From Leptolyngbyaceae cyanobacterium C42_A2020_001 (GTDB taxonomy: Bacteria > Cyanobacteriota > Cyanobacteriia > Leptolyngbyales > Leptolyngbyaceae): a DNA stretch of 64,000 nucleotides. Numbering within the stretch: the first letter of the stretch is position 1; each line of letters begins with the position of its first letter. The DNA is taken from NCBI GenBank assembly GCA_015272515.1, contig JACYLN010000009.1, forward strand, positions 1 through 64,000, in the 5' to 3' direction. A program made the translations under genes and the position numbers. The notes beneath the pieces were generated by a model that saw only the letters and a list, made by a program, of their open reading frames with translations, was not told the origin of the DNA and made no database searches. Shown piece after piece: positions 1 through 64,000 of the stretch.

Positions 1-1032
1 TCGCTTCACCAATTTTTCGGCATCAGGTGTTTCTGTTTCTGTTTCTAACATTGCCTTAAACCAGCTGTAGGTTGGCAAGAACAACTGTCCCCAACGGGGA
101 TCGGTCAATGCGGTAACCTGCTCTGCATTTTTCAGGTGGGGTGGCAACTCTACCTGAGAGGGAACCATTTGCGTTGGTCCCTTTTTTTCCAATAGCTGAG
201 TCACGGTTTTGGCATCCGCTCCCAGCGCTTCTGCGGCCTCTGCCAGTTCTTCTTTGGAAGTACCCGATTCTTCCGCTAATTCCTCTAAAGACTTAGAGGA
301 ATCAAACCCGGAGGCTTCCAGTTGTTTTTGAGTAGTTTGCTGTTGCAATTCTGCCAGCTTCTTACCAAGCTGATAGCCCGATAATGTCACTTCCTCACTA
401 CCAAAAAACTCAATAAAGTTGTGGTGATATTGTTCTACCGATTTCCAAGCTTCCTCTAAAAGTTCTGGAGCATCGCTGTAGAGATGGTACTTGTAGTTTT
501 GTTTGAAATTACCGATCGCGACTGCTAGCTTAGGCTTACCCAGCTTACCCAAAGATGTCCACGGGCTAAAAAACATCCAAATTGCGTCATTCACAGGCGC
601 AATTTGGGTTAACACAATTTCACCCACTTTCAGCCGTGCCATTGCCTCTAGCGCTTTGCTATCTGTTGGCTTGACGAGATAGCGTTTAGCCGTCGTCCAG
701 TTCATCAACTCAAACCCATCTGGCAAGATTTGCAGCACTTCAAACAACCCGACAAATGCACGATGCCATTCTTGAACAAGCTGGCGATCGCTGTTTGACA
801 GGTCTGTCTCCTCTTCCAGAAAAAGCTGGATTGGCGTTGTGTTGCCTACTCTGCCTTCAGTGATAAACCGATCCACCACAAGAGCGCGCTGATGCATGTC
901 CTGTTGTTGCGATCGCGACAATTGTTCAGCACTAAACGTTTCTAGAGCAACTGCTAAATCTCCTTCCACATCCATCACAAAGTCCGTCAGGGCTTGTTTC
1001 AGTTCTCCAGCACGCTTCAAAATGTCACTCAC
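1..1032 (-). CDS. Conserved cyanobacterial protein of unknown function, 3' end cut by the window
   Basis: This reading frame runs open for 344 codons from a GTG start at 1032 to the left edge without a stop, so its C-terminus is missing. The start is supported by an AGGAG ribosome binding site 8 nt upstream. The N-terminus reads MSDILKRAGELKQAL, and the frame continues with motifs typical of a conserved soluble protein, such as VDRFITEG, PDGFELMNW, LGKPKLAVAIGNFK and EEAWKSVEQYHH. A helical, acidic stretch follows (KSLEELAEESGTSKEELAEA). There is no signal peptide or membrane segment. I remember similar proteins across cyanobacteria but no assigned function, so none is given. It is divergent from the TfoX-domain gene. 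Confidence 0.8.
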   Translation of the reverse strand, partial: MSDILKRAGELKQALTDFVMDVEGDLAVALETFSAEQLSRSQQQDMHQRALVVDRFITEGRVGNTTPIQLFLEEETDLSNSDRQLVQEWHRAFVGLFEVLQILPDGFELMNWTTAKRYLVKPTDSKALEAMARLKVGEIVLTQIAPVNDAIWMFFSPWTSLGKLGKPKLAVAIGNFKQNYKYHLYSDAPELLEEAWKSVEQYHHNFIEFFGSEEVTLSGYQLGKKLAELQQQTTQKQLEASGFDSSKSLEELAEESGTSKEELAEAAEALGADAKTVTQLLEKKGPTQMVPSQVELPPHLKNAEQVTALTDPRWGQLFLPTYSWFKAMLETETETPDAEKLVKR

Positions 1033-1168
1033 GCTAATTTCTCCTCTCTCTTTAGTGGTACCCTACTGCTCCACACAAAAGCTTGCCTACCATCTCAGGA
1101 AAGAGAATTGCCCAAACTTAATCATCCCGAAGAGGGAGTTTAATAAAGAAGACGCATTTAATCCTGGG

Positions 1169-1528
1169 ATGGCAAGCAAAGCATTTTGTGAGTTAGTGCT
1201 AAAACAGTTGAATCAGGTGGCTCCAGTTACGGCTCGTGCCATGTTTGGTGGGTATGGGCTTTACATAAATGGACTGATGTTTGCGCTAATTGCCAATGAT
1301 GTTGTGTACTTTAAGGTGAATGATAGCAATCGCGAAGACTTTTTAACGGCAGGAATGCAACCGTTTATCTATCACGGTAAGCACAAACCAATTCAAATGT
1401 CTTACTACCAGTTACCAGAGGCAATTTGGGATGGTGTTGCAACCCTGAGCGTTTGGGTGGAAAAAGCCCACACTGCCGCTCGACAGGAAAAAGTCAAACA
1501 GAAGCCTAAAAAGAATGCCTACAAATGA
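1169..1528 (+). CDS. TfoX/Sxy N-terminal domain protein
   Basis: This is a 119-residue protein that matches the TfoX N-terminal domain throughout. The hallmark is TARAMFGGYGLYINGLMFALI, followed by DVVYFKVND and a Pro-rich YYQLPEAIWD segment. It lacks the C-terminal helix-hairpin-helix domain of full TfoX/Sxy competence regulators, as do many stand-alone family members. The lysine-rich end (KQKPKKNAYK) is basic. The ATG at 1169 is chosen because the family begins just before the first helix; the frame is open upstream, but that part lies opposite the neighbouring gene. No good ribosome binding site is visible. Its stop overlaps the end of the convergent iminopeptidase gene by 10 nt. The function in cyanobacteria is unknown. 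Confidence 0.75.
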   Translation: MASKAFCELVLKQLNQVAPVTARAMFGGYGLYINGLMFALIANDVVYFKVNDSNREDFLTAGMQPFIYHGKHKPIQMSYYQLPEAIWDGVATLSVWVEKAHTAARQEKVKQKPKKNAYK

Positions 1529-2466
1529 GCAAAGCGATCGCTCGCTTCCAGTAATGCTGTTTGAATTCCTGGTTCCATCATAGAATGCCCGGCATCTGGA
1601 ACAACAATAAATTCAGCCTCCTGCCAAGCGCGATGCAATTCCCAGGCAGAAATCATCGGGCAAACGATATCGTACCGTCCCTGCACAATCACAGCGGGCA
1701 GGTGGCGAATTCGCTCCACTCCCTGCAACAACTGATCTTCCCTCTCAAAAAAACCGTGATTGACAAAATAGTGACATTCAATTCGAGCAAAGGCAGCCGC
1801 AAACTCATCTTCTCCAAATTTGCTCATCAGGTCAGGATCTTGCAGTAACCTGCTAGTGCTGGCTTCCCACACTGACCAGGCCCGTGCAGCACCTAATCGA
1901 ACTTTACGATCAGAGCTAGTCAATCGCTGATAGTAAGCTGTAACTAAATCATGTCGTTCCGCAGGCGGAATTGGCTCCAAATAATTCTCCCAAGCATCTG
2001 GAAAAATATTGCTAGCACCTGATTGATAAAACCAATCAATCTCCTGTTTTCGCAACAAAAAGATTCCTCTTAAAATCAGTCCTAAACAACACTCAGGATA
2101 AGCTTGACTATAAGCTAATGAGAGAGTACTACCCCAACTTCCACCAAATACCACCCATTTATCAATGCTTAAATGCTGACGCAGTTTTTCGATATCTTCA
2201 ACTAAGTTCCAGGTTGTATTTTCTTGGAGTTCAGCATGAGGTTTGCTTTTACCACAACCACGTTGATCAAAGATTACAATTCGCCATTTTTGAGGATCAA
2301 AAAACTGCCGATAAAAGGGCACACTCCCACCGCCGGGACCTCCATGCAAAAAGACAACAGGTTTCCCTTTAGGGTTACCAGATTGTTCGTAGTAAATCTG
2401 GTGCAAAGCGGACACTTGTAACATTCCAGTTTGATACGGCTGGATGGGTGGATAGAGATTATTCAT
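1519..2466 (-). CDS. pip: Proline iminopeptidase (alpha/beta hydrolase, peptidase S33)
   Basis: The 315-residue enzyme removes N-terminal proline from peptides in the cytoplasm. The alpha/beta hydrolase signature is complete: the oxyanion-hole motif HGGPGGG at residues 41-47, FDQRGCGKS at 66-74 and the nucleophile elbow GGSWGS with Ser110. DIVCP and AGHSMMEPG near the end hold the likely catalytic Asp and His. The start MNNLYPPIQPY matches the family; an upstream ATG nine codons earlier is possible but not needed. The length agrees with the S33 prolyl aminopeptidases. There is no signal peptide. It converges on the TfoX-domain gene with a 10 nt overlap of the two stop regions. Confidence 0.93.
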   Translation of the reverse strand: MNNLYPPIQPYQTGMLQVSALHQIYYEQSGNPKGKPVVFLHGGPGGGSVPFYRQFFDPQKWRIVIFDQRGCGKSKPHAELQENTTWNLVEDIEKLRQHLSIDKWVVFGGSWGSTLSLAYSQAYPECCLGLILRGIFLLRKQEIDWFYQSGASNIFPDAWENYLEPIPPAERHDLVTAYYQRLTSSDRKVRLGAARAWSVWEASTSRLLQDPDLMSKFGEDEFAAAFARIECHYFVNHGFFEREDQLLQGVERIRHLPAVIVQGRYDIVCPMISAWELHRAWQEAEFIVVPDAGHSMMEPGIQTALLEASDRFAHL

Positions 2467-2720
2467 GGCGAAATAGGAGCCGCGATCGCTCACGGTATCA
2501 AGTTCTAAAAATTATCCCACCGTTTCATCCATCTGACTCTTGTGTCTTGCCCGCTGCATCCCAGCTTTTGCCTTCCATTTTCCTCCCATTCGGATCACCC
2601 CCATTTCAGATCGGTTCCCCGCAAACAGTGGGACTGCCACGACAAAACAGTGGGTTTTCCACACCAGATTTCTTTAAGCAGATTTGTGACCATGATGATT
2701 GAAAACCGAGGAGTTCATCA

Positions 2721-3029
2721 ATGAAACGGAAATTTGCAGCGAAGGCTTTTTCAAATTGGATTTATGGCTGGCTTCGGAACACCATTCGTCATCCCAAATA
2801 TCGCTGGTGGATAGTTGCGGGTTCACTGGTTTACTTGCTAAATCCATTTGATTTAGCTCCTGATGCTCTACCTGTCGTGGGATGGATCGATGACGGCTTG
2901 CTTGCCACCATAGTAGTGACTGAGGTTTCGCAAATGATGAGCGATCGCCGAAAAGCCCAAAACAATAAGAAGACAGTGGAAGTCAGCAAAGAAGCAACAG
3001 TAGATGTTAAAGCGATGTCGTTGAGCTAG
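2721..3029 (+). CDS. DUF1232 (YkvA-like) small membrane protein
   Basis: A protein of 102 residues with one hydrophobic segment (about residues 29-40) running into LLNPFDLAPDALPVVGWIDD, the signature of the DUF1232/YkvA family. The family is widespread, probably membrane attached, and has no established biochemical role. The C-terminal 30 residues are charged and look disordered. A GAGGAG ribosome binding site lies a few bases before the ATG. The next gene, a helical Ala/Lys/Glu-rich protein, starts 89 nt downstream in the same direction, so the two may be co-transcribed. Confidence 0.8.
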   Translation: MKRKFAAKAFSNWIYGWLRNTIRHPKYRWWIVAGSLVYLLNPFDLAPDALPVVGWIDDGLLATIVVTEVSQMMSDRRKAQNNKKTVEVSKEATVDVKAMSLS

Positions 3030-3118
3030 GTAGTGTTGATAGTTTTCTATGAGTGCGTTGGTAAGTGTGGTTAGTCGTGTGTTTTCTGGTTGAAGGTTGA
3101 AGTAAGGAGGAAAAAGTT

Positions 3119-3883
3119 ATGGCGACAGAAGTGAAGGAACGGATTGCGGCAGATTTACAGAAAGCGAAAGAAGAAGGCAGTTTAAGAACAGATCGGATTC
3201 GAGAAATTGTTAGAGCAGCCGTCTCTCAGGCAGCGGGGGAATTGAAAGCAGGATCAGGTGAAATTCGCACCATTGCCAAAGACGCGATCGCTGCCGTGCT
3301 TGATCTGGTAAAAGAAAAAGGTCAGGCAGCCAAAGCCGAGGTTACAGCATCAGTGGAAGGCGTGGTTGATGGCATTCGAGATTCTAGACAGGCACAAATC
3401 GCCAACACTCAGGCTCAGGTGAACCATCTCCAGACCGAGTTAGATACTCAAACCCAAGAACTTGAAGCTGAAGTCGATGGGGCGCTCGTAGCGATTGCCA
3501 CGGAAGCCAAGCAGTCCTCCTCTGAATTTAAAACGCTGCTAGGAAAAATTGTGGACAACATTCGTGACAGCAAGCAATTTGCCGCCGCCAAAGAGCAATA
3601 CGAAAAAGTGAAAACACAACTGGCAGTGCTGGATGAACGCCTGGCAGAACGCTATGGCGATCGCTACGAACAAGTGAAACAACAGCTTGAAAAATACTGG
3701 GAAACAGCAAAAGTCTGGTATGAGCAGCGCCGTGTTGAAGTTGAAACCGGAGCAACTGATCCCGTTCAGCGTAGCCAAACCGATTTGGGTAGCAAGTTTG
3801 CCGATGCAGGTACCTTTGTTGCTCGAAAAGAACAAGAAATTAAAGCTCGAATTAAAGATGCCCTTCACTCCGAAGGTCACTAA
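3119..3883 (+). CDS. Ala/Lys/Glu-rich helical protein, function unknown
   Basis: This 254-residue protein has no domain I can name. It is almost wholly predicted helix: a regular pattern of Ala, Lys, Glu and Gln with repeated KAK, KEKGQAAKAEV and QAQVNHLQTELDTQTQELEAE type stretches that suggest coiled coil around residues 90-200. There is no signal peptide, membrane segment or cysteine. Composition recalls apolipoprotein-like, LEA-like or histone H1-like stress proteins, but this is only resemblance. A very strong AAGGAGG ribosome binding site precedes the ATG, which suggests high expression. It follows the DUF1232 gene in the same direction and ends before a strong hairpin at 3977-4008. Confidence 0.75.
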   Translation: MATEVKERIAADLQKAKEEGSLRTDRIREIVRAAVSQAAGELKAGSGEIRTIAKDAIAAVLDLVKEKGQAAKAEVTASVEGVVDGIRDSRQAQIANTQAQVNHLQTELDTQTQELEAEVDGALVAIATEAKQSSSEFKTLLGKIVDNIRDSKQFAAAKEQYEKVKTQLAVLDERLAERYGDRYEQVKQQLEKYWETAKVWYEQRRVEVETGATDPVQRSQTDLGSKFADAGTFVARKEQEIKARIKDALHSEGH

Positions 3884-3976
3884 ACCTCAGGTTGCAACAA
3901 AATCTTGCCCACGTTCAGATCATTAGCTTTTCGTTAGAGAAATCCCAGCTTCCGAGTTGAGTGTGGGTTAAAAAGC

Positions 3977-4008
3977 AAAAAGGGGACATCTAACAATGTC
4001 CCCTTTTT
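3977..4008 (-). terminator. Perfect hairpin terminator, usable on both strands
   Basis: Two 13-base arms, AAAAAGGGGACAT and ATGTCCCCTTTTT, are perfect complements around a 6-base loop. The stem has a GC core and ends in a run of T on either strand. It lies directly after the 3' end of the minus-strand tRNA-Leu and about 90 nt after the plus-strand gene ending at 3883, so it probably stops transcription from both sides. Confidence 0.88.
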
Positions 4009-4010
4009 CA

Positions 4011-4092
4011 TGGGCAGAGCGAGACTCGAACTCGCAAGGATTTCTCCGCCGCATTTTGAGTGCGGTGCGTCTACCAATTCCGCCATCCGCCC
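4011..4092 (-). tRNA. tRNA-Leu (anticodon CAA)
   Basis: Read on the minus strand, the sequence folds as a class II tRNA. The acceptor stem is GGGCGGA/TCTGCCC with discriminator A, the D arm contains AATTGGTAGACGC, and the anticodon stem CCGCA/TGCGG encloses the loop CTCAAAA with anticodon CAA, which reads UUG. The T arm contains GTTCGAGTC. CCA is not encoded. A hairpin terminator follows immediately downstream. Confidence 0.95.
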
Positions 4093-4149
4093 TTGTATGG
4101 CTTTCTTATTATACTCAACTCGGTGATTTTTTAGAGTAGAACTTGAGCA

Positions 4150-4461
4150 ATGAAAAATATTTTCCAGAACCTGCCGCAGCAGTTGGACGCAGAGGTATTT
4201 GAAATTCTTGTTAGGCACGAAACCGTGAAAATTGAGAGGATTGTCTCAAAAGGGCACACATCTCCCCAAAGCGGATGGTACGACCAGGAACAAAACGAGT
4301 GGGTGATTGTTTTACAGGGAGAAGCAATCATCTTGTTTGAACATGGAGAACCGATGCGATTAACTGCTGGAAGTTATCTCAACATTCCATCCCATCAAAA
4401 GCATCGAGTAGATTGGACAGATCCAACACAAGCAACCATCTGGTTGGCAGTTCATTATTAA
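4150..4461 (+). CDS. Small cupin-domain protein
   Basis: This 103-residue protein is a single cupin barrel. Visible features are the QSGWYDQEQNEWVIVLQGEA stretch, which matches cupin motif 1 with the usual metal-binding His replaced, then GEPMRLTAGSYLNIPSHQKHRV, which matches motif 2 with PSHQKHRV carrying the conserved His. It is similar to uncharacterised cupins related to phosphomannose isomerase. The ligand and reaction cannot be told from the sequence. The ATG at 4150 gives a normal family length; the ribosome binding site is weak. It lies just beyond the tRNA-Leu and converges on the M48 protease gene. Confidence 0.8.
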   Translation: MKNIFQNLPQQLDAEVFEILVRHETVKIERIVSKGHTSPQSGWYDQEQNEWVIVLQGEAIILFEHGEPMRLTAGSYLNIPSHQKHRVDWTDPTQATIWLAVHY

Positions 4462-4472
4462 GCTTGTGTGGG

Positions 4473-4528
4473 TAATGGGTAACCGGAAATGAAGAGTGGA
4501 GTATACCTCACCTTCTCATTACCCATTA
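4473..4528. repeat. Inverted repeat of the TAATGGGTAA type
   Basis: Between the convergent cupin and M48 genes, TAATGGGTAA (4473-4482) is mirrored by TTACCCATTA (4519-4528). The unit resembles the short repeats seen elsewhere in this window, for example near 50660. It could fold into a hairpin between the two 3' ends, but it lacks a T run. Confidence 0.6.
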
Positions 4529-4533
4529 TCTGA

Positions 4534-5406
4534 CTACCAATTCCGCCAACCACCCTTGACTGCACTCCTGTCACCCTGTTCCACGGGACGACTGTCCAAT
4601 AATGCCTGATACGCCTGGCTGCTACCCCAGCGATCAATTTCTCTGGCTCGTAACACGGGCACAGGATGGGTAAGTTGGGCGGTCATTGCTTGTTTCAGCA
4701 GTTCGCCAATCTGATCATTGCTGATGTCGTCATAGGCTCTAGCTTGTGCCAAAAATGCATCCAGGTTAAGTTGGCTGGCAAGGGTGGGCGAACCTCCTGC
4801 CAGTTTCATCAATACGGAAGCGACGACTCGCGGATTTTGGGTTGCCAGCAGGGCGGCGCGATCGCAAGTAAATTCGGCACAACGCACCCACTCCATCAAC
4901 TGCATTTGCAGCGATTGGGCGATCGAGGCTCCCCAGGGTAACTGTCCCGCTGCTAACACCAAAATATTTGCCAGGGTTAAATACACCCCATGCTCACACT
5001 TCAAATGTCCCAGTTCGTGAGCCAGAACCGCTTGAATTTCTTCGGGTGTGAGTAATTCCAGCAGGGAGGTATGCACCACAATAAATGGTTGCTTCCCGCG
5101 CATGGCAAAGGTATAAGCGTTGGGTACTGGATGCTGGCGCACGTAGAGCTGGGGCGGTTCCAGATCCAAAATTTTGCAGGCTTCAATCAGCAACGTATGC
5201 AGTTCAGGTAATTGCTGTTCGCTTACCAGGATGCTAGCCGCAATATTTTCCAGATAAAAATACTGTTCTGCCACTGGCCCAAGCAGGTTGCGAACCAGCA
5301 CATCTAACCCAGGCAATTGCTTCAATGCAGCGGTTGCCTCCAGGTCAAGCGGGTGGCGAAAATGATCGGATCTTAGACCAAGCAAGGGAATCTTAAAAGC
5401 AGACAT
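4534..5406 (-). CDS. M48 family zinc metallopeptidase
   Basis: A 290-residue protein carrying the zinc-peptidase motif HELGH in EIQAVLAHELGHLKCEHGVYL, with ECAEFTCDR-like context (WVRCAEFTCDRAALLA) supplying the third zinc ligand Glu. This is the arrangement of the Ste24/HtpX-like M48 peptidases. One hydrophobic stretch after the HELGH helix may dip into the membrane, but there is no N-terminal signal. The start MSAFKIPLLGLR is preferred over one 14 codons upstream because it precedes the conserved LGLRSDHFRHPLDLEA region. No strong ribosome binding site is seen. Its role is probably protein quality control, inferred from the family. Confidence 0.88.
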   Translation of the reverse strand: MSAFKIPLLGLRSDHFRHPLDLEATAALKQLPGLDVLVRNLLGPVAEQYFYLENIAASILVSEQQLPELHTLLIEACKILDLEPPQLYVRQHPVPNAYTFAMRGKQPFIVVHTSLLELLTPEEIQAVLAHELGHLKCEHGVYLTLANILVLAAGQLPWGASIAQSLQMQLMEWVRCAEFTCDRAALLATQNPRVVASVLMKLAGGSPTLASQLNLDAFLAQARAYDDISNDQIGELLKQAMTAQLTHPVPVLRAREIDRWGSSQAYQALLDSRPVEQGDRSAVKGGWRNW

Positions 5407-5538
5407 AGTGCAACACGGCGACCTTATGGCAGCGATCGAACGATGCAACGCTCCCTTTAAAGGAACGGTTCATTCAATTGGCTTTCCGTCAGTATAGCGA
5501 GTTCTTCAGCCAGGCTGCACCCAGAGTTAAAAAGCCAA

Positions 5539-6894
5539 CTACTTAGACACGACAGACGGCGGCAGCGAATCTGTAGCCTCGGAGACTCGTTGTAAGCGGG
5601 CACCTAACTTTTGCAGCTTCGTCTCAAGTTGCTCGTATCCGCGATCTAAGTGATGCAGCCCTTGAATAGAGGTTTTGCCTCTTGCCGCTAAGCCTGCCAG
5701 CACCAACGCCGCAGATGCCCGCAGATCCGTTGCCACAACAGGCGCGCCCGATAACATGGGCACTCCACGCACGATCGCGATATTTCCCTTGACGCGAATA
5801 TCAGCCCCCATGCGGTTTAGTTCTGCCACATGGCGCAACCGATTCTCAAACACCGTTTCTGAAATCACGCTGTCCCCTTCGCTTAGGGTCATCAACGCCA
5901 TGAACTGCGCCTGCATATCGGTGGGAAAGCCAGGATAAGGCAGAGTTTCAATATCCGTTGCTCGATAGCGATCCGTGGGGATAATTCGCAGGGTGTTCAT
6001 GCCTTCCTGCATGACGCGCACCCCCATTTCCTGAAGTTTGGCAATTACAGCGGTCAGGTGATCGGGAATGACGGGAGACAGACTAATTTCAGATTGGGTG
6101 ATTGCTCCCACCACCATAAAGGTGCCTGCTTCAACGCGATCGGGAATAATGGAATAATCGGTGGTGTGCATTTTGGGAACACCGGAAATGGTGATGGCGT
6201 TGGTTCCGGCTCCACGAATCCTGGCACCCATTGCCCGACAGAAGTTTGCCAAGGCCACCACTTCAGGTTCTTGAGCAGCGTTTTCGATAACGGTTTCGCC
6301 CTCTGCTAATGTCGCTGCCATCATCAAGGTTTCGGTAGCTCCTACACTGGGATAATCCAGGTAAATTTTGGCTCCCTGCAAACGCTTATTACCGCCTCTC
6401 AGCGAGGCATACACCATGCCGCCATCAATCTGAACATCTGCCCCCAGCGTTTGCAATCCTCGTACATGCAAATCCACCGGACGAGCACCGATCGCGCATC
6501 CTCCCGGCAAGGGCACACGCGCCACTCCCAAACGGGCAAGCAGCGGCCCAATAATGAAAAAGCTGGCACGGAGTTGACTTACCAATTCGTAAGGCGCTTT
6601 TGACTGCCCAATGGAAGACGCATCAATGGTTAAACTATCTCCCTGACGCTCTAGTTTGACTCCTAGCGATGCCAAAATCTCACCCATCCGAGCCACATCA
6701 ACAAGCTGCGGAACGTTACGAAGACGACACTCTTCAGGACATAGAATTGCACCTGCCATGAGCACAAGCGCCGAATTTTTTGCTCCACTGATCTTGACGT
6801 TTCCACTCAGGGGATAACCACCCCAAATTTCTAGGATGGAATCTTGCTCCTCAAGGGAGGAATGGGTATTGGATAGGCTAGGGGAGAGAGAAAT
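5539..6894 (-). CDS. murA: UDP-N-acetylglucosamine 1-carboxyvinyltransferase, apparent ATT start
   Basis: MurA transfers enolpyruvate from PEP to UDP-GlcNAc, the first committed step of peptidoglycan synthesis in the cytoplasm. The frame shows the catalytic Lys-Asn pair in ISGAKNSAL (residues 39-40), the active-site Cys loop [31 protein letters not shown] and [13 protein letters not shown]. The first ATG in frame would remove the Lys-Asn pair, so the gene must start earlier. Between an in-frame TAG and the conserved IWGGYPLSG there is no ATG, GTG or TTG. A GGAGGA lies exactly 7 nt before an ATT at 6894-6892. That start gives 451 residues, close to cyanobacterial MurA. A sequencing error upstream is the alternative. 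Confidence 0.9.
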
Positions 6895-6901
6895 AGGTCT
6901 G

Positions 6902-6907
6902 TCCTCC
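6902..6907 (-). promoter_or_regulatory. Shine-Dalgarno GGAGGA that points to an ATT start for murA
   Basis: On the minus strand GGAGGA is followed by 7 nt and then ATT (6894-6892), the only plausible initiation site before the conserved MurA N-terminus. An in-frame TAG lies 8 codons upstream of the ATT, which limits the possible starts. Confidence 0.65.
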
Positions 6908-7100
6908 GAATCAACTAAACAGGTCTAAATTTCGGTCTTGATTCTACAGGAAACATTTCAGTTGTCCAATTTTTTTGAGCAGTCTTTTGATGTAGATTAA
7001 TAGCACTGTGCCTCCAAATGAAAAACTTTTTCGTTAAACTGGTTGACAGTGATCCGTAACTATCTGATGATTATGAATCGCGGATCAAGACGACCGCTAA

Positions 7101-7184
7101 GCGGAACTGGCGGAATTGGCAGACGCGCTAGATTCAGGTTCTAGTGGTAGCAATACCTTCCGGGTTCAAGTCCCGGGTTCCGCA
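7101..7184 (+). tRNA. tRNA-Leu (anticodon CAG)
   Basis: The acceptor stem is GCGGAAC/GTTCCGC with discriminator A. The D arm carries AATTGGCAGACGC, the anticodon stem CTAGA/TCTAG encloses TTCAGGT with anticodon CAG (reads CUG), a long variable arm TGGTAGCAATACC follows, and the T arm has GGTTCAAGTCC. CCA is not encoded. The long variable arm confirms class II leucine tRNA. A terminator-like hairpin follows at 7203. Confidence 0.96.
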
Positions 7185-7202
7185 TTCTATTGAATGCAAT
7201 GA

Positions 7203-7230
7203 GAAGCCTGCTTGTGAAAGTGGGCTTTTT
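7203..7230 (+). terminator. Hairpin terminator after tRNA-Leu (CAG)
   Basis: AGCCTGC and GTGGGCT pair with two G-U wobbles around TTGTGAAA and are followed by a T run. It sits 18 nt after the tRNA, as expected for a factor-independent terminator. Confidence 0.75.
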
Positions 7231-7334
7231 CTACTTTTTGACGGATTAAAGCCTTAGTTTTTTTAATCAATTCTTGCTTGATGTAACAAAATTTTAATCA
7301 TTCATCCGAGGTGTCTGGATCTGCTTCTGACTCC

Positions 7335-8120
7335 ATGCTAACTAGCCTGCAAAACCCTTTAGTGAAGCAACTGCGAAAGCTGCACCGCGCCAAAGAGCGA
7401 CGGGAGCAGGGTGTATTTTTGCTGGAAGGTACGCATTTGCTGGAAGCGGCGTGTGCAGCTAATCGAGCGATCGCCCTTCTCTGTTGTACTCCCGCCTGGC
7501 AGGCGAAGCATTCGGAGCTATGGCAGCAGGCAAGCCAACACGCCGAACGCACCGAAATTGTCAGCCCAGACGTACTTAAGGCGATCGCCACAACGGTTGA
7601 GCCAGATGGTGTGGTAGCAACGATTGAACGCACCTCCACGCCCACACCCATCTTCACTCACCTGGGATTAGTGCTCGAAACCATTCAAGACCCCGGTAAT
7701 CTGGGCACGATGATTCGCACGGTTGCCGCTGCCGGAGCCGAAGGTTTGTTACTCAACGCTGATAGTGTTGATCCCGACCATCCCAAAGTATTGCGGGCTT
7801 CTGCTGGGCTGTGGTTTCAAGTGCCGATCGCCAACAGCCCTGATCTGTCTACAGATCTCAAACGCTATAAGCAGCAAGGATTTCAGCTTATTGCCACGCT
7901 GCCGACTGCCACCCAAACCTATTGGCAAGTTGATCTGCAAAAACCAACCCTATTATTGATGGGAAACGAAGGCTCTGGACTGTCTCCAGCCATCGCCGCT
8001 TTAGCTGATGTGGAAGTCAGCATCCCCTTAAGCCCAGGAGTGGAGTCGCTGAATGTTGCGATCGCGGCGGCACTAATTCTGTATGAAGTTAGGCGACAAC
8101 GGGAATACGCTAAGGAATAA
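7335..8120 (+). CDS. TrmH/SpoU-family RNA 2'-O-methyltransferase
   Basis: The 261-residue protein has the two-part build of TrmH/RlmB-type enzymes: an N-terminal substrate-binding domain (FLLEGTHLLEAA) and a C-terminal SPOUT knot. The three SPOUT motifs are visible: motif 1 in ETIQDPGNLGTMIRTVAAAG, motif 2 in LLMGNEGSGLS and motif 3 in IPLSPGVESLNVAIAAALILYE. It uses S-adenosylmethionine to methylate the ribose of an rRNA or tRNA nucleotide; the target position cannot be told. ATG at 7335 (MLTSLQNPLVKQLR) is chosen because the family starts there; a GTG 8 codons upstream is possible. No strong ribosome binding site is seen for either. Confidence 0.9.
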   Translation: MLTSLQNPLVKQLRKLHRAKERREQGVFLLEGTHLLEAACAANRAIALLCCTPAWQAKHSELWQQASQHAERTEIVSPDVLKAIATTVEPDGVVATIERTSTPTPIFTHLGLVLETIQDPGNLGTMIRTVAAAGAEGLLLNADSVDPDHPKVLRASAGLWFQVPIANSPDLSTDLKRYKQQGFQLIATLPTATQTYWQVDLQKPTLLLMGNEGSGLSPAIAALADVEVSIPLSPGVESLNVAIAAALILYEVRRQREYAKE

Positions 8121-8140
8121 GAACTTATTAAAAATGACGC

Positions 8141-8399
8141 GATGTGCGACTTTCTTGAAGTTCCCTTCAATACTGCATCTGCCCTCATCCCCAGCCCTTC
8201 TCCCAACGTTAGGAGAAGGGAGCCAGAAAGGGTTCAAACTCCCTCCTCGCCCAGATTTGGGAGAGGAGGGTTGGGGAGGTGAGGGCGAAATAGTTGCACA
8301 TCGCGTTAAAAATGAAAAGTTCAAATCTTCCACACGTGGAAGAAGGGCTGGGATGAGGGCAGTGCAAAGCTCATCAGCATTTTAGGAAAGTCGCACATC
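8141..8399. repeat. Nested foldback (MITE-like) element
   Basis: Perfect 14-base ends GATGTGCGACTTTC (8141-8154) and GAAAGTCGCACATC (8386-8399) are inverted. Inside them a second inverted pair, about 22 bases long with one bulge, runs from 8179 to 8201 (CTGCCCTCATCC...) and 8340 to 8362. A third copy of the end motif, GCACATCGCG, occurs near 8294. The centre holds short self-complementary C/T-rich and G/A-rich tracts. No long ORF is present, so this is a non-coding foldback element. No clear target-site duplication was seen. Confidence 0.7.
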
Positions 8400-8425
8400 C
8401 CATACACTTTGAATTTTTCATTGTC

Positions 8426-8656
8426 CTAAGCTGGATCGCTCTGTTGATTGATAAATTGGTCAATATCCGCGATCGCCTCTTCCCAAGAGTTCAGATCAAA
8501 GGTGGTTGGTTTAGCAGCTGGCTCAGACGATTTGCTATTGCCTGCACGCGGAGTTCTCGCCTTTTCACCAGCAGACCCTAACGTTTGTTGCAGTTGCTCT
8601 AGCGATTCCACAAAAGCTTGAGCGGCGGCACGGCGCACTTCTCGCTGCTGACTCAT
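8426..8656 (-). CDS. Small conserved cyanobacterial protein of unknown function
   Basis: A 76-residue soluble protein. The first third is an amphipathic helix (MSQQREVRRAAAQAFVESLEQL), the middle is Lys/Ser/Pro-rich and probably disordered, and the end (FDLNSWEEAIADIDQFINQQ) is a second, acidic helix. This two-helix layout occurs in small proteins conserved across cyanobacteria, with no known role. The frame is open 51 codons further upstream, but the ATG at 8656 has GGGAG about 8 nt before it and precedes the conserved part. It lies between the foldback element and the divergent lpdA gene. Confidence 0.7.
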   Translation of the reverse strand: MSQQREVRRAAAQAFVESLEQLQQTLGSAGEKARTPRAGNSKSSEPAAKPTTFDLNSWEEAIADIDQFINQQSDPA

Positions 8657-8936
8657 AATCCCACTCCCAACAAAACGAAGGTTAGCTAGTTCACCCACAG
8701 GCAGCAAAACAGCAGCCCTTTTCTGCAAATAAAACTCGACGAGTTCCAGACCTCTAAAAACTAGAATGCCCAATGGTAACGAAAATCCATGCAAAAGTCT
8801 GCACAGCATTTTGCATCGTTAGCTTGATGTTCTGTTGATGCGATCGCCCGCTCATCGTACTAGCATTCTGGTAATCCAGTTGTCTGATGGGCGACATGCA
8901 ACCGAAAATAGGGAGAGAAAATGCCAGGAGAAAAAC

Positions 8937-10370
8937 GTGAGCCAGTCATTTGATTACGATTTGCTAATTGTAGGAGCCGGAGTGGGTGGTCACGGAGCAG
9001 CTCTACACGCGGTTAGTTGTGGGCTTAAAACGGCTGTGGTCGAAGCGGGTGTCATGGGTGGCACTTGTGTCAATCGTGGCTGCATTCCATCTAAGGCACT
9101 GCTAGCCGCGTCTGGAAAAGTCCGAGAGTTGCGGGATGCTCATCACTTAAAGGCGTTAGGAATTCAGCTCGCAAATGTCTCGTTTGAGCGGCAAGCGATC
9201 GCCGACCACGCAAACGGGATCGTCGCCAAACAGCGCGAAGCTCTCACCAACAGTCTGAAACGGTTGGGAGTGGATACGATTTATGGCTGGGCACGGGTTG
9301 CTGACATCCAAAAAGTGGTAGTGGAAACTCAGGAGGGTGAGAAAACTATTACAGCGAAAGACATTATTCTGGCTCCTGGTTCGGTGCCGTTTGTGCCGCC
9401 TGGGGCAGAAATTGACGGTAAAACCGTATTCACCAGCGATGATGCGGTTCGGTTAGAAACCTTGCCCGATTGGGTTGCTATTGTCGGCAGTGGCTACATC
9501 GGCTTGGAATTTGCCGATGTTTATTCAGCGTTGGGCTGTGAAATTACCCTGATTGAAGCGCTAGATCAACTCATGCCAGGGTTTGATCCCGACATCGCGA
9601 AATTGGCTCAACGGGTGCTGATCACTCCCCGCGATATTGAAACCAAAGTTGGAGTATTGGCAAAGCGTGTGATCCCCGGATCTCCTGTGGTGATTGAGCT
9701 AGCTGATGCAAAGACTAAAGAAGTGGTGGAGGTGTTAGAGGTCGATGCTTGCCTGATTGCCACAGGGCGCATCCCCTACACCAAAGACCTGGGACTGGAA
9801 TCGATTGGGGTAGAGCTAGATCGGCGGGGCTTCATTCAAGTGGATGATTACCTCGCAGTGGTGAAAGATGGTGAACCTGTGCCACACCTGTACGCGATCG
9901 GGGACGCTACGGGCAAAATGATGCTGGCACACGCAGCCTCAGCTCAGGGTGTTGCTGTAGTAGAAACCGTGTGTGGACGCGCCAGAACGGTGGATTATCA
10001 CAGCATTCCAGCCGCTGCATTTACCCACCCAGAAATTGGCTTTGTGGGCATGACGGAGCCGATCGCCCAGGAGAAAGCCACTACCGAAGGGTTTGAGATT
10101 GGAGTGGCACGAACCTACTTCAAGGGGAACGCAAAGGCGATCGCGGAAGGTGAAACCGAAGGACTGGCAAAGATCATTTACCGCAAAGATACGGGCGAAG
10201 TTTTGGGCGTTCACATCTTTGGGCTTCATGCCTCAGACTTGATCCATGAAGCTGCTAGCGCGATCGCTCAGCGGCAGTCTGTTCACGAACTCGCGTTTCT
10301 GGTTCATGCTCACCCCACCCTGGCTGAAGTACTAGACGAAGCCTATAAGCGGGCGGTGGGCAGTCATTAA
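8937..10370 (+). CDS. lpdA: Dihydrolipoyl dehydrogenase (E3)
   Basis: E3 reoxidises dihydrolipoamide of pyruvate dehydrogenase and related complexes, passing electrons to NAD. The 477-residue protein has the FAD-binding [10 protein letters not shown] near the N-terminus, the redox disulfide in [13 protein letters not shown], the NAD-binding [13 protein letters not shown], the second FAD motif YAIGDA and the C-terminal [13 protein letters not shown] with the catalytic His-Glu pair. The GTG at 8937 is chosen over earlier in-frame starts because AGGAG sits 7 nt before it and [13 protein letters not shown] matches the family start. The other subunits of the complex are not nearby. trpC follows after 188 nt in the same direction. 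Confidence 0.96.
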
Positions 10371-10558
10371 AGGAGATAGAAGACAAACTTTTCATGTTTT
10401 TTGGATATTTCTCCGTGTTTCTGCCCCGTTGGCTGGTTCAGTTAAGCTACGCTATCAAATAGCTTTCGTTAATTTTGTTTAATCGCAAGCGATCGCTGCT
10501 TCCTCCCACACACCAGCGCAAAAACATTAGGTTCAGGGTTCTCAGTTAGTCATAATTT

Positions 10559-11464
10559 ATGCACATTCGTCGTCGTCCGCCGAATCCCGCGATTGCTGTT
10601 CAGGAATTGCGGTATCAAGTTACTCTACCTGATGCCAAACCGCATCACATCCTAGAAGAAATCGTTTGGCAAAAGGAAGCCGAAGTCGATCAACTGCGAG
10701 AGTTCTTACCGCTCAACGAATTGCGAAGCAAGGTTCAAGCCGCTCCGCCGACTCGGGATTTTTTGCAAGCCCTGAAGTCGGGGGGGACGCAGCCTGCGGT
10801 GATTGCCGAAGTCAAAAAGGCATCTCCCAGTAAGGGAGTGATTCGAGCAGATTTTGACCCCATCGCGATCGCCCAATCCTATCAGCGGGGCGGGGCATCT
10901 TGTCTTTCCGTCCTCACAGACAAAAAATTTTTTCAGGGTAGCTTTGACTATCTCAAGCAAATCCGAGACGCTGTCGATCTTCCTTTACTTTGTAAAGATT
11001 TCATCCTTTATCCGTACCAGATGTATTACGCGCGGCTGCATGGAGCCGATGCCGTGCTGCTAATTGCGGCGATTCTGGCAGACAAAGATTTGCAGTACTT
11101 TATCAAAATTGCTGCCACACTGGGGCTAACCGCATTAGTTGAAGTCCATACCCTGGCGGAACTTGATCGCGTATTAGCTCTTGAAGGAGTTGCCCTAATC
11201 GGCATTAACAACCGCAACCTGGAAGATTTTTCCGTTGATCTGGAGACAACCTGTACTCTGCTAGCAGAGCGGCACCAAACATTGCAGGCGCGGAAAGTTA
11301 CGGTGGTCAGTGAGTCGGGATTGTTTACCCCTGCCGATTTGAACAAAGTTTCTCAAGCCGGAGCCAACGCCGTTCTAATTGGCGAATCGTTGATGAAGCA
11401 ACCTGACCCTGGCACTGCCTTAGCTGAGCTATTGACATCCACCCCCGCTTCCCCACCTGGTTGA
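10559..11464 (+). CDS. trpC: Indole-3-glycerol phosphate synthase
   Basis: This enzyme closes the indole ring of the tryptophan precursor from CdRP. The 301-residue TIM barrel shows its family motifs in order: [10 protein letters not shown] (catalytic Lys), [20 protein letters not shown] (second Lys), LVEVHT, GINNRNL and VSESGLF, then the phosphate-binding [11 protein letters not shown]. The N-terminal [11 protein letters not shown] extension of about 30 residues before [10 protein letters not shown] is common in cyanobacterial TrpC. No ribosome binding site is obvious. As is usual in cyanobacteria, it is not in a trp operon; it stands between lpdA and a small hypothetical gene. Confidence 0.96.
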
Positions 11465-11564
11465 GTTTTTTGCTCCTCCAATTTCAATTTTCCTGACAGT
11501 CTCATTTGACTAAAGGAACTCGCCCTCTCCCTAATTTCACGCACGCATACTACAGGCTAGCTTC

Positions 11565-11837
11565 ATGGAACCCATTCCTCTTCCGTCTCATGTTCATTAC
11601 GAACTGCTTCTCCAACTTTTGGAACGGCAAACTACGCTAGCCGCCGACAAAAAGCCTGTTGTTCAAGAACAGGTTCACCAATTGATCGTAACGCTCCGCA
11701 AAGCGATCGCTCAGCAAAAGCAACTTGAAGAAACCTGCGGACGCTACCAAATTCCAGTGGAATACCGCTGGTCTTTAAACGAATCAAAAAATGGCAACAC
11801 AACTTCTAAAGATTTTCTGAGTTTGGGACAGGAATAG
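11565..11837 (+). CDS. Small cyanobacterial protein, probably DUF5340
   Basis: This 90-residue protein starts MEPIPLPSHVHYELLLQLLERQT and continues as two helices separated by a polar turn, ending with a disordered Asn/Thr/Ser tail. I associate this N-terminus with the small cyanobacterial family DUF5340, but cannot confirm it here. There is no membrane segment, signal peptide or metal motif. It lies 100 nt after trpC in the same direction and may be expressed with it. The function is unknown. Confidence 0.7.
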   Translation: MEPIPLPSHVHYELLLQLLERQTTLAADKKPVVQEQVHQLIVTLRKAIAQQKQLEETCGRYQIPVEYRWSLNESKNGNTTSKDFLSLGQE

Positions 11838-11945
11838 GCATTCAGTCTGTAGAATAACAAGACTTAATACGTCTGTACCGTTCGCAGAATTCACTTTTAT
11901 GGTCTTCCTGTCAAACCGTGCATCTGCTACAGTTACGTGTTAAAC

Positions 11946-12004
11946 CACGTTCAACTCAAAAACTGGACGTTTCTCTAAGGAAAAACAACAGGTTTGAACG
12001 TGGA
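11946..12004. repeat. Inverted repeat in the leader of the coiled-coil gene
   Basis: CCACGTTCAA (11946-11955) is exactly mirrored by TTGAACGTGG (11995-12004), 39 nt apart, shortly before the ribosome binding site of the next gene. It could be a binding site for a dimeric regulator or form an mRNA stem. Confidence 0.5.
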
Positions 12005-12048
12005 CAGGGGTTTATTCTTGATTGGCTTATTGCCTGGGAGGTTTTGGC

Positions 12049-13233
12049 TTGACCGAACCTGGCTCAGTTCAAAATTCCTGGTCTAGTAAGGAGAAGGTTT
12101 GCCTGGAGTGGGCAGACCCAGACGATGGTGTTGAAAAATGTTCAGCCAAGCAACTCAAGCTAGATTTGGGAGAACCTTTGCCTCAAACCCTAGACGAAAT
12201 TGAACATCTGCGATCGCTGATCCAAAAGCAGACGGAGCGCATTCACCATCTAGAGCAGGCATTGGATCAATCCTTGATTTCGCTAGAGGAATTGCGCTTT
12301 CAACTGGTCAATCAAGAGTTTTTAGAGAATCAACTGGCATCTACTGAAGAGATTGCCAACATCCAACAGCGAGCCATTACTCAGCTCAAACAGCAACTTG
12401 CCCAACAAGAGCAAGCTTTAGAAACTCAACAAGCTCAACGCCAGGAGCAAAGCCAATCGTTTCAACTACTGCTGCAAGAAGTCGAAACCCTCGCTGAAGG
12501 GCAACAAACACGATTAGAACATCTAAAACTGCAATTACACCGCGATCGCGCTCACAGGTTATCAGCACCACCATTGACGGTGCTAGATGGGGAGGATAAG
12601 CAAAGTCAGGCGGATACTCAAGCCTTAGCCCAGCAGTTAAATGCTCATCAGGTCACCATTCAACAGTTAGAAACAGAGTTGCATCGTGCCCACATTGCAC
12701 TACAAGAGCAGCAAACTGTAATTCTTAGGCTGCAACAACCGACCACCACCGATCCAGCCAGCAGCGAAAACTTTCTAGACAACGAACTATTTACCGCTCA
12801 CTGCAAAATTCAAGACCTGGAAACTCAGATTTCTAAGCAAATCACAACTCAAGCGATTTTACAGCACACTTGCGAGGAACTGGAACAAGCCCGCGATCGC
12901 TACTACACTCGTGCCACTGAGCTAGAAAGCCAAACCGCTGAAATGCAGGAGCAAATTTTGAAACAGGCACAACAAGCCAGTGAGTATGAAACAGCCATTC
13001 AACACTGGAAAGACCGCTACATCAAAAGTCAAGATTTCCTAGTTCGCCTAAAGTCTTTGGTTGAGCAAGCAGTCCCATCCCTTTCTGACGAACTGCTTGA
13101 CATTCTGGCTGCCATTCAAGCAATTTCTGAAGTTCCAGAACCAGAAAGCCCAACTACAGCCCTTCCATTAAGTGCAAAGATGGACATTCCAGACTTTTTG
13201 GCACGGCGCAATCGCTATCGCGTTCGGTCTTAG
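12049..13233 (+). CDS. Long coiled-coil protein, function unknown
   Basis: A protein of 394 residues dominated by coiled coil: residues about 45-190 and 220-350 are a continuous heptad-like pattern rich in Gln, Glu and Leu. The N-terminal 45 residues and the C-terminal 40 (ending FLARRNRYRVRS, very basic) are outside it. There is no signal peptide or membrane segment. The start is a TTG at 12049 with GGGAGG 7 nt upstream; an earlier in-frame TTG at 12022 has no such site. Such proteins may be cytoskeletal or scaffolding elements, which is only inference. The epimerase gene follows 193 nt downstream. Confidence 0.75.
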   Translation: MTEPGSVQNSWSSKEKVCLEWADPDDGVEKCSAKQLKLDLGEPLPQTLDEIEHLRSLIQKQTERIHHLEQALDQSLISLEELRFQLVNQEFLENQLASTEEIANIQQRAITQLKQQLAQQEQALETQQAQRQEQSQSFQLLLQEVETLAEGQQTRLEHLKLQLHRDRAHRLSAPPLTVLDGEDKQSQADTQALAQQLNAHQVTIQQLETELHRAHIALQEQQTVILRLQQPTTTDPASSENFLDNELFTAHCKIQDLETQISKQITTQAILQHTCEELEQARDRYYTRATELESQTAEMQEQILKQAQQASEYETAIQHWKDRYIKSQDFLVRLKSLVEQAVPSLSDELLDILAAIQAISEVPEPESPTTALPLSAKMDIPDFLARRNRYRVRS

Positions 13234-13426
13234 CCAGACTTATTAAAGTTTGGAAAAACCCAGACTCAGCCGAACGTATCTTCCTACTAAAGTTTAAACC
13301 AAGTAAAATTGCGGAAGTATTTTTATAAAGATTTGGAGCCAGTGACAACGAGATCTTGTTACTTGGCTTTTACCTGAGGGCATTATAGCGGTGTAATTTG
13401 CATTACCTGAAAGCAGAAAATATCAG

Positions 13427-15013
13427 ATGCAAGCCACACTAAATACAAGCGGTGAGATTATCGCACGCATCCAACAGCTTGTTCCACCAGGTTCACCCGA
13501 ACCTCAAGAACCTGAGTTGGTAGAAGAGCTAAAAGGTTTAACGCAAGCATTGATCCGTGAATATCAGGCGTCTGGTAGATTGCAAGATGATCCATTTAAT
13601 GAAGCATGGACTCGCTCTTTGCATTTATACGAATCAGACGTTCGGGGTTTGTTGCAAGACAAAACTGTTATGGTTACGGGTGGTGAAGGATACGTCGGTT
13701 CGCGGTTGATTGATAAATTAACCGAGTTGGGAGCAAAACGGATTGTTTCCGTAGACAACGCTCGCATTCATAGCCTCGATTCTGCCCCAATTCCTGGAAA
13801 AGCCGCCAACATTGTTTTGTATGCGGCTGATGTTCGGGATCTCGCGGCGTTGAAACAAATTTTTGAAACTGAAAAACCAGCGATCGTGTTTCATCTAGCA
13901 GCTATTCGCATTCCTGGTTTAGCAGAAAAAATTGTTCTTGAAACGGTGACCAGCAATATTTTTGGTAGCCAGAACGTAATTCAGCTTTGTGAAGAATACG
14001 ACATTCAGCAGTGTGTTTTCTCCTCAACAGGCAAAGCTTCTCGGTATTGGACAGCGGAGGTTTACGCGGCAACTAAAAAGGTCAATGAATGGTTATTTGC
14101 CCACGCAGCCCAAACTGGAAACGTTAAATACAGCATGGTGCGCTTTACTCATATGTTGAACAACAGTTCTATGTGTGAGCAAATTGACAGTAAAGTTGAT
14201 GCGGGTCGCCCCGTTAATATTCATGCTCCCGAACGGTACGTTGTAGGGCAAAACGTTGGAGAAGCCGTACATTTACTTCTTAACAGTTTGCTCTTTGCCG
14301 AACCAAAACGCCTGCGGTTCATTTTGGTTCGTAATCTGGGCTGGCCCACTGAAAGCCTGGAAGTTGCCCTCTACAAAATTCTCAAGTCTGGCAAAAATTT
14401 ACCCATCTATTTTCAGGGGATTCCACCCGGATATGAGGAACCTTTTTTCTTGGGACAGGTGGATTGGGATCATCCAACAGAAATCAATACGCTGATTAAC
14501 GCTTTAGAAACAGAAAATGCCATGGCGATCAGCTCTTCTGGCGACATGATTGTTTCAGAGACGATTCCTTTCTCGGCTTATACCTTGATAGAGCAGCTAT
14601 TTCAGCTAAAGCCACTCTGCGCTAACCCAGCAATATCCGAATTTGAGATTAAGCAGCGACTTTCTAAGGTCGTGTGTGAGGTTGCGAAAACGACCTTTTT
14701 CCTCGCTTCTCCTAAACGGAGGCTGCAAATTTTGAAATGGGGCATCAATCTTAAGCAACATGAACGGGGTGAGTTTTGCCTGGAACCCTATCGCCCTTTT
14801 ATCGAACTAGTTGCTCAAAGTATTGCCAGCAGCATTGATCTAAATACTTTGAAGGAGTGTGAGGTTTCTCCGCAAGAGTTTGAGCGTTTGTTATCTGCCT
14901 TAGAAACTTTTTCGTCAATTCAGAATGATGTTGTGCTGATGCGAAGCGTGATTAATCAACTTCCTAAAGTAAAGCAAAGTGATGGCACTGGTAAAGCTGC
15001 ATGTTTCAAGTAG
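13427..15013 (+). CDS. Nucleotide-sugar epimerase/dehydratase of the SDR family with C-terminal extension
   Basis: In this 528-residue protein a Rossmann NAD(P) site (VTGGEGYVGSRL, about residues 83-94) follows an 80-residue N-terminal region. DVRDLAALKQIFETEKPAIVFHLAA and the SDR catalytic YAATK motif with upstream SSTGKASRY place it with the CapD/FlaA1-like extended SDRs that modify UDP-sugars for surface polysaccharide. About 180 C-terminal residues after the SDR fold are unassigned. The true substrate cannot be told. Downstream is an FHA-domain protein, so the two may belong to one regulated surface-polysaccharide or signalling unit. Confidence 0.82.
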   Translation: MQATLNTSGEIIARIQQLVPPGSPEPQEPELVEELKGLTQALIREYQASGRLQDDPFNEAWTRSLHLYESDVRGLLQDKTVMVTGGEGYVGSRLIDKLTELGAKRIVSVDNARIHSLDSAPIPGKAANIVLYAADVRDLAALKQIFETEKPAIVFHLAAIRIPGLAEKIVLETVTSNIFGSQNVIQLCEEYDIQQCVFSSTGKASRYWTAEVYAATKKVNEWLFAHAAQTGNVKYSMVRFTHMLNNSSMCEQIDSKVDAGRPVNIHAPERYVVGQNVGEAVHLLLNSLLFAEPKRLRFILVRNLGWPTESLEVALYKILKSGKNLPIYFQGIPPGYEEPFFLGQVDWDHPTEINTLINALETENAMAISSSGDMIVSETIPFSAYTLIEQLFQLKPLCANPAISEFEIKQRLSKVVCEVAKTTFFLASPKRRLQILKWGINLKQHERGEFCLEPYRPFIELVAQSIASSIDLNTLKECEVSPQEFERLLSALETFSSIQNDVVLMRSVINQLPKVKQSDGTGKAACFK

Positions 15014-15108
15014 GTAACCGTTGTTTTCTTCCATCCTTGGGGCATTCTGTAGGCGGAAGATGGCATCGACAATAACAGATAGCTGTGTATCGTCCTGGGA
15101 GTACTGGA

Positions 15109-15813
15109 ATGAATTCGGAACCAATCTCTACTGAAGCTTTAATTTCTCCAGTTGATGATCTATCAATTGGGGAAGTGTCCCAGGTCGCAATGCCTGTCGC
15201 ACAGTGCTTGACTGATGATTTTCTTGAAGCGGAGCAGGAGAATGAGGAGTCTGCGTTTGCCAGAGCGCAAACGTTGATGATTAATCCCGATGAGGAGTCG
15301 AGTGGTCAAGATTCTCTGGTATTTAGCACGATCGCAGGTTCCGTTCCCAAATACTACGTTCAGGGTGTAGTGTTGGGTCAACGTGCCTGTATCATCACGA
15401 ATTTATTGGGTGGAGATTCGCAAACGTTATTTCAACCGCAAATGGTTTGGACGATTGGACGCAATCGGGAAGCGGCATTGCCATTGCGCGATCGCGCGTT
15501 GTCTCGTCGCCATGCGGTGATTTTGTACGTTGCGGATGAGGGTTTTTACCTGGTTGACTTGAACAGTATGAATGGGTCGTTTGTCAATGGTGGTCGAATT
15601 CAGCAACGGCAGCTATTGAAGGATGGCGATCGCTTGCGGTTGGGAAGTTTTGAGTTTAGTTTCTTTTCCAGTAAAAATTCCCGTTCGATTGAACCAATCC
15701 ATCCAGAAGTGCTTGCCTGGTTTACAGGCGTTAAATCTCGTACCGAAAACTTTATTGATTACTCTGCTTTAGAAGAACCTGAAGTTTTGTTTCGCCTGCC
15801 ATCTGAAGATTGA
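15109..15813 (+). CDS. FHA-domain protein
   Basis: A protein of 234 residues whose C-terminal half is an FHA domain, which binds phosphothreonine peptides. The signature is complete: IGRNREAALPL, RALSRRHAVI with the phosphate-binding Arg and Ser, LVDLNSMNGSFVNGGRI and LKDGDRLRLG. The N-terminal 90 residues are acidic and Ser/Thr-rich and contain no domain I recognise. ATG at 15109 is supported by GGGAG 7 nt upstream. It follows the epimerase gene by 95 nt. A role in reading Ser/Thr kinase signals is inferred; no kinase is in this window. Confidence 0.88.
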   Translation: MNSEPISTEALISPVDDLSIGEVSQVAMPVAQCLTDDFLEAEQENEESAFARAQTLMINPDEESSGQDSLVFSTIAGSVPKYYVQGVVLGQRACIITNLLGGDSQTLFQPQMVWTIGRNREAALPLRDRALSRRHAVILYVADEGFYLVDLNSMNGSFVNGGRIQQRQLLKDGDRLRLGSFEFSFFSSKNSRSIEPIHPEVLAWFTGVKSRTENFIDYSALEEPEVLFRLPSED

Positions 15814-15862
15814 TAGCAATTGGGGTTTGGGGTACTGGGTTTGATGGGAACTGGTGGAAAAA

Positions 15863-16699
15863 CTAGATTGCCTGCAAGAGCCAAAAGCCGCTGTAAGTTA
15901 CGCCAGAGTTATCGGGTTGTACCAGCAAAAAGTGGAGACCTCGACTGGCAATTTTACGCTGTTCAAACTCGGTTGCGGATGCTGCCACATCTGGAACCTC
16001 AAAGGTGGCAATCACCCAGCGATCGACTAAACCAGCTTCCAAGATCAAGCCATCGGGAGAACCTGGAATGTAGCTGAGTGCTACAGGACGAGTTTCTTGA
16101 AGCCACTGAGCTAAACGCAGAGATTGTCGTCCGCCTTCAATCACTACCCCTGGAACGGGCACGGTTGAAGCCAAGCCCAGATTGAGCGGTAACAGAGATT
16201 TTGGCATTTCCAGGATGGGGATCATCCGTCCGGTAAAGGCATCGGCGATCTCTCCCGCAGGCAGCGCTGCAAATTGCCATTGATTGCCCCATAGGGTTTC
16301 ATCTAGTGGCAGAGGCGGCGGTTGGTCGAGCGCAACAGGCTCGTAGGGTTGCCTGGTATAGCCTGGATGCTTGCGGTAGCGGCTAGCTAATTCCTGCAAA
16401 TAGGATTTTAAGCGGGGAGTGTGGCGAGTTGGTTGCAGCGGAATCTCAAGTTGGATGCAGGCAGGTTCCAGCAGGTTGAGGGTTTGTGGACGGAAAACGC
16501 AGATTTTTTGGGGAGGGGGGCGATCGCTCAACAAATGGCGAAGTTGTTCAACAACCCACTCTGCGTTGATTTGCAACTGTGGACAGAACGCACTCCAGGC
16601 AAATGTACTGTCTGCCTCACACACAACCAACTCCCATAAGGGATTGCCCGCCTCATCCTGAAGCGGGCGGCGATAACAATCAACTTCCCAGACAGCCAT
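15863..16699 (-). CDS. Tab2/Atab2-type RNA-binding protein (DUF1092)
   Basis: The 278-residue protein matches the Tab2 family: MAVWEVDCYRRPLQDE at the N-terminus, KICVFRPQTLNLLEPAC in the middle and the C-terminal RGLHFLLVQPDNSGVTYSGFWLL, which is the most conserved family motif. In chloroplasts, Tab2 binds psaB mRNA leaders and is required for photosystem I synthesis; cyanobacterial members are assumed to do the same, although this is inference. There is no signal peptide. It lies 74 nt downstream of the glucan phosphorylase gene on the same strand and may be co-transcribed with it. Confidence 0.9.
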   Translation of the reverse strand: MAVWEVDCYRRPLQDEAGNPLWELVVCEADSTFAWSAFCPQLQINAEWVVEQLRHLLSDRPPPQKICVFRPQTLNLLEPACIQLEIPLQPTRHTPRLKSYLQELASRYRKHPGYTRQPYEPVALDQPPPLPLDETLWGNQWQFAALPAGEIADAFTGRMIPILEMPKSLLPLNLGLASTVPVPGVVIEGGRQSLRLAQWLQETRPVALSYIPGSPDGLILEAGLVDRWVIATFEVPDVAASATEFEQRKIASRGLHFLLVQPDNSGVTYSGFWLLQAI

Positions 16700-16773
16700 A
16701 GGGTGAACAGCGAGTAGTGAGCAATTTTCTTACTATCTCCTATTCACCCACTACTTTTTCAGAGATGGGTAAT

Positions 16774-18987
16774 TTATACAGGCACCTTCGCCAAGCTTTG
16801 CCCAATTTCGGCTTTCGTTCCAGGTGCATAGACACGGGTGACGTAGTCCGCAATCATGCGGTGGGTATTGAATGCGAGTCCATTGGTTTTGATGGAATTC
16901 TTCATCATGGTGACCCAACCGTGTGGCACACCGTCGCTGTCCTGGTCGTAGTAGAGCGGCACAATTTCTTCCTCTAACAGCTTATAGAGCGAATCAGAGT
17001 CAATTTTGTCCTGTAGTTCCTGGTTACTGGTGTGGGCATCTTCACCGATCGCCCAACCATTCAACCCTTTGCCACTGGCATCTGTCTGATAACCCTCGCA
17101 CCACCAACCATCCAGCACGCTACAGTTGAGTCCGCCGTTGAAACAGACCTTTTGGCCGCTGGTGCCGGATGCTTCGAGCGGACGACGTGGATTATTTAGC
17201 CAAACATCCACACCTTGAACCAGTTTCCGGGCGGTGTACATATCGTAATCTTCGACAAACGCCACGCGGTTTTGCACAGCAGGCTGCTTACACCACTCCA
17301 TCAACCGCTGAATGATTCGTTTACCTTCTTCATCGGCGGGATGGGCTTTGCCAGAGAAGATGATTTGTACAGGGCGTTCCAAACTGCTGAAGATTTTGAG
17401 CGCGCGATCGGCATCTCGCAGCAGCAAATCGCCTCGTTTATAGGGGCTGAAACGACGGGCAAACCCAATCGTCAAAATGTTAGGGTCAAGAATTTGATCT
17501 GCCGCCGCGATCGTATCGGGAGACTCCCCCCGATTCTTGCGAGACTGCTTAATCCTAAAACGAGCATGAGCAACCAGGCGTTCTTTCAGCACCATATGCC
17601 GCCACCACAGTTCCTCATCCGGGATTTGATCCACTTTTGCCCAGAGTTGGGGATCAAACACTTTATCGAACCAGTGCTCATCCAGATATTGGGAGTAGAG
17701 GTCTCCCAAAAGTGAAGCCGTCCAGGTGGAGGCATGAACTCCATTAGTTACATAGCCGATGGGTACAGTGTCTTCAGTCTTGTCGGGATAGAGAACGTGC
17801 CACATCTGACGGGACACTTGCCCGTGCAGTTCACTGACACCATTAGCAGTACGGCAAAGGCGCAACGCCAGTACCGTCATGCCAAACGGCTCCCAGGGAT
17901 CGCCTAAGCGACGAGCACCAAGCGCCAGAAATTGTTCACGGGATAGCCCCAACTGCCCCCAATATTGAGCAAAGAAGGAATCCATCAGGTCTGCCGAGAA
18001 AACGTCGTGCCCAGCGGGAACGGGAGTATGGGTGGTGAATACGCAGCGATCGCGCACCGATGCTTCGATGTCATAAAACGATTTGCCCGTGCGTTGAATC
18101 TCCAATCGAGAAACTTCCAGGAGGCAAAATGCGGCGTGTCCTTCGTTTAGATGATAGATTCCGGGTTCAATCCCCAGTGCCTGTAATGCTCGTACACCAC
18201 CGATCCCCAAGATAATTTCTTGAGCAATTCGGGTTTCTTGATTGCCCCCATACAGGTGCCCCGTTAACCAGCGATCAATTGGGTCGTTATCGTCTCGGTT
18301 AGTGTCCAGCAGGTAAAGGGCAACTCGTCCAACTTGCACTTGCCAAATTTGAACTTTGACTATTCGTTGACGCACCTGAACCTCAACCACGTAAGGTTGA
18401 CCCTGCTCATCGGTCAGCAGTTTTAGGGGCATTCGGTCAAATGGTGCATCGACGTAGTAATCTTCTTGCCAGCCATCCCGGTTCAAGCGTTGGCGGAAGT
18501 ACCCCTGCCGATACAGCAAGCCAATCCCTACCATTGGCACACCTAGATCGGAGGCTGATTTGAGATGATCCCCAGCTAAAATTCCTAAGCCACCAGAATA
18601 GACGGGCAAAGATTCGTGCAACCCAAACTCGGCACAAAAGTAAGCAACGGGATGTGTTTTAGAAATTTGCGGAGCAACCCGGGTTGCCCAGGTGTTTTCG
18701 GCTGCCATGTAGCGGTCAAAATCGGCAACTAGCAAATTCAACCGCTTCAGGTAGAGAGGATCGATGGCAAGTTGAGTGAGACGTTCATAGGAGACTGTTT
18801 CTAGTAGTGCGATGGAGTTATGTCCACAGCGCTCCCACTCATCCGGGTTGATTAACTCAAACAATGAAACTTGATCAGCCGCCCAGCACCACCAGTAATT
18901 ATGAGCCAGGTCTGCCAGTCGCTTTAGAGAGCGGGGCAGTTTGGCGCTTAAACGAGCAGTCGGGGTTGAGGAAGCAATACTTACCAT
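16774..18987 (-). CDS. glgP: Alpha-glucan (glycogen) phosphorylase, GT35
   Basis: The 737-residue enzyme releases glucose-1-phosphate from glycogen. It belongs to the shorter branch of glucan phosphorylases with an N-terminal DUF3417 region (LADLAHNYWWCWAADQ). Family motifs include the substrate region CAEFGLHESLPVYSGGLGILAGDH, LLYRQGYFRQRL, YHLNEGHAAF, THTPVPAGHD and the pyridoxal phosphate site EASGTSGQKVCFNGG with its Lys. The start MVSIASSTPTARL is consistent with the family. It is divergent from avtA and precedes the Tab2 gene on its own strand. Confidence 0.95.
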   Translation of the reverse strand: MVSIASSTPTARLSAKLPRSLKRLADLAHNYWWCWAADQVSLFELINPDEWERCGHNSIALLETVSYERLTQLAIDPLYLKRLNLLVADFDRYMAAENTWATRVAPQISKTHPVAYFCAEFGLHESLPVYSGGLGILAGDHLKSASDLGVPMVGIGLLYRQGYFRQRLNRDGWQEDYYVDAPFDRMPLKLLTDEQGQPYVVEVQVRQRIVKVQIWQVQVGRVALYLLDTNRDDNDPIDRWLTGHLYGGNQETRIAQEIILGIGGVRALQALGIEPGIYHLNEGHAAFCLLEVSRLEIQRTGKSFYDIEASVRDRCVFTTHTPVPAGHDVFSADLMDSFFAQYWGQLGLSREQFLALGARRLGDPWEPFGMTVLALRLCRTANGVSELHGQVSRQMWHVLYPDKTEDTVPIGYVTNGVHASTWTASLLGDLYSQYLDEHWFDKVFDPQLWAKVDQIPDEELWWRHMVLKERLVAHARFRIKQSRKNRGESPDTIAAADQILDPNILTIGFARRFSPYKRGDLLLRDADRALKIFSSLERPVQIIFSGKAHPADEEGKRIIQRLMEWCKQPAVQNRVAFVEDYDMYTARKLVQGVDVWLNNPRRPLEASGTSGQKVCFNGGLNCSVLDGWWCEGYQTDASGKGLNGWAIGEDAHTSNQELQDKIDSDSLYKLLEEEIVPLYYDQDSDGVPHGWVTMMKNSIKTNGLAFNTHRMIADYVTRVYAPGTKAEIGQSLAKVPV

Positions 18988-19211
18988 AGCTTGGTTGTTT
19001 GTGGTTGGAATTAAGATACAGATTTTGATCGAAGTTTAGTCCAAACTACGATTGAAGCTACTTTGTAGGGAGAAAATGTGAGGATTGCTACAAAAGTTTG
19101 AAAAGTGTGACCTGTCTTCAATGATGGAGTGATGATCTTTGCAATTATAGGAAGTATCCAGTGTTAAGCTGAGCTTCCAGACTCATGTTGAATTTTACGT
19201 ATTTTGGGGCT

Positions 19212-20474
19212 ATGAAACCTGTTCTCAGTCGAATTGGCGATGATATGTCGAGCCTGACGGGTGTGCGGGCAATTATGAAAGACATTATCGAAACTCTACG
19301 AGCCGGAGCAGGGCAAGAATTCATCAACTTGAGTGCTGGGAACCCGTTAATTCTGCCAGAAGTGGAGCAGCTTTGGCGAAATTGTACGGCTGATTTGCTG
19401 GCAAGTTCAGAGTATGGAGACGTGGTGTGTCGGTATGGTGCCAGTCAGGGCTATCAGCCTTTGCTTGAGGCAGTTGCTCAGGATTTTAACCAACGGTATG
19501 GTTTGAACTTGAGCGATCGCAATGTTTTAATTACACCCGGAAGCCAGAGCCTTTATTTTTATGCGGCAAATGCGTTTGGCGGGCTAACCACCAGCGGTAG
19601 CTTGAGAAAAATCGTGCTGCCCCTCAGCCCCGACTACACCGGATACGGCGGTGTGACGCTTTCGGCGGAGGCGCTAGTTGCCTATAAACCCACCTTAGAT
19701 ATTGACCGTGCGGCTCATCGTTTTAAGTATCGCCCCGATTTCAACCAGCTAGAAATCAATGAGCAAACGGGTTGTGTGATTTTCTCACGCCCCTGCAACC
19801 CTACAGGCAATGTGTTAACGGATGAAGAGGTGCGGAAGATTGCCAACATGGCAGCCGCTTATGACGCTCCGGTATTGATTGATTCCGCCTACGCACCGCC
19901 CTTTCCGGCGTTGAACTTTACCGATATGGCACCGCTGTTTGGTGGCAATATTTTGCACTGTATGAGTTTATCGAAAGCGGGGTTGCCGGGAGAACGCATT
20001 GGGATCGCCATTGGAGATGAGTCTTTAATTCAAACGCTGGAGTGTTTCCAGACAAATTTGTGTATTCATTCCCCCCGGTATGGGCAGGCGATCGCGGCTC
20101 GTGCGATTGCATCAGGTGCACTGGCAGACCTCTCCAGCAATGTTATCCGTCCTTTTTACCAGAAGAAAATTCATATCGTTGAAGCAGCACTCGATCAAGC
20201 AATGCCAGATACCATTCCCTGGTATTTGCACCGGGGCGAGGGAGCCATTTTCTGCTGGCTATGGTTGGATGAACTGCCCATCACCGATTGGGAGATTTAT
20301 CAGAAGCTGAAACAGGTTGGCGTGATTGTAGTTCCTGGTAGTACCTTTTTCCCTGGCTTACACGAAGACTGGATTCACAAGCAGCAATGCCTCCGCATTA
20401 GCCTCACAGGCAGCGATATGGAACTAGAAATTGGGATGAAACGCCTTGCAGATGTGGTGAAACAGGTTTATTAA
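19212..20474 (+). CDS. avtA: Valine-pyruvate aminotransferase
   Basis: AvtA transfers the amino group of valine to pyruvate, giving alanine. This class I/II pyridoxal-phosphate enzyme of 420 residues closely follows E. coli AvtA motifs: LSAGNPLILPEVE, TPGSQSLYFYAANAF, LPLSPDYTGY, SRPCNPTGNVLTDEEV, MSLSKAGLPGERIG with the PLP-binding Lys, and GAIFCWLWLDELPI. ATG at 19212 matches the usual distance to SLTGVRAIMKDI; an ATG nine codons earlier is possible. rimM starts 9 nt after its stop, so the two are almost certainly one transcript. Confidence 0.9.
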   Translation: MKPVLSRIGDDMSSLTGVRAIMKDIIETLRAGAGQEFINLSAGNPLILPEVEQLWRNCTADLLASSEYGDVVCRYGASQGYQPLLEAVAQDFNQRYGLNLSDRNVLITPGSQSLYFYAANAFGGLTTSGSLRKIVLPLSPDYTGYGGVTLSAEALVAYKPTLDIDRAAHRFKYRPDFNQLEINEQTGCVIFSRPCNPTGNVLTDEEVRKIANMAAAYDAPVLIDSAYAPPFPALNFTDMAPLFGGNILHCMSLSKAGLPGERIGIAIGDESLIQTLECFQTNLCIHSPRYGQAIAARAIASGALADLSSNVIRPFYQKKIHIVEAALDQAMPDTIPWYLHRGEGAIFCWLWLDELPITDWEIYQKLKQVGVIVVPGSTFFPGLHEDWIHKQQCLRISLTGSDMELEIGMKRLADVVKQVY

Positions 20475-20483
20475 GCAATCGCC

Positions 20484-21026
20484 ATGACAGAGAGCTTTGT
20501 TGAAATTGGCAAAATCGTAGCGCCGCAAGGATTGAAGGGAGAACTGCGAGTTTACCCAAACTCTGATTTTCCTGAGCGCTTTTTGCAACCGGGGCAACGC
20601 TGGCTGCTACACCCAGGCGATCATCAACCTCGCCCAATCACATTGCTCAAGGGTCGGTATCTGGATGGCAAAGGGCTGTACATTGTGCAGTTGGAAAATA
20701 TTACAGATCGCGATCAGGCAGAAACTTTACGGGATTGCAAGTTGATGGTTCCCGCTAGCGATCGCCTTCCTCTAGAAGAAGGCGAATTCCATGTGGCTGA
20801 TTTGATTGGGCTTGGAGTCTTTGACCAGACGAATCAAACTCTCGTGGGGGAAGTGATCAACGTGCTCACAGCCGGCAATGACCTGCTGGAAGTCAAACGG
20901 TCTCAGTCAGCGAATGCTGAAAAAACTAAAACGGCGCTGATTCCCTTCGTTAAAGCGATCGTGCCAGTAGTTGACCTGAAACAAGGACGGATCGAAATTA
21001 CACCACCCAACGGGTTGCTCGATTAG
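20484..21026 (+). CDS. rimM: Ribosome maturation factor RimM
   Basis: RimM helps the 30S head form and binds ribosomal protein S19. This 180-residue protein has the N-terminal [25 protein letters not shown] typical of the RimM domain and the C-terminal PRC-barrel ending [21 protein letters not shown]. It follows avtA by 9 nt in a two-gene operon. rimM is often next to trmD or rpsP in other bacteria, but not here, which is common in cyanobacteria. The start [12 protein letters not shown] is clear. Confidence 0.96.
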
Positions 21027-21050
21027 AGTATCTATTCAGAATTTGGAGAA

Positions 21051-21311
21051 TCAGAACTTAGGAAATTGTCCCTGCAACCTTTCAGGCGATTGCAAACAAT
21101 GACTGCACATACAGCCTCTTGGCACCTGGGGATCGCTAACCAATCCACTAGAATTCGCTTCAAGCAGATCATGGCTGGAAGCCTGCTCACTCTCAACCCT
21201 GGTTTGAGCCGAGGTTGCAGCCTCCAGTGCTTGAGCCGAAACCACAACTGTTGTGGATGACATCATCAACACAGCAGGGCAAATAATTAGACTGAATTTA
21301 GCAAGGTTCAT
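21051..21311 (-). CDS. Small secreted protein with CxCxxC-like motif, unknown
   Basis: An 86-residue frame with a clear Sec signal peptide: MNLAKFSLIICPAVLMMSS then a likely cleavage after VVSAQA. The mature part is about 58 residues: a polar stretch followed by GCMCSHCLQSPERLQGQFPKF. Small exported cyanobacterial proteins with a Cys pair or triple before an LQG-type end are familiar to me, but unnamed. Two closely spaced Cys pairs suggest a disulfide or metal. The ribosome binding site is weak. It converges on rimM with 24 nt between the stops. Chance reading is possible but the signal peptide argues for a gene. Confidence 0.6.
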   Translation of the reverse strand: MNLAKFSLIICPAVLMMSSTTVVVSAQALEAATSAQTRVESEQASSHDLLEANSSGLVSDPQVPRGCMCSHCLQSPERLQGQFPKF

Positions 21312-21694
21312 GGCAGCACATTACTCTATTTAGCGACCCAATATAGCAACCCTAAATCATTTGTGGAAAGTAATAAACAAACTTCCAGCGAAATTAACGA
21401 CTTCCTTTGTAAACATTTTTGCTCATGTTGCTAAGATATCAACATCGAAAAGCAATTTGTGGGTACTTTTTGCAGAAAATTGGCTTACTGAAGAGTTTTC
21501 CACCCACACTTCTTGCTGTAAATTCTGTTTTTAATCTGAATTTAGCGATCGCTGACTGAACTAGGGATTATCCGTCCCTGGTTTGAATAAAGTCATCTAC
21601 ACAATATCTTTCGCAACAAAATTTCAGAAGGTTAGTAAAATCAGCCAATACAATAACTCCATTTAGAGCCATCAATTCTCCTAATTCGCGTCTC
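21312..21694. other. Gene-free stretch before the (p)ppGpp synthetase gene
   Basis: 383 nt between the divergent secreted-peptide gene and the plus-strand RelA/SpoT gene. It must hold both promoters, but no convincing -35/-10 pair was identified. A short hairpin AGGGATTATCCGTCCCT lies near 21563. One HIP1-like GCGATCGC occurs near 21545. I see no coding sequence. Confidence 0.6.
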
Positions 21695-23956
21695 ATGAAC
21701 TTAACGGCTCCTGCATCTTCCGTTGAATTTGTCGTCCCCGACTGGCTCCGAGAATGTCAATCGGTTCAAAATTTGATGCCCGATTGTAGCGAGTCTCAAA
21801 TTCCACGAGCAGATGCCGAACTCATCTGTCGAGCGTTTGATTTTGCTTATCAACTTCATCAGGGGCAATATCGCGCCTCTGGTGAGCCTTACATTATTCA
21901 TCCAGTTGCAGTAGCGGGACTTCTACGAGATTTAGGCGGTGGCAGTGCCATGATTGCCGCAGGCTTTCTGCACGACGTAGTTGAAGACACCGACATTACA
22001 TCCGATGAATTAGAGGCGCTGTTTGGCGAAGAAGTCAGAACTCTAGTTGAAGGAGTTACCAAGCTCTCCAAGTTCAACTTCTCCAGTAAAACTGAACGAC
22101 AAGCGGAAAACTTTCGACGGATGTTCTTAGCAATGGCGCAAGACATTCGCGTGATCGTCGTCAAATTGGCAGATCGCTTGCACAATATGCGAACCCTAGA
22201 ACATCTTCCTGATGTCAAACGGCGGCAGATCGCTTTAGAAACTCGCGAAATTTTTGCGCCGTTGGCAAACCGTTTAGGGATCGGGCGCTTTAAGTGGGAA
22301 CTGGAAGATTTAGCGTTTAAGTACCTGGAGCCTGAAGCTTACCGGGGTGTGCAAGAACTGGTTGCCGAGAAGCGCGCCGATCGCGAAGCGCGCTTGTCTG
22401 ACATTGTGGCAGCGCTACGAAACCGCTTGCAACAGATTGGAATTCAAGTCTTTGATATTAGCGGTCGCCCCAAGCATCTTTATGGGATTTATCAGAAGAT
22501 GCAGCGCCAACAAAAGGGCTACGACGAGATCTATGATGTGGCAGCCGTTCGGATGATTGTGGACTCCAACGAGGAATGCTATCGTTCGCTGGCGATCGTC
22601 CACGATATGTTTCGTCCTATTCCTGGGCGTTTTAAGGACTATATTGGCTTACCCAAACCCAACCGTTATCAATCTCTGCACACTGTTGTAATTGGCAATA
22701 CGGGTCGCCCATTAGAAGTTCAGATTCGTACCCTGGAGATGCATCACGTCGCTGAATACGGGATCGCTGCCCACTGGAAATATAAGGAAACGGGCAATTC
22801 ATCGAGTCCTTTAACGGGGGTAGATGAGAAATTCACCTGGCTGCGGCAACTGCTGGATTGGCAGAGTGATCTAAAAGATGCTCAGGAATATCTGGAGAGC
22901 ATCAAGGATGACCTGTTCGATGGTGAGGTCTATGTGTTCACACCCAATGGAGATGTGGTTTCCCTCAGCCGGGGAGCAACACCCGTTGATTTTGCCTATC
23001 GCATTCACACCGAAGTTGGCAACCATTGTGCCGGGGCACGGGTGAATGGGCGCATGGCAACGCTAGACACAACATTGAAAAATGGCGACATTGTTGAAAT
23101 TCTTACGAACAAAAACTCCCGTCCTAGTTTGGACTGGCTGAACTTTGTGGTGACAGCCAGCGCCCGCAACCGGATTCGGCAATGGTATAAGCGATCGCAC
23201 CGTGAAGAAAATATCGCCCGGGGACGCGAAATGCTGGAGCGAGAACTGGGCAAGAACGGCTTTGAAGCCTTACTGAAATCGGCTCCCATGCTGGCAACCG
23301 CAGAGCGATGTAACTACCACAGTGTGGATGATCTTCTCGCCGCTCTGGGTTATGGCGAAGTCACCCTTAACTTGACCGTTAACCGTCTGCGAGAAGCCGT
23401 CAAAGCGCAGCAACAACCCATCGCTACCGATCCCCAACTGCTGCTGCCTAGCTTACCGCCCACCAAAGCGTTGCCACCGCCACCGCCCTCAGGCAAATCC
23501 CCCATCGCTGGAGTGGAAGGCTTACTCTACCACCTGGCAGGTTGTTGTACCCCTGTTCCTGGAGAACCGATTATTGGGGTGGTGACCAAAGGCAACCGGG
23601 GAATTTCTATTCATCGGCAGGGCTGCCCCAACACCGAGCAAATACCGGGCGATCGCCTCGTGCCAGTTAGTTGGAACCCGCTCACTGAAGACAGCGCTCG
23701 TCCCCAAACCTACCCCGTTGATATTCAGATTGAAGTAATTGATCGAGTAGGCGTACTAAAAGACATCCTCTCTCGCCTGACCGATAACAACATCAACGTT
23801 CGCAACGCTCAAGTCAGAACCTTCCCCGACCAAACCGCCGTTATTGATTTGGGAATCGACATTCGCAACCACGACCAGCTTGAACGCACCTTTTCCCAAA
23901 TCAGAAAACTCAGCGATGTGCTCAATATGCGTCGTCTCAGTCAAATTGATAATTAA
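21695..23956 (+). CDS. relA: Bifunctional (p)ppGpp synthetase/hydrolase (RelA/SpoT)
   Basis: The 753-residue enzyme makes and breaks the alarmone (p)ppGpp for the stringent response. Domains in order: the hydrolase HD domain with HPVAVAGLLRDL and the His-Asp pair in FLHDVVEDTD (93-94); the synthetase domain around residues 240-360 with KPNRYQSLHTVVIG and EVQIRTLEMHHVAEYGIAAHW; the TGS domain near 400-460 (YVFTPNGDVVSLSRGATPVDFAYRIHTEVG); and a C-terminal ACT domain (VDIQIEVIDRVGVLKDILSRL). Both catalytic halves look intact. The Pro-rich KALPPPPPSGKSP linker near 590 is distinctive. Only one such gene is visible here. Confidence 0.96.
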   Translation: MNLTAPASSVEFVVPDWLRECQSVQNLMPDCSESQIPRADAELICRAFDFAYQLHQGQYRASGEPYIIHPVAVAGLLRDLGGGSAMIAAGFLHDVVEDTDITSDELEALFGEEVRTLVEGVTKLSKFNFSSKTERQAENFRRMFLAMAQDIRVIVVKLADRLHNMRTLEHLPDVKRRQIALETREIFAPLANRLGIGRFKWELEDLAFKYLEPEAYRGVQELVAEKRADREARLSDIVAALRNRLQQIGIQVFDISGRPKHLYGIYQKMQRQQKGYDEIYDVAAVRMIVDSNEECYRSLAIVHDMFRPIPGRFKDYIGLPKPNRYQSLHTVVIGNTGRPLEVQIRTLEMHHVAEYGIAAHWKYKETGNSSSPLTGVDEKFTWLRQLLDWQSDLKDAQEYLESIKDDLFDGEVYVFTPNGDVVSLSRGATPVDFAYRIHTEVGNHCAGARVNGRMATLDTTLKNGDIVEILTNKNSRPSLDWLNFVVTASARNRIRQWYKRSHREENIARGREMLERELGKNGFEALLKSAPMLATAERCNYHSVDDLLAALGYGEVTLNLTVNRLREAVKAQQQPIATDPQLLLPSLPPTKALPPPPPSGKSPIAGVEGLLYHLAGCCTPVPGEPIIGVVTKGNRGISIHRQGCPNTEQIPGDRLVPVSWNPLTEDSARPQTYPVDIQIEVIDRVGVLKDILSRLTDNNINVRNAQVRTFPDQTAVIDLGIDIRNHDQLERTFSQIRKLSDVLNMRRLSQIDN

Positions 23957-23997
23957 ACACTCCCGATACCCCATTCCCTATCTGCTATTCCCTATCT

Positions 23998-24495
23998 TCA
24001 CCTGCATCCCAACGACTCGCGCGTATCGACACCGGTGACGGGATTTGTTCCAGAAGCCGTTTGGCAAAGCGCCAAAACTTGAGCACGATCAATCGCCGCA
24101 TCGCTAAAGTCAGCGCCCGTCACAATCGCACCTTTGAAATTAGATTTGAGCAGCATGGCAGAGTTGAAAATTGCATCACTGAGATCAGCGTTAGCAAAAT
24201 CAGTAATGTAGGCAATTCCATCACTAAAATCGACTCCGTGTAAGTTCGCATTAGCCAGTTTTGCCCCGTTAAACACGGCACCACGCAGATCAGCCCCACT
24301 AAAATTTGCACCTTGCAGGTTAGAATCGCCAAATTCAGACCGCACTAGATTTTGCCCAGCATAGTTTTTGGCAGTATCCTCTACATCGTCGTAAGCTCGA
24401 ATCGCAGCAGAACTTGCCGCATGAGTAGGGGTTGCCCCCGTGATTAGAACCACAAGAGCAAGAAGAACGCTAATAACTGTTTTTAGGACACACAT
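23998..24495 (-). CDS. Exported pentapeptide-repeat protein, probably lumenal
   Basis: A protein of 165 residues with a Sec signal peptide (MCVLKTVISVLLALVVLITG, cleavage after THAA) and about 15 pentapeptide A(N/D)LXX repeats: NLQGANFSGADLRGAVFNGAKLANANL and so on. Such repeats form a right-handed quadrilateral beta-helix. The C-terminus, VLALCQTASGTNPVTGVDTRESLGCR, with two Cys, resembles the thylakoid-lumen pentapeptide proteins TL15 and TL17 of plants, which also carry paired Cys. Lumen location is therefore inferred; function is unknown. The 3' end follows the STRR-like repeats after the RelA gene. Confidence 0.82.
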   Translation of the reverse strand: MCVLKTVISVLLALVVLITGATPTHAASSAAIRAYDDVEDTAKNYAGQNLVRSEFGDSNLQGANFSGADLRGAVFNGAKLANANLHGVDFSDGIAYITDFANADLSDAIFNSAMLLKSNFKGAIVTGADFSDAAIDRAQVLALCQTASGTNPVTGVDTRESLGCR

Positions 24496-24561
24496 AAGAT
24501 AAGAGATTAAAGACGCGATCGCTGCACGTCATTAAACTTAACATCTCAAGTAGATAGTTCA

Positions 24562-24597
24562 AAGCTCCCAGCGACCCCAATAGTCAACCGGGAGCTT
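24562..24597 (-). terminator. Hairpin after the 27-residue ORF
   Basis: Eight-base arms AAGCTCCC and GGGAGCTT enclose a 20-nt loop that can add further pairs. It lies just downstream of the small ORF at 24629-24712 on its strand and before the pentapeptide gene. There is only a weak T run (TTTGAA), so it is a possible, not proven, terminator. Confidence 0.45.
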
Positions 24598-24628
24598 AAC
24601 AAGCGTTTAACACGTAAATCCTCTTTTC

Positions 24629-24712
24629 TTATGGACGCAAGCGGTTGTCAGGTCGCCAAAGAAGGTAAGTTACAAAACCAGTCATCGCAGACAAAATCAG
24701 TAAAGCAATCAT
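24629..24712 (-). CDS. Candidate 27-residue single-span membrane protein
   Basis: Within the 333-nt gap, the minus strand encodes MIALLILSAMTGFVTYLLW followed by RPDNRLRP and TAA. This is one hydrophobic helix of 19 residues with a short basic C-terminus, the form of small photosynthetic and transport subunits (PetL, PetN, PsaM, KdpF and similar). It does not match any of those sequences that I know. The start is ATG at 24712 with a weak TTTAGGG upstream. A hairpin follows its stop. Because the frame is so short it could be chance; conservation would decide. Confidence 0.4.
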   Translation of the reverse strand: MIALLILSAMTGFVTYLLWRPDNRLRP

Positions 24713-24828
24713 AAGCACCCTAAACTGTTTTTATCAGAGTTCCCCGGCAAATTACACAAACTCTCAGCCGAAACACGGAGAACCCTCAGCAAGAGTACTG
24801 AAAAGATACTTACGAGTTACTTCAAGTA

Positions 24829-25602
24829 TTAAAACGGATAACTCATTACCTGAATGACCGTACCACTTTTTGGTAAGCTTCCAGGTCCAAGCGCGATCGT
24901 ATTACCAACTCGGCGAATCGGTACGCCACTCATTAGAGATAGAAAGTTATCGACCGGAACCAAATCACAGGTACCTTTCGCGGCTCGTGTGCGGTAATGG
25001 GTTGGAATGACAATTTTGGGATTTAAGACTTCGATCGCTGCCTTCGCGTTTTCAGGGGTATACGCTTTCGGTCCATTGCCAACCGGAATCAGCAGCAAAT
25101 CTGGGCGACCCATCAAAATCTTTTGCTCTGGAGTAATTGGTGCTGCGGCTCCACCCAAATGCAAAATATCAATCCCCCCCTGCTTCCATCGCCAGGCAAC
25201 GTTAATCCCAAATCGCTTGCCATCCAGCAGATCATGAGAAGTCCGAATCCCCTGAAACTGTCTTCCGTTCACCTGGTAAGAGCCTGCTTCAAACAGCAAT
25301 TTGGGGTTTCCTGGCAAAATTTCAACCGCACCTTCATCCAGCAGTTGACTGCTAATCATAACCAAGTCCGCATTTACTTTAGGAGCACGATAGCCAGCCG
25401 TGCAGCCAACCGTGCGGAAGGGGTTTACTAAGATCCGACCAGCCCCGCCACCTGTGAACAAAAAGCAGGTATGCCCGAACCACTGAATTGAGACAGAGCC
25501 TCCTGTTTGTGCCTGGTAGCTCTGCAAACTAGAGGTTGCTCCCATTCCCAATGCTGTCAACAACCCTGCGCCACCATAGCACATTAACCAACGCCGTTTC
25601 AT
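24829..25602 (-). CDS. Metallo-beta-lactamase-fold protein, divergent metal site, exported
   Basis: The 257-residue protein has an N-terminal RRWLMCYGGAGLLTALG segment that looks like a signal or membrane anchor with a twin Arg. The rest resembles UlaG-like metallo-beta-lactamase folds: SIQWFGHTCFLF, RILVNPF, DILHLGG and IVIPTHYRTR. However, the metal-binding HxHxDH motif is replaced by a region reading MISSQLLDEG. Only the later His residues, in SHDLL, HLGG and THY, remain, so usual di-metal hydrolase activity is doubtful. It lies 20 nt downstream of the trpG/pabA gene and probably belongs to the same operon. Confidence 0.82.
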   Translation of the reverse strand: MKRRWLMCYGGAGLLTALGMGATSSLQSYQAQTGGSVSIQWFGHTCFLFTGGGAGRILVNPFRTVGCTAGYRAPKVNADLVMISSQLLDEGAVEILPGNPKLLFEAGSYQVNGRQFQGIRTSHDLLDGKRFGINVAWRWKQGGIDILHLGGAAAPITPEQKILMGRPDLLLIPVGNGPKAYTPENAKAAIEVLNPKIVIPTHYRTRAAKGTCDLVPVDNFLSLMSGVPIRRVGNTIALGPGSLPKSGTVIQVMSYPF

Positions 25603-25622
25603 AACTCCTCACCTAACCACGT

Positions 25623-26213
25623 TTAGTTGATTGACCGGAGAAAGTTTCGTAGAAGTTCCTTGCCTGATTGAGTCAACACGCTTTCAGGATGAAACTGCAC
25701 TCCCTGAATGTGGGGATACTGCCGATGCCTAACACCCATAATGGTGCCGTCATCAACCCAGGCAGTAACCTCTAAAACATCAGGTAACCCCTGTCGTTCA
25801 ATCACCAGACTATGATAGCGGGTGGCGGTCAACGGATTGTGGATTCCTGCAAAAACACCCACGCCTGTGTGATGAACCTGAGACGTTTTGCCATGCATCA
25901 GTATGGGAGCAGAGACAATTTCTCCACCAAATACCTGACCAATACTTTGATGCCCCAGGCAAACCCCCAAAATTGGCAATGTTGCCCCCAATTCTTCGAT
26001 TAGTTGCAACGAGATGCCCGCGTCGTCGGGTCGTCCTGGTCCCGGAGAGATCACAACTCCATCCGGTTGAAGTTGACGGATTTGATCGAGAGAAATTTGA
26101 TCGTTGCGATAAACCTGCACATCTTGAGCAACTGGAAATTCGTCTCCCAGTTCTCCCAGATACTGAACCAGGTTGTAGGTGAAACTATCGTAATTATCAA
26201 TAACGAGGATCAA
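25623..26213 (-). CDS. trpG: Anthranilate/aminodeoxychorismate synthase glutaminase subunit
   Basis: This class I glutamine amidotransferase supplies ammonia to chorismate for tryptophan or folate synthesis; in cyanobacteria one subunit may serve both (then called pabA). The 196-residue frame starts [20 protein letters not shown] and has the catalytic Cys in [15 protein letters not shown] and the His-Glu pair in [11 protein letters not shown]. The length fits a stand-alone subunit. It lies in a minus-strand cluster with DUF3285, ybeY and dgkA upstream and a metallo-beta-lactamase-fold gene downstream. Confidence 0.93.
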
Positions 26214-26262
26214 GGCGATTTAACTTTTTAGCTCGATAGTGTCCAGCTTACAGCGAGACGGA

Positions 26263-26868
26263 TTAAAACAGCAGCAGGAGCTTGATCCAGAGTTTGGGCA
26301 GAATTAGAGAACTTGCGACCCCAACGGATGCAAAGGCAGAAATCAGCACTGCTGCCGCTGAACAATCTTTGGCAATTTTCGCAAGATCGTGATAGTTCTG
26401 CTTAACGGTTAGATCAACAACGGATTCGATCGCCGTGTTGAGCAGTTCCATCGTCAACACAGCACCCACGGTCAAGCCAATCACCGCCATCTCCACGGCT
26501 GAAAGCTGTAGTAAGATACCTGAACTGAATGCCAAAAATCCCAGAAACACATGAATCCGAAAGTTACGTTGGGTTTGGAAGGCGTAACTCACTCCGGCCC
26601 AAGCATATTTAAAACTAATGAATAACGTTGGAGCGACTCGCCAAGCTAGCTCCCGGTTGACTTTCATTATTGGTACCACCTCGCCATTGGGACATTCGGG
26701 GTCGGGAGTTTGAAGTTCGGGAGGCATAGGCTGCAATACGGTTCTAACTATTAAATCTTGATGAGAATGCTGATTTCCGGGAGGCATCAACTGTTTTGTA
26801 TAAAAGCTTTGTCTTAGCGTGCCCCAAAGACTAGCAAGAATTCTAACTGTCTGAGATTGAAAGACCAA
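26263..26868 (-). CDS. dgkA: Diacylglycerol kinase family (DgkA-like) membrane protein
   Basis: The C-terminal 120 residues are a DgkA-type membrane kinase that phosphorylates diacylglycerol or undecaprenol. Motifs include FKYAWAGVSYAFQTQRNFRIHVF, EMAVIGLTVGAVLTMELLNTAIESVVDLTV and AKDCSAAAVLISA, with the active-site Glu in ELLNTAIE. Three transmembrane helices are evident. The N-terminal 75 residues are polar and unusual. The start is uncertain: TTG at 26868 overlaps the ybeY end by 26 nt, while ATG at 26787 (MPPGNQHSH) is an alternative. It lies between ybeY and the trpG/pabA gene in one operon. Confidence 0.85.
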   Translation of the reverse strand: MVFQSQTVRILASLWGTLRQSFYTKQLMPPGNQHSHQDLIVRTVLQPMPPELQTPDPECPNGEVVPIMKVNRELAWRVAPTLFISFKYAWAGVSYAFQTQRNFRIHVFLGFLAFSSGILLQLSAVEMAVIGLTVGAVLTMELLNTAIESVVDLTVKQNYHDLAKIAKDCSAAAVLISAFASVGVASSLILPKLWIKLLLLF

Positions 26869-27400
26869 CCGTATTTAAGAGAGCTTTTTGTTGAGCTAAC
26901 ATTGAAACCAGCGTTGCCTCATCGGGATGATCCCAGCCCAATAAATGCAGCAAACCATGACTGGCTAACCATGCTAACTCCGTTTTGAGCGAGTGTTGCT
27001 GCGCTTCTGCCTGTTGCTGAGCGGTGTCAACCGAAATCACAATATCTCCCAAGTAAAGCGGCAGAGATGATTGTAGTTCGGGCATTTGGGGAGAATCCGT
27101 TTCTAATGCTGCAAATGCTAAAACGTCGGTGGGTTTATCTTGATGGCGATACTGAACATTGAGGGTTTGAATTTCGCGATCGCCCGTGAATCGTAAACTT
27201 AGCTCATAAGCTTGGATGGGAGATAGATCAGGCTGCAAAACTTCCAGCCATTGCTGAAACCAAGATTCCCATTGCTCGTCGGCAATTGACGCGATCGCTG
27301 TTACCGAAGTTGAACTAACTGGATAGGCGCGATCGGCTTCAACCAAATCAGCCGCTGGCGAAAAGCAGTCTTGCACACAAACCTCTACCTGAATGCTCAT
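26843..27400 (-). CDS. ybeY: Endoribonuclease YbeY
   Basis: YbeY is a zinc-dependent single-strand RNase for 16S rRNA 3'-end maturation and ribosome quality control. The 185-residue protein has the hallmark HGLLHLLGWDHPDE with three His zinc ligands, and upstream the LNVQYRHQDKPTDVLAFA and LGDIVISVDTAQQQA segments. The N-terminal 50 residues are longer than in E. coli, as in other cyanobacteria. The 3' end overlaps the dgkA frame. DUF3285, upstream by 15 nt, and dgkA downstream form the conserved cyanobacterial order. Confidence 0.95.
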   Translation of the reverse strand: MSIQVEVCVQDCFSPAADLVEADRAYPVSSTSVTAIASIADEQWESWFQQWLEVLQPDLSPIQAYELSLRFTGDREIQTLNVQYRHQDKPTDVLAFAALETDSPQMPELQSSLPLYLGDIVISVDTAQQQAEAQQHSLKTELAWLASHGLLHLLGWDHPDEATLVSMLAQQKALLNTVGLSISDS

Positions 27401-27415
27401 AACGCTGGTGTAACC

Positions 27416-27637
27416 TCAGCGAGTCAGGTAAGACAAGCCGATTAGAATCGACAATAACCCAATCGTTGTCAAGAAAAAGTGTTGAAGCGACTTGCCACGC
27501 TTCCGCACCATGTTTCGCATCGCTAGCTTCACGTAGCTGGGTTTGGGTTCACCGCTGGGAGCTACTTCAGTATTAGATGCACTTGGGATGGCTGACTCCT
27601 GCGATTCCTCAGCAGAAGATAGATTTTCAGTTTCCAT
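27416..27637 (-). CDS. DUF3285 small membrane protein
   Basis: A protein of 73 residues, starting METENLSSAEESQESA. The first 40 residues are acidic and Ser/Pro-rich; the rest is basic (KLAMRNMVRKRGKSLQHF) with a single C-terminal transmembrane helix (FFLTTIGLLSILIGLSYLTR). This layout is DUF3285, a family I associate with cyanobacteria, commonly next to ybeY. Function is unknown; a ribosome- or membrane-linked role is inferred from the neighbour only. ATG at 27637 has AGG several bases upstream. A 61-nt palindrome lies upstream of it. Confidence 0.85.
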   Translation of the reverse strand: METENLSSAEESQESAIPSASNTEVAPSGEPKPSYVKLAMRNMVRKRGKSLQHFFLTTIGLLSILIGLSYLTR

Positions 27638-27690
27638 GATCAAATACCTGTCAATTTTCAACTAAGGATCGTGGATTAAATAACTCCGGA

Positions 27691-27751
27691 AACCTCACCT
27701 CTCCCCCTGCCCCTCTCCGAGCCGGAGAGGGGCAGGGGGAGAGGTGAGGTT
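27691..27751. repeat. Perfect 29-bp palindrome with 3-nt loop
   Basis: The sequence from 27691 to 27719 (AACCTCACCTCTCCCC...) is exactly mirrored by 27723-27751 with the loop AGC. It lies between the end of prfB and the DUF3285 gene on the same strand, so it may act as a terminator or be a REP-like repeat. Its C/T and G/A arms recall the centre of the foldback element near 8250. It has no poly-T tail. Confidence 0.75.
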
Positions 27752-27869
27752 AACTGAAAAATTCGATGTTATTAAATTCACGTTCCTAAGGTAACAATAA
27801 AAGCGAGGTGACGCGGTTGTTTTACTCACAGCGATAAGACTATTACCACATCAGCAACCAGGTGGTTTC

Positions 27870-28983
27870 TTAAGCCTCTACTAGCTGAACTTCTTGGCGC
27901 AGATACGCCTGGATAAATGGGTCCAAATCGCCGTTCATCACGTCCGTAATTGCTGTTGTTTCTGCTGCGGTTCGTAGGTCTTTCACCATCTGGTAGGGAT
28001 GAAAAACATAGTTACGAATCTGGTTGCCCCAGGACGCTTCTACGATGTCGCCGCGAATATCAGCAATTTCTTTGGCTTTTTGCTCCTGTGCGATAATTAG
28101 TAACTTGGCTTTGAGAATTGCCAGGGCTTTTTCTTTATTTTGGAGCTGCGATCGCTCCTCCGTACAGCGCACTGCCAAACCTGTGGGAATGTGCAAAATG
28201 CGTACCGCTGTTTCCACCTTGTTCACGTTTTGTCCACCTTTGCCACCTGCCCGCGAAGTGGTAATTTCCAGGTCTTTTTCGGGGATTTCAAGCTGAACGG
28301 TGTTATCTAACAGGGGCATCACTTCCACACCTGCAAAACTGGTTTGCCGCTTGCCGTTAGCATTAAACGGAGAAATGCGAACCAGGCGATGGGTGCCCTT
28401 TTCCGACTTCAAGTATCCGTAAGCGTAGCGTCCTTCAATTTCCAGCGTTGCCGACTTGATCCCAGCTTCGTCTCCCTCCGAGAGTTCGCTTAAATGCACT
28501 TTATAGTGGTGGTCTTCTGCCCAACGGGTATACATCCGTAGTAACATTTCTGCCCAATCTTGAGCATCCGTTCCACCTGCCCCAGCGTTAATTGTTAACA
28601 CTGCGCCTTTTTGGTCATAAGTACCAGATAAAAGTTGCTGTAGTTCCCATTGATCGAGGTCGCGAGTGAGCTGCGTCAGATTAGACGCTGCCTCTTGCAG
28701 CAACGATTCGTCGTTCTCCAGTTCTAGTAGCTCTAAAACCGCTCTGGCATCGTCCAGGTGGGATCGCCACTGTTCCAATTGCTCCAAATGGGATTTGAGA
28801 TCGTTTAGCTCCTGTAAGGTTTGTTGAGCCGAAGTTTGATCATCCCAAAAGTCTGGTTGCGCGGCGAGTTGCTCTAAATCTTGAATTTTGGCAGTCAGAG
28901 CAGGTACGTCAAAGATAGTCCTGAGCTTTGCCCAGGCGATCGCTTAACACTTCAACTTCCCGTTTAATATCCAACACTTCCAT
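27870..28983 (-). CDS. prfB: Peptide chain release factor 2, programmed +1 frameshift
   Basis: RF2 ends translation at UGA and UAA. The gene begins ATG at 28983, and codon 25 of frame 0 is an in-frame TGA (28911-28909) in the context TAT CTT TGA C, the classic RF2 frameshift site. A +1 shift continues into the long frame. The shifted frame carries the UGA/UAA-reading SPF tripeptide (RISPFNANG) and the catalytic GGQ motif ([16 protein letters not shown]). Combined length is about 370 residues, normal for RF2. An [16 protein letters not shown] region and the C-terminal DPFIQAYL complete it. The frame split is functional, not a broken gene. Confidence 0.96.
28909..28914 (-). promoter_or_regulatory. 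Autoregulatory +1 frameshift site CTT TGA C in prfB
   Basis: CTT (28914-28912) is followed by TGA (28911-28909) and C. The peptidyl-tRNA shifts +1 from CUU to UUU and continues with GAC. The upstream GCTCAGGAC contains AGGA-like bases that resemble the internal Shine-Dalgarno used in E. coli prfB, but the match is weaker than AGGGGG. Confidence 0.88.
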
Positions 28984-29064
28984 TGCTATCTAACTCTCAA
29001 TCAGTAATTCGCAGTTGTTGTATCGTCAATCTTAGCGATAGATCTCCTCGAAGCGCTGAATGAT

Positions 29065-29096
29065 AAAAAAAAGCTGTGGCGTTTGAGCACCACAGC
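29065..29096 (-). terminator. Terminator after the Bax inhibitor-1 gene
   Basis: On the minus strand GCTGTGG and CCACAGC pair around TGCTCAAACG and are followed by eight T. It lies 48 nt beyond the stop of the BI-1 gene, a standard factor-independent terminator. Confidence 0.88.
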
Positions 29097-29143
29097 CTTC
29101 CAAGTAGCCAGACTGAACTTTGTTATTCTTTTTATGAAACCGG

Positions 29144-29872
29144 CTAATCGCGGCTGTTTAGGGCGATGAGTAATCGCAGAATGAAGACAAACAGGTTGAT
29201 GTAGGTCAGGTACATGGAAAGAGCAGCGGGTAAGTATTGGTCATCCCGATAAGTCCGGGGCAACACAAAAAAGTCCACGACGGCTGCACCCACAAACAAA
29301 ACTACCCCAATGCCTGAAATCGCAACTTCCAGGAAGGTTGGGGTAAAAATACCGAAAAATGCAAATAGAAGTTGGGCAATCAGCACCACAAACAGCGCAA
29401 TGATCCCAATCTGCACCGTTTTGGCAAGTGCCATTCCGTCTTTTTCAGACAGGTTGGAGCCAATTTGGCGACCCGCAATAAACGTAATGCCACAACCGAG
29501 TGCAGCAAACCCAATTCCAGCAATCCCAACGTTGGGCGTTCTCAATGCCACAAAAATTAGCCCGGTTAGCGTGTACCCCACCAGCAGGCTGTAGGTTGCC
29601 AGTAGAGGCAGTGCCACCCCTTTGTTACCTTTCTCGGCAACGCTCATTGCCACAAAGTAAAGAATGAGTGAGGCGATCGCGGCAATCCAGGTAGACGCGA
29701 TAAAAATATTCGGGTAGTTTTCGAGAACTCCCATGCCGCCACAAACTCCCAGCGCCGTTAGCAGCAGACCCCCACCCACAAAGGGAAGCGCATTTGCAAT
29801 GACGTTTGGTCCAATAATTGACTGACTTCTAGCTTCGCGAACCGCTTGCCGGAAGTTGCTCGTATTACTCAC
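29144..29872 (-). CDS. Bax inhibitor-1/YccA-family membrane protein
   Basis: A protein of 242 residues with seven predicted transmembrane segments, beginning VSNTSNFRQAVREARSQ. It matches the BI-1 family: GGLLLTALGVCGGMG, ASLILYFVAMSV, GYTLTGLIFVAL, GIGFAALGCGITFIAGR, SGIGVVLFVGAAVVDF and LYFVLP-like end (VFILRLLIALNSR). Family members are often calcium- or pH-related leak channels, though function here is only inferred. The GTG at 29872 is chosen because GGGAGG sits 7 nt upstream, whereas the ATG 5 codons earlier lies in that ribosome site. A strong terminator follows. Confidence 0.88.
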   Translation of the reverse strand: MSNTSNFRQAVREARSQSIIGPNVIANALPFVGGGLLLTALGVCGGMGVLENYPNIFIASTWIAAIASLILYFVAMSVAEKGNKGVALPLLATYSLLVGYTLTGLIFVALRTPNVGIAGIGFAALGCGITFIAGRQIGSNLSEKDGMALAKTVQIGIIALFVVLIAQLLFAFFGIFTPTFLEVAISGIGVVLFVGAAVVDFFVLPRTYRDDQYLPAALSMYLTYINLFVFILRLLIALNSRD

Positions 29873-30162
29873 GGGAAATCCTCCCACTTATTGCAGAATC
29901 AAGTTCTGAGCCTATTTTGCCGCAGATCTCAGCAAATGCGCTAGCGGATACAGGTTGTGCCTGGCTTCCCTGCGCTCATTTTTCTTAGAGCAAGTGACCC
30001 TACCCGTAGAAAACCCATGAAATTCGGGAGTTTCCATAGATTTTTCCGTATATATGCCGAAACTCCGAAAGACCCCTTCCAGAAGTACCGTAGATTGACG
30101 ATGGTTTCCCCCCCTTTCACTAACGAAAATAAGCTCAACTCTGATGTGAAAGGTAACTGCAA

Positions 30163-30948
30163 ATGACGGCGACTCAAACCAACGTACGTTCCCGTGGCAT
30201 GGAGCTACTGATTGCGTATCACCAAAATCCCTCAGTTAGACTTCGGAATCAACTCGTTCAACTGAATGCGGGCTTAGTTAGAAAAATTGCTCATCGAGTA
30301 AGTCATCAGTGCGCTGAACCCTATGAAGATCTCGAACAAATTGGCTACTTGGGTTTGATTCGAGCAATTGAGCGGTTTAATCCAAATCAGGGGTGTGCAT
30401 TTAGTTCTTTTGCGGTTCCTTATATTCGGGGTGAGATGCTGCATTTCTTGCGCGATCGCAGCTCTACCGTTAAGATTCCCCGTCGCTGGCAACAGCTCAA
30501 CAAAGCCGGACAAAAAGTTCGGGAAGAATTGGCAGAAGCGTTTGGTCGTCAACCAACCGATGAAGAAATTGCAGAGCAACTTGGGGTTGCGGTAACTGAG
30601 TGGCGCGAAAGCAAATTGGCAACCAAAAACCGCTTGCCATTAAGCCTCGATGCTACCATCAGCCAGCAAATCGACTCTCCCATGACTCTGGGCGATACAT
30701 TACCTGATGCCCATTATCAGAACCTGCAAATGTTGGAAGAAGATCGGCAACAGCTTCAGCGGGCACTGGGGCAGCTAGAAGAGAAGACACGGCAAGCGAT
30801 CGAGTTTGTATTTATCAAAGATTTGTCTCGCAAAGAAGTGGCTGAACGCATTGGAGTTAGCCCAATGACGGTTACTCGTCGCTTACATCGCGGCATTCAG
30901 CAAATGGTTGCCTGCCTGCAACCCCAGGTTCTGCAAACAGATCCTTAA
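30163..30948 (+). CDS. sigF: RNA polymerase sigma factor SigF (group 3)
   Basis: The 261-residue sigma factor belongs to the SigF/SigB type (sigma-28-like, group 3), which in Synechocystis controls pili and motility genes and stress responses. Region 2 is AGLVRKIAHRVSHQCAEPYEDLEQIGYLGLIRAIERFNP plus SSFAVPYIRGEMLHFLRDR; region 3 includes GRQPTDEEIAEQLGV; region 4 is the DNA-binding helix-turn-helix LSRKEVAERIGVSPMTVTRRLHRG. The N-terminal MTATQTNVRSRGMELL matches known SigF. The start has AAAGG about 9 nt upstream. The surrounding genes (BI-1 and ubiA) are not typical anti-sigma partners; regulation is not evident. Confidence 0.94.
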   Translation: MTATQTNVRSRGMELLIAYHQNPSVRLRNQLVQLNAGLVRKIAHRVSHQCAEPYEDLEQIGYLGLIRAIERFNPNQGCAFSSFAVPYIRGEMLHFLRDRSSTVKIPRRWQQLNKAGQKVREELAEAFGRQPTDEEIAEQLGVAVTEWRESKLATKNRLPLSLDATISQQIDSPMTLGDTLPDAHYQNLQMLEEDRQQLQRALGQLEEKTRQAIEFVFIKDLSRKEVAERIGVSPMTVTRRLHRGIQQMVACLQPQVLQTDP

Positions 30949-31000
30949 GTGATTTTCCTCGGATAACATGTAGACCTTTCACTCTACAAATAAACTCTCC

Positions 31001-31028
31001 AAGCTGAATCAGGCAACTGGTTCAGCTT
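31001..31028 (+). terminator. Hairpin after sigF
   Basis: AAGCTGAATC (31001-31010) pairs with GGTTCAGCTT (31019-31028) around AGGCAACT, giving a 10-bp stem with one wobble. A short TCTT follows. It lies 52 nt after the sigF stop and could be its terminator. Confidence 0.6.
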
Positions 31029-31217
31029 TCTTGCTGTTGGGGGCGATTTGAGGGGAAGGGGGAGAAGGCAAGAGGCAGGCTTCGCCCTGAGGCTCTGCCC
31101 AAAGGGAGGCAGGAGTCGTAGGGGCGGGTTGACCAGGAGCAGATCTGGTTAGCCCAAAAATTGTAGAACCTGCCGTATGGAAGTCAGAAGGGACAGAATC
31201 GCTGAGAACGGTAACGG

Positions 31218-32120
31218 TTACCAGGAGCCAAAGATCATGCCTGCAAGGAGGATGAAACCAATCCAAACGTTTTGCCGAAACAGTTGCCCATAAGCGGCGT
31301 GAGGAATGGTTCGCTGACAGAGGCGGTAGTATTGCCAGATCCAGATCCCGGTAGCCACGATTAGCGTCAACCAAAATGCCCAGTTCAGTTGTAGAACAAG
31401 GGCTGTAGCTGCTAGGAGCAAAACTGTTCCCAGGAGAAAGAGTCCTACGGCATGAGGGGCGTTTTGACCGAAGAACAGAGCGCTGGAGTTGATGCCTATG
31501 CGGCGATCGTCCTCTCGGTCAGACATGGCGTAGATGGTATCGAAGCCGAGAGTCCACAAAATAGTTGCACCCCATAAAAACCAGGTGGCAGTGCCCAGAC
31601 AAGGGGTGGGGGCAGGTGTTGCACCACAGCTTACAGCGCTCCAACTAATGAGAACGGCAAATCCCCAAGCGATCGCTAAGACCAACTGCGGCACCGGAAA
31701 CACTCGCTTCGCTAGCGGATATAACACGATTACCGGAACCGCTGCAACACACAGCCAAAACGTAAGTGGATTTAAGTAGGTAGCCAATACCCAGGCGCAC
31801 GTAAATGCAATGACTGCAACGACAATGCCCACTTGTACAGACAATGCCCGTGAAGCTAAAGGGCGAGTACGAGTACGTTGAACCTTAGGGTCAATATTAC
31901 GATCCCACAAATCATTAACAACGCAGCCGACCGCACTCGTTGCCAACGTACCCAACACAATCACCCCAATTAGTAGTAGCGGCGGTGTGCCCCCTGCTGC
32001 CAAAACCACTGCCCAAAGTGCTGGAATCATCAAAATCAACCGTCCGGCAGGCTTATCCCACCGGAGGAGACGCATAACAATCATCCAGGTAGGCTCAGGG
32101 CGTTCAGAGGGAGACAGCAT
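31218..32120 (-). CDS. ubiA: UbiA-type 4-hydroxybenzoate polyprenyltransferase
   Basis: This membrane enzyme attaches a polyprenyl chain to 4-hydroxybenzoate; in cyanobacteria it makes the plastoquinone head group. The 300-residue protein has eight to nine transmembrane helices and both Asp-rich motifs: NDLWDRNID in VGCVVNDLWDRNIDPKVQRTRTRPLAS, and DREDD in GFDTIYAMSDREDDRRIGI. Both bind the Mg-diphosphate of the prenyl donor. The start MLSPSERPEPTW precedes MRLLRWDKPAGRLIL. Its neighbour upstream is the repeat lipoprotein; sigF is convergent to it. Confidence 0.95.
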   Translation of the reverse strand: MLSPSERPEPTWMIVMRLLRWDKPAGRLILMIPALWAVVLAAGGTPPLLLIGVIVLGTLATSAVGCVVNDLWDRNIDPKVQRTRTRPLASRALSVQVGIVVAVIAFTCAWVLATYLNPLTFWLCVAAVPVIVLYPLAKRVFPVPQLVLAIAWGFAVLISWSAVSCGATPAPTPCLGTATWFLWGATILWTLGFDTIYAMSDREDDRRIGINSSALFFGQNAPHAVGLFLLGTVLLLAATALVLQLNWAFWLTLIVATGIWIWQYYRLCQRTIPHAAYGQLFRQNVWIGFILLAGMIFGSW

Positions 32121-32135
32121 AGACGAGGGGTGAGG

Positions 32136-32272
32136 GGTTGGGGGTTAGGGCAAAAGACACAAATATTATGATACTTTTGCGTCCCCCTAGTTTTGAATGC
32201 TATCTTCTGTTCCCAATACCCCCCATACCCGACACCCCCATACCCGATACCCATACCCTATTCCCCTTCACC
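32136..32272. repeat. Simple tandem repeats between ubiA and the lipoprotein gene
   Basis: The stretch contains GGTTGGGGGTTAGGG near 32140 and a C-rich series of CCCATACCCGATACC/CCCCATACCCGACACC units from about 32210 to 32272. These are the short tandemly repeated sequences common in cyanobacteria, with no coding content. Confidence 0.7.
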
Positions 32273-33350
32273 TCACTTCAGAGGCATTCTGCTGCGCTGC
32301 CTGCGCGTGTTCGTTGGCTTTATCCCACACTGCCCAAACGGTTGATTTCAGTGGAACTTTGGCTTTGTCAGAGAGGGGTTGAACTTTTACATCGTAGCGT
32401 TGTAATAGGCGATCGCTATCAATCAGAGCCAGAGGCACTCGTTGATTGAAGAAATCGCCATTTTGCAACCAGTCTGCGTTGTCCTCTTTGTAGCGCAGGT
32501 AGGTTTGCCAAACCGTAAGTGCAAATTCGTAATCGGCGATCGCGGTTTTCATTTCAGAATAGGCGGGGTTTTGTTTTGCTGCCGGAAAGGTTTCAACAGC
32601 TTTCAAAGACTGTTGCAGCGATCGCACAAGTCCTCGATACTCGTCATAACTTAGCCCAATCGGGTCTTCAGTTTTTCCGGTAACAGCCCGCGTTTGCAGG
32701 GTATTGAGCTGAGTTACTGTCGCTGAAAATTGTTCTACAGTGGCTAAAAACGTTTTTTCGACCTCAATTCGTTGCGCGATCGCCTGGTAGTTTTCGCGAT
32801 AAGTTTTTTGTTTTTTCTGCGCCTCTTTTGAGACGGTGGTTAGGGGTGGAATTTTTTCTAAAAGGCGGACTGCCCGCTCCCACTTTTCAGCCGCTCGCTG
32901 CCAAACTGGCAAAGAATGAGGTGGATTTTGCACGGTGACCGCGGCTTGCCAAGCAATGGTTTGCGCCTGTTCAAACGTGTCTACCGCCATTTCTTCATGC
33001 GTCAGCCGCTGCGTAATTGCCTCGTACTTTGCTCGGTAATCAACCAATTTTTGTTTGGCTTTCGGTGAAATTGCCGCCTCCGGTGGAATAGTCTCCAGAA
33101 GCCGAACTGCTTGCCGCCATTTAACTTTTGCCGCTTGCCAGGTGTCTACTGAGTGCGGAGGGTTTTGTACCAACACGGCAGCTTCCCAGGCTAACTGACA
33201 AGCCAACTGGAAGCTTTTGTCTGGAGACAGCGTTTGGGCAGACGCAGATTCGCTTTGGGTCGTGTGGAACGAGTGAATAGATTGGTAGGAGCAACCCGAC
33301 AACCAGAGGAAGCTAGCTGAGAGGGTTATCACCAGACAGGATCGTTTCAT
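32268..33350 (-). CDS. Lipoprotein with two PPHS repeat domains
   Basis: A 360-residue exported protein. The signal peptide ends in the lipobox LSGC (Cys20), so it is predicted to be lipid-anchored. Two clear repeats of about 70 residues lie at roughly 53-120 and 129-195: AWEAAVLVQNPPHSVDTWQ...AVRLLETIPP and AWQAAVTVQNPPHSLPVWQ...AVRLLEKIPP. I have seen this NPPHS-W-A-LL-IP unit in other cyanobacterial proteins, without an assigned function. The remaining 160 residues are helical (VETFPAAKQNPAYSEMKTAIADYEFALTVWQTYL). The gene is divergent from purC; its 3' end reaches into the tandem repeats after ubiA. Confidence 0.75.
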   Translation of the reverse strand: MKRSCLVITLSASFLWLSGCSYQSIHSFHTTQSESASAQTLSPDKSFQLACQLAWEAAVLVQNPPHSVDTWQAAKVKWRQAVRLLETIPPEAAISPKAKQKLVDYRAKYEAITQRLTHEEMAVDTFEQAQTIAWQAAVTVQNPPHSLPVWQRAAEKWERAVRLLEKIPPLTTVSKEAQKKQKTYRENYQAIAQRIEVEKTFLATVEQFSATVTQLNTLQTRAVTGKTEDPIGLSYDEYRGLVRSLQQSLKAVETFPAAKQNPAYSEMKTAIADYEFALTVWQTYLRYKEDNADWLQNGDFFNQRVPLALIDSDRLLQRYDVKVQPLSDKAKVPLKSTVWAVWDKANEHAQAAQQNASEVR

Positions 33351-33545
33351 CTTACGATTTGAAAGCTAAGGTTAGGGTAAAGGAATTACTCAGATTTGCA
33401 AACAAAAGTTACAGCCAGTATAGAAATTGCTTCAATTACTTTCTTACAGGCAAAATTTCTCAATTCCTGAATCTCAAGGGTTTTTCCCTCTTCTGTTTTA
33501 GCCATGATTTGACTGTCCAGGATATTAGCGAGGAGACAAAATTCC

Positions 33546-34292
33546 ATGACTTCTCACCCAAAGCTCTATGAAGGTAAGGCAAAAATTTTATATGCCACCG
33601 ATGATCCAGCCGTGTTACTGACCTATTTCAAAGATGATGCCACGGCGTTTAATGCTCAAAAACGCGGCTCAATTCAAGGCAAGGGAGCAGCGAATTGCGC
33701 GATCGCCAGTCACCTATTTCAGCAGCTAGAGTTAAAAGGAATTCCGACCCATTTTATCGACCAACCCAGCCCCAATGAGATGCGAGTCAAAGCAGTGAAA
33801 ATTGTGCCGCTGGAGGTTGTCATCCGCAATATTGCCGCTGGTAGCTTATGCAAGCAAACGGGATTGGCATTGGGAACTGTGATTCAGCCGCCCTTGATAG
33901 AGTTCTACTACAAGAATGACGAGCTGGGCGACCCATTATTAACCCGCGATCGCCTGTTTTTAATGAAACTGGCCACCCCAGAACAGGTAGCGCAATTGCA
34001 AATCATGGCACTCAAAATTAACGAAATTCTGACAGAATTCTTCCAAAACTGCGGAATTACACTGGTTGATTTCAAGCTGGAATTTGGGGTTGACCAGAAC
34101 CAACAGATCCTCCTGGCAGACGAAATTAGTCCTGATACCTGCCGTTTGTGGAACCAGGCAGAAACCGACCCCACCCGTCGCGTCATGGACAAAGACCGAT
34201 TTCGCCACGACTTAGGTGAAGTAGAAACAGCCTATCAACAAGTTCTGGAAAGGGTTTTAGCAAGCTCAGACAAGGTTGGCGAAATTCAGTAA
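33546..34292 (+). CDS. purC: SAICAR synthetase
   Basis: PurC condenses CAIR with aspartate in purine synthesis. The 248-residue protein starts KLYEGKAKILYATDDPAVLLTYFKDDATAFN and carries the family motifs ALEVVIRNIAAGSLCKQTGL-like (VVIRNIAAGSLCKQTG), FKLEFGVDQ and DEISPDTCRLWNQ. The ATG at 33546 has GAGGAG about 11 nt upstream. It is followed by omp85; the order purC-omp85-lpxC-fabZ-lpxA-lpxB is one I recall as conserved in many cyanobacteria, although a 198-nt gap here separates purC from omp85. Confidence 0.96.
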   Translation: MTSHPKLYEGKAKILYATDDPAVLLTYFKDDATAFNAQKRGSIQGKGAANCAIASHLFQQLELKGIPTHFIDQPSPNEMRVKAVKIVPLEVVIRNIAAGSLCKQTGLALGTVIQPPLIEFYYKNDELGDPLLTRDRLFLMKLATPEQVAQLQIMALKINEILTEFFQNCGITLVDFKLEFGVDQNQQILLADEISPDTCRLWNQAETDPTRRVMDKDRFRHDLGEVETAYQQVLERVLASSDKVGEIQ

Positions 34293-34490
34293 AATCTGAC
34301 TTTCAGGAATAAATGCTCTAACTTTTATCTTTTCAATTGCTGGCGCTTACCTTACTTCCGCCACAAATTCCTGTGGTCAAGCTAAGTATTGGTACCCACT
34401 GATGCGGTAGAATTTGACGGTTCCTAAGGTTAAAGTTTTGTTTTGTCCTTTTAGTCTGCCCTGAGCAGAGTGTGGTGTGTGATTGTGCAA

Positions 34491-36875
34491 ATGAACAAGA
34501 CGCAGTTATCTCCCCTTTTGGTGGCGTTACTGGCTGCATCCGCTACGGTGAGTCTGTCAAATTCTGCCACGGCTCAAACAGCCCGTTCCAAATCAGTTGA
34601 GGTGGAAACACCATTTCCCTCAAAGACGGTGAAATCAGTAGAGGCAAAATCGAAAAATTCCTTAGCGGACGCTACCACCCCTACGGATGTCACCACCAAA
34701 CCAAGCGATTCCTCTTCAGACGCGATCGCTCCCAGCATAATTCCAGTTCAACCTCTTTCGCCGATTGATTTATTGGGTCCACCACTCGTCGCCCAGTCTT
34801 CCCCTGGCGAAGCTCCCGACCGAATTCGCATCAATCCGCTTTCTCCAGGAACCCCTCAACCAACTGCACCTACGGTTCCAACTCCGGCTCCTACAACCCC
34901 AGAAGCTGAGCAAACCCCTACACCGACCACGCCAACCCCCACAGCGCCTTCGGAAACACCAACTCCCACCACACCCCCCGCCCAAACCGTTGACACCGAC
35001 CCACGAGTTTTGGTAGCTGAGGTTTTGGTCAGAGGCGTAGAGGGTACCTTTCAGGACGAAGTTTACAACGCGATTCAAACTCGTCCAGGGCGAACCACCA
35101 CCCGAACTCAACTGCAAGAAGACATCAATGCGATTTTTGCAACCGGGTACTTCTCAAACGTAAGAGCAGTTCCAGAAGATACTCCCCTGGGTGTGCGGGT
35201 AACGTTTGAAGTGGTGCTTAACCCAGTACTGCAATCAGTACAGGTTGAAGGTAACCGAGTGTTGCCGCAACAAGTGGTGACAGAAACCTTCACCGACCAA
35301 TACGGTAAGGTATTGAACCTCAACACCCTGCAAGAAGGAATTAAGCGCCTTAACAAGTGGTATCAAGATAACGGCTTTGTGCTAGGGCAAGTGCTGGAAT
35401 CTCCAGCCGTCTCTCCAGATGGGGTCGTCACTCTGCAAGTGGCAGAGGGAGAAGTTTCTAACCTGAGAGTTCGTTACATCAACAAAGAAGGGAATGAGTG
35501 TATTCGCAATGAGCAGGGACGATTTGTTTTAATTGAACCGGAAACAAAGCAGCCCGTTCTGGATAAAAATGGCAATCCCACAGGCTGCCGTAACCGGACG
35601 CGAGAATTTATTGTTACCCGCGAGTTTCAAACCAAGCCAGGAGATATTTTCAACCGAGCCGTGGTGGAACAAGACATCCAGCGAGTGTTCGGTTTGGGAA
35701 TTTTTGATGATGTGCGGCTTGCCCTGGAACCCGACCCCAATGACCCACGTAAAGTGGTGGTGGTGCCAACGATTGTTGAGAAAAATACAGGTTCAATTTT
35801 TGCAAGTGCTGGTATCAGTAGCGCCAGTGGTTTGTTTGGTTCGGTGGGCTATCAGCAGCAAAACGTGGGTGGAAATAACCAGAAACTATCTGCAGAAGTG
35901 CAAGTTGGGCAACGGGAACTGTTGTTTGATTTGAGCTTTACCGACCCCTGGATTGGCGGTGATCCTTTCCGCACGTCCTACACGGTTAACCTGTTCCGGC
36001 GGCGCACTATTTCGCTGATTTTTGATGGCGGCGATCCAGATATTGATTTGCCAAACGGGGATACTCCTCGAATTTTAAGAACGGGTGGATTTATCAGTTT
36101 TACCCGTCCGTTAAATGGTAATCCTTACATCCGTCCTGAATGGACTGCGTCTCTGGGTTTGCAATATCAGCGGGTTTCGATTCGCGATCGCGATGGCGAC
36201 CTCAGCCCCGTTGATCAATTAGGGAATGACCTCAGCTTCAGCGGTAGCGGACGAGATGATTTACTGTCAATTCAGTTTGGTGTCGTCCAAGACCGTCGAA
36301 ACGATCCATTACGACCAACCAGAGGCAGTTTTCTGCGGTTAGGGACGGAACAATTTATTCCCATCGGTTCTGGCAGTATTTTAGGCAACCGCCTGCGGGG
36401 AAGTTACAGTTTTTACTTACCGACCCAGTTGATTCGATTTACACGAGGCTGTCGGACTCCAAATCCAAGACCAGCAGATTGTCCCCAAACCTTTGCGTTC
36501 AACGTCCAGGGTGGTACGTTCCTGGGCGATCTGCCCCCTTACGAAGCGTTCTCATTAGGCGGAGCAAATTCCGTTCGAGGCTATGATGAAGGGGATCTGG
36601 CAGCAACCCGAAGCTATATTCAAGGAACGGTAGAATATCGCTTCCCAATCTTTTCCATCTTCTCTGGTGCCCTGTTTGTAGATGGAGCATACAACTTTGG
36701 CTCTCAGGGTCTGGTTCCTGGCAACCCAGGTGGCATTCGGAACAAGCCAGGAAGTGGTTATGGCTACGGGGTTGGTGTACGAGTTCAGTCTCCGCTAGGT
36801 CCCATTCGAGTTGACTTTGGAATTAATGACCAGGGAGATACCCAAGTAAACTTTGGTATTGGGGAGAGATTCTAA
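34491..36875 (+). CDS. Omp85/BamA-family outer membrane assembly protein
   Basis: A protein of 794 residues with a signal peptide ([22 protein letters not shown], cleavage after TAQ), a Pro/Thr-rich linker from about 100 to 170 ([17 protein letters not shown]), POTRA domains ([15 protein letters not shown] onward, with three repeats to about 460) and a C-terminal beta-barrel of surface-antigen type. [14 protein letters not shown] is the conserved barrel motif (VRGY) and the protein ends ...[12 protein letters not shown], with the terminal Phe. It inserts beta-barrel proteins into the outer membrane and is the relative of chloroplast Toc75. Its stop TAA overlaps the ATG of lpxC (TAATG), so translation is coupled. 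Confidence 0.94.
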
Positions 36876-37780
36876 TGGAGGTAGAAGCCAGAAGGCAGGA
36901 GCCATACACCAAGCCGCAAGAGGACGCAAACCTTCTGGCTTCCATGCAGCATACTCTGGGTGATGGTTTTGTGATGTCGGGCGTGGGGTTACATACAGGA
37001 GAGCAAGTGCAGGTGCGGGTTTTGCCTGCTGCCACGGGGCAAGGGCGCTACTTTGTTCGCACCGACCTGCCTGCTTCACCAACCATTCCTGCCAGGGTGG
37101 AAGTGGTTAGCCAAACTTTGCTCTCAACTGAATTGAAGATTGATTCTGCGCCCGTGCGAACTGTGGAACACCTGTTGGCGGCACTGACGGCAATGGGCAT
37201 TGATAATGCCCGGATTGAAATCGATGCTGCGGAAGCGCCATTGCTGGATGGGTCGGCCAAACAGTGGACGGACGCGATCGCCCATGTGGGTGTGGTGGCT
37301 CAATCTGCCCCGCGTCAGCCGTGGACTGTAACAGAACCAATGTGGATACGGGAGGGAGATGCTTTTGTGGCAGCGCTTCCTTCACCAGAATTGCGGTTTA
37401 CTTATGGAATTGATTTTGATCTGGAGGCGATTGGGAACCAATGGCACAGTTGGTCACCTGCCAGCGATGAGCCGTTTGCAACGGCGATCGCCCCAGCCCG
37501 CACTTTTGGACTCGCCCATCAGATCAAATACCTGCAATCTCAGGGGTTGATCAAAGGTGGCAGTCTGGATAACGCCCTAGTTTGCGGTTCTGAGGGATGG
37601 TTGAACCCGCCATTAAGATTTGCCAATGAGCCAGCCCGTCACAAACTTTTAGATTTAATTGGAGATTTAAGTTTGTTGGGCACCATGCCAGTGGCTCACT
37701 TTCTCGCCTACAAAGCAAGCCATGCATTGCATACACAGCTTGCGCGATCGCTCAATCAACTGCGAGGCACCCAACCATGA
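36875..37780 (+). CDS. lpxC: UDP-3-O-acyl-N-acetylglucosamine deacetylase
   Basis: LpxC is the committed, zinc-dependent step of lipid A synthesis. The 301-residue protein has [18 protein letters not shown] at the N-terminus, the first zinc His in [14 protein letters not shown], then [28 protein letters not shown] and the C-terminal ligands His and Asp in [15 protein letters not shown], with the catalytic His in HALHTQL. The ATG overlapping the omp85 stop (36875) is used; MQHTLGDGF at 36944 matches some homologues and could be the real start. It is the second gene of the omp85-lpxC-fabZ-lpxA-lpxB operon. Confidence 0.95.
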
Positions 37781-37857
37781 ATAACTGACTCATGTTTTGG
37801 AAAAATGCCTTGATCTGATACTATCCACTGTTTACCGCTCGTTTAGCCAAACTGCCC

Positions 37858-38400
37858 ATGTCGATTCTTACTGATGTCAACACTGCCGACGTATCGCCTA
37901 GCCATGTGGAAGCACCCGGTCACCCCGAAGCAGACGGTGCCACCTCGGAAAACCTTGCAACCAGCAACGTGGTAATTCCTGTTGAGGAAATCCAAAAATT
38001 GTTGCCACACCGCTATCCATTTGCGCTGGTTGATCGGATTATTGAATATGTGCCAAGTAAGCGAGCAGTTGGTATCAAAAACGTCACCTTCAACGAACCT
38101 CACTTCCAGGGACACTTTCCCGGTCGCCCAATTATGCCGGGTGTGTTGATTATCGAAGCAATGGCGCAGGTGGGAGGAGTGGTCTTAACCCAAATGGCAG
38201 ACCTAACAGGTGGACTGTTTATGTTTGCCGGAATTGACGGAGTTCGGTTTCGCCGCCCCGTTGTACCAGGTGACCAATTGATTATGACGGTGGAACTCAT
38301 TAGCGTCAAACGTCGTCGTTTTGGCAAAATGCAAGGACGTGCCGAAGTCGATGGACAATTGGCGGCAGAAGGCGAATTTATGTTTTCGCTAGTAGACTAA
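37858..38400 (+). CDS. fabZ: 3-hydroxyacyl-ACP dehydratase FabZ
   Basis: FabZ removes water from 3-hydroxyacyl-ACP in fatty acid elongation. The 180-residue protein has a 40-residue polar N-terminal extension before [20 protein letters not shown], then the active-site His86 in FQGHFPGRP and Glu100 in [10 protein letters not shown], 14 residues apart as in the family. It lies between lpxC and lpxA, the standard position in lipid A operons, where it balances hydroxy-acyl chains for LPS against elongation to phospholipid. lpxC ends 77 nt upstream. Confidence 0.96.
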
Positions 38401-38486
38401 GGAGGTTGAGTTTTGAATTTTGAGTTCTGAGATCCCGACTCTTAACTCGCACCTGCTCATAACTCAACTCACAACTCACAACTGAT

Positions 38487-39317
38487 ATGGCAACCCTAAT
38501 CCATTCAACTGCTGTAATTCATCCTGGTGCAGAACTACATCCCACCGTTGAGGTTGGTCCCTATGCTGTGATCGGCGAGAAGGTAAAGATCGGGTCGGAG
38601 ACGGTCATTGGGGCACATGTCGTACTGGATGGTTGGACTGAAATCGGGGCACGCAACCACATTTTTCCGGGAGCAGCGATTGGGCTAGCTTCTCAAGATA
38701 AGAAGTACGACGGAACGGATAGTTTAGTCAAAATTGGCGACGATAATCGGATTCGCGAGTTCGTTACGATCAATTGCGCGACTTACGCCGACGAGGTGAC
38801 GCTGATCGGCGATCGCAATCTGATCATGGCGTATACCCACGTGGCACACAACTGCGTCATCGAAGACCAGGTAGTCATCACCAACGCCGTTTCTCTGGGG
38901 GGGCATGTTCACATCGAGTCTCAAGCGCGAGTGGGCGGTATGAGCGGTATTCACCAGGGCGTGCGAATTGGGCGGTTGGCAATGGTAGGAGGCATGAGCC
39001 GAATTACCCGAGATGTACCTCCCTACACTTTGGTAGAAGGCAATGCAGCACGAGTGCGATCGCTGAACCTGGTGGGATTGCAGCGCGCTGGCTTACTAGA
39101 TCTCGACGATGGGCGGGTATTTCAATCGTTGAAAAAAGCGTTTCGGTTGCTTTATCGCTCTGGTTTGCCGCTCAACGAAGCACTCGTCAAACTCGAAACT
39201 TTGCTCGACAACGAATACGTGCAACACTTTCATCGCTTCCTGCAACTCTCTCAGCAAGAAGGTCGTCGCGGTCCCACGCCTGGGGCAAAAGTCGGCGAAG
39301 AGGCAGACGATGAGTGA
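38487..39317 (+). CDS. lpxA: UDP-N-acetylglucosamine O-acyltransferase
   Basis: LpxA adds a hydroxyacyl chain to UDP-GlcNAc to start lipid A. The 276-residue protein is a left-handed beta-helix of hexapeptide repeats (HPGAELHPTVEVGPYAVIGEKVKIGSE and so on) and has the catalytic His in YTHVAHNC. The GGMSGIHQGVRIGRLAMVGG region and C-terminal helices are typical. Tandem ACTCAC repeats precede the ATG. Its stop overlaps the lpxB start by 8 nt, so the two are translationally coupled. Confidence 0.96.
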   Translation: MATLIHSTAVIHPGAELHPTVEVGPYAVIGEKVKIGSETVIGAHVVLDGWTEIGARNHIFPGAAIGLASQDKKYDGTDSLVKIGDDNRIREFVTINCATYADEVTLIGDRNLIMAYTHVAHNCVIEDQVVITNAVSLGGHVHIESQARVGGMSGIHQGVRIGRLAMVGGMSRITRDVPPYTLVEGNAARVRSLNLVGLQRAGLLDLDDGRVFQSLKKAFRLLYRSGLPLNEALVKLETLLDNEYVQHFHRFLQLSQQEGRRGPTPGAKVGEEADDE

Positions 39318-40527
39318 AAAAAGAATTTTCATCAGCACGGGTGAGGTGTCTGGTGATCTTCAAGGAGCATTGCTGGTTCATGCTCTTAAACGGCAAGCCC
39401 AATCAGCGGGCATGAGCCTGGAGATTTTGGCGTTGGGGGGCGATCGCATGGCAAAGGCTGGAGCAACCCTGCTGGCCCACACCAGCGAGATCGGCTCTAT
39501 GGGGATTCTAGAATCCCTGCCCTTTGTTTTGCCCACCCTGCAAGTTCAAAATCAAGCAAAAACTTACCTGAAGCAGCATCCACCCGATGTCGTGATTCTC
39601 ATTGATTACATGGGACCGAACCTGGCGTTGTGCGAGTATTTTTACAAACAATCTTTGCCAACTCCAGTGGTGTATTACATTAGCCCGCAAGAGTGGGTTT
39701 GGGGAGACCAGTGGAAATGGGGCGTGAAGCTGTTTCGCTCTGATTTGATCGTGAAAGCGACGAAACAAGTGCTCGCTATTTTCCCAGCCGAAGCAGATTA
39801 TATGCGACGTAAGGGTGCTCAGGTGCGTTGGGTGGGTCATCCCCTGGTTGACCGAATGCAGACAGCCCATACCCGCACCAGTGCCCGCACTGCCCTCAAT
39901 CTATCAGCCAACCAACCCGTGATCACGCTATTGCCTGCCTCGCGTCAGCAGGAGATCAAGTATCTGCTGCCCGTCATCTGTCAGGCAGCACAACTGATTC
40001 AGCAGAAATTGCCAGAGGTATTGTTTCTGATTCCACTCGCCCTGGAGAAATATCGCCAACCGATTGAGCAAGCAATTCAGCACTATGGCTTGCAGGCAAA
40101 GGTGTTGTCAGATCAGGTCGGCACCCAAACTGAAGATCCGGCGGAGTCTGTGACATTACAAGCGATCGCCGCAGCGGATCTTGCCATCACCAAATCGGGC
40201 ACGGTGAATTTAGAAATTGCCCTGCTGAACACCCCGCAAGTCGTACTTTATAAGGTCAATGCGGTGACTGCCTGGATTCTCAAACACATCCTAAAATTCG
40301 CTATTCCCTTCATGTCGCCGCCCAACCTGGTGGCCATGAAAGCGATCGTGCCAGAATTTATGCAGGATCAGGCAACGCCCCAGAATATTGCTCAGGAAGC
40401 CCTCGACATTTTACTGAACACCGATCGCCGCCAAACGTTTTTAGACAATTACGCAGAAATGCGGCAGGTATTGGGAGAGCCGGGTGTGTGCGATCGCGCC
40501 GCTCAAGCAATCTTGCAACTGTTGTAA
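39310..40527 (+). CDS. lpxB: Lipid-A-disaccharide synthase
   Basis: LpxB joins UDP-2,3-diacylglucosamine and lipid X to form the lipid A disaccharide at the inner membrane. The 405-residue GT19 enzyme starts EKRIFISTGEVSGDLQGA and contains LALGGDRMAKAGATLL, DVVILIDYMGPNLALCEYF, YYISPQEWVWGDQW and the donor-site KSGTVNLEIALLNTPQVVLYKVN. The start ATG at 39310 overlaps lpxA. It is the last gene of the operon and converges on the TPS-CHAT gene, leaving only 13 nt between the stops. Confidence 0.95.
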   Translation: MSEKRIFISTGEVSGDLQGALLVHALKRQAQSAGMSLEILALGGDRMAKAGATLLAHTSEIGSMGILESLPFVLPTLQVQNQAKTYLKQHPPDVVILIDYMGPNLALCEYFYKQSLPTPVVYYISPQEWVWGDQWKWGVKLFRSDLIVKATKQVLAIFPAEADYMRRKGAQVRWVGHPLVDRMQTAHTRTSARTALNLSANQPVITLLPASRQQEIKYLLPVICQAAQLIQQKLPEVLFLIPLALEKYRQPIEQAIQHYGLQAKVLSDQVGTQTEDPAESVTLQAIAAADLAITKSGTVNLEIALLNTPQVVLYKVNAVTAWILKHILKFAIPFMSPPNLVAMKAIVPEFMQDQATPQNIAQEALDILLNTDRRQTFLDNYAEMRQVLGEPGVCDRAAQAILQLL

Positions 40528-40540
40528 CTATCTCATTGGC

Positions 40541-43500
40541 TTACCAGGGACTGCCGATCATCGTAAACGCCGCCCAGTAGTAAGGATGGCTCAAATTGGG
40601 GTTGCTCAGTTGCACCAGCGCAGGAGGCAAAGGAATGTCTTGTCCGCTAGCATCTCGCAGTCGCCCCACCTCAAACTTCACCTGCCCTTGTGCCATTGCA
40701 ATCTGTGCCTGACGCAGCGCCTCCGCTTTGATCGGGGCGGTTTGCAGTCGTCGATAAAACTCAGTCATCAGCCCCAACGTGCCCTCATCGCTCACATACC
40801 AGAGGCTTGCCAATGCCGATTTTACTCCAGCTTGCACAGCAAATCCGGCAAAACCCAGTTCGGCATCATCGTTACCAAACGCCGTTCGGCAGGCACTCAG
40901 TACCAACAACTCTACAGGCGGATTGCTCCAACCCAGTTGCCGCAGTTGATCCATTCGCAGTTGCATATCCCAAAGTTGGATGTAGGAATTGCTCAATGCT
41001 CCTGGTTGAAATTCGCCATGAGTCGCCAAATGCACAATCCGAAAGGCTCCTTGCTGGCGTTGAGCTTGCAAATTGCTGAGGGTAAAGTCCTGATTTAGAA
41101 ACGCTCGCCCTGCTCTCAGCCTGTTTGTAATGATACTCAGCTCTGTAGGCACCGCAGGTAAGGGCGGTTGGTCGGTAAATTCAGAAGCGCCCATTGCCAA
41201 AACCTGGGCATCCTTAACGCTGACAAAGCGTGTATTCGTCAAGCTCAAACTGGGCATCAGTCCGAGGCTATATCGCTCAATCAAGAACCGTTGCCCATCA
41301 TGCAATGCTGCTAAAGGAATAAAGCGCAATCCGCTATCGGCAATGAATGCCAGATTGGTGACTCGTCGCGCTTGCAATTCTGTTTCAATCGGTGCAATCA
41401 GCCATTGGTAAAGCTGTTGGGCGGGAGCCAGATAGGTTTGGGTACGGGTTTTGCGCGGGTCAGTGATTTCATTGAGAAAACTTTGAACGGTCGCCAACAC
41501 GCGATCGCGGGTTACGCCTGCCACTAATTTACGAATCGGTCGCCCCTCGGCTGTTATCACCAGCAGTTCCAGTTGATCAGTTGCTTGCTCACTTGCTCGG
41601 CCCCTGGAGTGAACTGGTGGGGTTTGGGCAATCAGACGATCGCTGGCAATCTCAGTTCCGCCAAACCGCCAGATCTCCTGGGAATTCATCGTTGATTGCG
41701 GACTGGATGCAGCCGTGAGAGCGGTCATTGTCGCTGTTTGAAGCCGTCTTGTGGCGATCGGTAATGAAGCTGACTCCAACCGCTGGGTTGCCACTGTTGC
41801 CGGAACAAAGTTGAGGTAAACCAGAGCCGGGCGAACTCCGGTTGTCGCTTCTACCTGGCGCAACGACTCATTGATAGTTGGGCGATTGCCAAGCTCTGCC
41901 TCAACGCCCAAATACGCTTCAAACTCTTCCGTAAATTCCTCTTCTGCCGACTCTTCAAATTCTCCTTCCAACGCATTTAAATCGGGCAAATTGGCATTGG
42001 CAAAATCATCAAATTGCTCCTCTTCCTCGTCGTTCGGTTCAATCTCGTCTGCCAGTTCATCCTGGTTGCGCGGGCGCACGCCGGGCAGAGTTAGCGTTCT
42101 AATTTGAATAGTGCCGGACGGTGAGCGATAGCCCTCTGGAAATACCAGGAGCGGCGGCGGAGTCAGTGCCTCTACCCCAGCCAGGATCGCGCCTGCGGTG
42201 CCGTTTTGGGTGCGATTGCCCACCACAAAAGGAACTCGCAACCCGCCACCACCGTAGGTAATCAGAACATTACCGGGGGCGATCGCGCCAGTTGTGTTAA
42301 TGGTGGGGGATGCAGTACCAGCAATGAATCCACTTCCCTCCACAAATCGCCCGGCTTGTAGGGTGACATTCCCCCCTAACCCCAGCGCACTGGTGGTATT
42401 GATGCTGCCAAAGCGCACGTCTTCCCTGAATCCTGGCGCAGATAGTTCCACATCGCCAGCTTGCACTGTGCCTGTGGTGATAATTTGCCCTGCCAAAATT
42501 GAGCCGCGATCGCTGCGTAGAATCACATCGCCGCCTCTGCCACCCTGCCCAGAAGCGGCGATCGTGCGGGTATTGATACTACCAACCGTCACATTGCCCA
42601 CACTGGCAGACAACGTGACATCGCCCCCATCATCCAACCGGGTAGAGGTATCAATATCACCTACTAAAATACTGGCTCCCGAAATCGTAATGGACGTTTT
42701 GGCCAGATCTGACGTTTTTAACACCACGCTAGGCGGAGCAACGAATGAGCCAAATCCGTTCTGGTCGGCATCGGTAGTGAAGGTAACCGATGTTGCCGCA
42801 GAAAAGGTAAGGACTTGATTGGGCGGCAGCAGCACTCGAATGTCGTTGGTCGCCTGAAGAATAACATCCCCCGTGATCAAGTCCAGGGTGGTTTGGGAGA
42901 GACGAAAGGTTTCCCCTGGATCGCTGGCAAAAATTTGTCCATTCGTCTCCAAGTCAATGTCATTTGGTGCAGAAGCACCAGGAACAATCTCAATGTTGGT
43001 GGGGTCTAGCAGCAGCGTACCAGAGCGTCCTGCCGGAGCCGAAGTATCGGTTTGCCCTTGATACACGAGGTTGCGCTTGCCGGATACTTCTACCAAGCCT
43101 CCATTGCCGCCACGATCGCCCCCGCGGGCAAAAATCGAGCCAGAGAAGCGAGTCGTGTCGTCTGCCCAAATGATTACCTTGCCGCCGTTTGAAAAGCCGG
43201 GAGCCAATCCATTAGCGCTGATCTGAGTGCTGGAGTCCACAAACGTAGACATGGCATTGGGAACAGTTCCTTGCCCCTGATAGTCGCCACCAATGCGAAT
43301 GGTGCCGCCGTTTGTGCCCGAAGCCGCGATCGCCGCTTGCACGAGGGCAACATTGGTTCCTAAAAGATTGATTGAGCCGGGAGCCAGATCGGGAGTCAAA
43401 TCACTAACGCTCACCTGTCCGCTGATCAAAGTCGTTCCAGAAGCAGTGGGCAAGGAAAGGGATGCCCCTGCCAATCGTAAACTGCCATCGGAGTTCACCG

Positions 43501-44371
43501 TTACCTGGGTGGCATTGTCAAGGGTCCCGCCTGTCAACAGTTGGGGGAGCGATCGCGGGCTGGGAGTTACCAAGCCAATGTCTGCTGTCGTAATTGGACC
43601 TAATTCCAAACTCAGTAAACTTCCAGGCTGGCTAATTCTGACCAGATTTTGTCCGGGAACTGATGCAACGGTAATTTGTCCGCTGGGGGCAGAGAGTTGT
43701 CCAACATTGAGCACGTTACCAGCCAGCAGCAGCAGAGCTTGTCCGGTGGGCACCGCCAAATTGCCGAAATTGGCGATCGCTCCTGGTGCCACCGATGTAA
43801 ACGCATATACAGTTGGTTGCCCGTTTAAACTGCTATAGTCATTGGCTGCGTTGGCATTAAACCATAACGATCCATCATTCAGTGAATCGGAACTTGCGTT
43901 GCCAAACCCAAGTCGGTTCGCGGTTGTTGCCGTAAAGGATGCTGGAACATTCAAGCTGGCATTAGGTCCAAACAAAATTCCGGCTGGATTCAACAAAAAC
44001 AAGTTGGAATTGCCACCAGCGACTTGAATTCGTCCATCAATAATGGAAACATTACCACCCGTTACTCGCGCCAGAATGTTTTGAATTGTGGGATTTGCTA
44101 GAAAAGTTGCGACTTGCCCTCGACTTAATCCAAATTCAGCAAAACTATGGAATAAGTTTGCACCGTTTCCAGACACCCGTCCGCCATTAATCGTAATTTG
44201 GTTGTTTTCAACTACGGTGTATGTTCCTGTGCCATCCGGGGCGGGAACAATGAGTTGAGCATGAACTAGTGAGGGTGACAACAACCCAGCAATCCACGTG
44301 AACGATAGGGCTGGAAATAATGCCTTAAAAGGCGCAGCAAAGTCAAAACCGCGATCGCAAAAACAGTTCAT
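40541..44371 (-). CDS. Secreted haemagglutinin-type (TPS) and CHAT-domain fusion protein
   Basis: A 1276-residue protein. After a short cysteine-bearing N-terminus a signal peptide (AALFPALSFTWIAGLLSPSLVHA type, ending VHAQ) leads into a TPS domain (NLFHSFAEFGLSRGQ, NLFLLNPAGILFGPNA), the secretion domain of two-partner exoproteins. A long Gly/Ser/Thr-rich beta-repeat region follows, then an acidic linker near 770-850 (EPNDEEEEQFDDF). The last 370 residues are a CHAT domain with catalytic His1118 in HLATHGEF and Cys1161 in LSACRTAFG. Start ATG at 44371; an earlier TTG at 44389 is possible. No TpsB transporter gene is adjacent. Similar fusions exist in other cyanobacteria; targets are unknown. 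Confidence 0.92.
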   Translation of the reverse strand: MNCFCDRGFDFAAPFKALFPALSFTWIAGLLSPSLVHAQLIVPAPDGTGTYTVVENNQITINGGRVSGNGANLFHSFAEFGLSRGQVATFLANPTIQNILARVTGGNVSIIDGRIQVAGGNSNLFLLNPAGILFGPNASLNVPASFTATTANRLGFGNASSDSLNDGSLWFNANAANDYSSLNGQPTVYAFTSVAPGAIANFGNLAVPTGQALLLLAGNVLNVGQLSAPSGQITVASVPGQNLVRISQPGSLLSLELGPITTADIGLVTPSPRSLPQLLTGGTLDNATQVTVNSDGSLRLAGASLSLPTASGTTLISGQVSVSDLTPDLAPGSINLLGTNVALVQAAIAASGTNGGTIRIGGDYQGQGTVPNAMSTFVDSSTQISANGLAPGFSNGGKVIIWADDTTRFSGSIFARGGDRGGNGGLVEVSGKRNLVYQGQTDTSAPAGRSGTLLLDPTNIEIVPGASAPNDIDLETNGQIFASDPGETFRLSQTTLDLITGDVILQATNDIRVLLPPNQVLTFSAATSVTFTTDADQNGFGSFVAPPSVVLKTSDLAKTSITISGASILVGDIDTSTRLDDGGDVTLSASVGNVTVGSINTRTIAASGQGGRGGDVILRSDRGSILAGQIITTGTVQAGDVELSAPGFREDVRFGSINTTSALGLGGNVTLQAGRFVEGSGFIAGTASPTINTTGAIAPGNVLITYGGGGLRVPFVVGNRTQNGTAGAILAGVEALTPPPLLVFPEGYRSPSGTIQIRTLTLPGVRPRNQDELADEIEPNDEEEEQFDDFANANLPDLNALEGEFEESAEEEFTEEFEAYLGVEAELGNRPTINESLRQVEATTGVRPALVYLNFVPATVATQRLESASLPIATRRLQTATMTALTAASSPQSTMNSQEIWRFGGTEIASDRLIAQTPPVHSRGRASEQATDQLELLVITAEGRPIRKLVAGVTRDRVLATVQSFLNEITDPRKTRTQTYLAPAQQLYQWLIAPIETELQARRVTNLAFIADSGLRFIPLAALHDGQRFLIERYSLGLMPSLSLTNTRFVSVKDAQVLAMGASEFTDQPPLPAVPTELSIITNRLRAGRAFLNQDFTLSNLQAQRQQGAFRIVHLATHGEFQPGALSNSYIQLWDMQLRMDQLRQLGWSNPPVELLVLSACRTAFGNDDAELGFAGFAVQAGVKSALASLWYVSDEGTLGLMTEFYRRLQTAPIKAEALRQAQIAMAQGQVKFEVGRLRDASGQDIPLPPALVQLSNPNLSHPYYWAAFTMIGSPW

Positions 44372-44845
44372 TAACGCAGTCCGAATCAAAGGTGTGCTAT
44401 CCCATGTGCAATACTTCTAAGACCGTCATTCTAAACAAAGTTGGGTGCGGAATCCGCCAGAATGAGATTACTCTACTCCGCCACAGTAAGTCGATAAAAA
44501 GTTTAATGCTGATAGCAACACTTCGAGTAACAGCACAGAACGCTTTTGTTCTATCTTACGGTGGTTGTAATTTCAGCACAGCCATAATGTAAAGCAACCC
44601 CTGTTTGTTCTCTGGAATAAGCAATCAAAAAAGGAGTATTCATACCTCTTTGAGAGAATTTTTGAAGTTGACGGAAACCATCAGTTGCCAACGCTATCGC
44701 AACATAAACCAGTTGTACACGTGTATAAATAAGAATTTGTTAAAGGCAATGACAAGGTTTCTGAAACAGAGTAGCAATGTCACTGGTGTTTCCTGTGCAA
44801 CTATGTTGTGTCCCTATTGCAAGCACCCTTGAGGAAACTGGGCAA
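44372..44845. other. Gene-free stretch between TPS-CHAT and the REC-GGDEF gene
   Basis: 474 nt that must hold the promoters of two divergent genes. A -10-like TATAAAT occurs at 44724-44730, but without a clear -35 at the right distance. I saw no long ORF on either strand and no strong inverted repeat. An in-frame extension of the downstream gene up to 44777 is possible but unlikely. Confidence 0.6.
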
Positions 44846-45919
44846 ATGAACAACCGTCAAGCCAGGGGGGAGCGAGGCAATATATTGGTTGTAGATGACA
44901 TTCCAGACAACCTTGATCTGCTTTGCAGCTTGTTAAGCCGTAAGGGATTTAGTGTTGCAGTCGCAGATAGCGGCGTAACGGCGTTGCAGATGATTGAGGA
45001 GAACGTGCCAGACCTGATTTTATTGGATATTTGTATGCCCCAAATGGATGGGTATGAAGTGTGTCAGGCGTTAAAGAATAATCCTTTTACTAAAGATATT
45101 CCTGTAATCTTCATTAGCGCTCTGGATGAAGTGTTGGATAAAGTGAAGGCGTTTCGGGTTGGTGGGGTTGATTATATTACCAAGCCGTTTCACATGGCAG
45201 AAGTACTTGCCAGAGTGAACAGCCATATTGCAATTCATCAACTTCAAAGACAGTTGGAAGAACAGAATGAACTGTTGCGCCAGGAAATTCGCGATCGCCT
45301 GGCTGCCGAAACCGCGCTTCAAGTTGCCAACCAAGAACTTCAACGGCTTGCTCACATGGATGGGCTAACTCAAGTTGCCAATCGCCGCAACTTTGATAGC
45401 ACCCTGGCACAGGAATGGCGTAGATTAGCGCGGGAACAGCAATACCTGTCGTTGATTTTGTGCGATGTCGATTTCTTCAAACGGTATAACGATACCTACG
45501 GTCATCAAGTAGGAGATGACTGCCTGCGAAACATTGCTAGCTCAATTTCTACAGCGCTTAAACGTCCCAGTGATTTAGTGGCTCGCTACGGTGGTGAAGA
45601 GTTTGCGGTGATTCTGCCAAATACCCCCCTGCAAGGGGCAACCCATGTGGCGAGAGAAATTCAGGCAGCAGTTCGGACACTGGGCATGACTCACAGCGGG
45701 TCTAGTGTCAGTAAGTTTGTAACGTTAAGTATCGGCATTTCGTCTGTGATTCCACTGGCTAAATTCTCGCCCATGTCGCTGGTTGCGGCGGCTGATCGAG
45801 CACTATACCGAGCCAAATTAGAAGGACGCGATCGCATCTGTGCCGAGGAAGTGCATTACCGGGTCAAGGATGAAATTGTGCTTGACGATTCTGATGATTT
45901 AGAACTGAGCAATGAATAA
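44846..45919 (+). CDS. Response regulator with diguanylate cyclase domain (REC-GGDEF)
   Basis: The 357-residue protein has an N-terminal receiver domain: acidic pair Asp17-Asp18 (LVVDDIPDN), phosphoacceptor Asp61 (LLLDICMPQMDG), Ser91 and Lys113 (ITKPF). A coiled-coil linker at 125-165 leads into a GGDEF domain with active-site GGEEF at 249-253. The inhibitory I-site RxxD (Arg240-Asp243) lies five residues before it, so product feedback is likely. It makes c-di-GMP in response to a sensor kinase that is not present here. ATG at 44846 is preferred over upstream starts because GAGGA lies about 10 nt before it and NILVVDD follows closely. Confidence 0.94.
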   Translation: MNNRQARGERGNILVVDDIPDNLDLLCSLLSRKGFSVAVADSGVTALQMIEENVPDLILLDICMPQMDGYEVCQALKNNPFTKDIPVIFISALDEVLDKVKAFRVGGVDYITKPFHMAEVLARVNSHIAIHQLQRQLEEQNELLRQEIRDRLAAETALQVANQELQRLAHMDGLTQVANRRNFDSTLAQEWRRLAREQQYLSLILCDVDFFKRYNDTYGHQVGDDCLRNIASSISTALKRPSDLVARYGGEEFAVILPNTPLQGATHVAREIQAAVRTLGMTHSGSSVSKFVTLSIGISSVIPLAKFSPMSLVAAADRALYRAKLEGRDRICAEEVHYRVKDEIVLDDSDDLELSNE

Positions 45920-45946
45920 ATGAGTCAAATTCAGTGGGCGATCGCA

Positions 45947-46669
45947 TCAAACGTAGTCTGAAACATCTTCTCCACAGTCATCTGCCAAATAAGAAAGCGC
46001 ACGAAACCGCAACCCCACCAGTTGTTCATAAAGTGGATTAATTTTGCAAAGCGGTGGGATATGCACCAGTTTCCGTCCAAACAGGGTAATATCTCGCTCA
46101 AAAGGGCATTGGGAGGGAATCAACTTGCACAACATGCGAGCAACTTTTGGATCATGGATTTCCATACTGTCTAACCAATCCCGCACTGGATACAGCACAT
46201 CCAACTGGTCTTGGGCTGATAGAGGAGTTAGGGGTAACGCTTCACCACTGGGTGTAACTTGGGCGAGAGTCCCATCCTCATAGGGTTGGGCATCTGCCAG
46301 ATTTTGCAACGCAGTTCGCAGAACTTGCAAGGCTTCGGGCTTCTGGTTTAACACCTGACAATACCGCATTAGCATCGCATCCTCGCTGGCTGAATAATCG
46401 CCATCTGCCAAAGCCACCATCACAGCGGTTCGCAAAAAGTTTTCAGCCAGCTTCGCATCTTGCCCCAATACACCTGCTAGTTCACTATCTGTTACTGGCT
46501 TCAGGGCTTGAGACTTTTCTTCTTCCGACAAGTTCTTGTGGAGTAAACCTGTAATCAGTTCTTGTTCTTCTGAATCAAAATGCCCATCTGCCCAAGCCAG
46601 CGCAATTAAGCCACGAATCCAAACGGCGGTTTGCTCGTCAGTATAAGAAGATTTGATAGTTTCACTCAT
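45947..46669 (-). CDS. TerB-like plus Mo-dependent nitrogenase C-terminal domain protein
   Basis: A 240-residue protein. The first 130 residues are TerB-like: repeated ALAWADGHFDSEEQELI and VMVALADGDYSASEDAMLM motifs with acidic D-x-D-x-D/E metal sites. The C-terminal 80 residues, from VRDWLDSMEIHDPKVARMLCKLIPSQCPFERD through HIPPLCKINPLYEQLVGLRFRALSYL, match the domain named Mo-dependent nitrogenase C-terminal, which is widespread in cyanobacteria and not itself evidence of nitrogen fixation. The start is ATG at 46669 with GAGAAG upstream. Convergent with the GGDEF gene, with 27 nt between the stops. Function unknown. Confidence 0.82.
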   Translation of the reverse strand: MSETIKSSYTDEQTAVWIRGLIALAWADGHFDSEEQELITGLLHKNLSEEEKSQALKPVTDSELAGVLGQDAKLAENFLRTAVMVALADGDYSASEDAMLMRYCQVLNQKPEALQVLRTALQNLADAQPYEDGTLAQVTPSGEALPLTPLSAQDQLDVLYPVRDWLDSMEIHDPKVARMLCKLIPSQCPFERDITLFGRKLVHIPPLCKINPLYEQLVGLRFRALSYLADDCGEDVSDYV

Positions 46670-46764
46670 CTCACTTCTCAGACACGTATTTCTCTCCGAG
46701 AAGATTCTAGCTCGTTCTTTCGCGAACTTAACGGTAAACTGAGAGACTGTACCCATTCCCAACG

Positions 46765-47136
46765 TTGTCCGTGACTCTACAAGAGCTTCTTCTTTTTCTA
46801 ACAGCGATCGCGTTTTCGTCTGGAGGGCAACTGCTCCTTAAGTTGGGAGCTATAAAGTTGGGAGCGGTTAATTCTGGCAATGTTGGAAACACGGTTCTGC
46901 GAATTTTGTTTACGCCAGAGTTATTGCTTGGGTTGGTGTTATATGCGGTGAGTGCTATTTTATTTATCCTGGTTCTCACCCGTGTGAAGCTGAGTGTCGC
47001 GGGTCCGGCAGTGTCTGTTAGCTATATTTTTGCTGTCCTGTTTGGTTACTTTGTGCTGAAAGAGCCGATTAATGTGAGGCAATTGTTTGGGTTAGCGTTT
47101 ATTGTTTGCGGGGTTCTGCTGGTGGTGAAGAAATAG
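46765..47136 (+). CDS. Small drug/metabolite transporter-type membrane protein
   Basis: A protein of 123 residues with four transmembrane segments and the small multidrug resistance/EamA-half form: GGQLLLKLGAIKLG, LYAVSAILFILVLTRVKLSVAGPAVSVSYIFAVLFGYFVLKEPI and QLFGLAFIVCGVLLVVKK. The middle Pro and GPAVSVSY resemble EmrE-like and DMT proteins. Such small proteins act as dimers. The start is TTG at 46765 or GTG at 46771; neither has a strong ribosome binding site. It overlaps the end of the convergent M23 peptidase gene by 38 nt. Substrate unknown. Confidence 0.8.
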   Translation: MSVTLQELLLFLTAIAFSSGGQLLLKLGAIKLGAVNSGNVGNTVLRILFTPELLLGLVLYAVSAILFILVLTRVKLSVAGPAVSVSYIFAVLFGYFVLKEPINVRQLFGLAFIVCGVLLVVKK

Positions 47137-48052
47137 GCTGTCCAATTTCGATGCCTTTCAACACTTGAGCTGGATTTTCTGCAACCCATCCCAAGTTTGA
47201 GCGAGATCGCACTTCAAAATGCAGATGTGGTTGATTAGAACTGGGACGACCAGAAGTACCCACTGTGCCAATTGGTTGACCACGGTTCACCCGTTGCCCA
47301 ACTTTGACGTTAATTTTGCCCAACTGAGCATAGCGAGTTTGCAAGCCTTCAGCATGATTGATTACCACCAGGTTGCCGTAAATTCCTTGTGCGCCTGCAA
47401 ATGCGATCGTGCCATTGCCCACTGCCAACACGGGTGAGCCTGCCGAAGCAGACAGATCGATACCGCTATGAAACGCAACCTGACTCGTTCCGGGCTGTAC
47501 CTGATACCCATACCCTAACAGCACAGTCGTTTCTGAGGTGCCTGTGGTCAGGGGGGAACCTGTCAGAATTTGCCCTGCCTCACGTGGTAATGGTCGGTTT
47601 GATGGACCAATTGGCGACCAGTTTACTCCTGGAACGAACACCACACGCGGCGATCGCTGGCACCCATTCACCTCAAACAACACATCTGGGCGCACCTTGT
47701 AAGTTCTCGCCACATCGCGCCAGGTTTGTCCAGATGGCACTTCTACCCGAATGCCATTAAATGGTGGCACCAGAATTTGTGAGCCGACAGTCGCCTTTCC
47801 TCCACGCAAACTGGAGTTGAAGCCCATTAAGGTTGCAGGTAGGAGATTGTAGCGTTTAGCAATACTCTCCAGTGTTTCGCCTGATGCAACCCGGTGCCGG
47901 GTGACACGAGACAATGCAGAAGATTGGCAAATTTGAGCCGTTTGGAATTTTGATTGAGTGAATCCCGCTTCTGCTTGAAGTACCAAAAGCGGCACGATGG
48001 TAAGCGATGCCAACCAACATTTACCAAAACGATTGAACCAACGTGATTGCAT
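47099..48052 (-). CDS. Exported M23 peptidase with two LysM-like domains
   Basis: The 317-residue protein has a signal peptide (WLASLTIVPLLVLQAEAGF), two LysM-like repeats (RHRVASGETLESIAKRYNLLPATLMGFN at about 53-80, and RVEVPSGQTWRDVARTYKVRPDVLFEVNGC at about 100-130) and a C-terminal M23 LytM domain with zinc ligands in FHSGIDLSA and PHLHFEVR. It probably cleaves peptidoglycan peptide bridges, or acts as a regulator of amidases if inactive; the HxGxD and HxH motifs are intact, so enzyme activity is expected. It overlaps the 3' end of the transporter gene and is divergent from htrA. Confidence 0.92.
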   Translation of the reverse strand: MQSRWFNRFGKCWLASLTIVPLLVLQAEAGFTQSKFQTAQICQSSALSRVTRHRVASGETLESIAKRYNLLPATLMGFNSSLRGGKATVGSQILVPPFNGIRVEVPSGQTWRDVARTYKVRPDVLFEVNGCQRSPRVVFVPGVNWSPIGPSNRPLPREAGQILTGSPLTTGTSETTVLLGYGYQVQPGTSQVAFHSGIDLSASAGSPVLAVGNGTIAFAGAQGIYGNLVVINHAEGLQTRYAQLGKINVKVGQRVNRGQPIGTVGTSGRPSSNQPHLHFEVRSRSNLGWVAENPAQVLKGIEIGQPISSPPAEPRKQ

Positions 48053-48235
48053 AGCTTTGCTGAGTGTATTTGCCGAGTGTAAAAGCGCGACGTTTATCTA
48101 GTCTACTGTGCGTTTTGTAAGACCTTTCTACACCAAAACTGTTTAGACGGTTCCGTGTTTTGTTCGTTTGTCTTGGCGCGCGATCGCTCAGATGTGGTTA
48201 CAGTGTAAACAGCCACTCATCTTTCGTCCGAGCGT

Positions 48236-49441
48236 ATGAATCTGTCGTTAAAGCAGTTAGCCATCTATACCTCCTTACTCACCATTGGAGGTGGCGTTGG
48301 AATTGTGGGTAGTCAGTATTGGCTTCAGCAGGAACGCAGCCAGATTCTTAAAGAACCGCCCACTCTACTTGCACCCGTAGCTAGCAATACCAAGCCCTCA
48401 ACGGTAGCTGCCATTCCTCAGTCTGCTAACCCTAATTTCATCGCTCAAGCGGTACAGAAAGTAGGACCATCTGTGGTGCGAATTGATTCGGCTCGTCGCA
48501 TTTCCAATGAGTTACCAGAAGCCTTCAGAAATCCTTTCTTTCGCCGCTTCTTTGGTGATGATTCACCTGCCCCTCGAGAACGGGTTGAACGGGGTACTGG
48601 CTCAGGCTTTATTCTCTCGACAGATGGACGTATTCTGACGAATGCTCATGTGGTGTCTGGAACGGACACAGTGGAAGTGACGCTTAAAGATGGGCGAACG
48701 TTTGAAGGACGCGTTGTTGGCAGCGATGCGGTTACCGATGTGGCTGTGGTAAAAATTGATTCTAAGGATCTGCCAACAGTCAAAATGGGCAGGTCTGAAG
48801 GGCTAATACCGGGTCAGTGGGCGATCGCGATTGGTAATCCTCTGGGACTTGATAACACCGTTACGGCCGGTATTATTAGCGCCATTGGGCGATCAAGTTC
48901 CCAAGTCGGCGTTCCTGACAAGCGCGTGAATTTCATTCAAACCGATGCTGCTATCAACCCAGGAAATTCTGGAGGACCACTGCTCAACGATCGCGGCGAA
49001 GTGATTGGGGTAAATACGGCAATTCGTGCCGATGCTCAAGGGTTAGGTTTTGCCATCCCAATTGAAACTGCACAGCGCATCGCCAATCAGCTATTTACAA
49101 AAGGCAAAGTGGATCATCCTTACTTGGGAATTCAGATGGTGGATTTGACTCCTGCCATCCGTAAGGAGATTAACGAGAATCAGGACTTTAAAGTCAAAAT
49201 CAACCAAAACGAAGGGGTGTTGATTGTGAGGGTGATGGAAGACTCTCCCGCTGATGAAGCAGGTGTACAGCAGGGTGATGTCATTCAAAAAGTTGCTGGG
49301 AAAGCGGTAAAAACGGCTGAGCAAGTTCAATCGATTGTTGAAGTCAGCCGAATCGGCGCGGAACTGTCCCTCGAAATTGTTCGCAACGGTCAACCGCAAC
49401 AAATTCGCGTCAAACCGGGTGTCTTCCCAACCAGGAATTAA
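48236..49441 (+). CDS. HtrA/Deg-family serine protease with PDZ domain
   Basis: A periplasmic or lumenal protease of 401 residues. It has an N-terminal hydrophobic anchor (YTSLLTIGGGVGIVGSQYW), a trypsin-like domain with catalytic His138 (LTNAHVV), Asp168 (TDVAVVK) and Ser245 (NPGNSGGPLL), and one C-terminal PDZ domain (about 300-395). This is the layout of the cyanobacterial HhoA, HhoB and HtrA trio, which handle protein damage under heat and light stress. Which paralogue it is cannot be told. ATG at 48236. Divergent from the M23 peptidase. Confidence 0.94.
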   Translation: MNLSLKQLAIYTSLLTIGGGVGIVGSQYWLQQERSQILKEPPTLLAPVASNTKPSTVAAIPQSANPNFIAQAVQKVGPSVVRIDSARRISNELPEAFRNPFFRRFFGDDSPAPRERVERGTGSGFILSTDGRILTNAHVVSGTDTVEVTLKDGRTFEGRVVGSDAVTDVAVVKIDSKDLPTVKMGRSEGLIPGQWAIAIGNPLGLDNTVTAGIISAIGRSSSQVGVPDKRVNFIQTDAAINPGNSGGPLLNDRGEVIGVNTAIRADAQGLGFAIPIETAQRIANQLFTKGKVDHPYLGIQMVDLTPAIRKEINENQDFKVKINQNEGVLIVRVMEDSPADEAGVQQGDVIQKVAGKAVKTAEQVQSIVEVSRIGAELSLEIVRNGQPQQIRVKPGVFPTRN

Positions 49442-49547
49442 ACTGCGCCCATGTCCCAACCTTGTAGTTTTCCCTTAGAAAAACCTCCCGTTTCCTGGCT
49501 GAACATGGTTTAGCGGATTGTTGCCGTTACAACCTGGAGCGATCGCC

Positions 49548-49895
49548 TTATTCGTCGGTTAAGTCTCTTAGAACCGAGTCAGACACCAGATCTTCCATCT
49601 GCATCCGTTGTTCCATCTGCCGCAAAAAATATCCCGTCATCATGGCAGACACCAGCAACCCTGCCAAATTCTCGCGATCAGTGGTGATTTTGACATTGAA
49701 GGATTCCGAAGGCAGCATCCCGACTAAACCCTGGACATTGTGAGAGATAATCTGCTTCACATCGGAACTTACGGACTTGGCAACCTGTGCCAGCACCTCA
49801 GGCGATTGAAGCTGAAGATACTTCAACAACGAGTTGGTATCTTCCACTTCAGTATCGGAGTTGAGGAAATTAGCGCTGTCAGAGTTAAAAAGCAT
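49548..49895 (-). CDS. DUF760 protein
   Basis: A protein of 115 residues matching DUF760, a family found in cyanobacteria and plastids: NSLLKYLQLQSPEVLAQVAKSVSSDVKQIISHNVQGLVGMLP then VKITTDRENLAGLLVSAMMTGYFLRQMEQRMQME. It is soluble and mostly helical. Plant members have been linked to chloroplast protein stability, but no function is assigned here. The ATG at 49895 starts MLFNSDSANFL; an earlier in-frame codon two residues upstream is less likely. It is convergent with htrA. Confidence 0.86.
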   Translation of the reverse strand: MLFNSDSANFLNSDTEVEDTNSLLKYLQLQSPEVLAQVAKSVSSDVKQIISHNVQGLVGMLPSESFNVKITTDRENLAGLLVSAMMTGYFLRQMEQRMQMEDLVSDSVLRDLTDE

Positions 49896-49986
49896 TGGCA
49901 ATCCGATTAGGGTATTTGACTATTCTGACACTTTCGACTCAAAGTTTGTTCAGTATATATAAGAGTGTGGTTGGCAATCTTTGAGT

Positions 49987-50030
49987 GGGGAAGGGGGAAT
50001 GGGAATGGGATTGGGGAATGGGAAATGAGG
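49987..50030. repeat. G-rich short tandem repeats (GGGAATG type)
   Basis: A G-rich run of GGGGAA/GGGGGAATGGGAATGG units lies between the DUF760 and scpB genes. It is the short tandemly repeated repetitive sequence typical of filamentous cyanobacteria, the same kind as at 63738-63780. Confidence 0.7.
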
Positions 50031-50036
50031 ATGTTC

Positions 50037-50576
50037 TTAAAGAGCGGGTTCGTCGTTTTGGGGGGGAGTTTTGCTTGAGGGTTCGGATTTGAGGTATTTG
50101 GCGAGTTCTAGAGATTGATCCTGGTTGAGTTGAAAATATTGATGAAATTTTTCGGTCACCTGTAACCAATAGGAACGACCATCCGATTGTCGGCGTTTCC
50201 TAACAAAGCCCAGTTCTACCAGTTCTTGGACGTGTTGATAAGCATTAGAACCACGAATATCTACCAGTTCGGTTTGAGAGAGGCGACCTTTGAGGGCGAT
50301 CGCAGCCAGGGTTCTCAGTGCTCCCACACCTAAATCGGCGGGTAACAATTGTTGAATCAGGTGATGGTAGGCTTCGCGTAGTTGAAGGACGTAGCCATCA
50401 GGCGTTTCAGCCACTTCTAGAGCACTTTCTCGATGGGCGTAGTGCTCCATAAGTTCGATCAGTCCTTCTTGAATAGCATCGCGATCGCAGCCAGCAACTT
50501 CCGCAATTTCAGTAGCGGTGAGTGGCTGTGCCTTCAGGTAAAGAATGGCTTCGATCGTGCTGGCAAGACGAGACAT
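50037..50576 (-). CDS. scpB: Segregation and condensation protein B
   Basis: ScpB forms the SMC-kleisin complex with ScpA and Smc that compacts and separates chromosomes. The 179-residue protein has two winged-helix domains: the first ATEIAEVAGCDRDAIQEGLIELMEHYA, the second RTLAAIALKGRLSQTELVDIRGSNAYQHVQELVELGFVRKRR, with a central linker DGYVLQLREAYHHLIQQLLP. The C-terminal 25 residues are polar and disordered. No scpA or smc gene is in the window, as is usual in cyanobacteria, where these genes are scattered. Start MSRLASTIEAILYL. Confidence 0.93.
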   Translation of the reverse strand: MSRLASTIEAILYLKAQPLTATEIAEVAGCDRDAIQEGLIELMEHYAHRESALEVAETPDGYVLQLREAYHHLIQQLLPADLGVGALRTLAAIALKGRLSQTELVDIRGSNAYQHVQELVELGFVRKRRQSDGRSYWLQVTEKFHQYFQLNQDQSLELAKYLKSEPSSKTPPQNDEPAL

Positions 50577-50612
50577 AGCAGAATTTTAGATTAGAGATTT
50601 TAGATTGGAGAA

Positions 50613-50700
50613 ATCGGGAGTCGGGAGGATATGGGTCATCGGTCATTGGTAATGCCCTACTCACTATTACCCATTACCCATTTCCTACCCGCTTCCCTAT
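50613..50700. repeat. Short repeats ATTACCCATTACCC upstream of scpB
   Basis: The interval upstream of scpB (50577-50710) contains GGGTCATCGGTCATTGGTAATG and ATTACCCATTACCCATT. The C-rich units mirror the TAATGGG units near 4473. No coding content is seen. Confidence 0.55.
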
Positions 50701-50710
50701 CCCAAAATCT

Positions 50711-51559
50711 TCAATCCAAATTGCGTCCGGTTAATTCCACAAAAATGTCTTCCAGGTTTGAGGGGCGAACCATCATCCCGGTTTTGTCAGGTTGATGGTT
50801 TAAATACGTATTTGCTTCGGCGAGGGTGGGGAAGAATTTGTAATCCCAGCGGTCATCGAGTTGTTTCATCACTAAGCCTTCTCCGTGTTTACGCCGGAAT
50901 TCTTGCAGGGTGCCGAGTTCAATCAGAGAACCACCATCCATGATGCCAATGCGATCGCATAAGTATTCCACCTCGTCCATGTAGTGAGTGGTGAGCAGCA
51001 TAGTCATACCCTGTTTGTTCAAATCGCGAATGATTTCCCAAAGGCGACGACGGGTTTGCGGATCAAGTCCAACGGTGGGTTCATCCAGAAACAGAATTTC
51101 TGGTTCATGCAACAGGGCGCGGGCAATTTGCAAGCGGCGCTTCATCCCACCAGACAGGGTTTTGGCAGCATCATTCCGGCGATCGCTCAATTCCACATAC
51201 TCCAGCCAGCGATCAATATCCTGCTGGCGGCGTGGGTTGGGGATGTGGTGCAAGCGCCCGTGGAATTCCATGTTCTCCCATACGGTTAAGTCACTATCCA
51301 CGCTGACTTGTTGCAACACCACACCAATTCGCCGCCGCACCTGCAACGGTTGCCGCACCACATCAAATCCGGCAACAGTAATCTGCCCCTGAGAGGGCTT
51401 GGTCAAGGTGGTGATCATGCGAATCGTGGTAGATTTGCCAGCACCATTGGGTCCTAACAAGCCAAACATTGCGCCTGCTTGGATTTCAAAGGAAAGGTTG
51501 TTGACGACAGGGGTTTTGGTAAAGGTTTTGTAGACGTTGTTGAGGGAGACGGCAGTCAT
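50711..51559 (-). CDS. ABC transporter ATP-binding protein (DrrA/NodI-like)
   Basis: A 282-residue ATPase with Walker A GPNGAGKST at 36-44, signature LSGGMKRRLQIARAL, Walker B ILFLDEPTVGLDP and the H-loop in TMLLTTHYMDE. The C-terminal region (FRRKHGEGLVMKQL) is typical of the DrrA group of multidrug or polysaccharide exporters. No permease gene (DrrB) is adjacent, so the partner is probably encoded elsewhere. Start MTAVSLNNVYKTF at 51559. Lies between scpB upstream of it and ftsH on the same strand. Confidence 0.88.
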   Translation of the reverse strand: MTAVSLNNVYKTFTKTPVVNNLSFEIQAGAMFGLLGPNGAGKSTTIRMITTLTKPSQGQITVAGFDVVRQPLQVRRRIGVVLQQVSVDSDLTVWENMEFHGRLHHIPNPRRQQDIDRWLEYVELSDRRNDAAKTLSGGMKRRLQIARALLHEPEILFLDEPTVGLDPQTRRRLWEIIRDLNKQGMTMLLTTHYMDEVEYLCDRIGIMDGGSLIELGTLQEFRRKHGEGLVMKQLDDRWDYKFFPTLAEANTYLNHQPDKTGMMVRPSNLEDIFVELTGRNLD

Positions 51560-51628
51560 GGGCGATGGGTAGAGATGACAGAAGAGTCTTTATAAGCGTA
51601 GCGAACTTCGTAAGTTTACAACTCACTG

Positions 51629-51657
51629 AAAAAAGGGTTTGGCAGCACCAAACCCTT
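51629..51657 (-). terminator. Terminator after ftsH
   Basis: AAGGGTTTGG and CCAAACCCTT pair around a 5-nt loop on the minus strand and run into six T. It lies 37 nt beyond the ftsH stop. Confidence 0.9.
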
Positions 51658-51693
51658 GACGACGAACCAACTTAAACCTGTGAGAAAGCTTGT

Positions 51694-53634
51694 TTAGGTT
51701 GGGGCAGAGGTGGACACAGGAGTGGTTTTTTGTCCGGTATATTCTTCTACGATTTGCCGGAATTCATCGCCCTCAATTGTTTCCTGATCGAGTAGAACTT
51801 CTACTAGACAATCAACCAGGGGACGATTCTCGCGAATGATTCGGCGCGCTTCCTGGAAGCAGTGGATGGCAATCTCTCGCACCTGGCGATCGATTTGGGT
51901 AGCAACTTCTTCCGAGTATTCCTGGCGTGGCATCAGGCCCCGTCCCAGGAAGACCTCGTTTCCAGAACTCTCCAGAGCCACCAACCCTAGTTCAGACATG
52001 CCGTAACGGGTGACCATTTCGCGGGCGATTTCAGCAACGGCTTTGATATCACCACTGGCTCCGGCGGTGACTTCAGCAGGACCAAAGACTTCTTCTTCGG
52101 CGGCGCGTCCACCCAGGGCAATAGTGATGCGATCAGTCATCCAGGCGCGGGTGTAGAGTCCGCTATCGATCATATCTTCGTTGAAGGATTGTTGCGCGAA
52201 GCCACCCACGCCCCCCGATCGCGGAATAATTGTGACTTTATTCAAGGGATCGGAGTTTTTCAGCAGGGTCATGAGCAGGGCGTGTCCCACTTCGTGATAG
52301 GCAATGAGCCGTTTCTTCTTGCTGTCGAGCAATGGAGTCAGGGTTAGCCCGATGGTGACCCGATCAATCGCGTCGTCAATTTCCAGCATGGTGATTGCTT
52401 CTTTGCGGCGACGGGCTGTGAGAATGGCGGCTTCGTTCAGCAAGTTGGAGAGATCGGCTCCGGCAAATCCGGGAGTGCGGCGGGCGATCGCTTCTAGCGA
52501 CACATCATCTGCTAACCGCTTGTTGCGGGCGTGGACTTCCAAAATGCCGAGTCTACCTCTGTAGTTGGGCAAATCGACCGTAATTTGGCGATCGAAGCGC
52601 CCGGGACGCAGTAATGCCGTATCCAGCACATCGGGACGGTTGGTTGCCGCGATGATGATGATGCCAGTGTTACCTTCAAACCCATCCATTTCGGTGAGCA
52701 ACTGGTTCAGGGTTTGTTCACGCTCGTCGTTGCCGCCGCCAATTCCGGCTCCCCGTTGCCGACCAACTGCATCAATTTCATCAATAAAGACGATGCAGGG
52801 GGCATTTTCTTTGGCTTTTTTGAACAAATCTCGAACACGAGAAGCTCCTACCCCCACAAACATCTCGACAAATTCGGAGCCGGAGATGCTGAAGAAGGGA
52901 ACCCCCGCCTCACCCGCGATCGCTTTTGCCAATAAGGTTTTACCCGTTCCTGGAGGTCCAATCAACAATACCCCTTTGGGAATGCGGGCACCCACAGCCG
53001 TAAATTTTTCTGGCTTCTTGAGGAAAGTCACCACTTCTTGCAGTTCTTCCTTTGCTTCCTCAATTCCGGCAACATCATCAAACATGATGCCCGTCTTTGC
53101 CTCCATCTGAAAGCGGGCGCGGGATTTGCCAAAATTGAGTGCCTGTCCGGGACCGCCAGGTGCATTGGCAGAGCGACGGATGATTAGCAACAATCCACCC
53201 AGCAGCAGCATAAACAGCAAGAGATGGGCAAGTAAACCCAGAACAGCGCTGTTATCGGTGGAGTCTTGAATATCAACTGAAATGCGGTTTTGGCGCGCCC
53301 GTTCAATTAGTTCGGGGTTTTGGTCAAACAGCGGTACTTCAACGGGCTGATTTTGGTTTTGCAGTTTGACCCGTGCCGTTTGCTGAACCCGGTCAATTTG
53401 AATATCCGTCACCTTACCGCGATCGATGTCTTGTAGCAAACAAGTGTAGGTGTAATTTTTGGGCGAACAACGCGGCTCATTTTCGGCAGGTTTTTGAGCC
53501 ATTGCAGGAACTGCCAACGTCATACTTTGAAGCACCATCCAAAGTGTGACAATCATTCCTCTCACGGCTGAGTTGCGCGTGGGCGAACGTTTAACTGAAG
53601 ACTCCGTCGAACCATGTGAGCGCAAACCTTTCAT
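51694..53634 (-). CDS. ftsH: ATP-dependent zinc metalloprotease FtsH
   Basis: FtsH is a membrane-anchored AAA protease for thylakoid and plasma membrane protein turnover, including photosystem II repair. The 646-residue protein has two transmembrane segments (around 27-45 and 132-152), an AAA domain with Walker A GPPGTGKT at 226-233, [14 protein letters not shown], and the zinc-binding HEVGH at 447-451. The ATG at 53634 has AAAGG 8 nt upstream and is preferred over GTG at 53679; the N-terminus is Lys/Arg/Ser-rich before the first membrane helix. Which of the four cyanobacterial FtsH paralogues it is cannot be decided. A strong terminator follows. Confidence 0.95.
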
Positions 53635-53742
53635 ACCAATCGCCTTTTCTTGCTCCAAACCGTCTACTAACCTCTCCACTCTATCGGGCTATTGCCAGAC
53701 GTAAGGGGTGGGGCTTTACAGCTAGTGTAACCTGCTTCTTCC

Positions 53743-54309
53743 TTAAGCTGCGGTCATCTCTTTTTGTACCGCTCCCCGGAGTTTAGTGGTGTTTTCTACC
53801 AGGCTTTGAGCAAAGGCATCCAGGCGTTTCGCCAAGTTTTCATCTTTCAAATTGCCATTAGCATCGAAGGCATTCCAGGCTTGCCCGATCGCCACCTGTT
53901 CGGGAATGGTCCAGGCGGGTACCCAGCGCATAATCGTGCGGAGATCGTTGAGGGCATTGCTGTTCGATTGTCCACCCAGGACGCTAATGAACCCTGTGAC
54001 TTTGTCGGTAAATTCTTCAAAACCCATTAGATCAAGAGCATTTTTCAGCACGCCGCTGACGCTACCGTGGTACTCCGGCGTAACCAGGATAATCCCATCG
54101 GCTGCTCGCGTTGCCTGCCGCAACTTTGCTACGTCAGGATAGTCGGGATATTCTTTGCTGCCATCACAGAAGGGCAGATTGAGCGATCGCAAATCGAGAA
54201 TTTCTACCTCAGCGCCTAGAGCTTCTACCCGTTGTGCCGCTGCCTTCAAAGCCAGTTGACTGTAAGAACCGGAGCGCAAACTGCCAGCAATGCCAACGAT
54301 CTTAACCAT
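53743..54309 (-). CDS. NADPH-dependent FMN reductase-like flavoprotein
   Basis: The 188-residue flavodoxin-like protein starts MVKIVGIAGSLRSGSYSQLAL, the flavin phosphate-binding loop of the NADPH-dependent FMN reductase family (SsuE/ChrR/ArsH type), and continues with LRSLNLPFCDGSKEYPD, GIILVTPEYHGSVSGVLKNALDLM and the conserved ISVLGGQSNS. It probably reduces quinones or flavins with NAD(P)H; the real substrate is unknown. The ATG at 54309 has AGAGG 5 nt upstream. It lies upstream of ftsH on the same strand, with a 108-nt gap. Confidence 0.88.
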   Translation of the reverse strand: MVKIVGIAGSLRSGSYSQLALKAAAQRVEALGAEVEILDLRSLNLPFCDGSKEYPDYPDVAKLRQATRAADGIILVTPEYHGSVSGVLKNALDLMGFEEFTDKVTGFISVLGGQSNSNALNDLRTIMRWVPAWTIPEQVAIGQAWNAFDANGNLKDENLAKRLDAFAQSLVENTTKLRGAVQKEMTAA

Positions 54310-54381
54310 GAGAACCTCTTGGATTACAAAGAAATGTTGATAACCCAAGTATAGCTAAAACGGAATCGTTATGACTACACT

Positions 54382-56745
54382 TTAAGATTCCAGGCGATCG
54401 ATGGGTGTGATCTTAGGATTAATGATTTTTTGCCCTAAGCCAGGAAACTTGACGGCAAGGCAGATTTTGTTACCTGCACCAAAAATCCGCGTGACTTCAC
54501 CTTCCCCAAAGGCTTTGTGCAAAGCGCGATCGCCCACGCTCCAATCGTTTTCATGAATATTGGACATGGAACGAGCAGGCGCACTGCGACGGGATTCTGC
54601 GATCGATTTACCATACCGGGCGGGAATGGCTGAAGACACATTTGATTCCAGCAACTCTTTGGGCAGTTCTGCCAGGAAAAGAGATGGGCTGGCAGGTTCG
54701 CGGTTGCCGTATAAGCGACGTTCACGGGCATAGGAAAGAAATAAGCGTTCCTGAGCGCGGGTAATCCCCACATAACAAAGACGGCGTTCCTCTTCCAATG
54801 CGGCGGGGTCTTCCATAGAGCGGTAGTTGGGGAACAAGCCCTGTTCTAGCCCAACCAAGAACACCACGGGAAATTCCAGCCCTTTAGAGGAATGCAGCGT
54901 CATCAGCGAGACGCGAGTTTGTTCTTCCTCTAAATTATCCAGGTCCGAAGCCAGCGAGGCATTTGCCAGAAACGCAATCAGACTGCGATCGTCATTTTCT
55001 TCTTCAAATTGCAGCACCGCGTTGTAGAGTTCCTGCACGTTGCCCAGGCGATCGGCGGCTTCATCGGTGCCCTGGTCTTTCAGGTCTTTCACGTACCCAG
55101 AATCTTCCAACACACCCTGCACAATTTCGTTGGCAGGCAGGTTATCCAATTCGCCGCGCCATTTTTGCAGCATTTCAGAAAACGCCAGTACGCCTTTGGA
55201 CGATCGCCCCGCCAGCGCTTTCACCGAGGTTTCATCGGTTAAAATCTCCCACAGGGGCAGATTGAGTTCCTGAGCCGCTTTCACCAAATTATCGATGGTG
55301 GCTTTGCCGATGCCGCGCCGGGGTGTGTTGATTACGCGCAACAGGCTGACCGTATCGAACGGATTCACGATCGCGCGTAAGTAGGCGAGCACGTCTTTAA
55401 TTTCTTTGCGATCGTAGAACCGCAACCCACCCACCACCTTATAAGAAATTTGGTGGCGTACCAGCGAATCTTCCAACGCGCGGGATTGAGCATTCGTCCG
55501 ATACAAAATGGCGAACTTGCCGTAGTGCAATTCCGGATGGCGCGACTCTAACAGACGGATCTGATTCACCACAAATTCCGCTTCCGCCGTCTCGTCATCG
55601 GCTCGGTAAAGGTAGATCGCTTCCCCTTCAGCGCGGGTTGGCTTTAAGACTTTATCAATACGTTCTGTATTGTTCTCGATCAGTTGGTTGGCGACTTCCA
55701 GAATATTTTCAGTGGAGCGGTAGTTCTCCTCTAATTTGACCATTGTGCGTGTGTCGTCATCGGGCAACCCATCGCCAAAATCAGTCTGGAAGTTCATCAA
55801 GATGGTAAAATCTGCCGCCCGGAACGAATAGATCGACTGATCCGCATCGCCCACCACAAACACCGAACGATGTGCCCATTGGTCGAAAGTTTTGGAATCT
55901 TCGCCGTTGGTGGTCAATAGCCGAATGAAATCGTATTGGGTGCGGTTCGTATCCTGATATTCATCCACTAGAATGTGGCGAAATCGATTGTGCCAGTAAG
56001 CCCGCACCAGTTCGTTTTGACGGAATAGTTGCACAGGCATCAAGATCAAATCATCAAAATCCAGCGCGTTGTTGGCGGCAAGCGTGTCTTGATACATGCT
56101 GTAAATGTTGGCAAGCACACGCCCCCGATAGTTAGGTTGATCTTTTTCCACCTCTTCGGGAGTCAGGCATTTGTTCTTGGCATTGCTGATGGCGTAACGC
56201 ATCGATTTGGGATCGAACTTTTTGTCATCCAAATTGAGCTTTTGGGTAACGATTTCTTTCACTAGGCTTTGTGCATCGGATTCGTCAAAAATCGAGAAGC
56301 TACGCGTCCATTTGCGCCCATGAGAATCTTGATACTTTTCAATGTCGAACCGCAAAATTCGGGCGCAGAGGGCGTGAAAGGTGCCAATCCACAGATCTTT
56401 TGTCACAGATTTGTAGACCTGGGATTTCAGCCGCGTCTGAACTTCGGGCGAAAGAGCTTCTAAGGGTTTGCCATACTCGCTGCGGGCGCGTTGCTCAGCA
56501 AAGAGCTTTTCGATCCGCTCCTTCATTTCTCGCGCCGCTTTGTTGGTGAAGGTGACTGCCAGAATATTTTCGGGATCGACTCGATGATTTAGCACCAGGT
56601 TGGCGATGCGAAAGGTGAGTGCCCGGGTTTTGCCGGAACCCGCACCCGCCACTACTAGCAGCGGACCGGAGTGATGTTCAACTGCTTGTCGTTGGGCGGC
56701 ATTGAGGAGGCTGAGAAACTCTTTGGTCTGGTTTGTCTGGGTCAT
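54382..56745 (-). CDS. pcrA: UvrD/PcrA-type superfamily 1 DNA helicase
   Basis: A 787-residue 3'-5' helicase. Motif I is GAGSGKTRALTFRIA, motif Ia FTNKAAREMKERI, motif II VDEYQDTNR, motif III GDADQSIYSFRAAD, motif IV YRSTENIL, motif V MTLHSSKGLEFPVVFLVGLEQGLFP and motif VI EERRLCYVGITRAQERL. All are present, so the enzyme is likely active. It acts in repair and in removing proteins from DNA. The last 100 residues have a basic linker and a SH3-like VGDRALHKAFGEGEVTRIFG region of PcrA C-termini. It is the longest gene on this side, divergent from cobW. Confidence 0.95.
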   Translation of the reverse strand: MTQTNQTKEFLSLLNAAQRQAVEHHSGPLLVVAGAGSGKTRALTFRIANLVLNHRVDPENILAVTFTNKAAREMKERIEKLFAEQRARSEYGKPLEALSPEVQTRLKSQVYKSVTKDLWIGTFHALCARILRFDIEKYQDSHGRKWTRSFSIFDESDAQSLVKEIVTQKLNLDDKKFDPKSMRYAISNAKNKCLTPEEVEKDQPNYRGRVLANIYSMYQDTLAANNALDFDDLILMPVQLFRQNELVRAYWHNRFRHILVDEYQDTNRTQYDFIRLLTTNGEDSKTFDQWAHRSVFVVGDADQSIYSFRAADFTILMNFQTDFGDGLPDDDTRTMVKLEENYRSTENILEVANQLIENNTERIDKVLKPTRAEGEAIYLYRADDETAEAEFVVNQIRLLESRHPELHYGKFAILYRTNAQSRALEDSLVRHQISYKVVGGLRFYDRKEIKDVLAYLRAIVNPFDTVSLLRVINTPRRGIGKATIDNLVKAAQELNLPLWEILTDETSVKALAGRSSKGVLAFSEMLQKWRGELDNLPANEIVQGVLEDSGYVKDLKDQGTDEAADRLGNVQELYNAVLQFEEENDDRSLIAFLANASLASDLDNLEEEQTRVSLMTLHSSKGLEFPVVFLVGLEQGLFPNYRSMEDPAALEEERRLCYVGITRAQERLFLSYARERRLYGNREPASPSLFLAELPKELLESNVSSAIPARYGKSIAESRRSAPARSMSNIHENDWSVGDRALHKAFGEGEVTRIFGAGNKICLAVKFPGLGQKIINPKITPIDRLES

Positions 56746-56880
56746 GGAGGGAAGGGCGCGATCGCAGCTAGAACTTGGCTAAACCGATGTCTAAATCAGG
56801 GTATCGCATCTAGCCCAAATCCGCTCAAGCTGGCTCATCACTGAAAACTATTGTAAGCATGGTAGATTGAGGCTTCTGAG

Positions 56881-56907
56881 AAGGGAATAGCGAATAGGGA
56901 ATAGGAA
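56881..56907 (+). repeat. GAATAGG tandem repeats providing the ribosome site of the CobW gene
   Basis: GGGAATAGCGAATAGGGAATAGGAAAAA directly precedes the ATG at 56911. The final AGGA lies about 5 nt before the start, so this short tandem repeat appears to serve as the ribosome binding site. Confidence 0.6.
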
Positions 56908-56910
56908 AAA

Positions 56911-57957
56911 ATGCATAAGATTCCGGTCACAGTGATTACGGGATTTTTGGGAGCAGGCAAAACAACACTAATCCGGCACCTGTTACAAAACAACCAGGGA
57001 CGACGTGTGGCAGTGCTGGTCAACGAATTTGGCGAGGTGGGTATTGATGGCGATTTGTTGCGCTCCTGCCAGGTATGCGATGACGAGGCAGTTGGCGACA
57101 CAGGTGCAAACATCGTTGAACTGACCAATGGCTGCCTTTGCTGCACCGTACAGGAAGAGTTTTTACCCACGATGCAAACCCTCTTAAAACGACGGCAGGA
57201 TATTGACTGCATTTTGATTGAAACATCGGGCTTAGCGCTGCCGAAACCATTGGTACAAGCCTTTCGTTGGCCTGAGATTAAAACAGGCGCGACGGTAGAC
57301 GGAGTCGTGACCGTTGTAGACTGTGAAGCGCTGGCAAATGGTCAACTGGTGGGCGATTTAGCCGCATTAGAAGCACAACGCCTGGCAGATGACAGTCTGG
57401 AACATGAAACTCCGATTGAAGAATTGTTTGAAGATCAACTTGCCTGTGCCGATCTGGTGCTGCTGACAAAGGGCGATCGCGTCGATGCAGACACTCAACA
57501 GCGGGTACAGCAGTGGCTCCGCCAAGAACTCCGCGACGGTGTAAAAATTGTGCCCTGTCAGCAGGGTGCCATCAACCCAGATATCTTGCTAGGCTTCAAT
57601 GCGGCAGTCGAAGAAAACCTAGAAAGTCGTCCCAGCCATCACGATACGGAAGAAGAACATGACCATGATGACGACATCAACTCAATTCCCTTATTGCTTG
57701 AGCAATCCTTTGAACCCGCGACCCTGGTTCAACGTTTGAAACAAGCTGTTCAACAACAGGAGATTTATCGCATCAAAGGATTTGTGGATGTACCCAACAA
57801 GGCAATGCGGCTGGTGTTTCAAGGAGTCGGCGATCGCTTCGACTACTTCTACGATCGCCCCTGGCAGCCTAACGAGCCTCGCCTGACGCGATTGATCTTT
57901 ATTGGGCGATCGCTTGATGAAACCCAACTTCGATCTGCCATTCGCGCAACTAACTAA
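56911..57957 (+). CDS. CobW/COG0523-family GTPase, putative metal chaperone
   Basis: The 348-residue GTPase has P-loop GFLGAGKTT at 11-19, the metal-binding CxCC motif in NGCLCCTVQEEF and the switch region ETSGLALPKP. The C-terminal CobW-C domain begins near residue 260 (QQEIYRIKGFVDVPNKAMRLVFQGVGDRFDY). A His/Asp/Glu-rich tract, HHDTEEEHDHDDD around residues 245-258, is typical of metal-storing family members. Whether it serves cobalt, zinc or another metal cannot be told; no cobalamin riboswitch or Zur-type site was evident in the short leader. It is divergent from pcrA. Confidence 0.9.
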   Translation: MHKIPVTVITGFLGAGKTTLIRHLLQNNQGRRVAVLVNEFGEVGIDGDLLRSCQVCDDEAVGDTGANIVELTNGCLCCTVQEEFLPTMQTLLKRRQDIDCILIETSGLALPKPLVQAFRWPEIKTGATVDGVVTVVDCEALANGQLVGDLAALEAQRLADDSLEHETPIEELFEDQLACADLVLLTKGDRVDADTQQRVQQWLRQELRDGVKIVPCQQGAINPDILLGFNAAVEENLESRPSHHDTEEEHDHDDDINSIPLLLEQSFEPATLVQRLKQAVQQQEIYRIKGFVDVPNKAMRLVFQGVGDRFDYFYDRPWQPNEPRLTRLIFIGRSLDETQLRSAIRATN

Positions 57958-58026
57958 CGGCGCAATCGGCTGATACGTGAGATTGTCCAAATTGAGCGGA
58001 CTACTAGCCGCTGGGATTAGGTTTTG

Positions 58027-59247
58027 CTATTCACGCAGCACTTCCAGTACTGCTTTAGGTAAAAGCTGATCCTTAAACCAAACAAGACGAGCAAGAGTAT
58101 GGCTAAAATTCACCCCCGCCTTTTCTAGATTCAACCGCTCTGAAATGGCCAAAATAATGTCATCTCGGTTTGCCTGCCGCACTTGCGAAAACTTTTTTTT
58201 CAGGTAGTCAGGTCGCCAGTAGCCCACAATCTCCAGCAAAAAAGTACGTCCATCAGGATGCACCAGCCGAAAATCGGGAATCATGACACTGCCCGGAATC
58301 GGGATCAGATCGACTTCCCGTTCTAAGCGCCACTCGGTTTTGGTTTTCGTCCAGCGCTCCACAAACCCCGCCTCTAGCATACTGTCATAGGTTTTACCTG
58401 CCGGATAGTGAGTCACTAAGCCACAGTCGGAGGCGATCGCAAATCGTCCTACTCGTTCTTTGCCGGAATAAGAATCTTTTTGTTGCAGTGTCGCCGTCAA
58501 ATTCCATTTCGTGACATGCAGCAGTGCTGGCAGCAGCATTGCCAGTTTTAAGCCGTAGTGAGTGTTGGGTTTGAACAGACTGGTAGGACCATCGATCGTT
58601 AGCGTAAAGCCATGATCAGCATCCCCTTCGATGTAGGTCATCAACCCAAACAGTTTCAAGTAGCGGAACAACAGCTTGTATTCGCCCGGATCATTGCGGT
58701 GCGCGTTGATGGTAACGTGACTGGCACGGTAAAAAACGCCCTGCACCTGAGACAGGTTATAACGGTGCAGCAAAGCCTCCGGAGTAGGAGGTTCAAATGC
58801 AGTCAAAATTTGATTTTCTAACAAATCTGCGTACAAGCCTGTACGAATTTGTTCCGGCAACACTTCTCGCCCCAGTTCTTGCGTTAGAGTGATGGATAAC
58901 TGCTGGAGCGTAGTCTGGGTGGCTTGCAGGCTAGAAGCCATTTGAGATGAGAGCAAAAACACCCGCTGTCGTAGCGTGGCAGGGTCGAGCGGACTCACCG
59001 TTTCAAACGTGCTAAAGGCATCCCCGTTCAACAGGTGCGCCAGTCCTCGCTTCACCCGATAATCGGTTTCTTCCCCTTCAAGTTCTTGGAGTTGACGGTT
59101 GAGGTTGCCTCGCGTTTCGCCTTTCGCCGCTTGAAACACCTCGATTAGTTCGGTTGCGATCGCTAAATTTTCAGCATCAATCGCCAACCGCTTCGGCACA
59201 ATTTCTTCACCATTGAACCGATGAATCAGCAAATCCGTTGGCAGCAT
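58027..59247 (-). CDS. DUF790 protein, Bax1-type PD-(D/E)xK nuclease
   Basis: The 406-residue protein corresponds to DUF790, the archaeal Bax1 nuclease family that pairs with XPB helicase. It starts MLPTDLLIHRFNGEEIVPKRL and ends with the nuclease part: SVMIPDFRLVHPDGRTFLLEIVGYWRPDYLKKK, where Asp in PDFRL, Glu in LLEIV and the following Lys region fit the PD-(D/E)xK core. The middle (ILTAFEPPTPEALLHRYNLSQVQGVFYRAS) is conserved too. No helicase of the XPB type is next to it, which is unusual for the family. Probable role is DNA repair. Confidence 0.82.
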   Translation of the reverse strand: MLPTDLLIHRFNGEEIVPKRLAIDAENLAIATELIEVFQAAKGETRGNLNRQLQELEGEETDYRVKRGLAHLLNGDAFSTFETVSPLDPATLRQRVFLLSSQMASSLQATQTTLQQLSITLTQELGREVLPEQIRTGLYADLLENQILTAFEPPTPEALLHRYNLSQVQGVFYRASHVTINAHRNDPGEYKLLFRYLKLFGLMTYIEGDADHGFTLTIDGPTSLFKPNTHYGLKLAMLLPALLHVTKWNLTATLQQKDSYSGKERVGRFAIASDCGLVTHYPAGKTYDSMLEAGFVERWTKTKTEWRLEREVDLIPIPGSVMIPDFRLVHPDGRTFLLEIVGYWRPDYLKKKFSQVRQANRDDIILAISERLNLEKAGVNFSHTLARLVWFKDQLLPKAVLEVLRE

Positions 59248-59253
59248 GAAACG

Positions 59254-59712
59254 TTATTTTGCTAGTTCACTTGCTTTGCGTGCCAGATCCACATCTTTTT
59301 GGGTAATGCCGCCAGAGTCGTGGGTAGTCAAATCGATCGTGACTCGGTTGTAAACGTTAAACCATTCTGGGTGATGCCCTGCTGATTCGGCAACGAGCGC
59401 CACGCTAGACATAAACCCAAATGCCTCGATAAACGATGAAAACTGAAACTGGCGATGGAGCTTGCCATTTTCGATGCTCCAACCGGGAAGCTGGCTCAGG
59501 GCAGTTTCTAACTCAGCTTTAGATAGAACGGGGGCACTCATGGCATAATCCTGCGATGGTGGTTGAACGGTGACAGAAATACCAGGTTCACTCATTGGTT
59601 GAGCGATCGCCGATGGCAATTGCCCACAACCAATCAGCAATCCTAGAGTCAGCATAGCAGCAAGCCTCAGCCAGCTTCGCAATAAAACGTATGAGAGAAC
59701 GCTCATAGTCAT
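59254..59712 (-). CDS. Pterin-4a-carbinolamine dehydratase with possible lipoprotein signal
   Basis: The C-terminal 95 residues are a complete PCD/DCoH domain: [50 protein letters not shown], with the active-site His-His pair. The frame extends about 57 residues further upstream and includes a signal-like helix [18 protein letters not shown] with a lipobox (LIGC). With the ATG at 59712 the protein would be an exported lipoprotein of 152 residues. With the ATG at 59541, which has AGGA 7 nt upstream, it would be a normal 95-residue cytosolic enzyme. Which start is used cannot be decided here. It recycles pterin cofactor or acts as a small coactivator. Confidence 0.8.
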
Positions 59713-59763
59713 GAGTGAATTGGGATCTAGTTCGCACGGTACAAGCACCCAGAACCGAACCGT

Positions 59764-60117
59764 TTAGCTGCTCGCTTTTGTGTTTTCGATCGCAATATCA
59801 ACCGAGGGCTGGAGCGACAAAAACTGTTCCAAACGAACGAGCTTTACGGTTTGAGTAACCCGCGGATTCGTCACAATTTGTAGCGTTCCTCCGCCAGATT
59901 GCACTTTCTTAGCAATCTGAACCAGTGCTCCTAAGCCAGAGCTATCGACAAAATCGATCTTAGACAAATCCAAGATAAAGTGCTTTGGACCGTCATCCAC
60001 GCATTGCCCTAACACTGAACGAAACTTTGGCTCAGAGAAAGCGTCTAAAAGACCTGTGAGGCGGAATAGTTGATAATCGTCCTTGACTTCGCGTGTGCCT
60101 CTCAAGCTGACAGTCAA
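59764..60117 (-). CDS. STAS-domain anti-sigma factor antagonist-like protein
   Basis: A protein of 117 residues, or 123 if an upstream start is used, made of one STAS domain: YQLFRLTGLLDAFSEPKFR, then HFILDLSKIDFVDSSGLGALVQI with the phosphorylatable Ser in DSSG, and TLQIVTNPRVTQTVKLVRL. It is an SpoIIAA/RsbV-like switch protein. Translation may start at TTG (60117); no ribosome site is near it. A strong AGGAGG lies at 60146-60141 and an in-frame ATC is 5 nt after it at 60135-60133, so the real start may be ATC. No anti-sigma kinase or phosphatase is nearby. Confidence 0.85.
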   Translation of the reverse strand: MTVSLRGTREVKDDYQLFRLTGLLDAFSEPKFRSVLGQCVDDGPKHFILDLSKIDFVDSSGLGALVQIAKKVQSGGGTLQIVTNPRVTQTVKLVRLEQFLSLQPSVDIAIENTKASS

Positions 60118-60268
60118 GGTTAATGGCTCAGCGATAGAACCCTCCTAGCGTTTTAAGTCCTGAATCGACGCTCCAGTATACACCCTTGCAGACCAACTGG
60201 CTACCGCAACGCTACCTGAAGTGTGGATATCTTAGCACCCAAGTTTCCTGAGATCACGATACCTTTTG

Positions 60269-61414
60269 CTAGCGATTTTCTCGCATAGTTTGAACAAACC
60301 TGGAAAAGAGATAATCGGCATCATGCGGACCAGGGCTAGCTTCAGGGTGGTACTGTACTGAAAACACAGGCAGCGTTTTGTGGCGCAAGCCCGCAACGGT
60401 ACGATCGTTTAAATTCAGGTGGGTGATTTCTACATCTGCGTCAGGAAGGGAATCAGCGCTGATAGCAAACCCATGATTCTGACTGGTAATTTCCACTTGC
60501 TGATGCAATCCGCAGGGTTGGTTCAATCCTCGATGCCCAAATTTAAGCTTGAAAGTTTCTGCCCCCAAAGATAAACCGAGAATTTGATGCCCCATGCAAA
60601 TGCCAAACATAGGCTTATTGGCTGTCAACAGTGCTTTCGCTGTTTCAATCCCTTCGGTAACAGCGGCTGGGTCGCCTGGACCGTTGGACAGGAAAATGCC
60701 ATCAGGGTTGTATTTTAGAATTTCTTCCGGTGGGGTAGTGGAAGGAACAACGATCACCCGGCATCCGTAACTTGCCAACCGACGTAAAATATTGCGCTTC
60801 ACGCCAAAATCTAGCGCCACTACAGTTAAGCGATCGCCTTCAGGGGTGGCAGTTGGGCTAAACTCCCATACAGAAGGGGTCGATTCTGACCATTCATAAA
60901 CCGTAGGCGTGGTAACTTCTCGCACCAGATTTAGCCCTGCCATGCTGGGCGCATCTTGAACTTTTTGCAGTAATTCGATGGGATCCAAAATTTCAGTTGA
61001 AATGGCTCCATTCATTGCCCCTGCCGATCGCAGCTTACGAGTCAGTGCCCGCGTATCAATCCCGTAAATCCCCAAAACGTTGTGCTGTTTTAAGTAATCT
61101 TGCAGCGATTGAGTGGAACGCCAGTTACTGGGACGTGTGCAGATATTACGAGCGATCGCGCCTCGCGCTTGGGGACGGGTCGATTCCTCATCGTCTGGAT
61201 TCACCCCTGTATTACCTAACTCTGGGTAAGTAAACGTCACAATTTGACCGCAGTAGCTGGGGTCGGTTAGTACCTCCTGGTATCCGGTCATCCCCGTGTT
61301 AAAAACCACCTCGCCGATCGCAGTGCCCGTTGCCCCAAATGACCAGCCAGGATAGGAAGAACCATCCGCCAAAACTAACAGTGCCGACTGTGCAGACGAA
61401 GGAGACATACTCAA
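60269..61414 (-). CDS. carA: Carbamoyl-phosphate synthase small subunit
   Basis: CarA is the glutaminase subunit supplying ammonia for carbamoyl phosphate in arginine and pyrimidine synthesis. The 381-residue protein has the N-terminal [18 protein letters not shown], the [27 protein letters not shown] region, [23 protein letters not shown], and the class I amidotransferase triad: Cys in [15 protein letters not shown], His and Glu in [12 protein letters not shown]. Length and start MSMSPSSAQ are standard. carB is not in this window. It lies downstream of the gas vesicle genes on the same strand, with a 103-nt gap and probably its own promoter. Confidence 0.96.
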
Positions 61415-61517
61415 CCTATAGAAAATTTCAGACGCTTTATTATGTCATGTCAGATTCTAGCCACAAAGGTGAAATGTGTAGGTTTCCTGGCAAATGCAGC
61501 ACACGATGAACGGATGT

Positions 61518-61976
61518 TCAAATGGGCTTGGAAGTTAGAACCAACTGTAGCTTGGCGTGAATTAGATCAATGTCTGCCAGACCCAAATCGACTTCGCCTT
61601 GCAGAACAACGCCGGTGTTCAGGAGGCGATCGAGCAGTTCCAGAATCGTTGGGCTGGAGGATTTTTCACCTGGATAATAACCACCGTTTTTGGGCAGAAG
61701 CGACCCGACTTCACCTAAATCAATATTCAAATCCTTTGGGTCAATCTCAAAAATTTTGCAGATTTGAATGACCTGTTCTTCCAGTTTACGGAGGCTTTCG
61801 GAAGCGCGATCGAGGTCTTCATCACTGAGTTCTCCAGCTTCCATGCGGCGAATGATTTGAGCTTCCATTAATTGCCGCACCAGTTCTACCACTGTCAGCA
61901 AGAGGGGAGCAAGTCCAGTCTCTCTACTGGCGTTGGAAGAATCGGAAACCGCGTGAACAGGAAGTTCGGAAGCCAC
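61518..61976 (-). CDS. gvpK: Gas vesicle protein GvpK
   Basis: GvpK is a minor protein needed for gas vesicle formation. The 152-residue protein has the family core TGLAPLLLTVVELVRQLMEAQIIRRMEAGELSDEDLDRASESLRKLEEQV and, near the end, TILELLDRLLNTGVVLQGEVDLGLADIDLIHAKLQLVL, which resembles the GvpA/J vesicle-wall fold segment. It is 73 nt downstream of gvpJ. It probably ends the gas vesicle operon here, because carA follows at 61414 with a separate promoter-like gap. Confidence 0.94.
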   Translation of the reverse strand: MASELPVHAVSDSSNASRETGLAPLLLTVVELVRQLMEAQIIRRMEAGELSDEDLDRASESLRKLEEQVIQICKIFEIDPKDLNIDLGEVGSLLPKNGGYYPGEKSSSPTILELLDRLLNTGVVLQGEVDLGLADIDLIHAKLQLVLTSKPI

Positions 61977-62049
61977 TCAGTTAATTTGTTGGAGGATCTA
62001 ACCCTCATTGTGCTGGATTTGTGAGCAGATGAGGCGATCGCTTCTCAGC

Positions 62050-62469
62050 TCAAATACCCAAAAGCTCTTGATTAAACGAGTCTAAAGCCGGATCGGATGT
62101 CTTGACTGGCTGGGGAGGCAGCGATCGCAACCCTCTCAATTCGGCTTCCAGACTTTCTACGCGCTCTTGCAGTTGGCGATTCGACTCCAGCAAACTTTGA
62201 GTTTGAGCGCTGAAGTGAGGGTTGTTTTCCCACCAGTTCACGCCAATTTCGCGGGCTTTGTCTACCGAAGAAATCAGCAAGCGAATGCGAATGTTCAGCA
62301 GTTCAGTGTTTGCTACAGAGACAGAAATATCGCCAGCAATGACGATGCCCTTATCCAACACGCGCTCTAGCACATCTGCCAGAGTAGACCCCATCGTGGA
62401 AGTTTGGATGGCTCTGGCGGAATCTTTGGTGGAAACGGGAAACGCTTTGGTTGGTGTTGCAGCGGTCAT
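62050..62469 (-). CDS. gvpJ: Gas vesicle protein GvpJ
   Basis: A 139-residue minor gas vesicle protein of the GvpA/J family. The conserved core is [56 protein letters not shown]. The N-terminal 27 residues (Thr/Ser-rich) and the C-terminal 40 ([27 protein letters not shown], coiled coil) extend beyond GvpA and identify J. The ATG overlaps the gvpN stop by 4 nt (ATGA), so translation is coupled. gvpA itself is not in the window; it probably lies beyond the right edge. Confidence 0.94.
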
Positions 62470-63737
62470 GATGCTTCCTCCTTCAACACATAGAGCCGAT
62501 AGCGTTGCTCAATTTTGCCCTGTTCCACCAGCAGACGTAGGGAATCAACGGCTTGTACGCGGGCGAGCTTCAGTGCTTTTTCCAGTTCCGTCAACTTGGC
62601 CCCCTTTGTTTGGTGCAAATAATCCAGGATTGCTTGCTCGTGTGGAACCACAACACGGTTGGAACTTGCAGGCTCGATTGTTGCTACGCTGGTTTTTCGC
62701 GCAGTTTTGGGCTGGCTTGCTTTAGCATCGGCTTCCAACACGGCTAAGTTTTGGGCGATTTCTTCCGTAGATGGGGATGCTCCATGAGCAATGACTTGAG
62801 CCAGAGTTGGAGCGAGCGTAGAAGATTCCATCACTGGAATATCACCAAATCCATCCCGGACAATCTCGTTCAATACTTCCCAGAGCGCTTTAGTGGCAGC
62901 TTCTAACGAAATGCCAGCACGAGACAGGAGAATGTCAGCGCAAACATCTCGAAACTCTGCATTTTCAGCCGCTACTAAGATTTCGTGTTCCTGACAAATT
63001 TTCGCCAGCATCAGACACGATCGCAACCCAGAAGATTTTTCAGATCCAGTTTTACTTCTAAACGCCCGCACCAATCGCACAATCAACATCGCACTAACGC
63101 GATCGCACTCCGTCTTCTGCACCAAAATCTCTTGCTGTGTCAGTTCCTCTGGCTCTGGAATGTTGATGGTAATAATCCGATCCATCAACGCATCCTGAGT
63201 ATCGTGAACACCCACATACTCTTCTGGGTTGGAGGTCAGGATTGCGCGGAAATGAGGATTCACCCGCAAATACTCGCTGCGATTATTGCTTGGCGGTAGC
63301 ACCAATAATTTTTCTTCCAGCGCTGATAATAACACGTTGTTTACTTCTGGGCGGGAGCGGTTGAATTCGTCGTACACCAGCGTGAAGCCTTCTCGACAGG
63401 CTAGAGTCAGACGAGAATCAACCCAGTTTTGCCGCAACTCATCTTCCACTTTCACAACGCTGTGGATGTAATTATCCACAACCTTTTTACGGGTGTAGCC
63501 TGTTTGGTTCCCAATTAGGTCAGACGTTTTGAACTCATCGTCGCCGTAAATCAGCATCATGGGACGGGCAAGCAGATCGGCTAGATGAATTGCCAGAGTG
63601 GTTTTGCCAGTACCAGCCGGTCCGCGCAGGTGCACCGAAAACCCCGACTGAAGGTAACGCAAGGCACGTGCAACAATTCGCTCAACCGAGGGAGTGCTGA
63701 CAAATCGACGGGGGCTGGCTCGAAGGATAGTGGTCAT
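62466..63737 (-). CDS. gvpN: Gas vesicle AAA ATPase GvpN with extra C-terminal tail
   Basis: The ATPase assists gas vesicle assembly. The 423-residue protein has Walker A GPAGTGKT at 39-46, Walker [25 protein letters not shown], and a sensor region [28 protein letters not shown]. The AAA core ends near 320. A Ser/Ala/Lys linker follows and then a 58-residue tail (366-423), [45 protein letters not shown], which looks like a winged-helix or helix-turn-helix module. The upstream gene has a nearly equal tail. The ATG overlaps that gene's stop by 4 nt (ATGA). Confidence 0.93.
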
Positions 63738-64000
63738 AGGGAATGGGGATTGGGGAATGGGGATTGGGAAGATGGGGAAGGTAAGAGTGGGGGTTGGGTG
63801 AGGTATACGCGATCGCGCTGAGTGATCAGTCCTTTTTTGATCAGCGATCGCAGGGCATCGACTGCCTGAAATCGATTAATTTTGAGAGCGGTTTCAATGT
63901 GTGTCAGGCGGGCACCTTGCTGCTGATGCAAAAAGGTATAAACCTCTTTTTCAAATGCCACGTCGTTCTGTTTGCTATCTGCCTGAGTTGGGGCAGATTG
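63734..64000 (-). CDS. C-terminal part of an unknown gas vesicle operon gene, cut by the right edge
   Basis: The frame is open to the window edge (89 codons including the stop), so the N-terminus is missing. A GTG at 63961 is in frame but is probably internal. Residues from [21 protein letters not shown] to [10 protein letters not shown] resemble the last 58 residues of GvpN, with shared FLHQxxGAxLT, QAVDxLRxLxxxG and QR. The last 18 codons, [18 protein letters not shown], are encoded by short tandem repeats (63738-63780). The stop overlaps the gvpN ATG by 4 nt. It could be another gas vesicle gene such as gvpC; I cannot name it. Confidence 0.75.
63738..63780. repeat. Short tandem repeats inside the 3' end of the gas vesicle gene
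   Basis: GGGAATGGGGATTGGGGAATGGGGATTGGG units form the last 15 or so codons of the partial gene, just before gvpN. The same repeat type occurs between genes elsewhere in the window, but here it is translated and the frame is kept. Confidence 0.7.

Follow-up and report, generated by a model that had tools for sequence, protein, structure and literature searches.

The open reading frame considered here encodes a TPS secretion domain and a CHAT protease in one chain, which raises the question of where such a protease would act and on what. It lies in the window, that is, the whole analysed stretch of 64,000 nucleotides of contig JACYLN010000009.1 from Leptolyngbyaceae cyanobacterium C42_A2020_001. 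Most of what is known of CHAT proteases concerns switches inside the cell (Craspase, separase-like proteins and HetF); the TpsA proteins EtpA, HMW1 and HxuA are adhesins or haem-acquisition proteins which lack a protease domain and usually have an adjacent TpsB. The answer favoured here, considered probable rather than firm, is an outer-surface cysteine protease that is exported by a shared TpsB and probably trims TPS-type surface proteins. The features of the locus on which the argument draws are as follows.

40541..44371, minus strand: TPS-CHAT fusion gene, 1,276 aa (open frame, Pfam TPS and CHAT, CHAT dN/dS)
44258..44371, minus strand: signal-peptide-like N-terminus, residues 1-38, ending HAQ (hydrophobic stretch, then an AxAQ-like end)
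43580..44218, minus strand: TPS secretion domain, residues 52-264, with NPAGI motif (Pfam, TIGR01901, phmmer, model)
42194..43579, minus strand: beta-helix shaft, residues about 265-726 (predicted parallel beta structure; EtpA and HxuA matches)
41921..42061, minus strand: acidic linker, residues about 771-817 (D/E excess)
41234..41974, minus strand: N-terminal half of the separase/Csx29-like protease region, residues 800-1046 (AlphaFold2; disordered loop 889-916)
40544..41233, minus strand: caspase-fold active half of CHAT, residues 1047-1276 (Pfam CHAT; caspase and MALT1 alignment)
41018..41020, minus strand: predicted catalytic His1118, HLATHG (sequence, conservation in relatives)
40889..40891, minus strand: predicted catalytic Cys1161, LSACRT (sequence, conservation in relatives)
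39310..40527, plus strand: lpxB-like gene, convergent at the 3' end of the fusion gene (position and strand; name from sequence)
44777..45919, plus strand: response regulator-GGDEF gene, divergent from the 5' end of the fusion gene (Pfam)

The gene starts with ATG at 44371 (an alternative TTG start lies six codons upstream in the same frame). Its product carries a TPS domain (Pfam, residues 52-264, E 1.8e-40) and a CHAT domain (Pfam, residues 982-1274, E 3.9e-74), both far above cut-off; the FHA N-terminal domain of NCBIfam (TIGR01901) also scores above cut-off and EtpA is retrieved by phmmer (E 2e-16). The first-pass annotation had described both domains with His1118 and Cys1161 in place, which Pfam, NCBIfam and the sequence confirm. 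Where it had placed a signal peptide there is, as judged by eye, a signal-peptide-like hydrophobic N-terminal stretch ending ...LVHAQ at about residue 38, similar in most relatives; its beta-repeat region corresponds to a predicted TPS-type beta-helix (EtpA match by phmmer, model). The acidic linker proposed there is present at about residues 771-817, and the 120 residues preceding the protease region hold 29 D/E against 6 K/R; as a general trait it did not stand, being limited to a subclade of few relatives while most others have Pro-rich linkers, and it was dropped as a defining feature of the family for that reason.

Residues 800-1276 were modelled by AlphaFold2 from 41 relatives (alignment A2), with a mean pLDDT of 90.5 and a low-confidence loop at 889-916. 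The model aligns to Craspase TPR-CHAT (Z 27.7, 328 residues, 3.0 Å) and to separase (Z 25.4, 316 residues), and because the whole stretch aligns to both, the protease is assigned to the two-domain separase type; caspases and MALT1 align solely to the final 230 residues. With separase, which as a eukaryotic cohesin protease differs from the present protein, the modelled fold is shared over the whole C-terminal 477 residues at an identity of about 14%. Csx29, the Craspase TPR-CHAT, is likewise a two-domain separase-like protease with His and Cys, but it is cytoplasmic, carries TPRs and is switched by Cas7-11, whereas the fusion has no TPR in the Pfam scan and bears a putative export signal. Membership of the Craspase (Csx29) group was dropped, since a TPR region joined to CHAT was absent from that scan, in which CHAT was reported instead of the Peptidase_C14 p20 domain of metacaspases and orthocaspases. 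Gingipains RgpB and Kgp, extracellular cysteine proteases that process surface proteins, share the clan CD fold (Z about 18), but use type IX secretion and lack the TPS domain. The CHAT domain, the predicted two-part fold and the His/Cys dyad together agree with a CHAT/separase-like protease.

The model of residues 38-817 is of lower confidence (mean pLDDT 71.5). It nevertheless matches EtpA and HMW1 in the secretion domain (Z 27.3 and 26.7), EtpA in the shaft (Z 22.7) and also HxuA (Z 20-22 over the N-terminal model). In its secretion domain, its predicted right-handed beta-helix and the occurrence of TpsB in the genome, the protein fits the TpsA type. The likeness to EtpA, HMW1 and HxuA extends, by sequence and model, to TPS domain, beta-helix and a TpsB in the genome, and the differences are the added protease domain and the non-adjacent TpsB.

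The fusion itself is real; what needs correcting is its context, since the gene is no rarity but belongs, as an ordinary member, to a large family. A search with the protein as query repeatedly hit both a TPS half and a CHAT half within a single open frame across 39 relatives, and 45 fusions were extracted from 40 stretches and the genome itself, which holds two. A second set of 67 fusions, partly overlapping the first, came from 79 named loci, all cyanobacterial in a scan whose scope was cyanobacteria, and at least 536 relatives were confirmed in the scan of named genomes. The hosts include Nostoc, Anabaena, Oscillatoria, Microcoleus, Leptolyngbya, Symploca and a Gloeomargaritales genome, among others, and the fused proteins range from 1,000 to 2,800 residues. 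The earlier remark that such combinations occur in cyanobacteria with no established role was therefore right but understated. No paper joining CHAT with TPS or filamentous haemagglutinin was found in the literature searched, and the family is apparently unstudied, seemingly including what its protease cuts. The sole literature hint for CHAT together with TPS is one LC-MS peptide.

Both catalytic residues are retained in every fused CHAT of the first set (45/45) and in all 13 non-fused CHATs scanned with it, as well as in 67/67 of the second set when HMATH spellings are counted. Loss of these residues in close relatives, which would have spoken against the first reading of the locus, is hence not seen among the 112 scanned fusions (45 + 67, overlapping sets); the sister species G002 has lost the whole gene instead. 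In three pairs of relatives the dN/dS of CHAT is about 0.07-0.1, and at the level of sequence this shows a protease under selection to stay intact. The CHAT protein HetF provides a cyanobacterial parallel, as its conserved active site is required for function (PMC8406250), although HetF is a membrane TPR-CHAT of the divisome and the present protein a TPS exoprotein. An intact dyad is no proof of activity, because CHAT folds include non-protease relatives: the structural matches of CHAT extend to ciliary central-pair proteins, and the activity of the fused CHAT is itself a prediction from sequence, so that a catalytically idle CHAT might be retained as a binding module. That is improbable when set against a His and a Cys that are invariant in 112/112 fused sequences although the rest of the chain is largely variable, and the CHAT of the fusion is very probably an active protease.

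As to where it acts, no TpsB stands beside the gene, as had been reported at first pass; the Omp85 protein closest to it (34470-36875) has three POTRA domains and is of the BamA type. A search of the genome for ShlB/TpsB, as the first-pass annotation had proposed, returned three genes, none adjacent to the fusion; the genome also has 12 TPS and 24 CHAT matches. Among 116 cyanobacterial genomes of at least 95% completeness (relatedness uncorrected), TpsB occurs in 90/90 TPS-bearing genomes and TPS is absent from 19/19 TpsB-negative ones. In one genome (G038) the only two TPS proteins are fusions, with a single TpsB far away; in another (G004) the only TPS protein is the fusion L114, again with one TpsB. 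The simplest reading of these gene contents is that a shared, remote TpsB would serve the fusions.

The cysteines point the same way. Cys1161 is the sole Cys of the protein past the signal region, and in 14/45 and 34/67 fused proteins (overlapping sets, relatedness uncorrected) the catalytic Cys is the only one. Cys counts are odd in 40/45 and 56/67 of the same sets, again overlapping and uncorrected for relatedness, and the extra cysteines are mostly paired, 4-8 residues apart, at lineage-specific sites. A single free catalytic thiol accompanied by disulfides, as in oxidising compartments, would be expected to give such a pattern. Further, the premise of the first-pass annotation that CHAT proteases elsewhere act inside cells fits poorly here: of the 13 high-scoring CHAT proteins in the genome, at least 10 begin, by eye, with export-signal-like segments, so that an extracytoplasmic CHAT appears to be the rule in this genome. 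Its proposal of a surface or extracellular protease reached through a remote TpsB is, by contrast, well supported if indirectly, given the three TpsB genes, the 90/90 co-occurrence, the Cys pattern and the EtpA/HMW1-like model.

The TPS part might instead stay in the periplasm, or be a sensor or plug, with CHAT as a regulated protease in envelope signalling or cell death. Exported TPR-CHATs without a TPS domain, presumably periplasmic, would suit this, as would an alignment by VIA of CHAT to the transmembrane anti-sigma factor DdvA, although a literature search on DdvA together with CHAT gave nothing useful. The strict TPS-TpsB co-occurrence, the retention of TpsB where only fusions remain and an intact NPAG-type TPS domain under purifying selection make this location unlikely. 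It is highly likely that the fusion reaches the outer surface or the exterior via TpsB. The protein would be a two-partner-secretion exoprotein with a separase/Craspase-type cysteine protease as cargo: it would cross the inner membrane by Sec, as the N-terminus suggests, its TPS domain would be recognised by one of the three non-adjacent TpsB pores, and outside the cell the beta-helix would fold into a shaft tipped by CHAT.

A C-terminal enzyme behind a TPS domain, with several fusions per genome, also recalls contact-dependent effectors, and the first-pass annotation had considered a protease in neighbouring cells; on the effector reading CHAT would be a toxic protease tip in the manner of CdiA. 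Conservation runs the opposite way to that of polymorphic tips: relatives share 56-75% identity with the window protein over CHAT, more than over any other segment, but 34-50% over the shaft and 17-35% over the linker. No immunity-type gene follows CHAT at the locus, where the convergent lpxB-like gene stands in its place, and such a scheme does not account for the separate exported TPR-CHATs next to TPS genes. On account of the conservation and the missing immunity-type gene, a neighbour-directed toxin is very improbable, and a CdiA-type polymorphic toxin, whose tip would be variable, was dropped as a candidate. A defence-system reading was likewise dropped, as the PADLOC scan gave a weak BovA match alone (E 0.02). 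At the locus no Rfam element was found, and promoter and terminator matches were no commoner than expected by chance.

The sister species G002 shares the surroundings of the gene but not the gene itself. It retains the lpxB-GGDEF-TerB order, its lpxB-like protein being 89% identical, and between lpxB and GGDEF only a 43-residue, stop-containing TPS remnant persists; the gene is therefore accessory and dispensable in the genus. On the CHAT tree the fused proteins need two state changes, with a short exported CHAT protein of the same genome (L040, 472 aa) beside them. Separate origins were set aside, since two changes are compatible with a single origin, and the fusions appear to stem essentially from one fusion event in most cases. 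The fused CHAT probably derives from an exported CHAT protein, for which L040 is a plausible donor: its CHAT groups with the fused clade and is 50% identical, although unlike the fusion L040 has no TPS domain.

Apart from fusion, CHAT is tied to the TPS pathway through gene order. In the same genome, one same-strand TPS-TpsB-CHAT run (L028, gaps of 22 and 13 nt) recurs in G002, and there are further a same-strand TPS-CHAT pair with a gap of 20 nt (L030), an overlapping same-strand CHAT-TPS pair (L027) and a looser TPS/CHAT pair (L029). Elsewhere, a conjugative Nostoc plasmid carries TpsB (ShlB)-CHAT-TPS in a single run, some fusions adjoin TpsB (L107, L110, L132, L135), and TpsB-CHAT pairs without a TPS neighbour occur at L201, where the two genes overlap, and L202. 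The split CHAT proteins beside TPS genes are TPR-CHATs. Linkage was counted in five relatives with few contigs, within a radius of 6 kb and against 2,000 circular shifts. Of their 38 TPS genes nine are fused; a CHAT lies within 6 kb of 16 of the 29 non-fused ones, 2 of these 16 (in G007, L206 among them) being possibly frame-broken fusions, against 1.0 expected and a maximum of 6 in the shifts, and a TpsB lies equally near in just 4/29. Two replicon sizes in the shift test were approximate; one, checked later, exceeded the assumed value, so the expectation of 1.0 is conservative.

The systematic association of TPS, TpsB and CHAT is the real result of the analysis, and in the five genomes counted TPS genes adjoin CHAT more often than their own TpsB. 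The linkage is observed, and its meaning would be that the TPS pathway regularly has CHAT as a partner, either fused or as a separate exported TPR-CHAT; CHAT looks like standard equipment of a secretion pathway across the whole phylum. A general cyanobacterial extracytoplasmic module of TPS, TpsB and CHAT, in which fused or exported TPR-CHAT proteases mature or remodel outer-surface proteins, is conceivable at a little short of even chances. If true, this would define a class of separase-type proteases at work beyond the cytoplasm and give many cyanobacterial CHAT proteins their main function; cyanobacterial CHAT proteins could then be tested as surface-protein processing enzymes, with the search for substrates starting at the adjoining TPS gene.

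For the present protein, TPS-type surface proteins are ranked first as the substrate because CHAT is linked to TPS genes, although linkage by itself names no target. CHAT would mature, release or trim such proteins, whether its own or its neighbours'; this is tentatively the likeliest job, with the substrate a guess. The main rival, itself rather unlikely, is self-processing, whereby CHAT would cut its own exoprotein in the linker or in the 889-916 loop and so set free either adhesin or protease, in the manner of clan CD processing domains. The position of CHAT at the C-terminus, behind a flexible and fast-evolving linker, would allow this, as would a chain whose very end is the conserved GxPW, leaving no anchor past CHAT. 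The linker is poorly conserved, however, so that no common cleavage site is seen in the alignment of relatives, and since many CHATs are encoded on their own next to TPS genes, there is no need for cutting in cis. For the maturation of TPS-type proteins by a protease, Bordetella FHA with SphB1 offers a precedent, and Haemophilus HMW1C offers one for a dedicated glycosyltransferase of a TPS exoprotein. SphB1 and HMW1C are separate, unrelated enzymes, whereas in the TPS-CHAT family the protease either belongs to the exoprotein chain or is encoded next to it, and some relatives carry a fused GT2 domain too.

Apart from the window protein, the genome of C42_A2020_001 encodes another fusion, in which a glycosyltransferase precedes the secretion domain and the protease within a single open reading frame:

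Locus L025 (contig C138 of the same genome), 4750-9492, minus strand: GT2-TPS-CHAT fusion, single ORF.

This ORF encodes, in order, a GT2 glycosyltransferase, an internal signal-like segment ending in AxAQ, the TPS domain, the shaft and the CHAT domain, and the same GT2-first, single-ORF architecture is found at nine further loci (L075, L076, L078, L081, L084, L089, L090, L095 and L102). The GT2 part of these fusions is under purifying selection; it occurs in L075, the window protein's closest relative, but not in the window protein itself. In such ORFs, a cytoplasmic enzyme is placed ahead of a secreted one.

Decayed or probably broken forms of the fusion gene were also encountered, one of them in the sister species (G002), between lpxB and the GGDEF gene:

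Locus L194 (G002), 4608-5398: decayed TPS remnant.

On the second replicon of another compared genome (G007; L206:2196-6591), a TPS ORF is followed by a CHAT ORF with a TPS-type beta-repeat N-terminus, and the pair is probably a frame-broken fusion.

Furthermore, CHAT and TPS genes occur together on plasmids, as in the following run:

Locus L207 (conjugative Nostoc plasmid, NZ_CP151101.1), 102665-110200: ShlB, CHAT and FHA-type genes in a single run.

On the Gloeothece citriformis plasmid pP742401 (L208), a CHAT gene is followed by a sulfotransferase gene on the opposite strand and then by an FHA-type gene and a BamA/TamA gene.

As to expression, the LC-MS peptide SLSLLGGTVV, attributed to a Nostoc sp. 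NIES-2111 CHAT protein (PMC9895726), lies within the TPS domain of three TPS-CHAT fusions (L079, L115 and L167); this one peptide gives a weak hint that proteins of this type are produced.

One other gene of the window is recorded here:

Window, 45947-46762, minus strand: protein combining TerB/DUF533-like regions with a Mo-dependent nitrogenase C-terminus domain.
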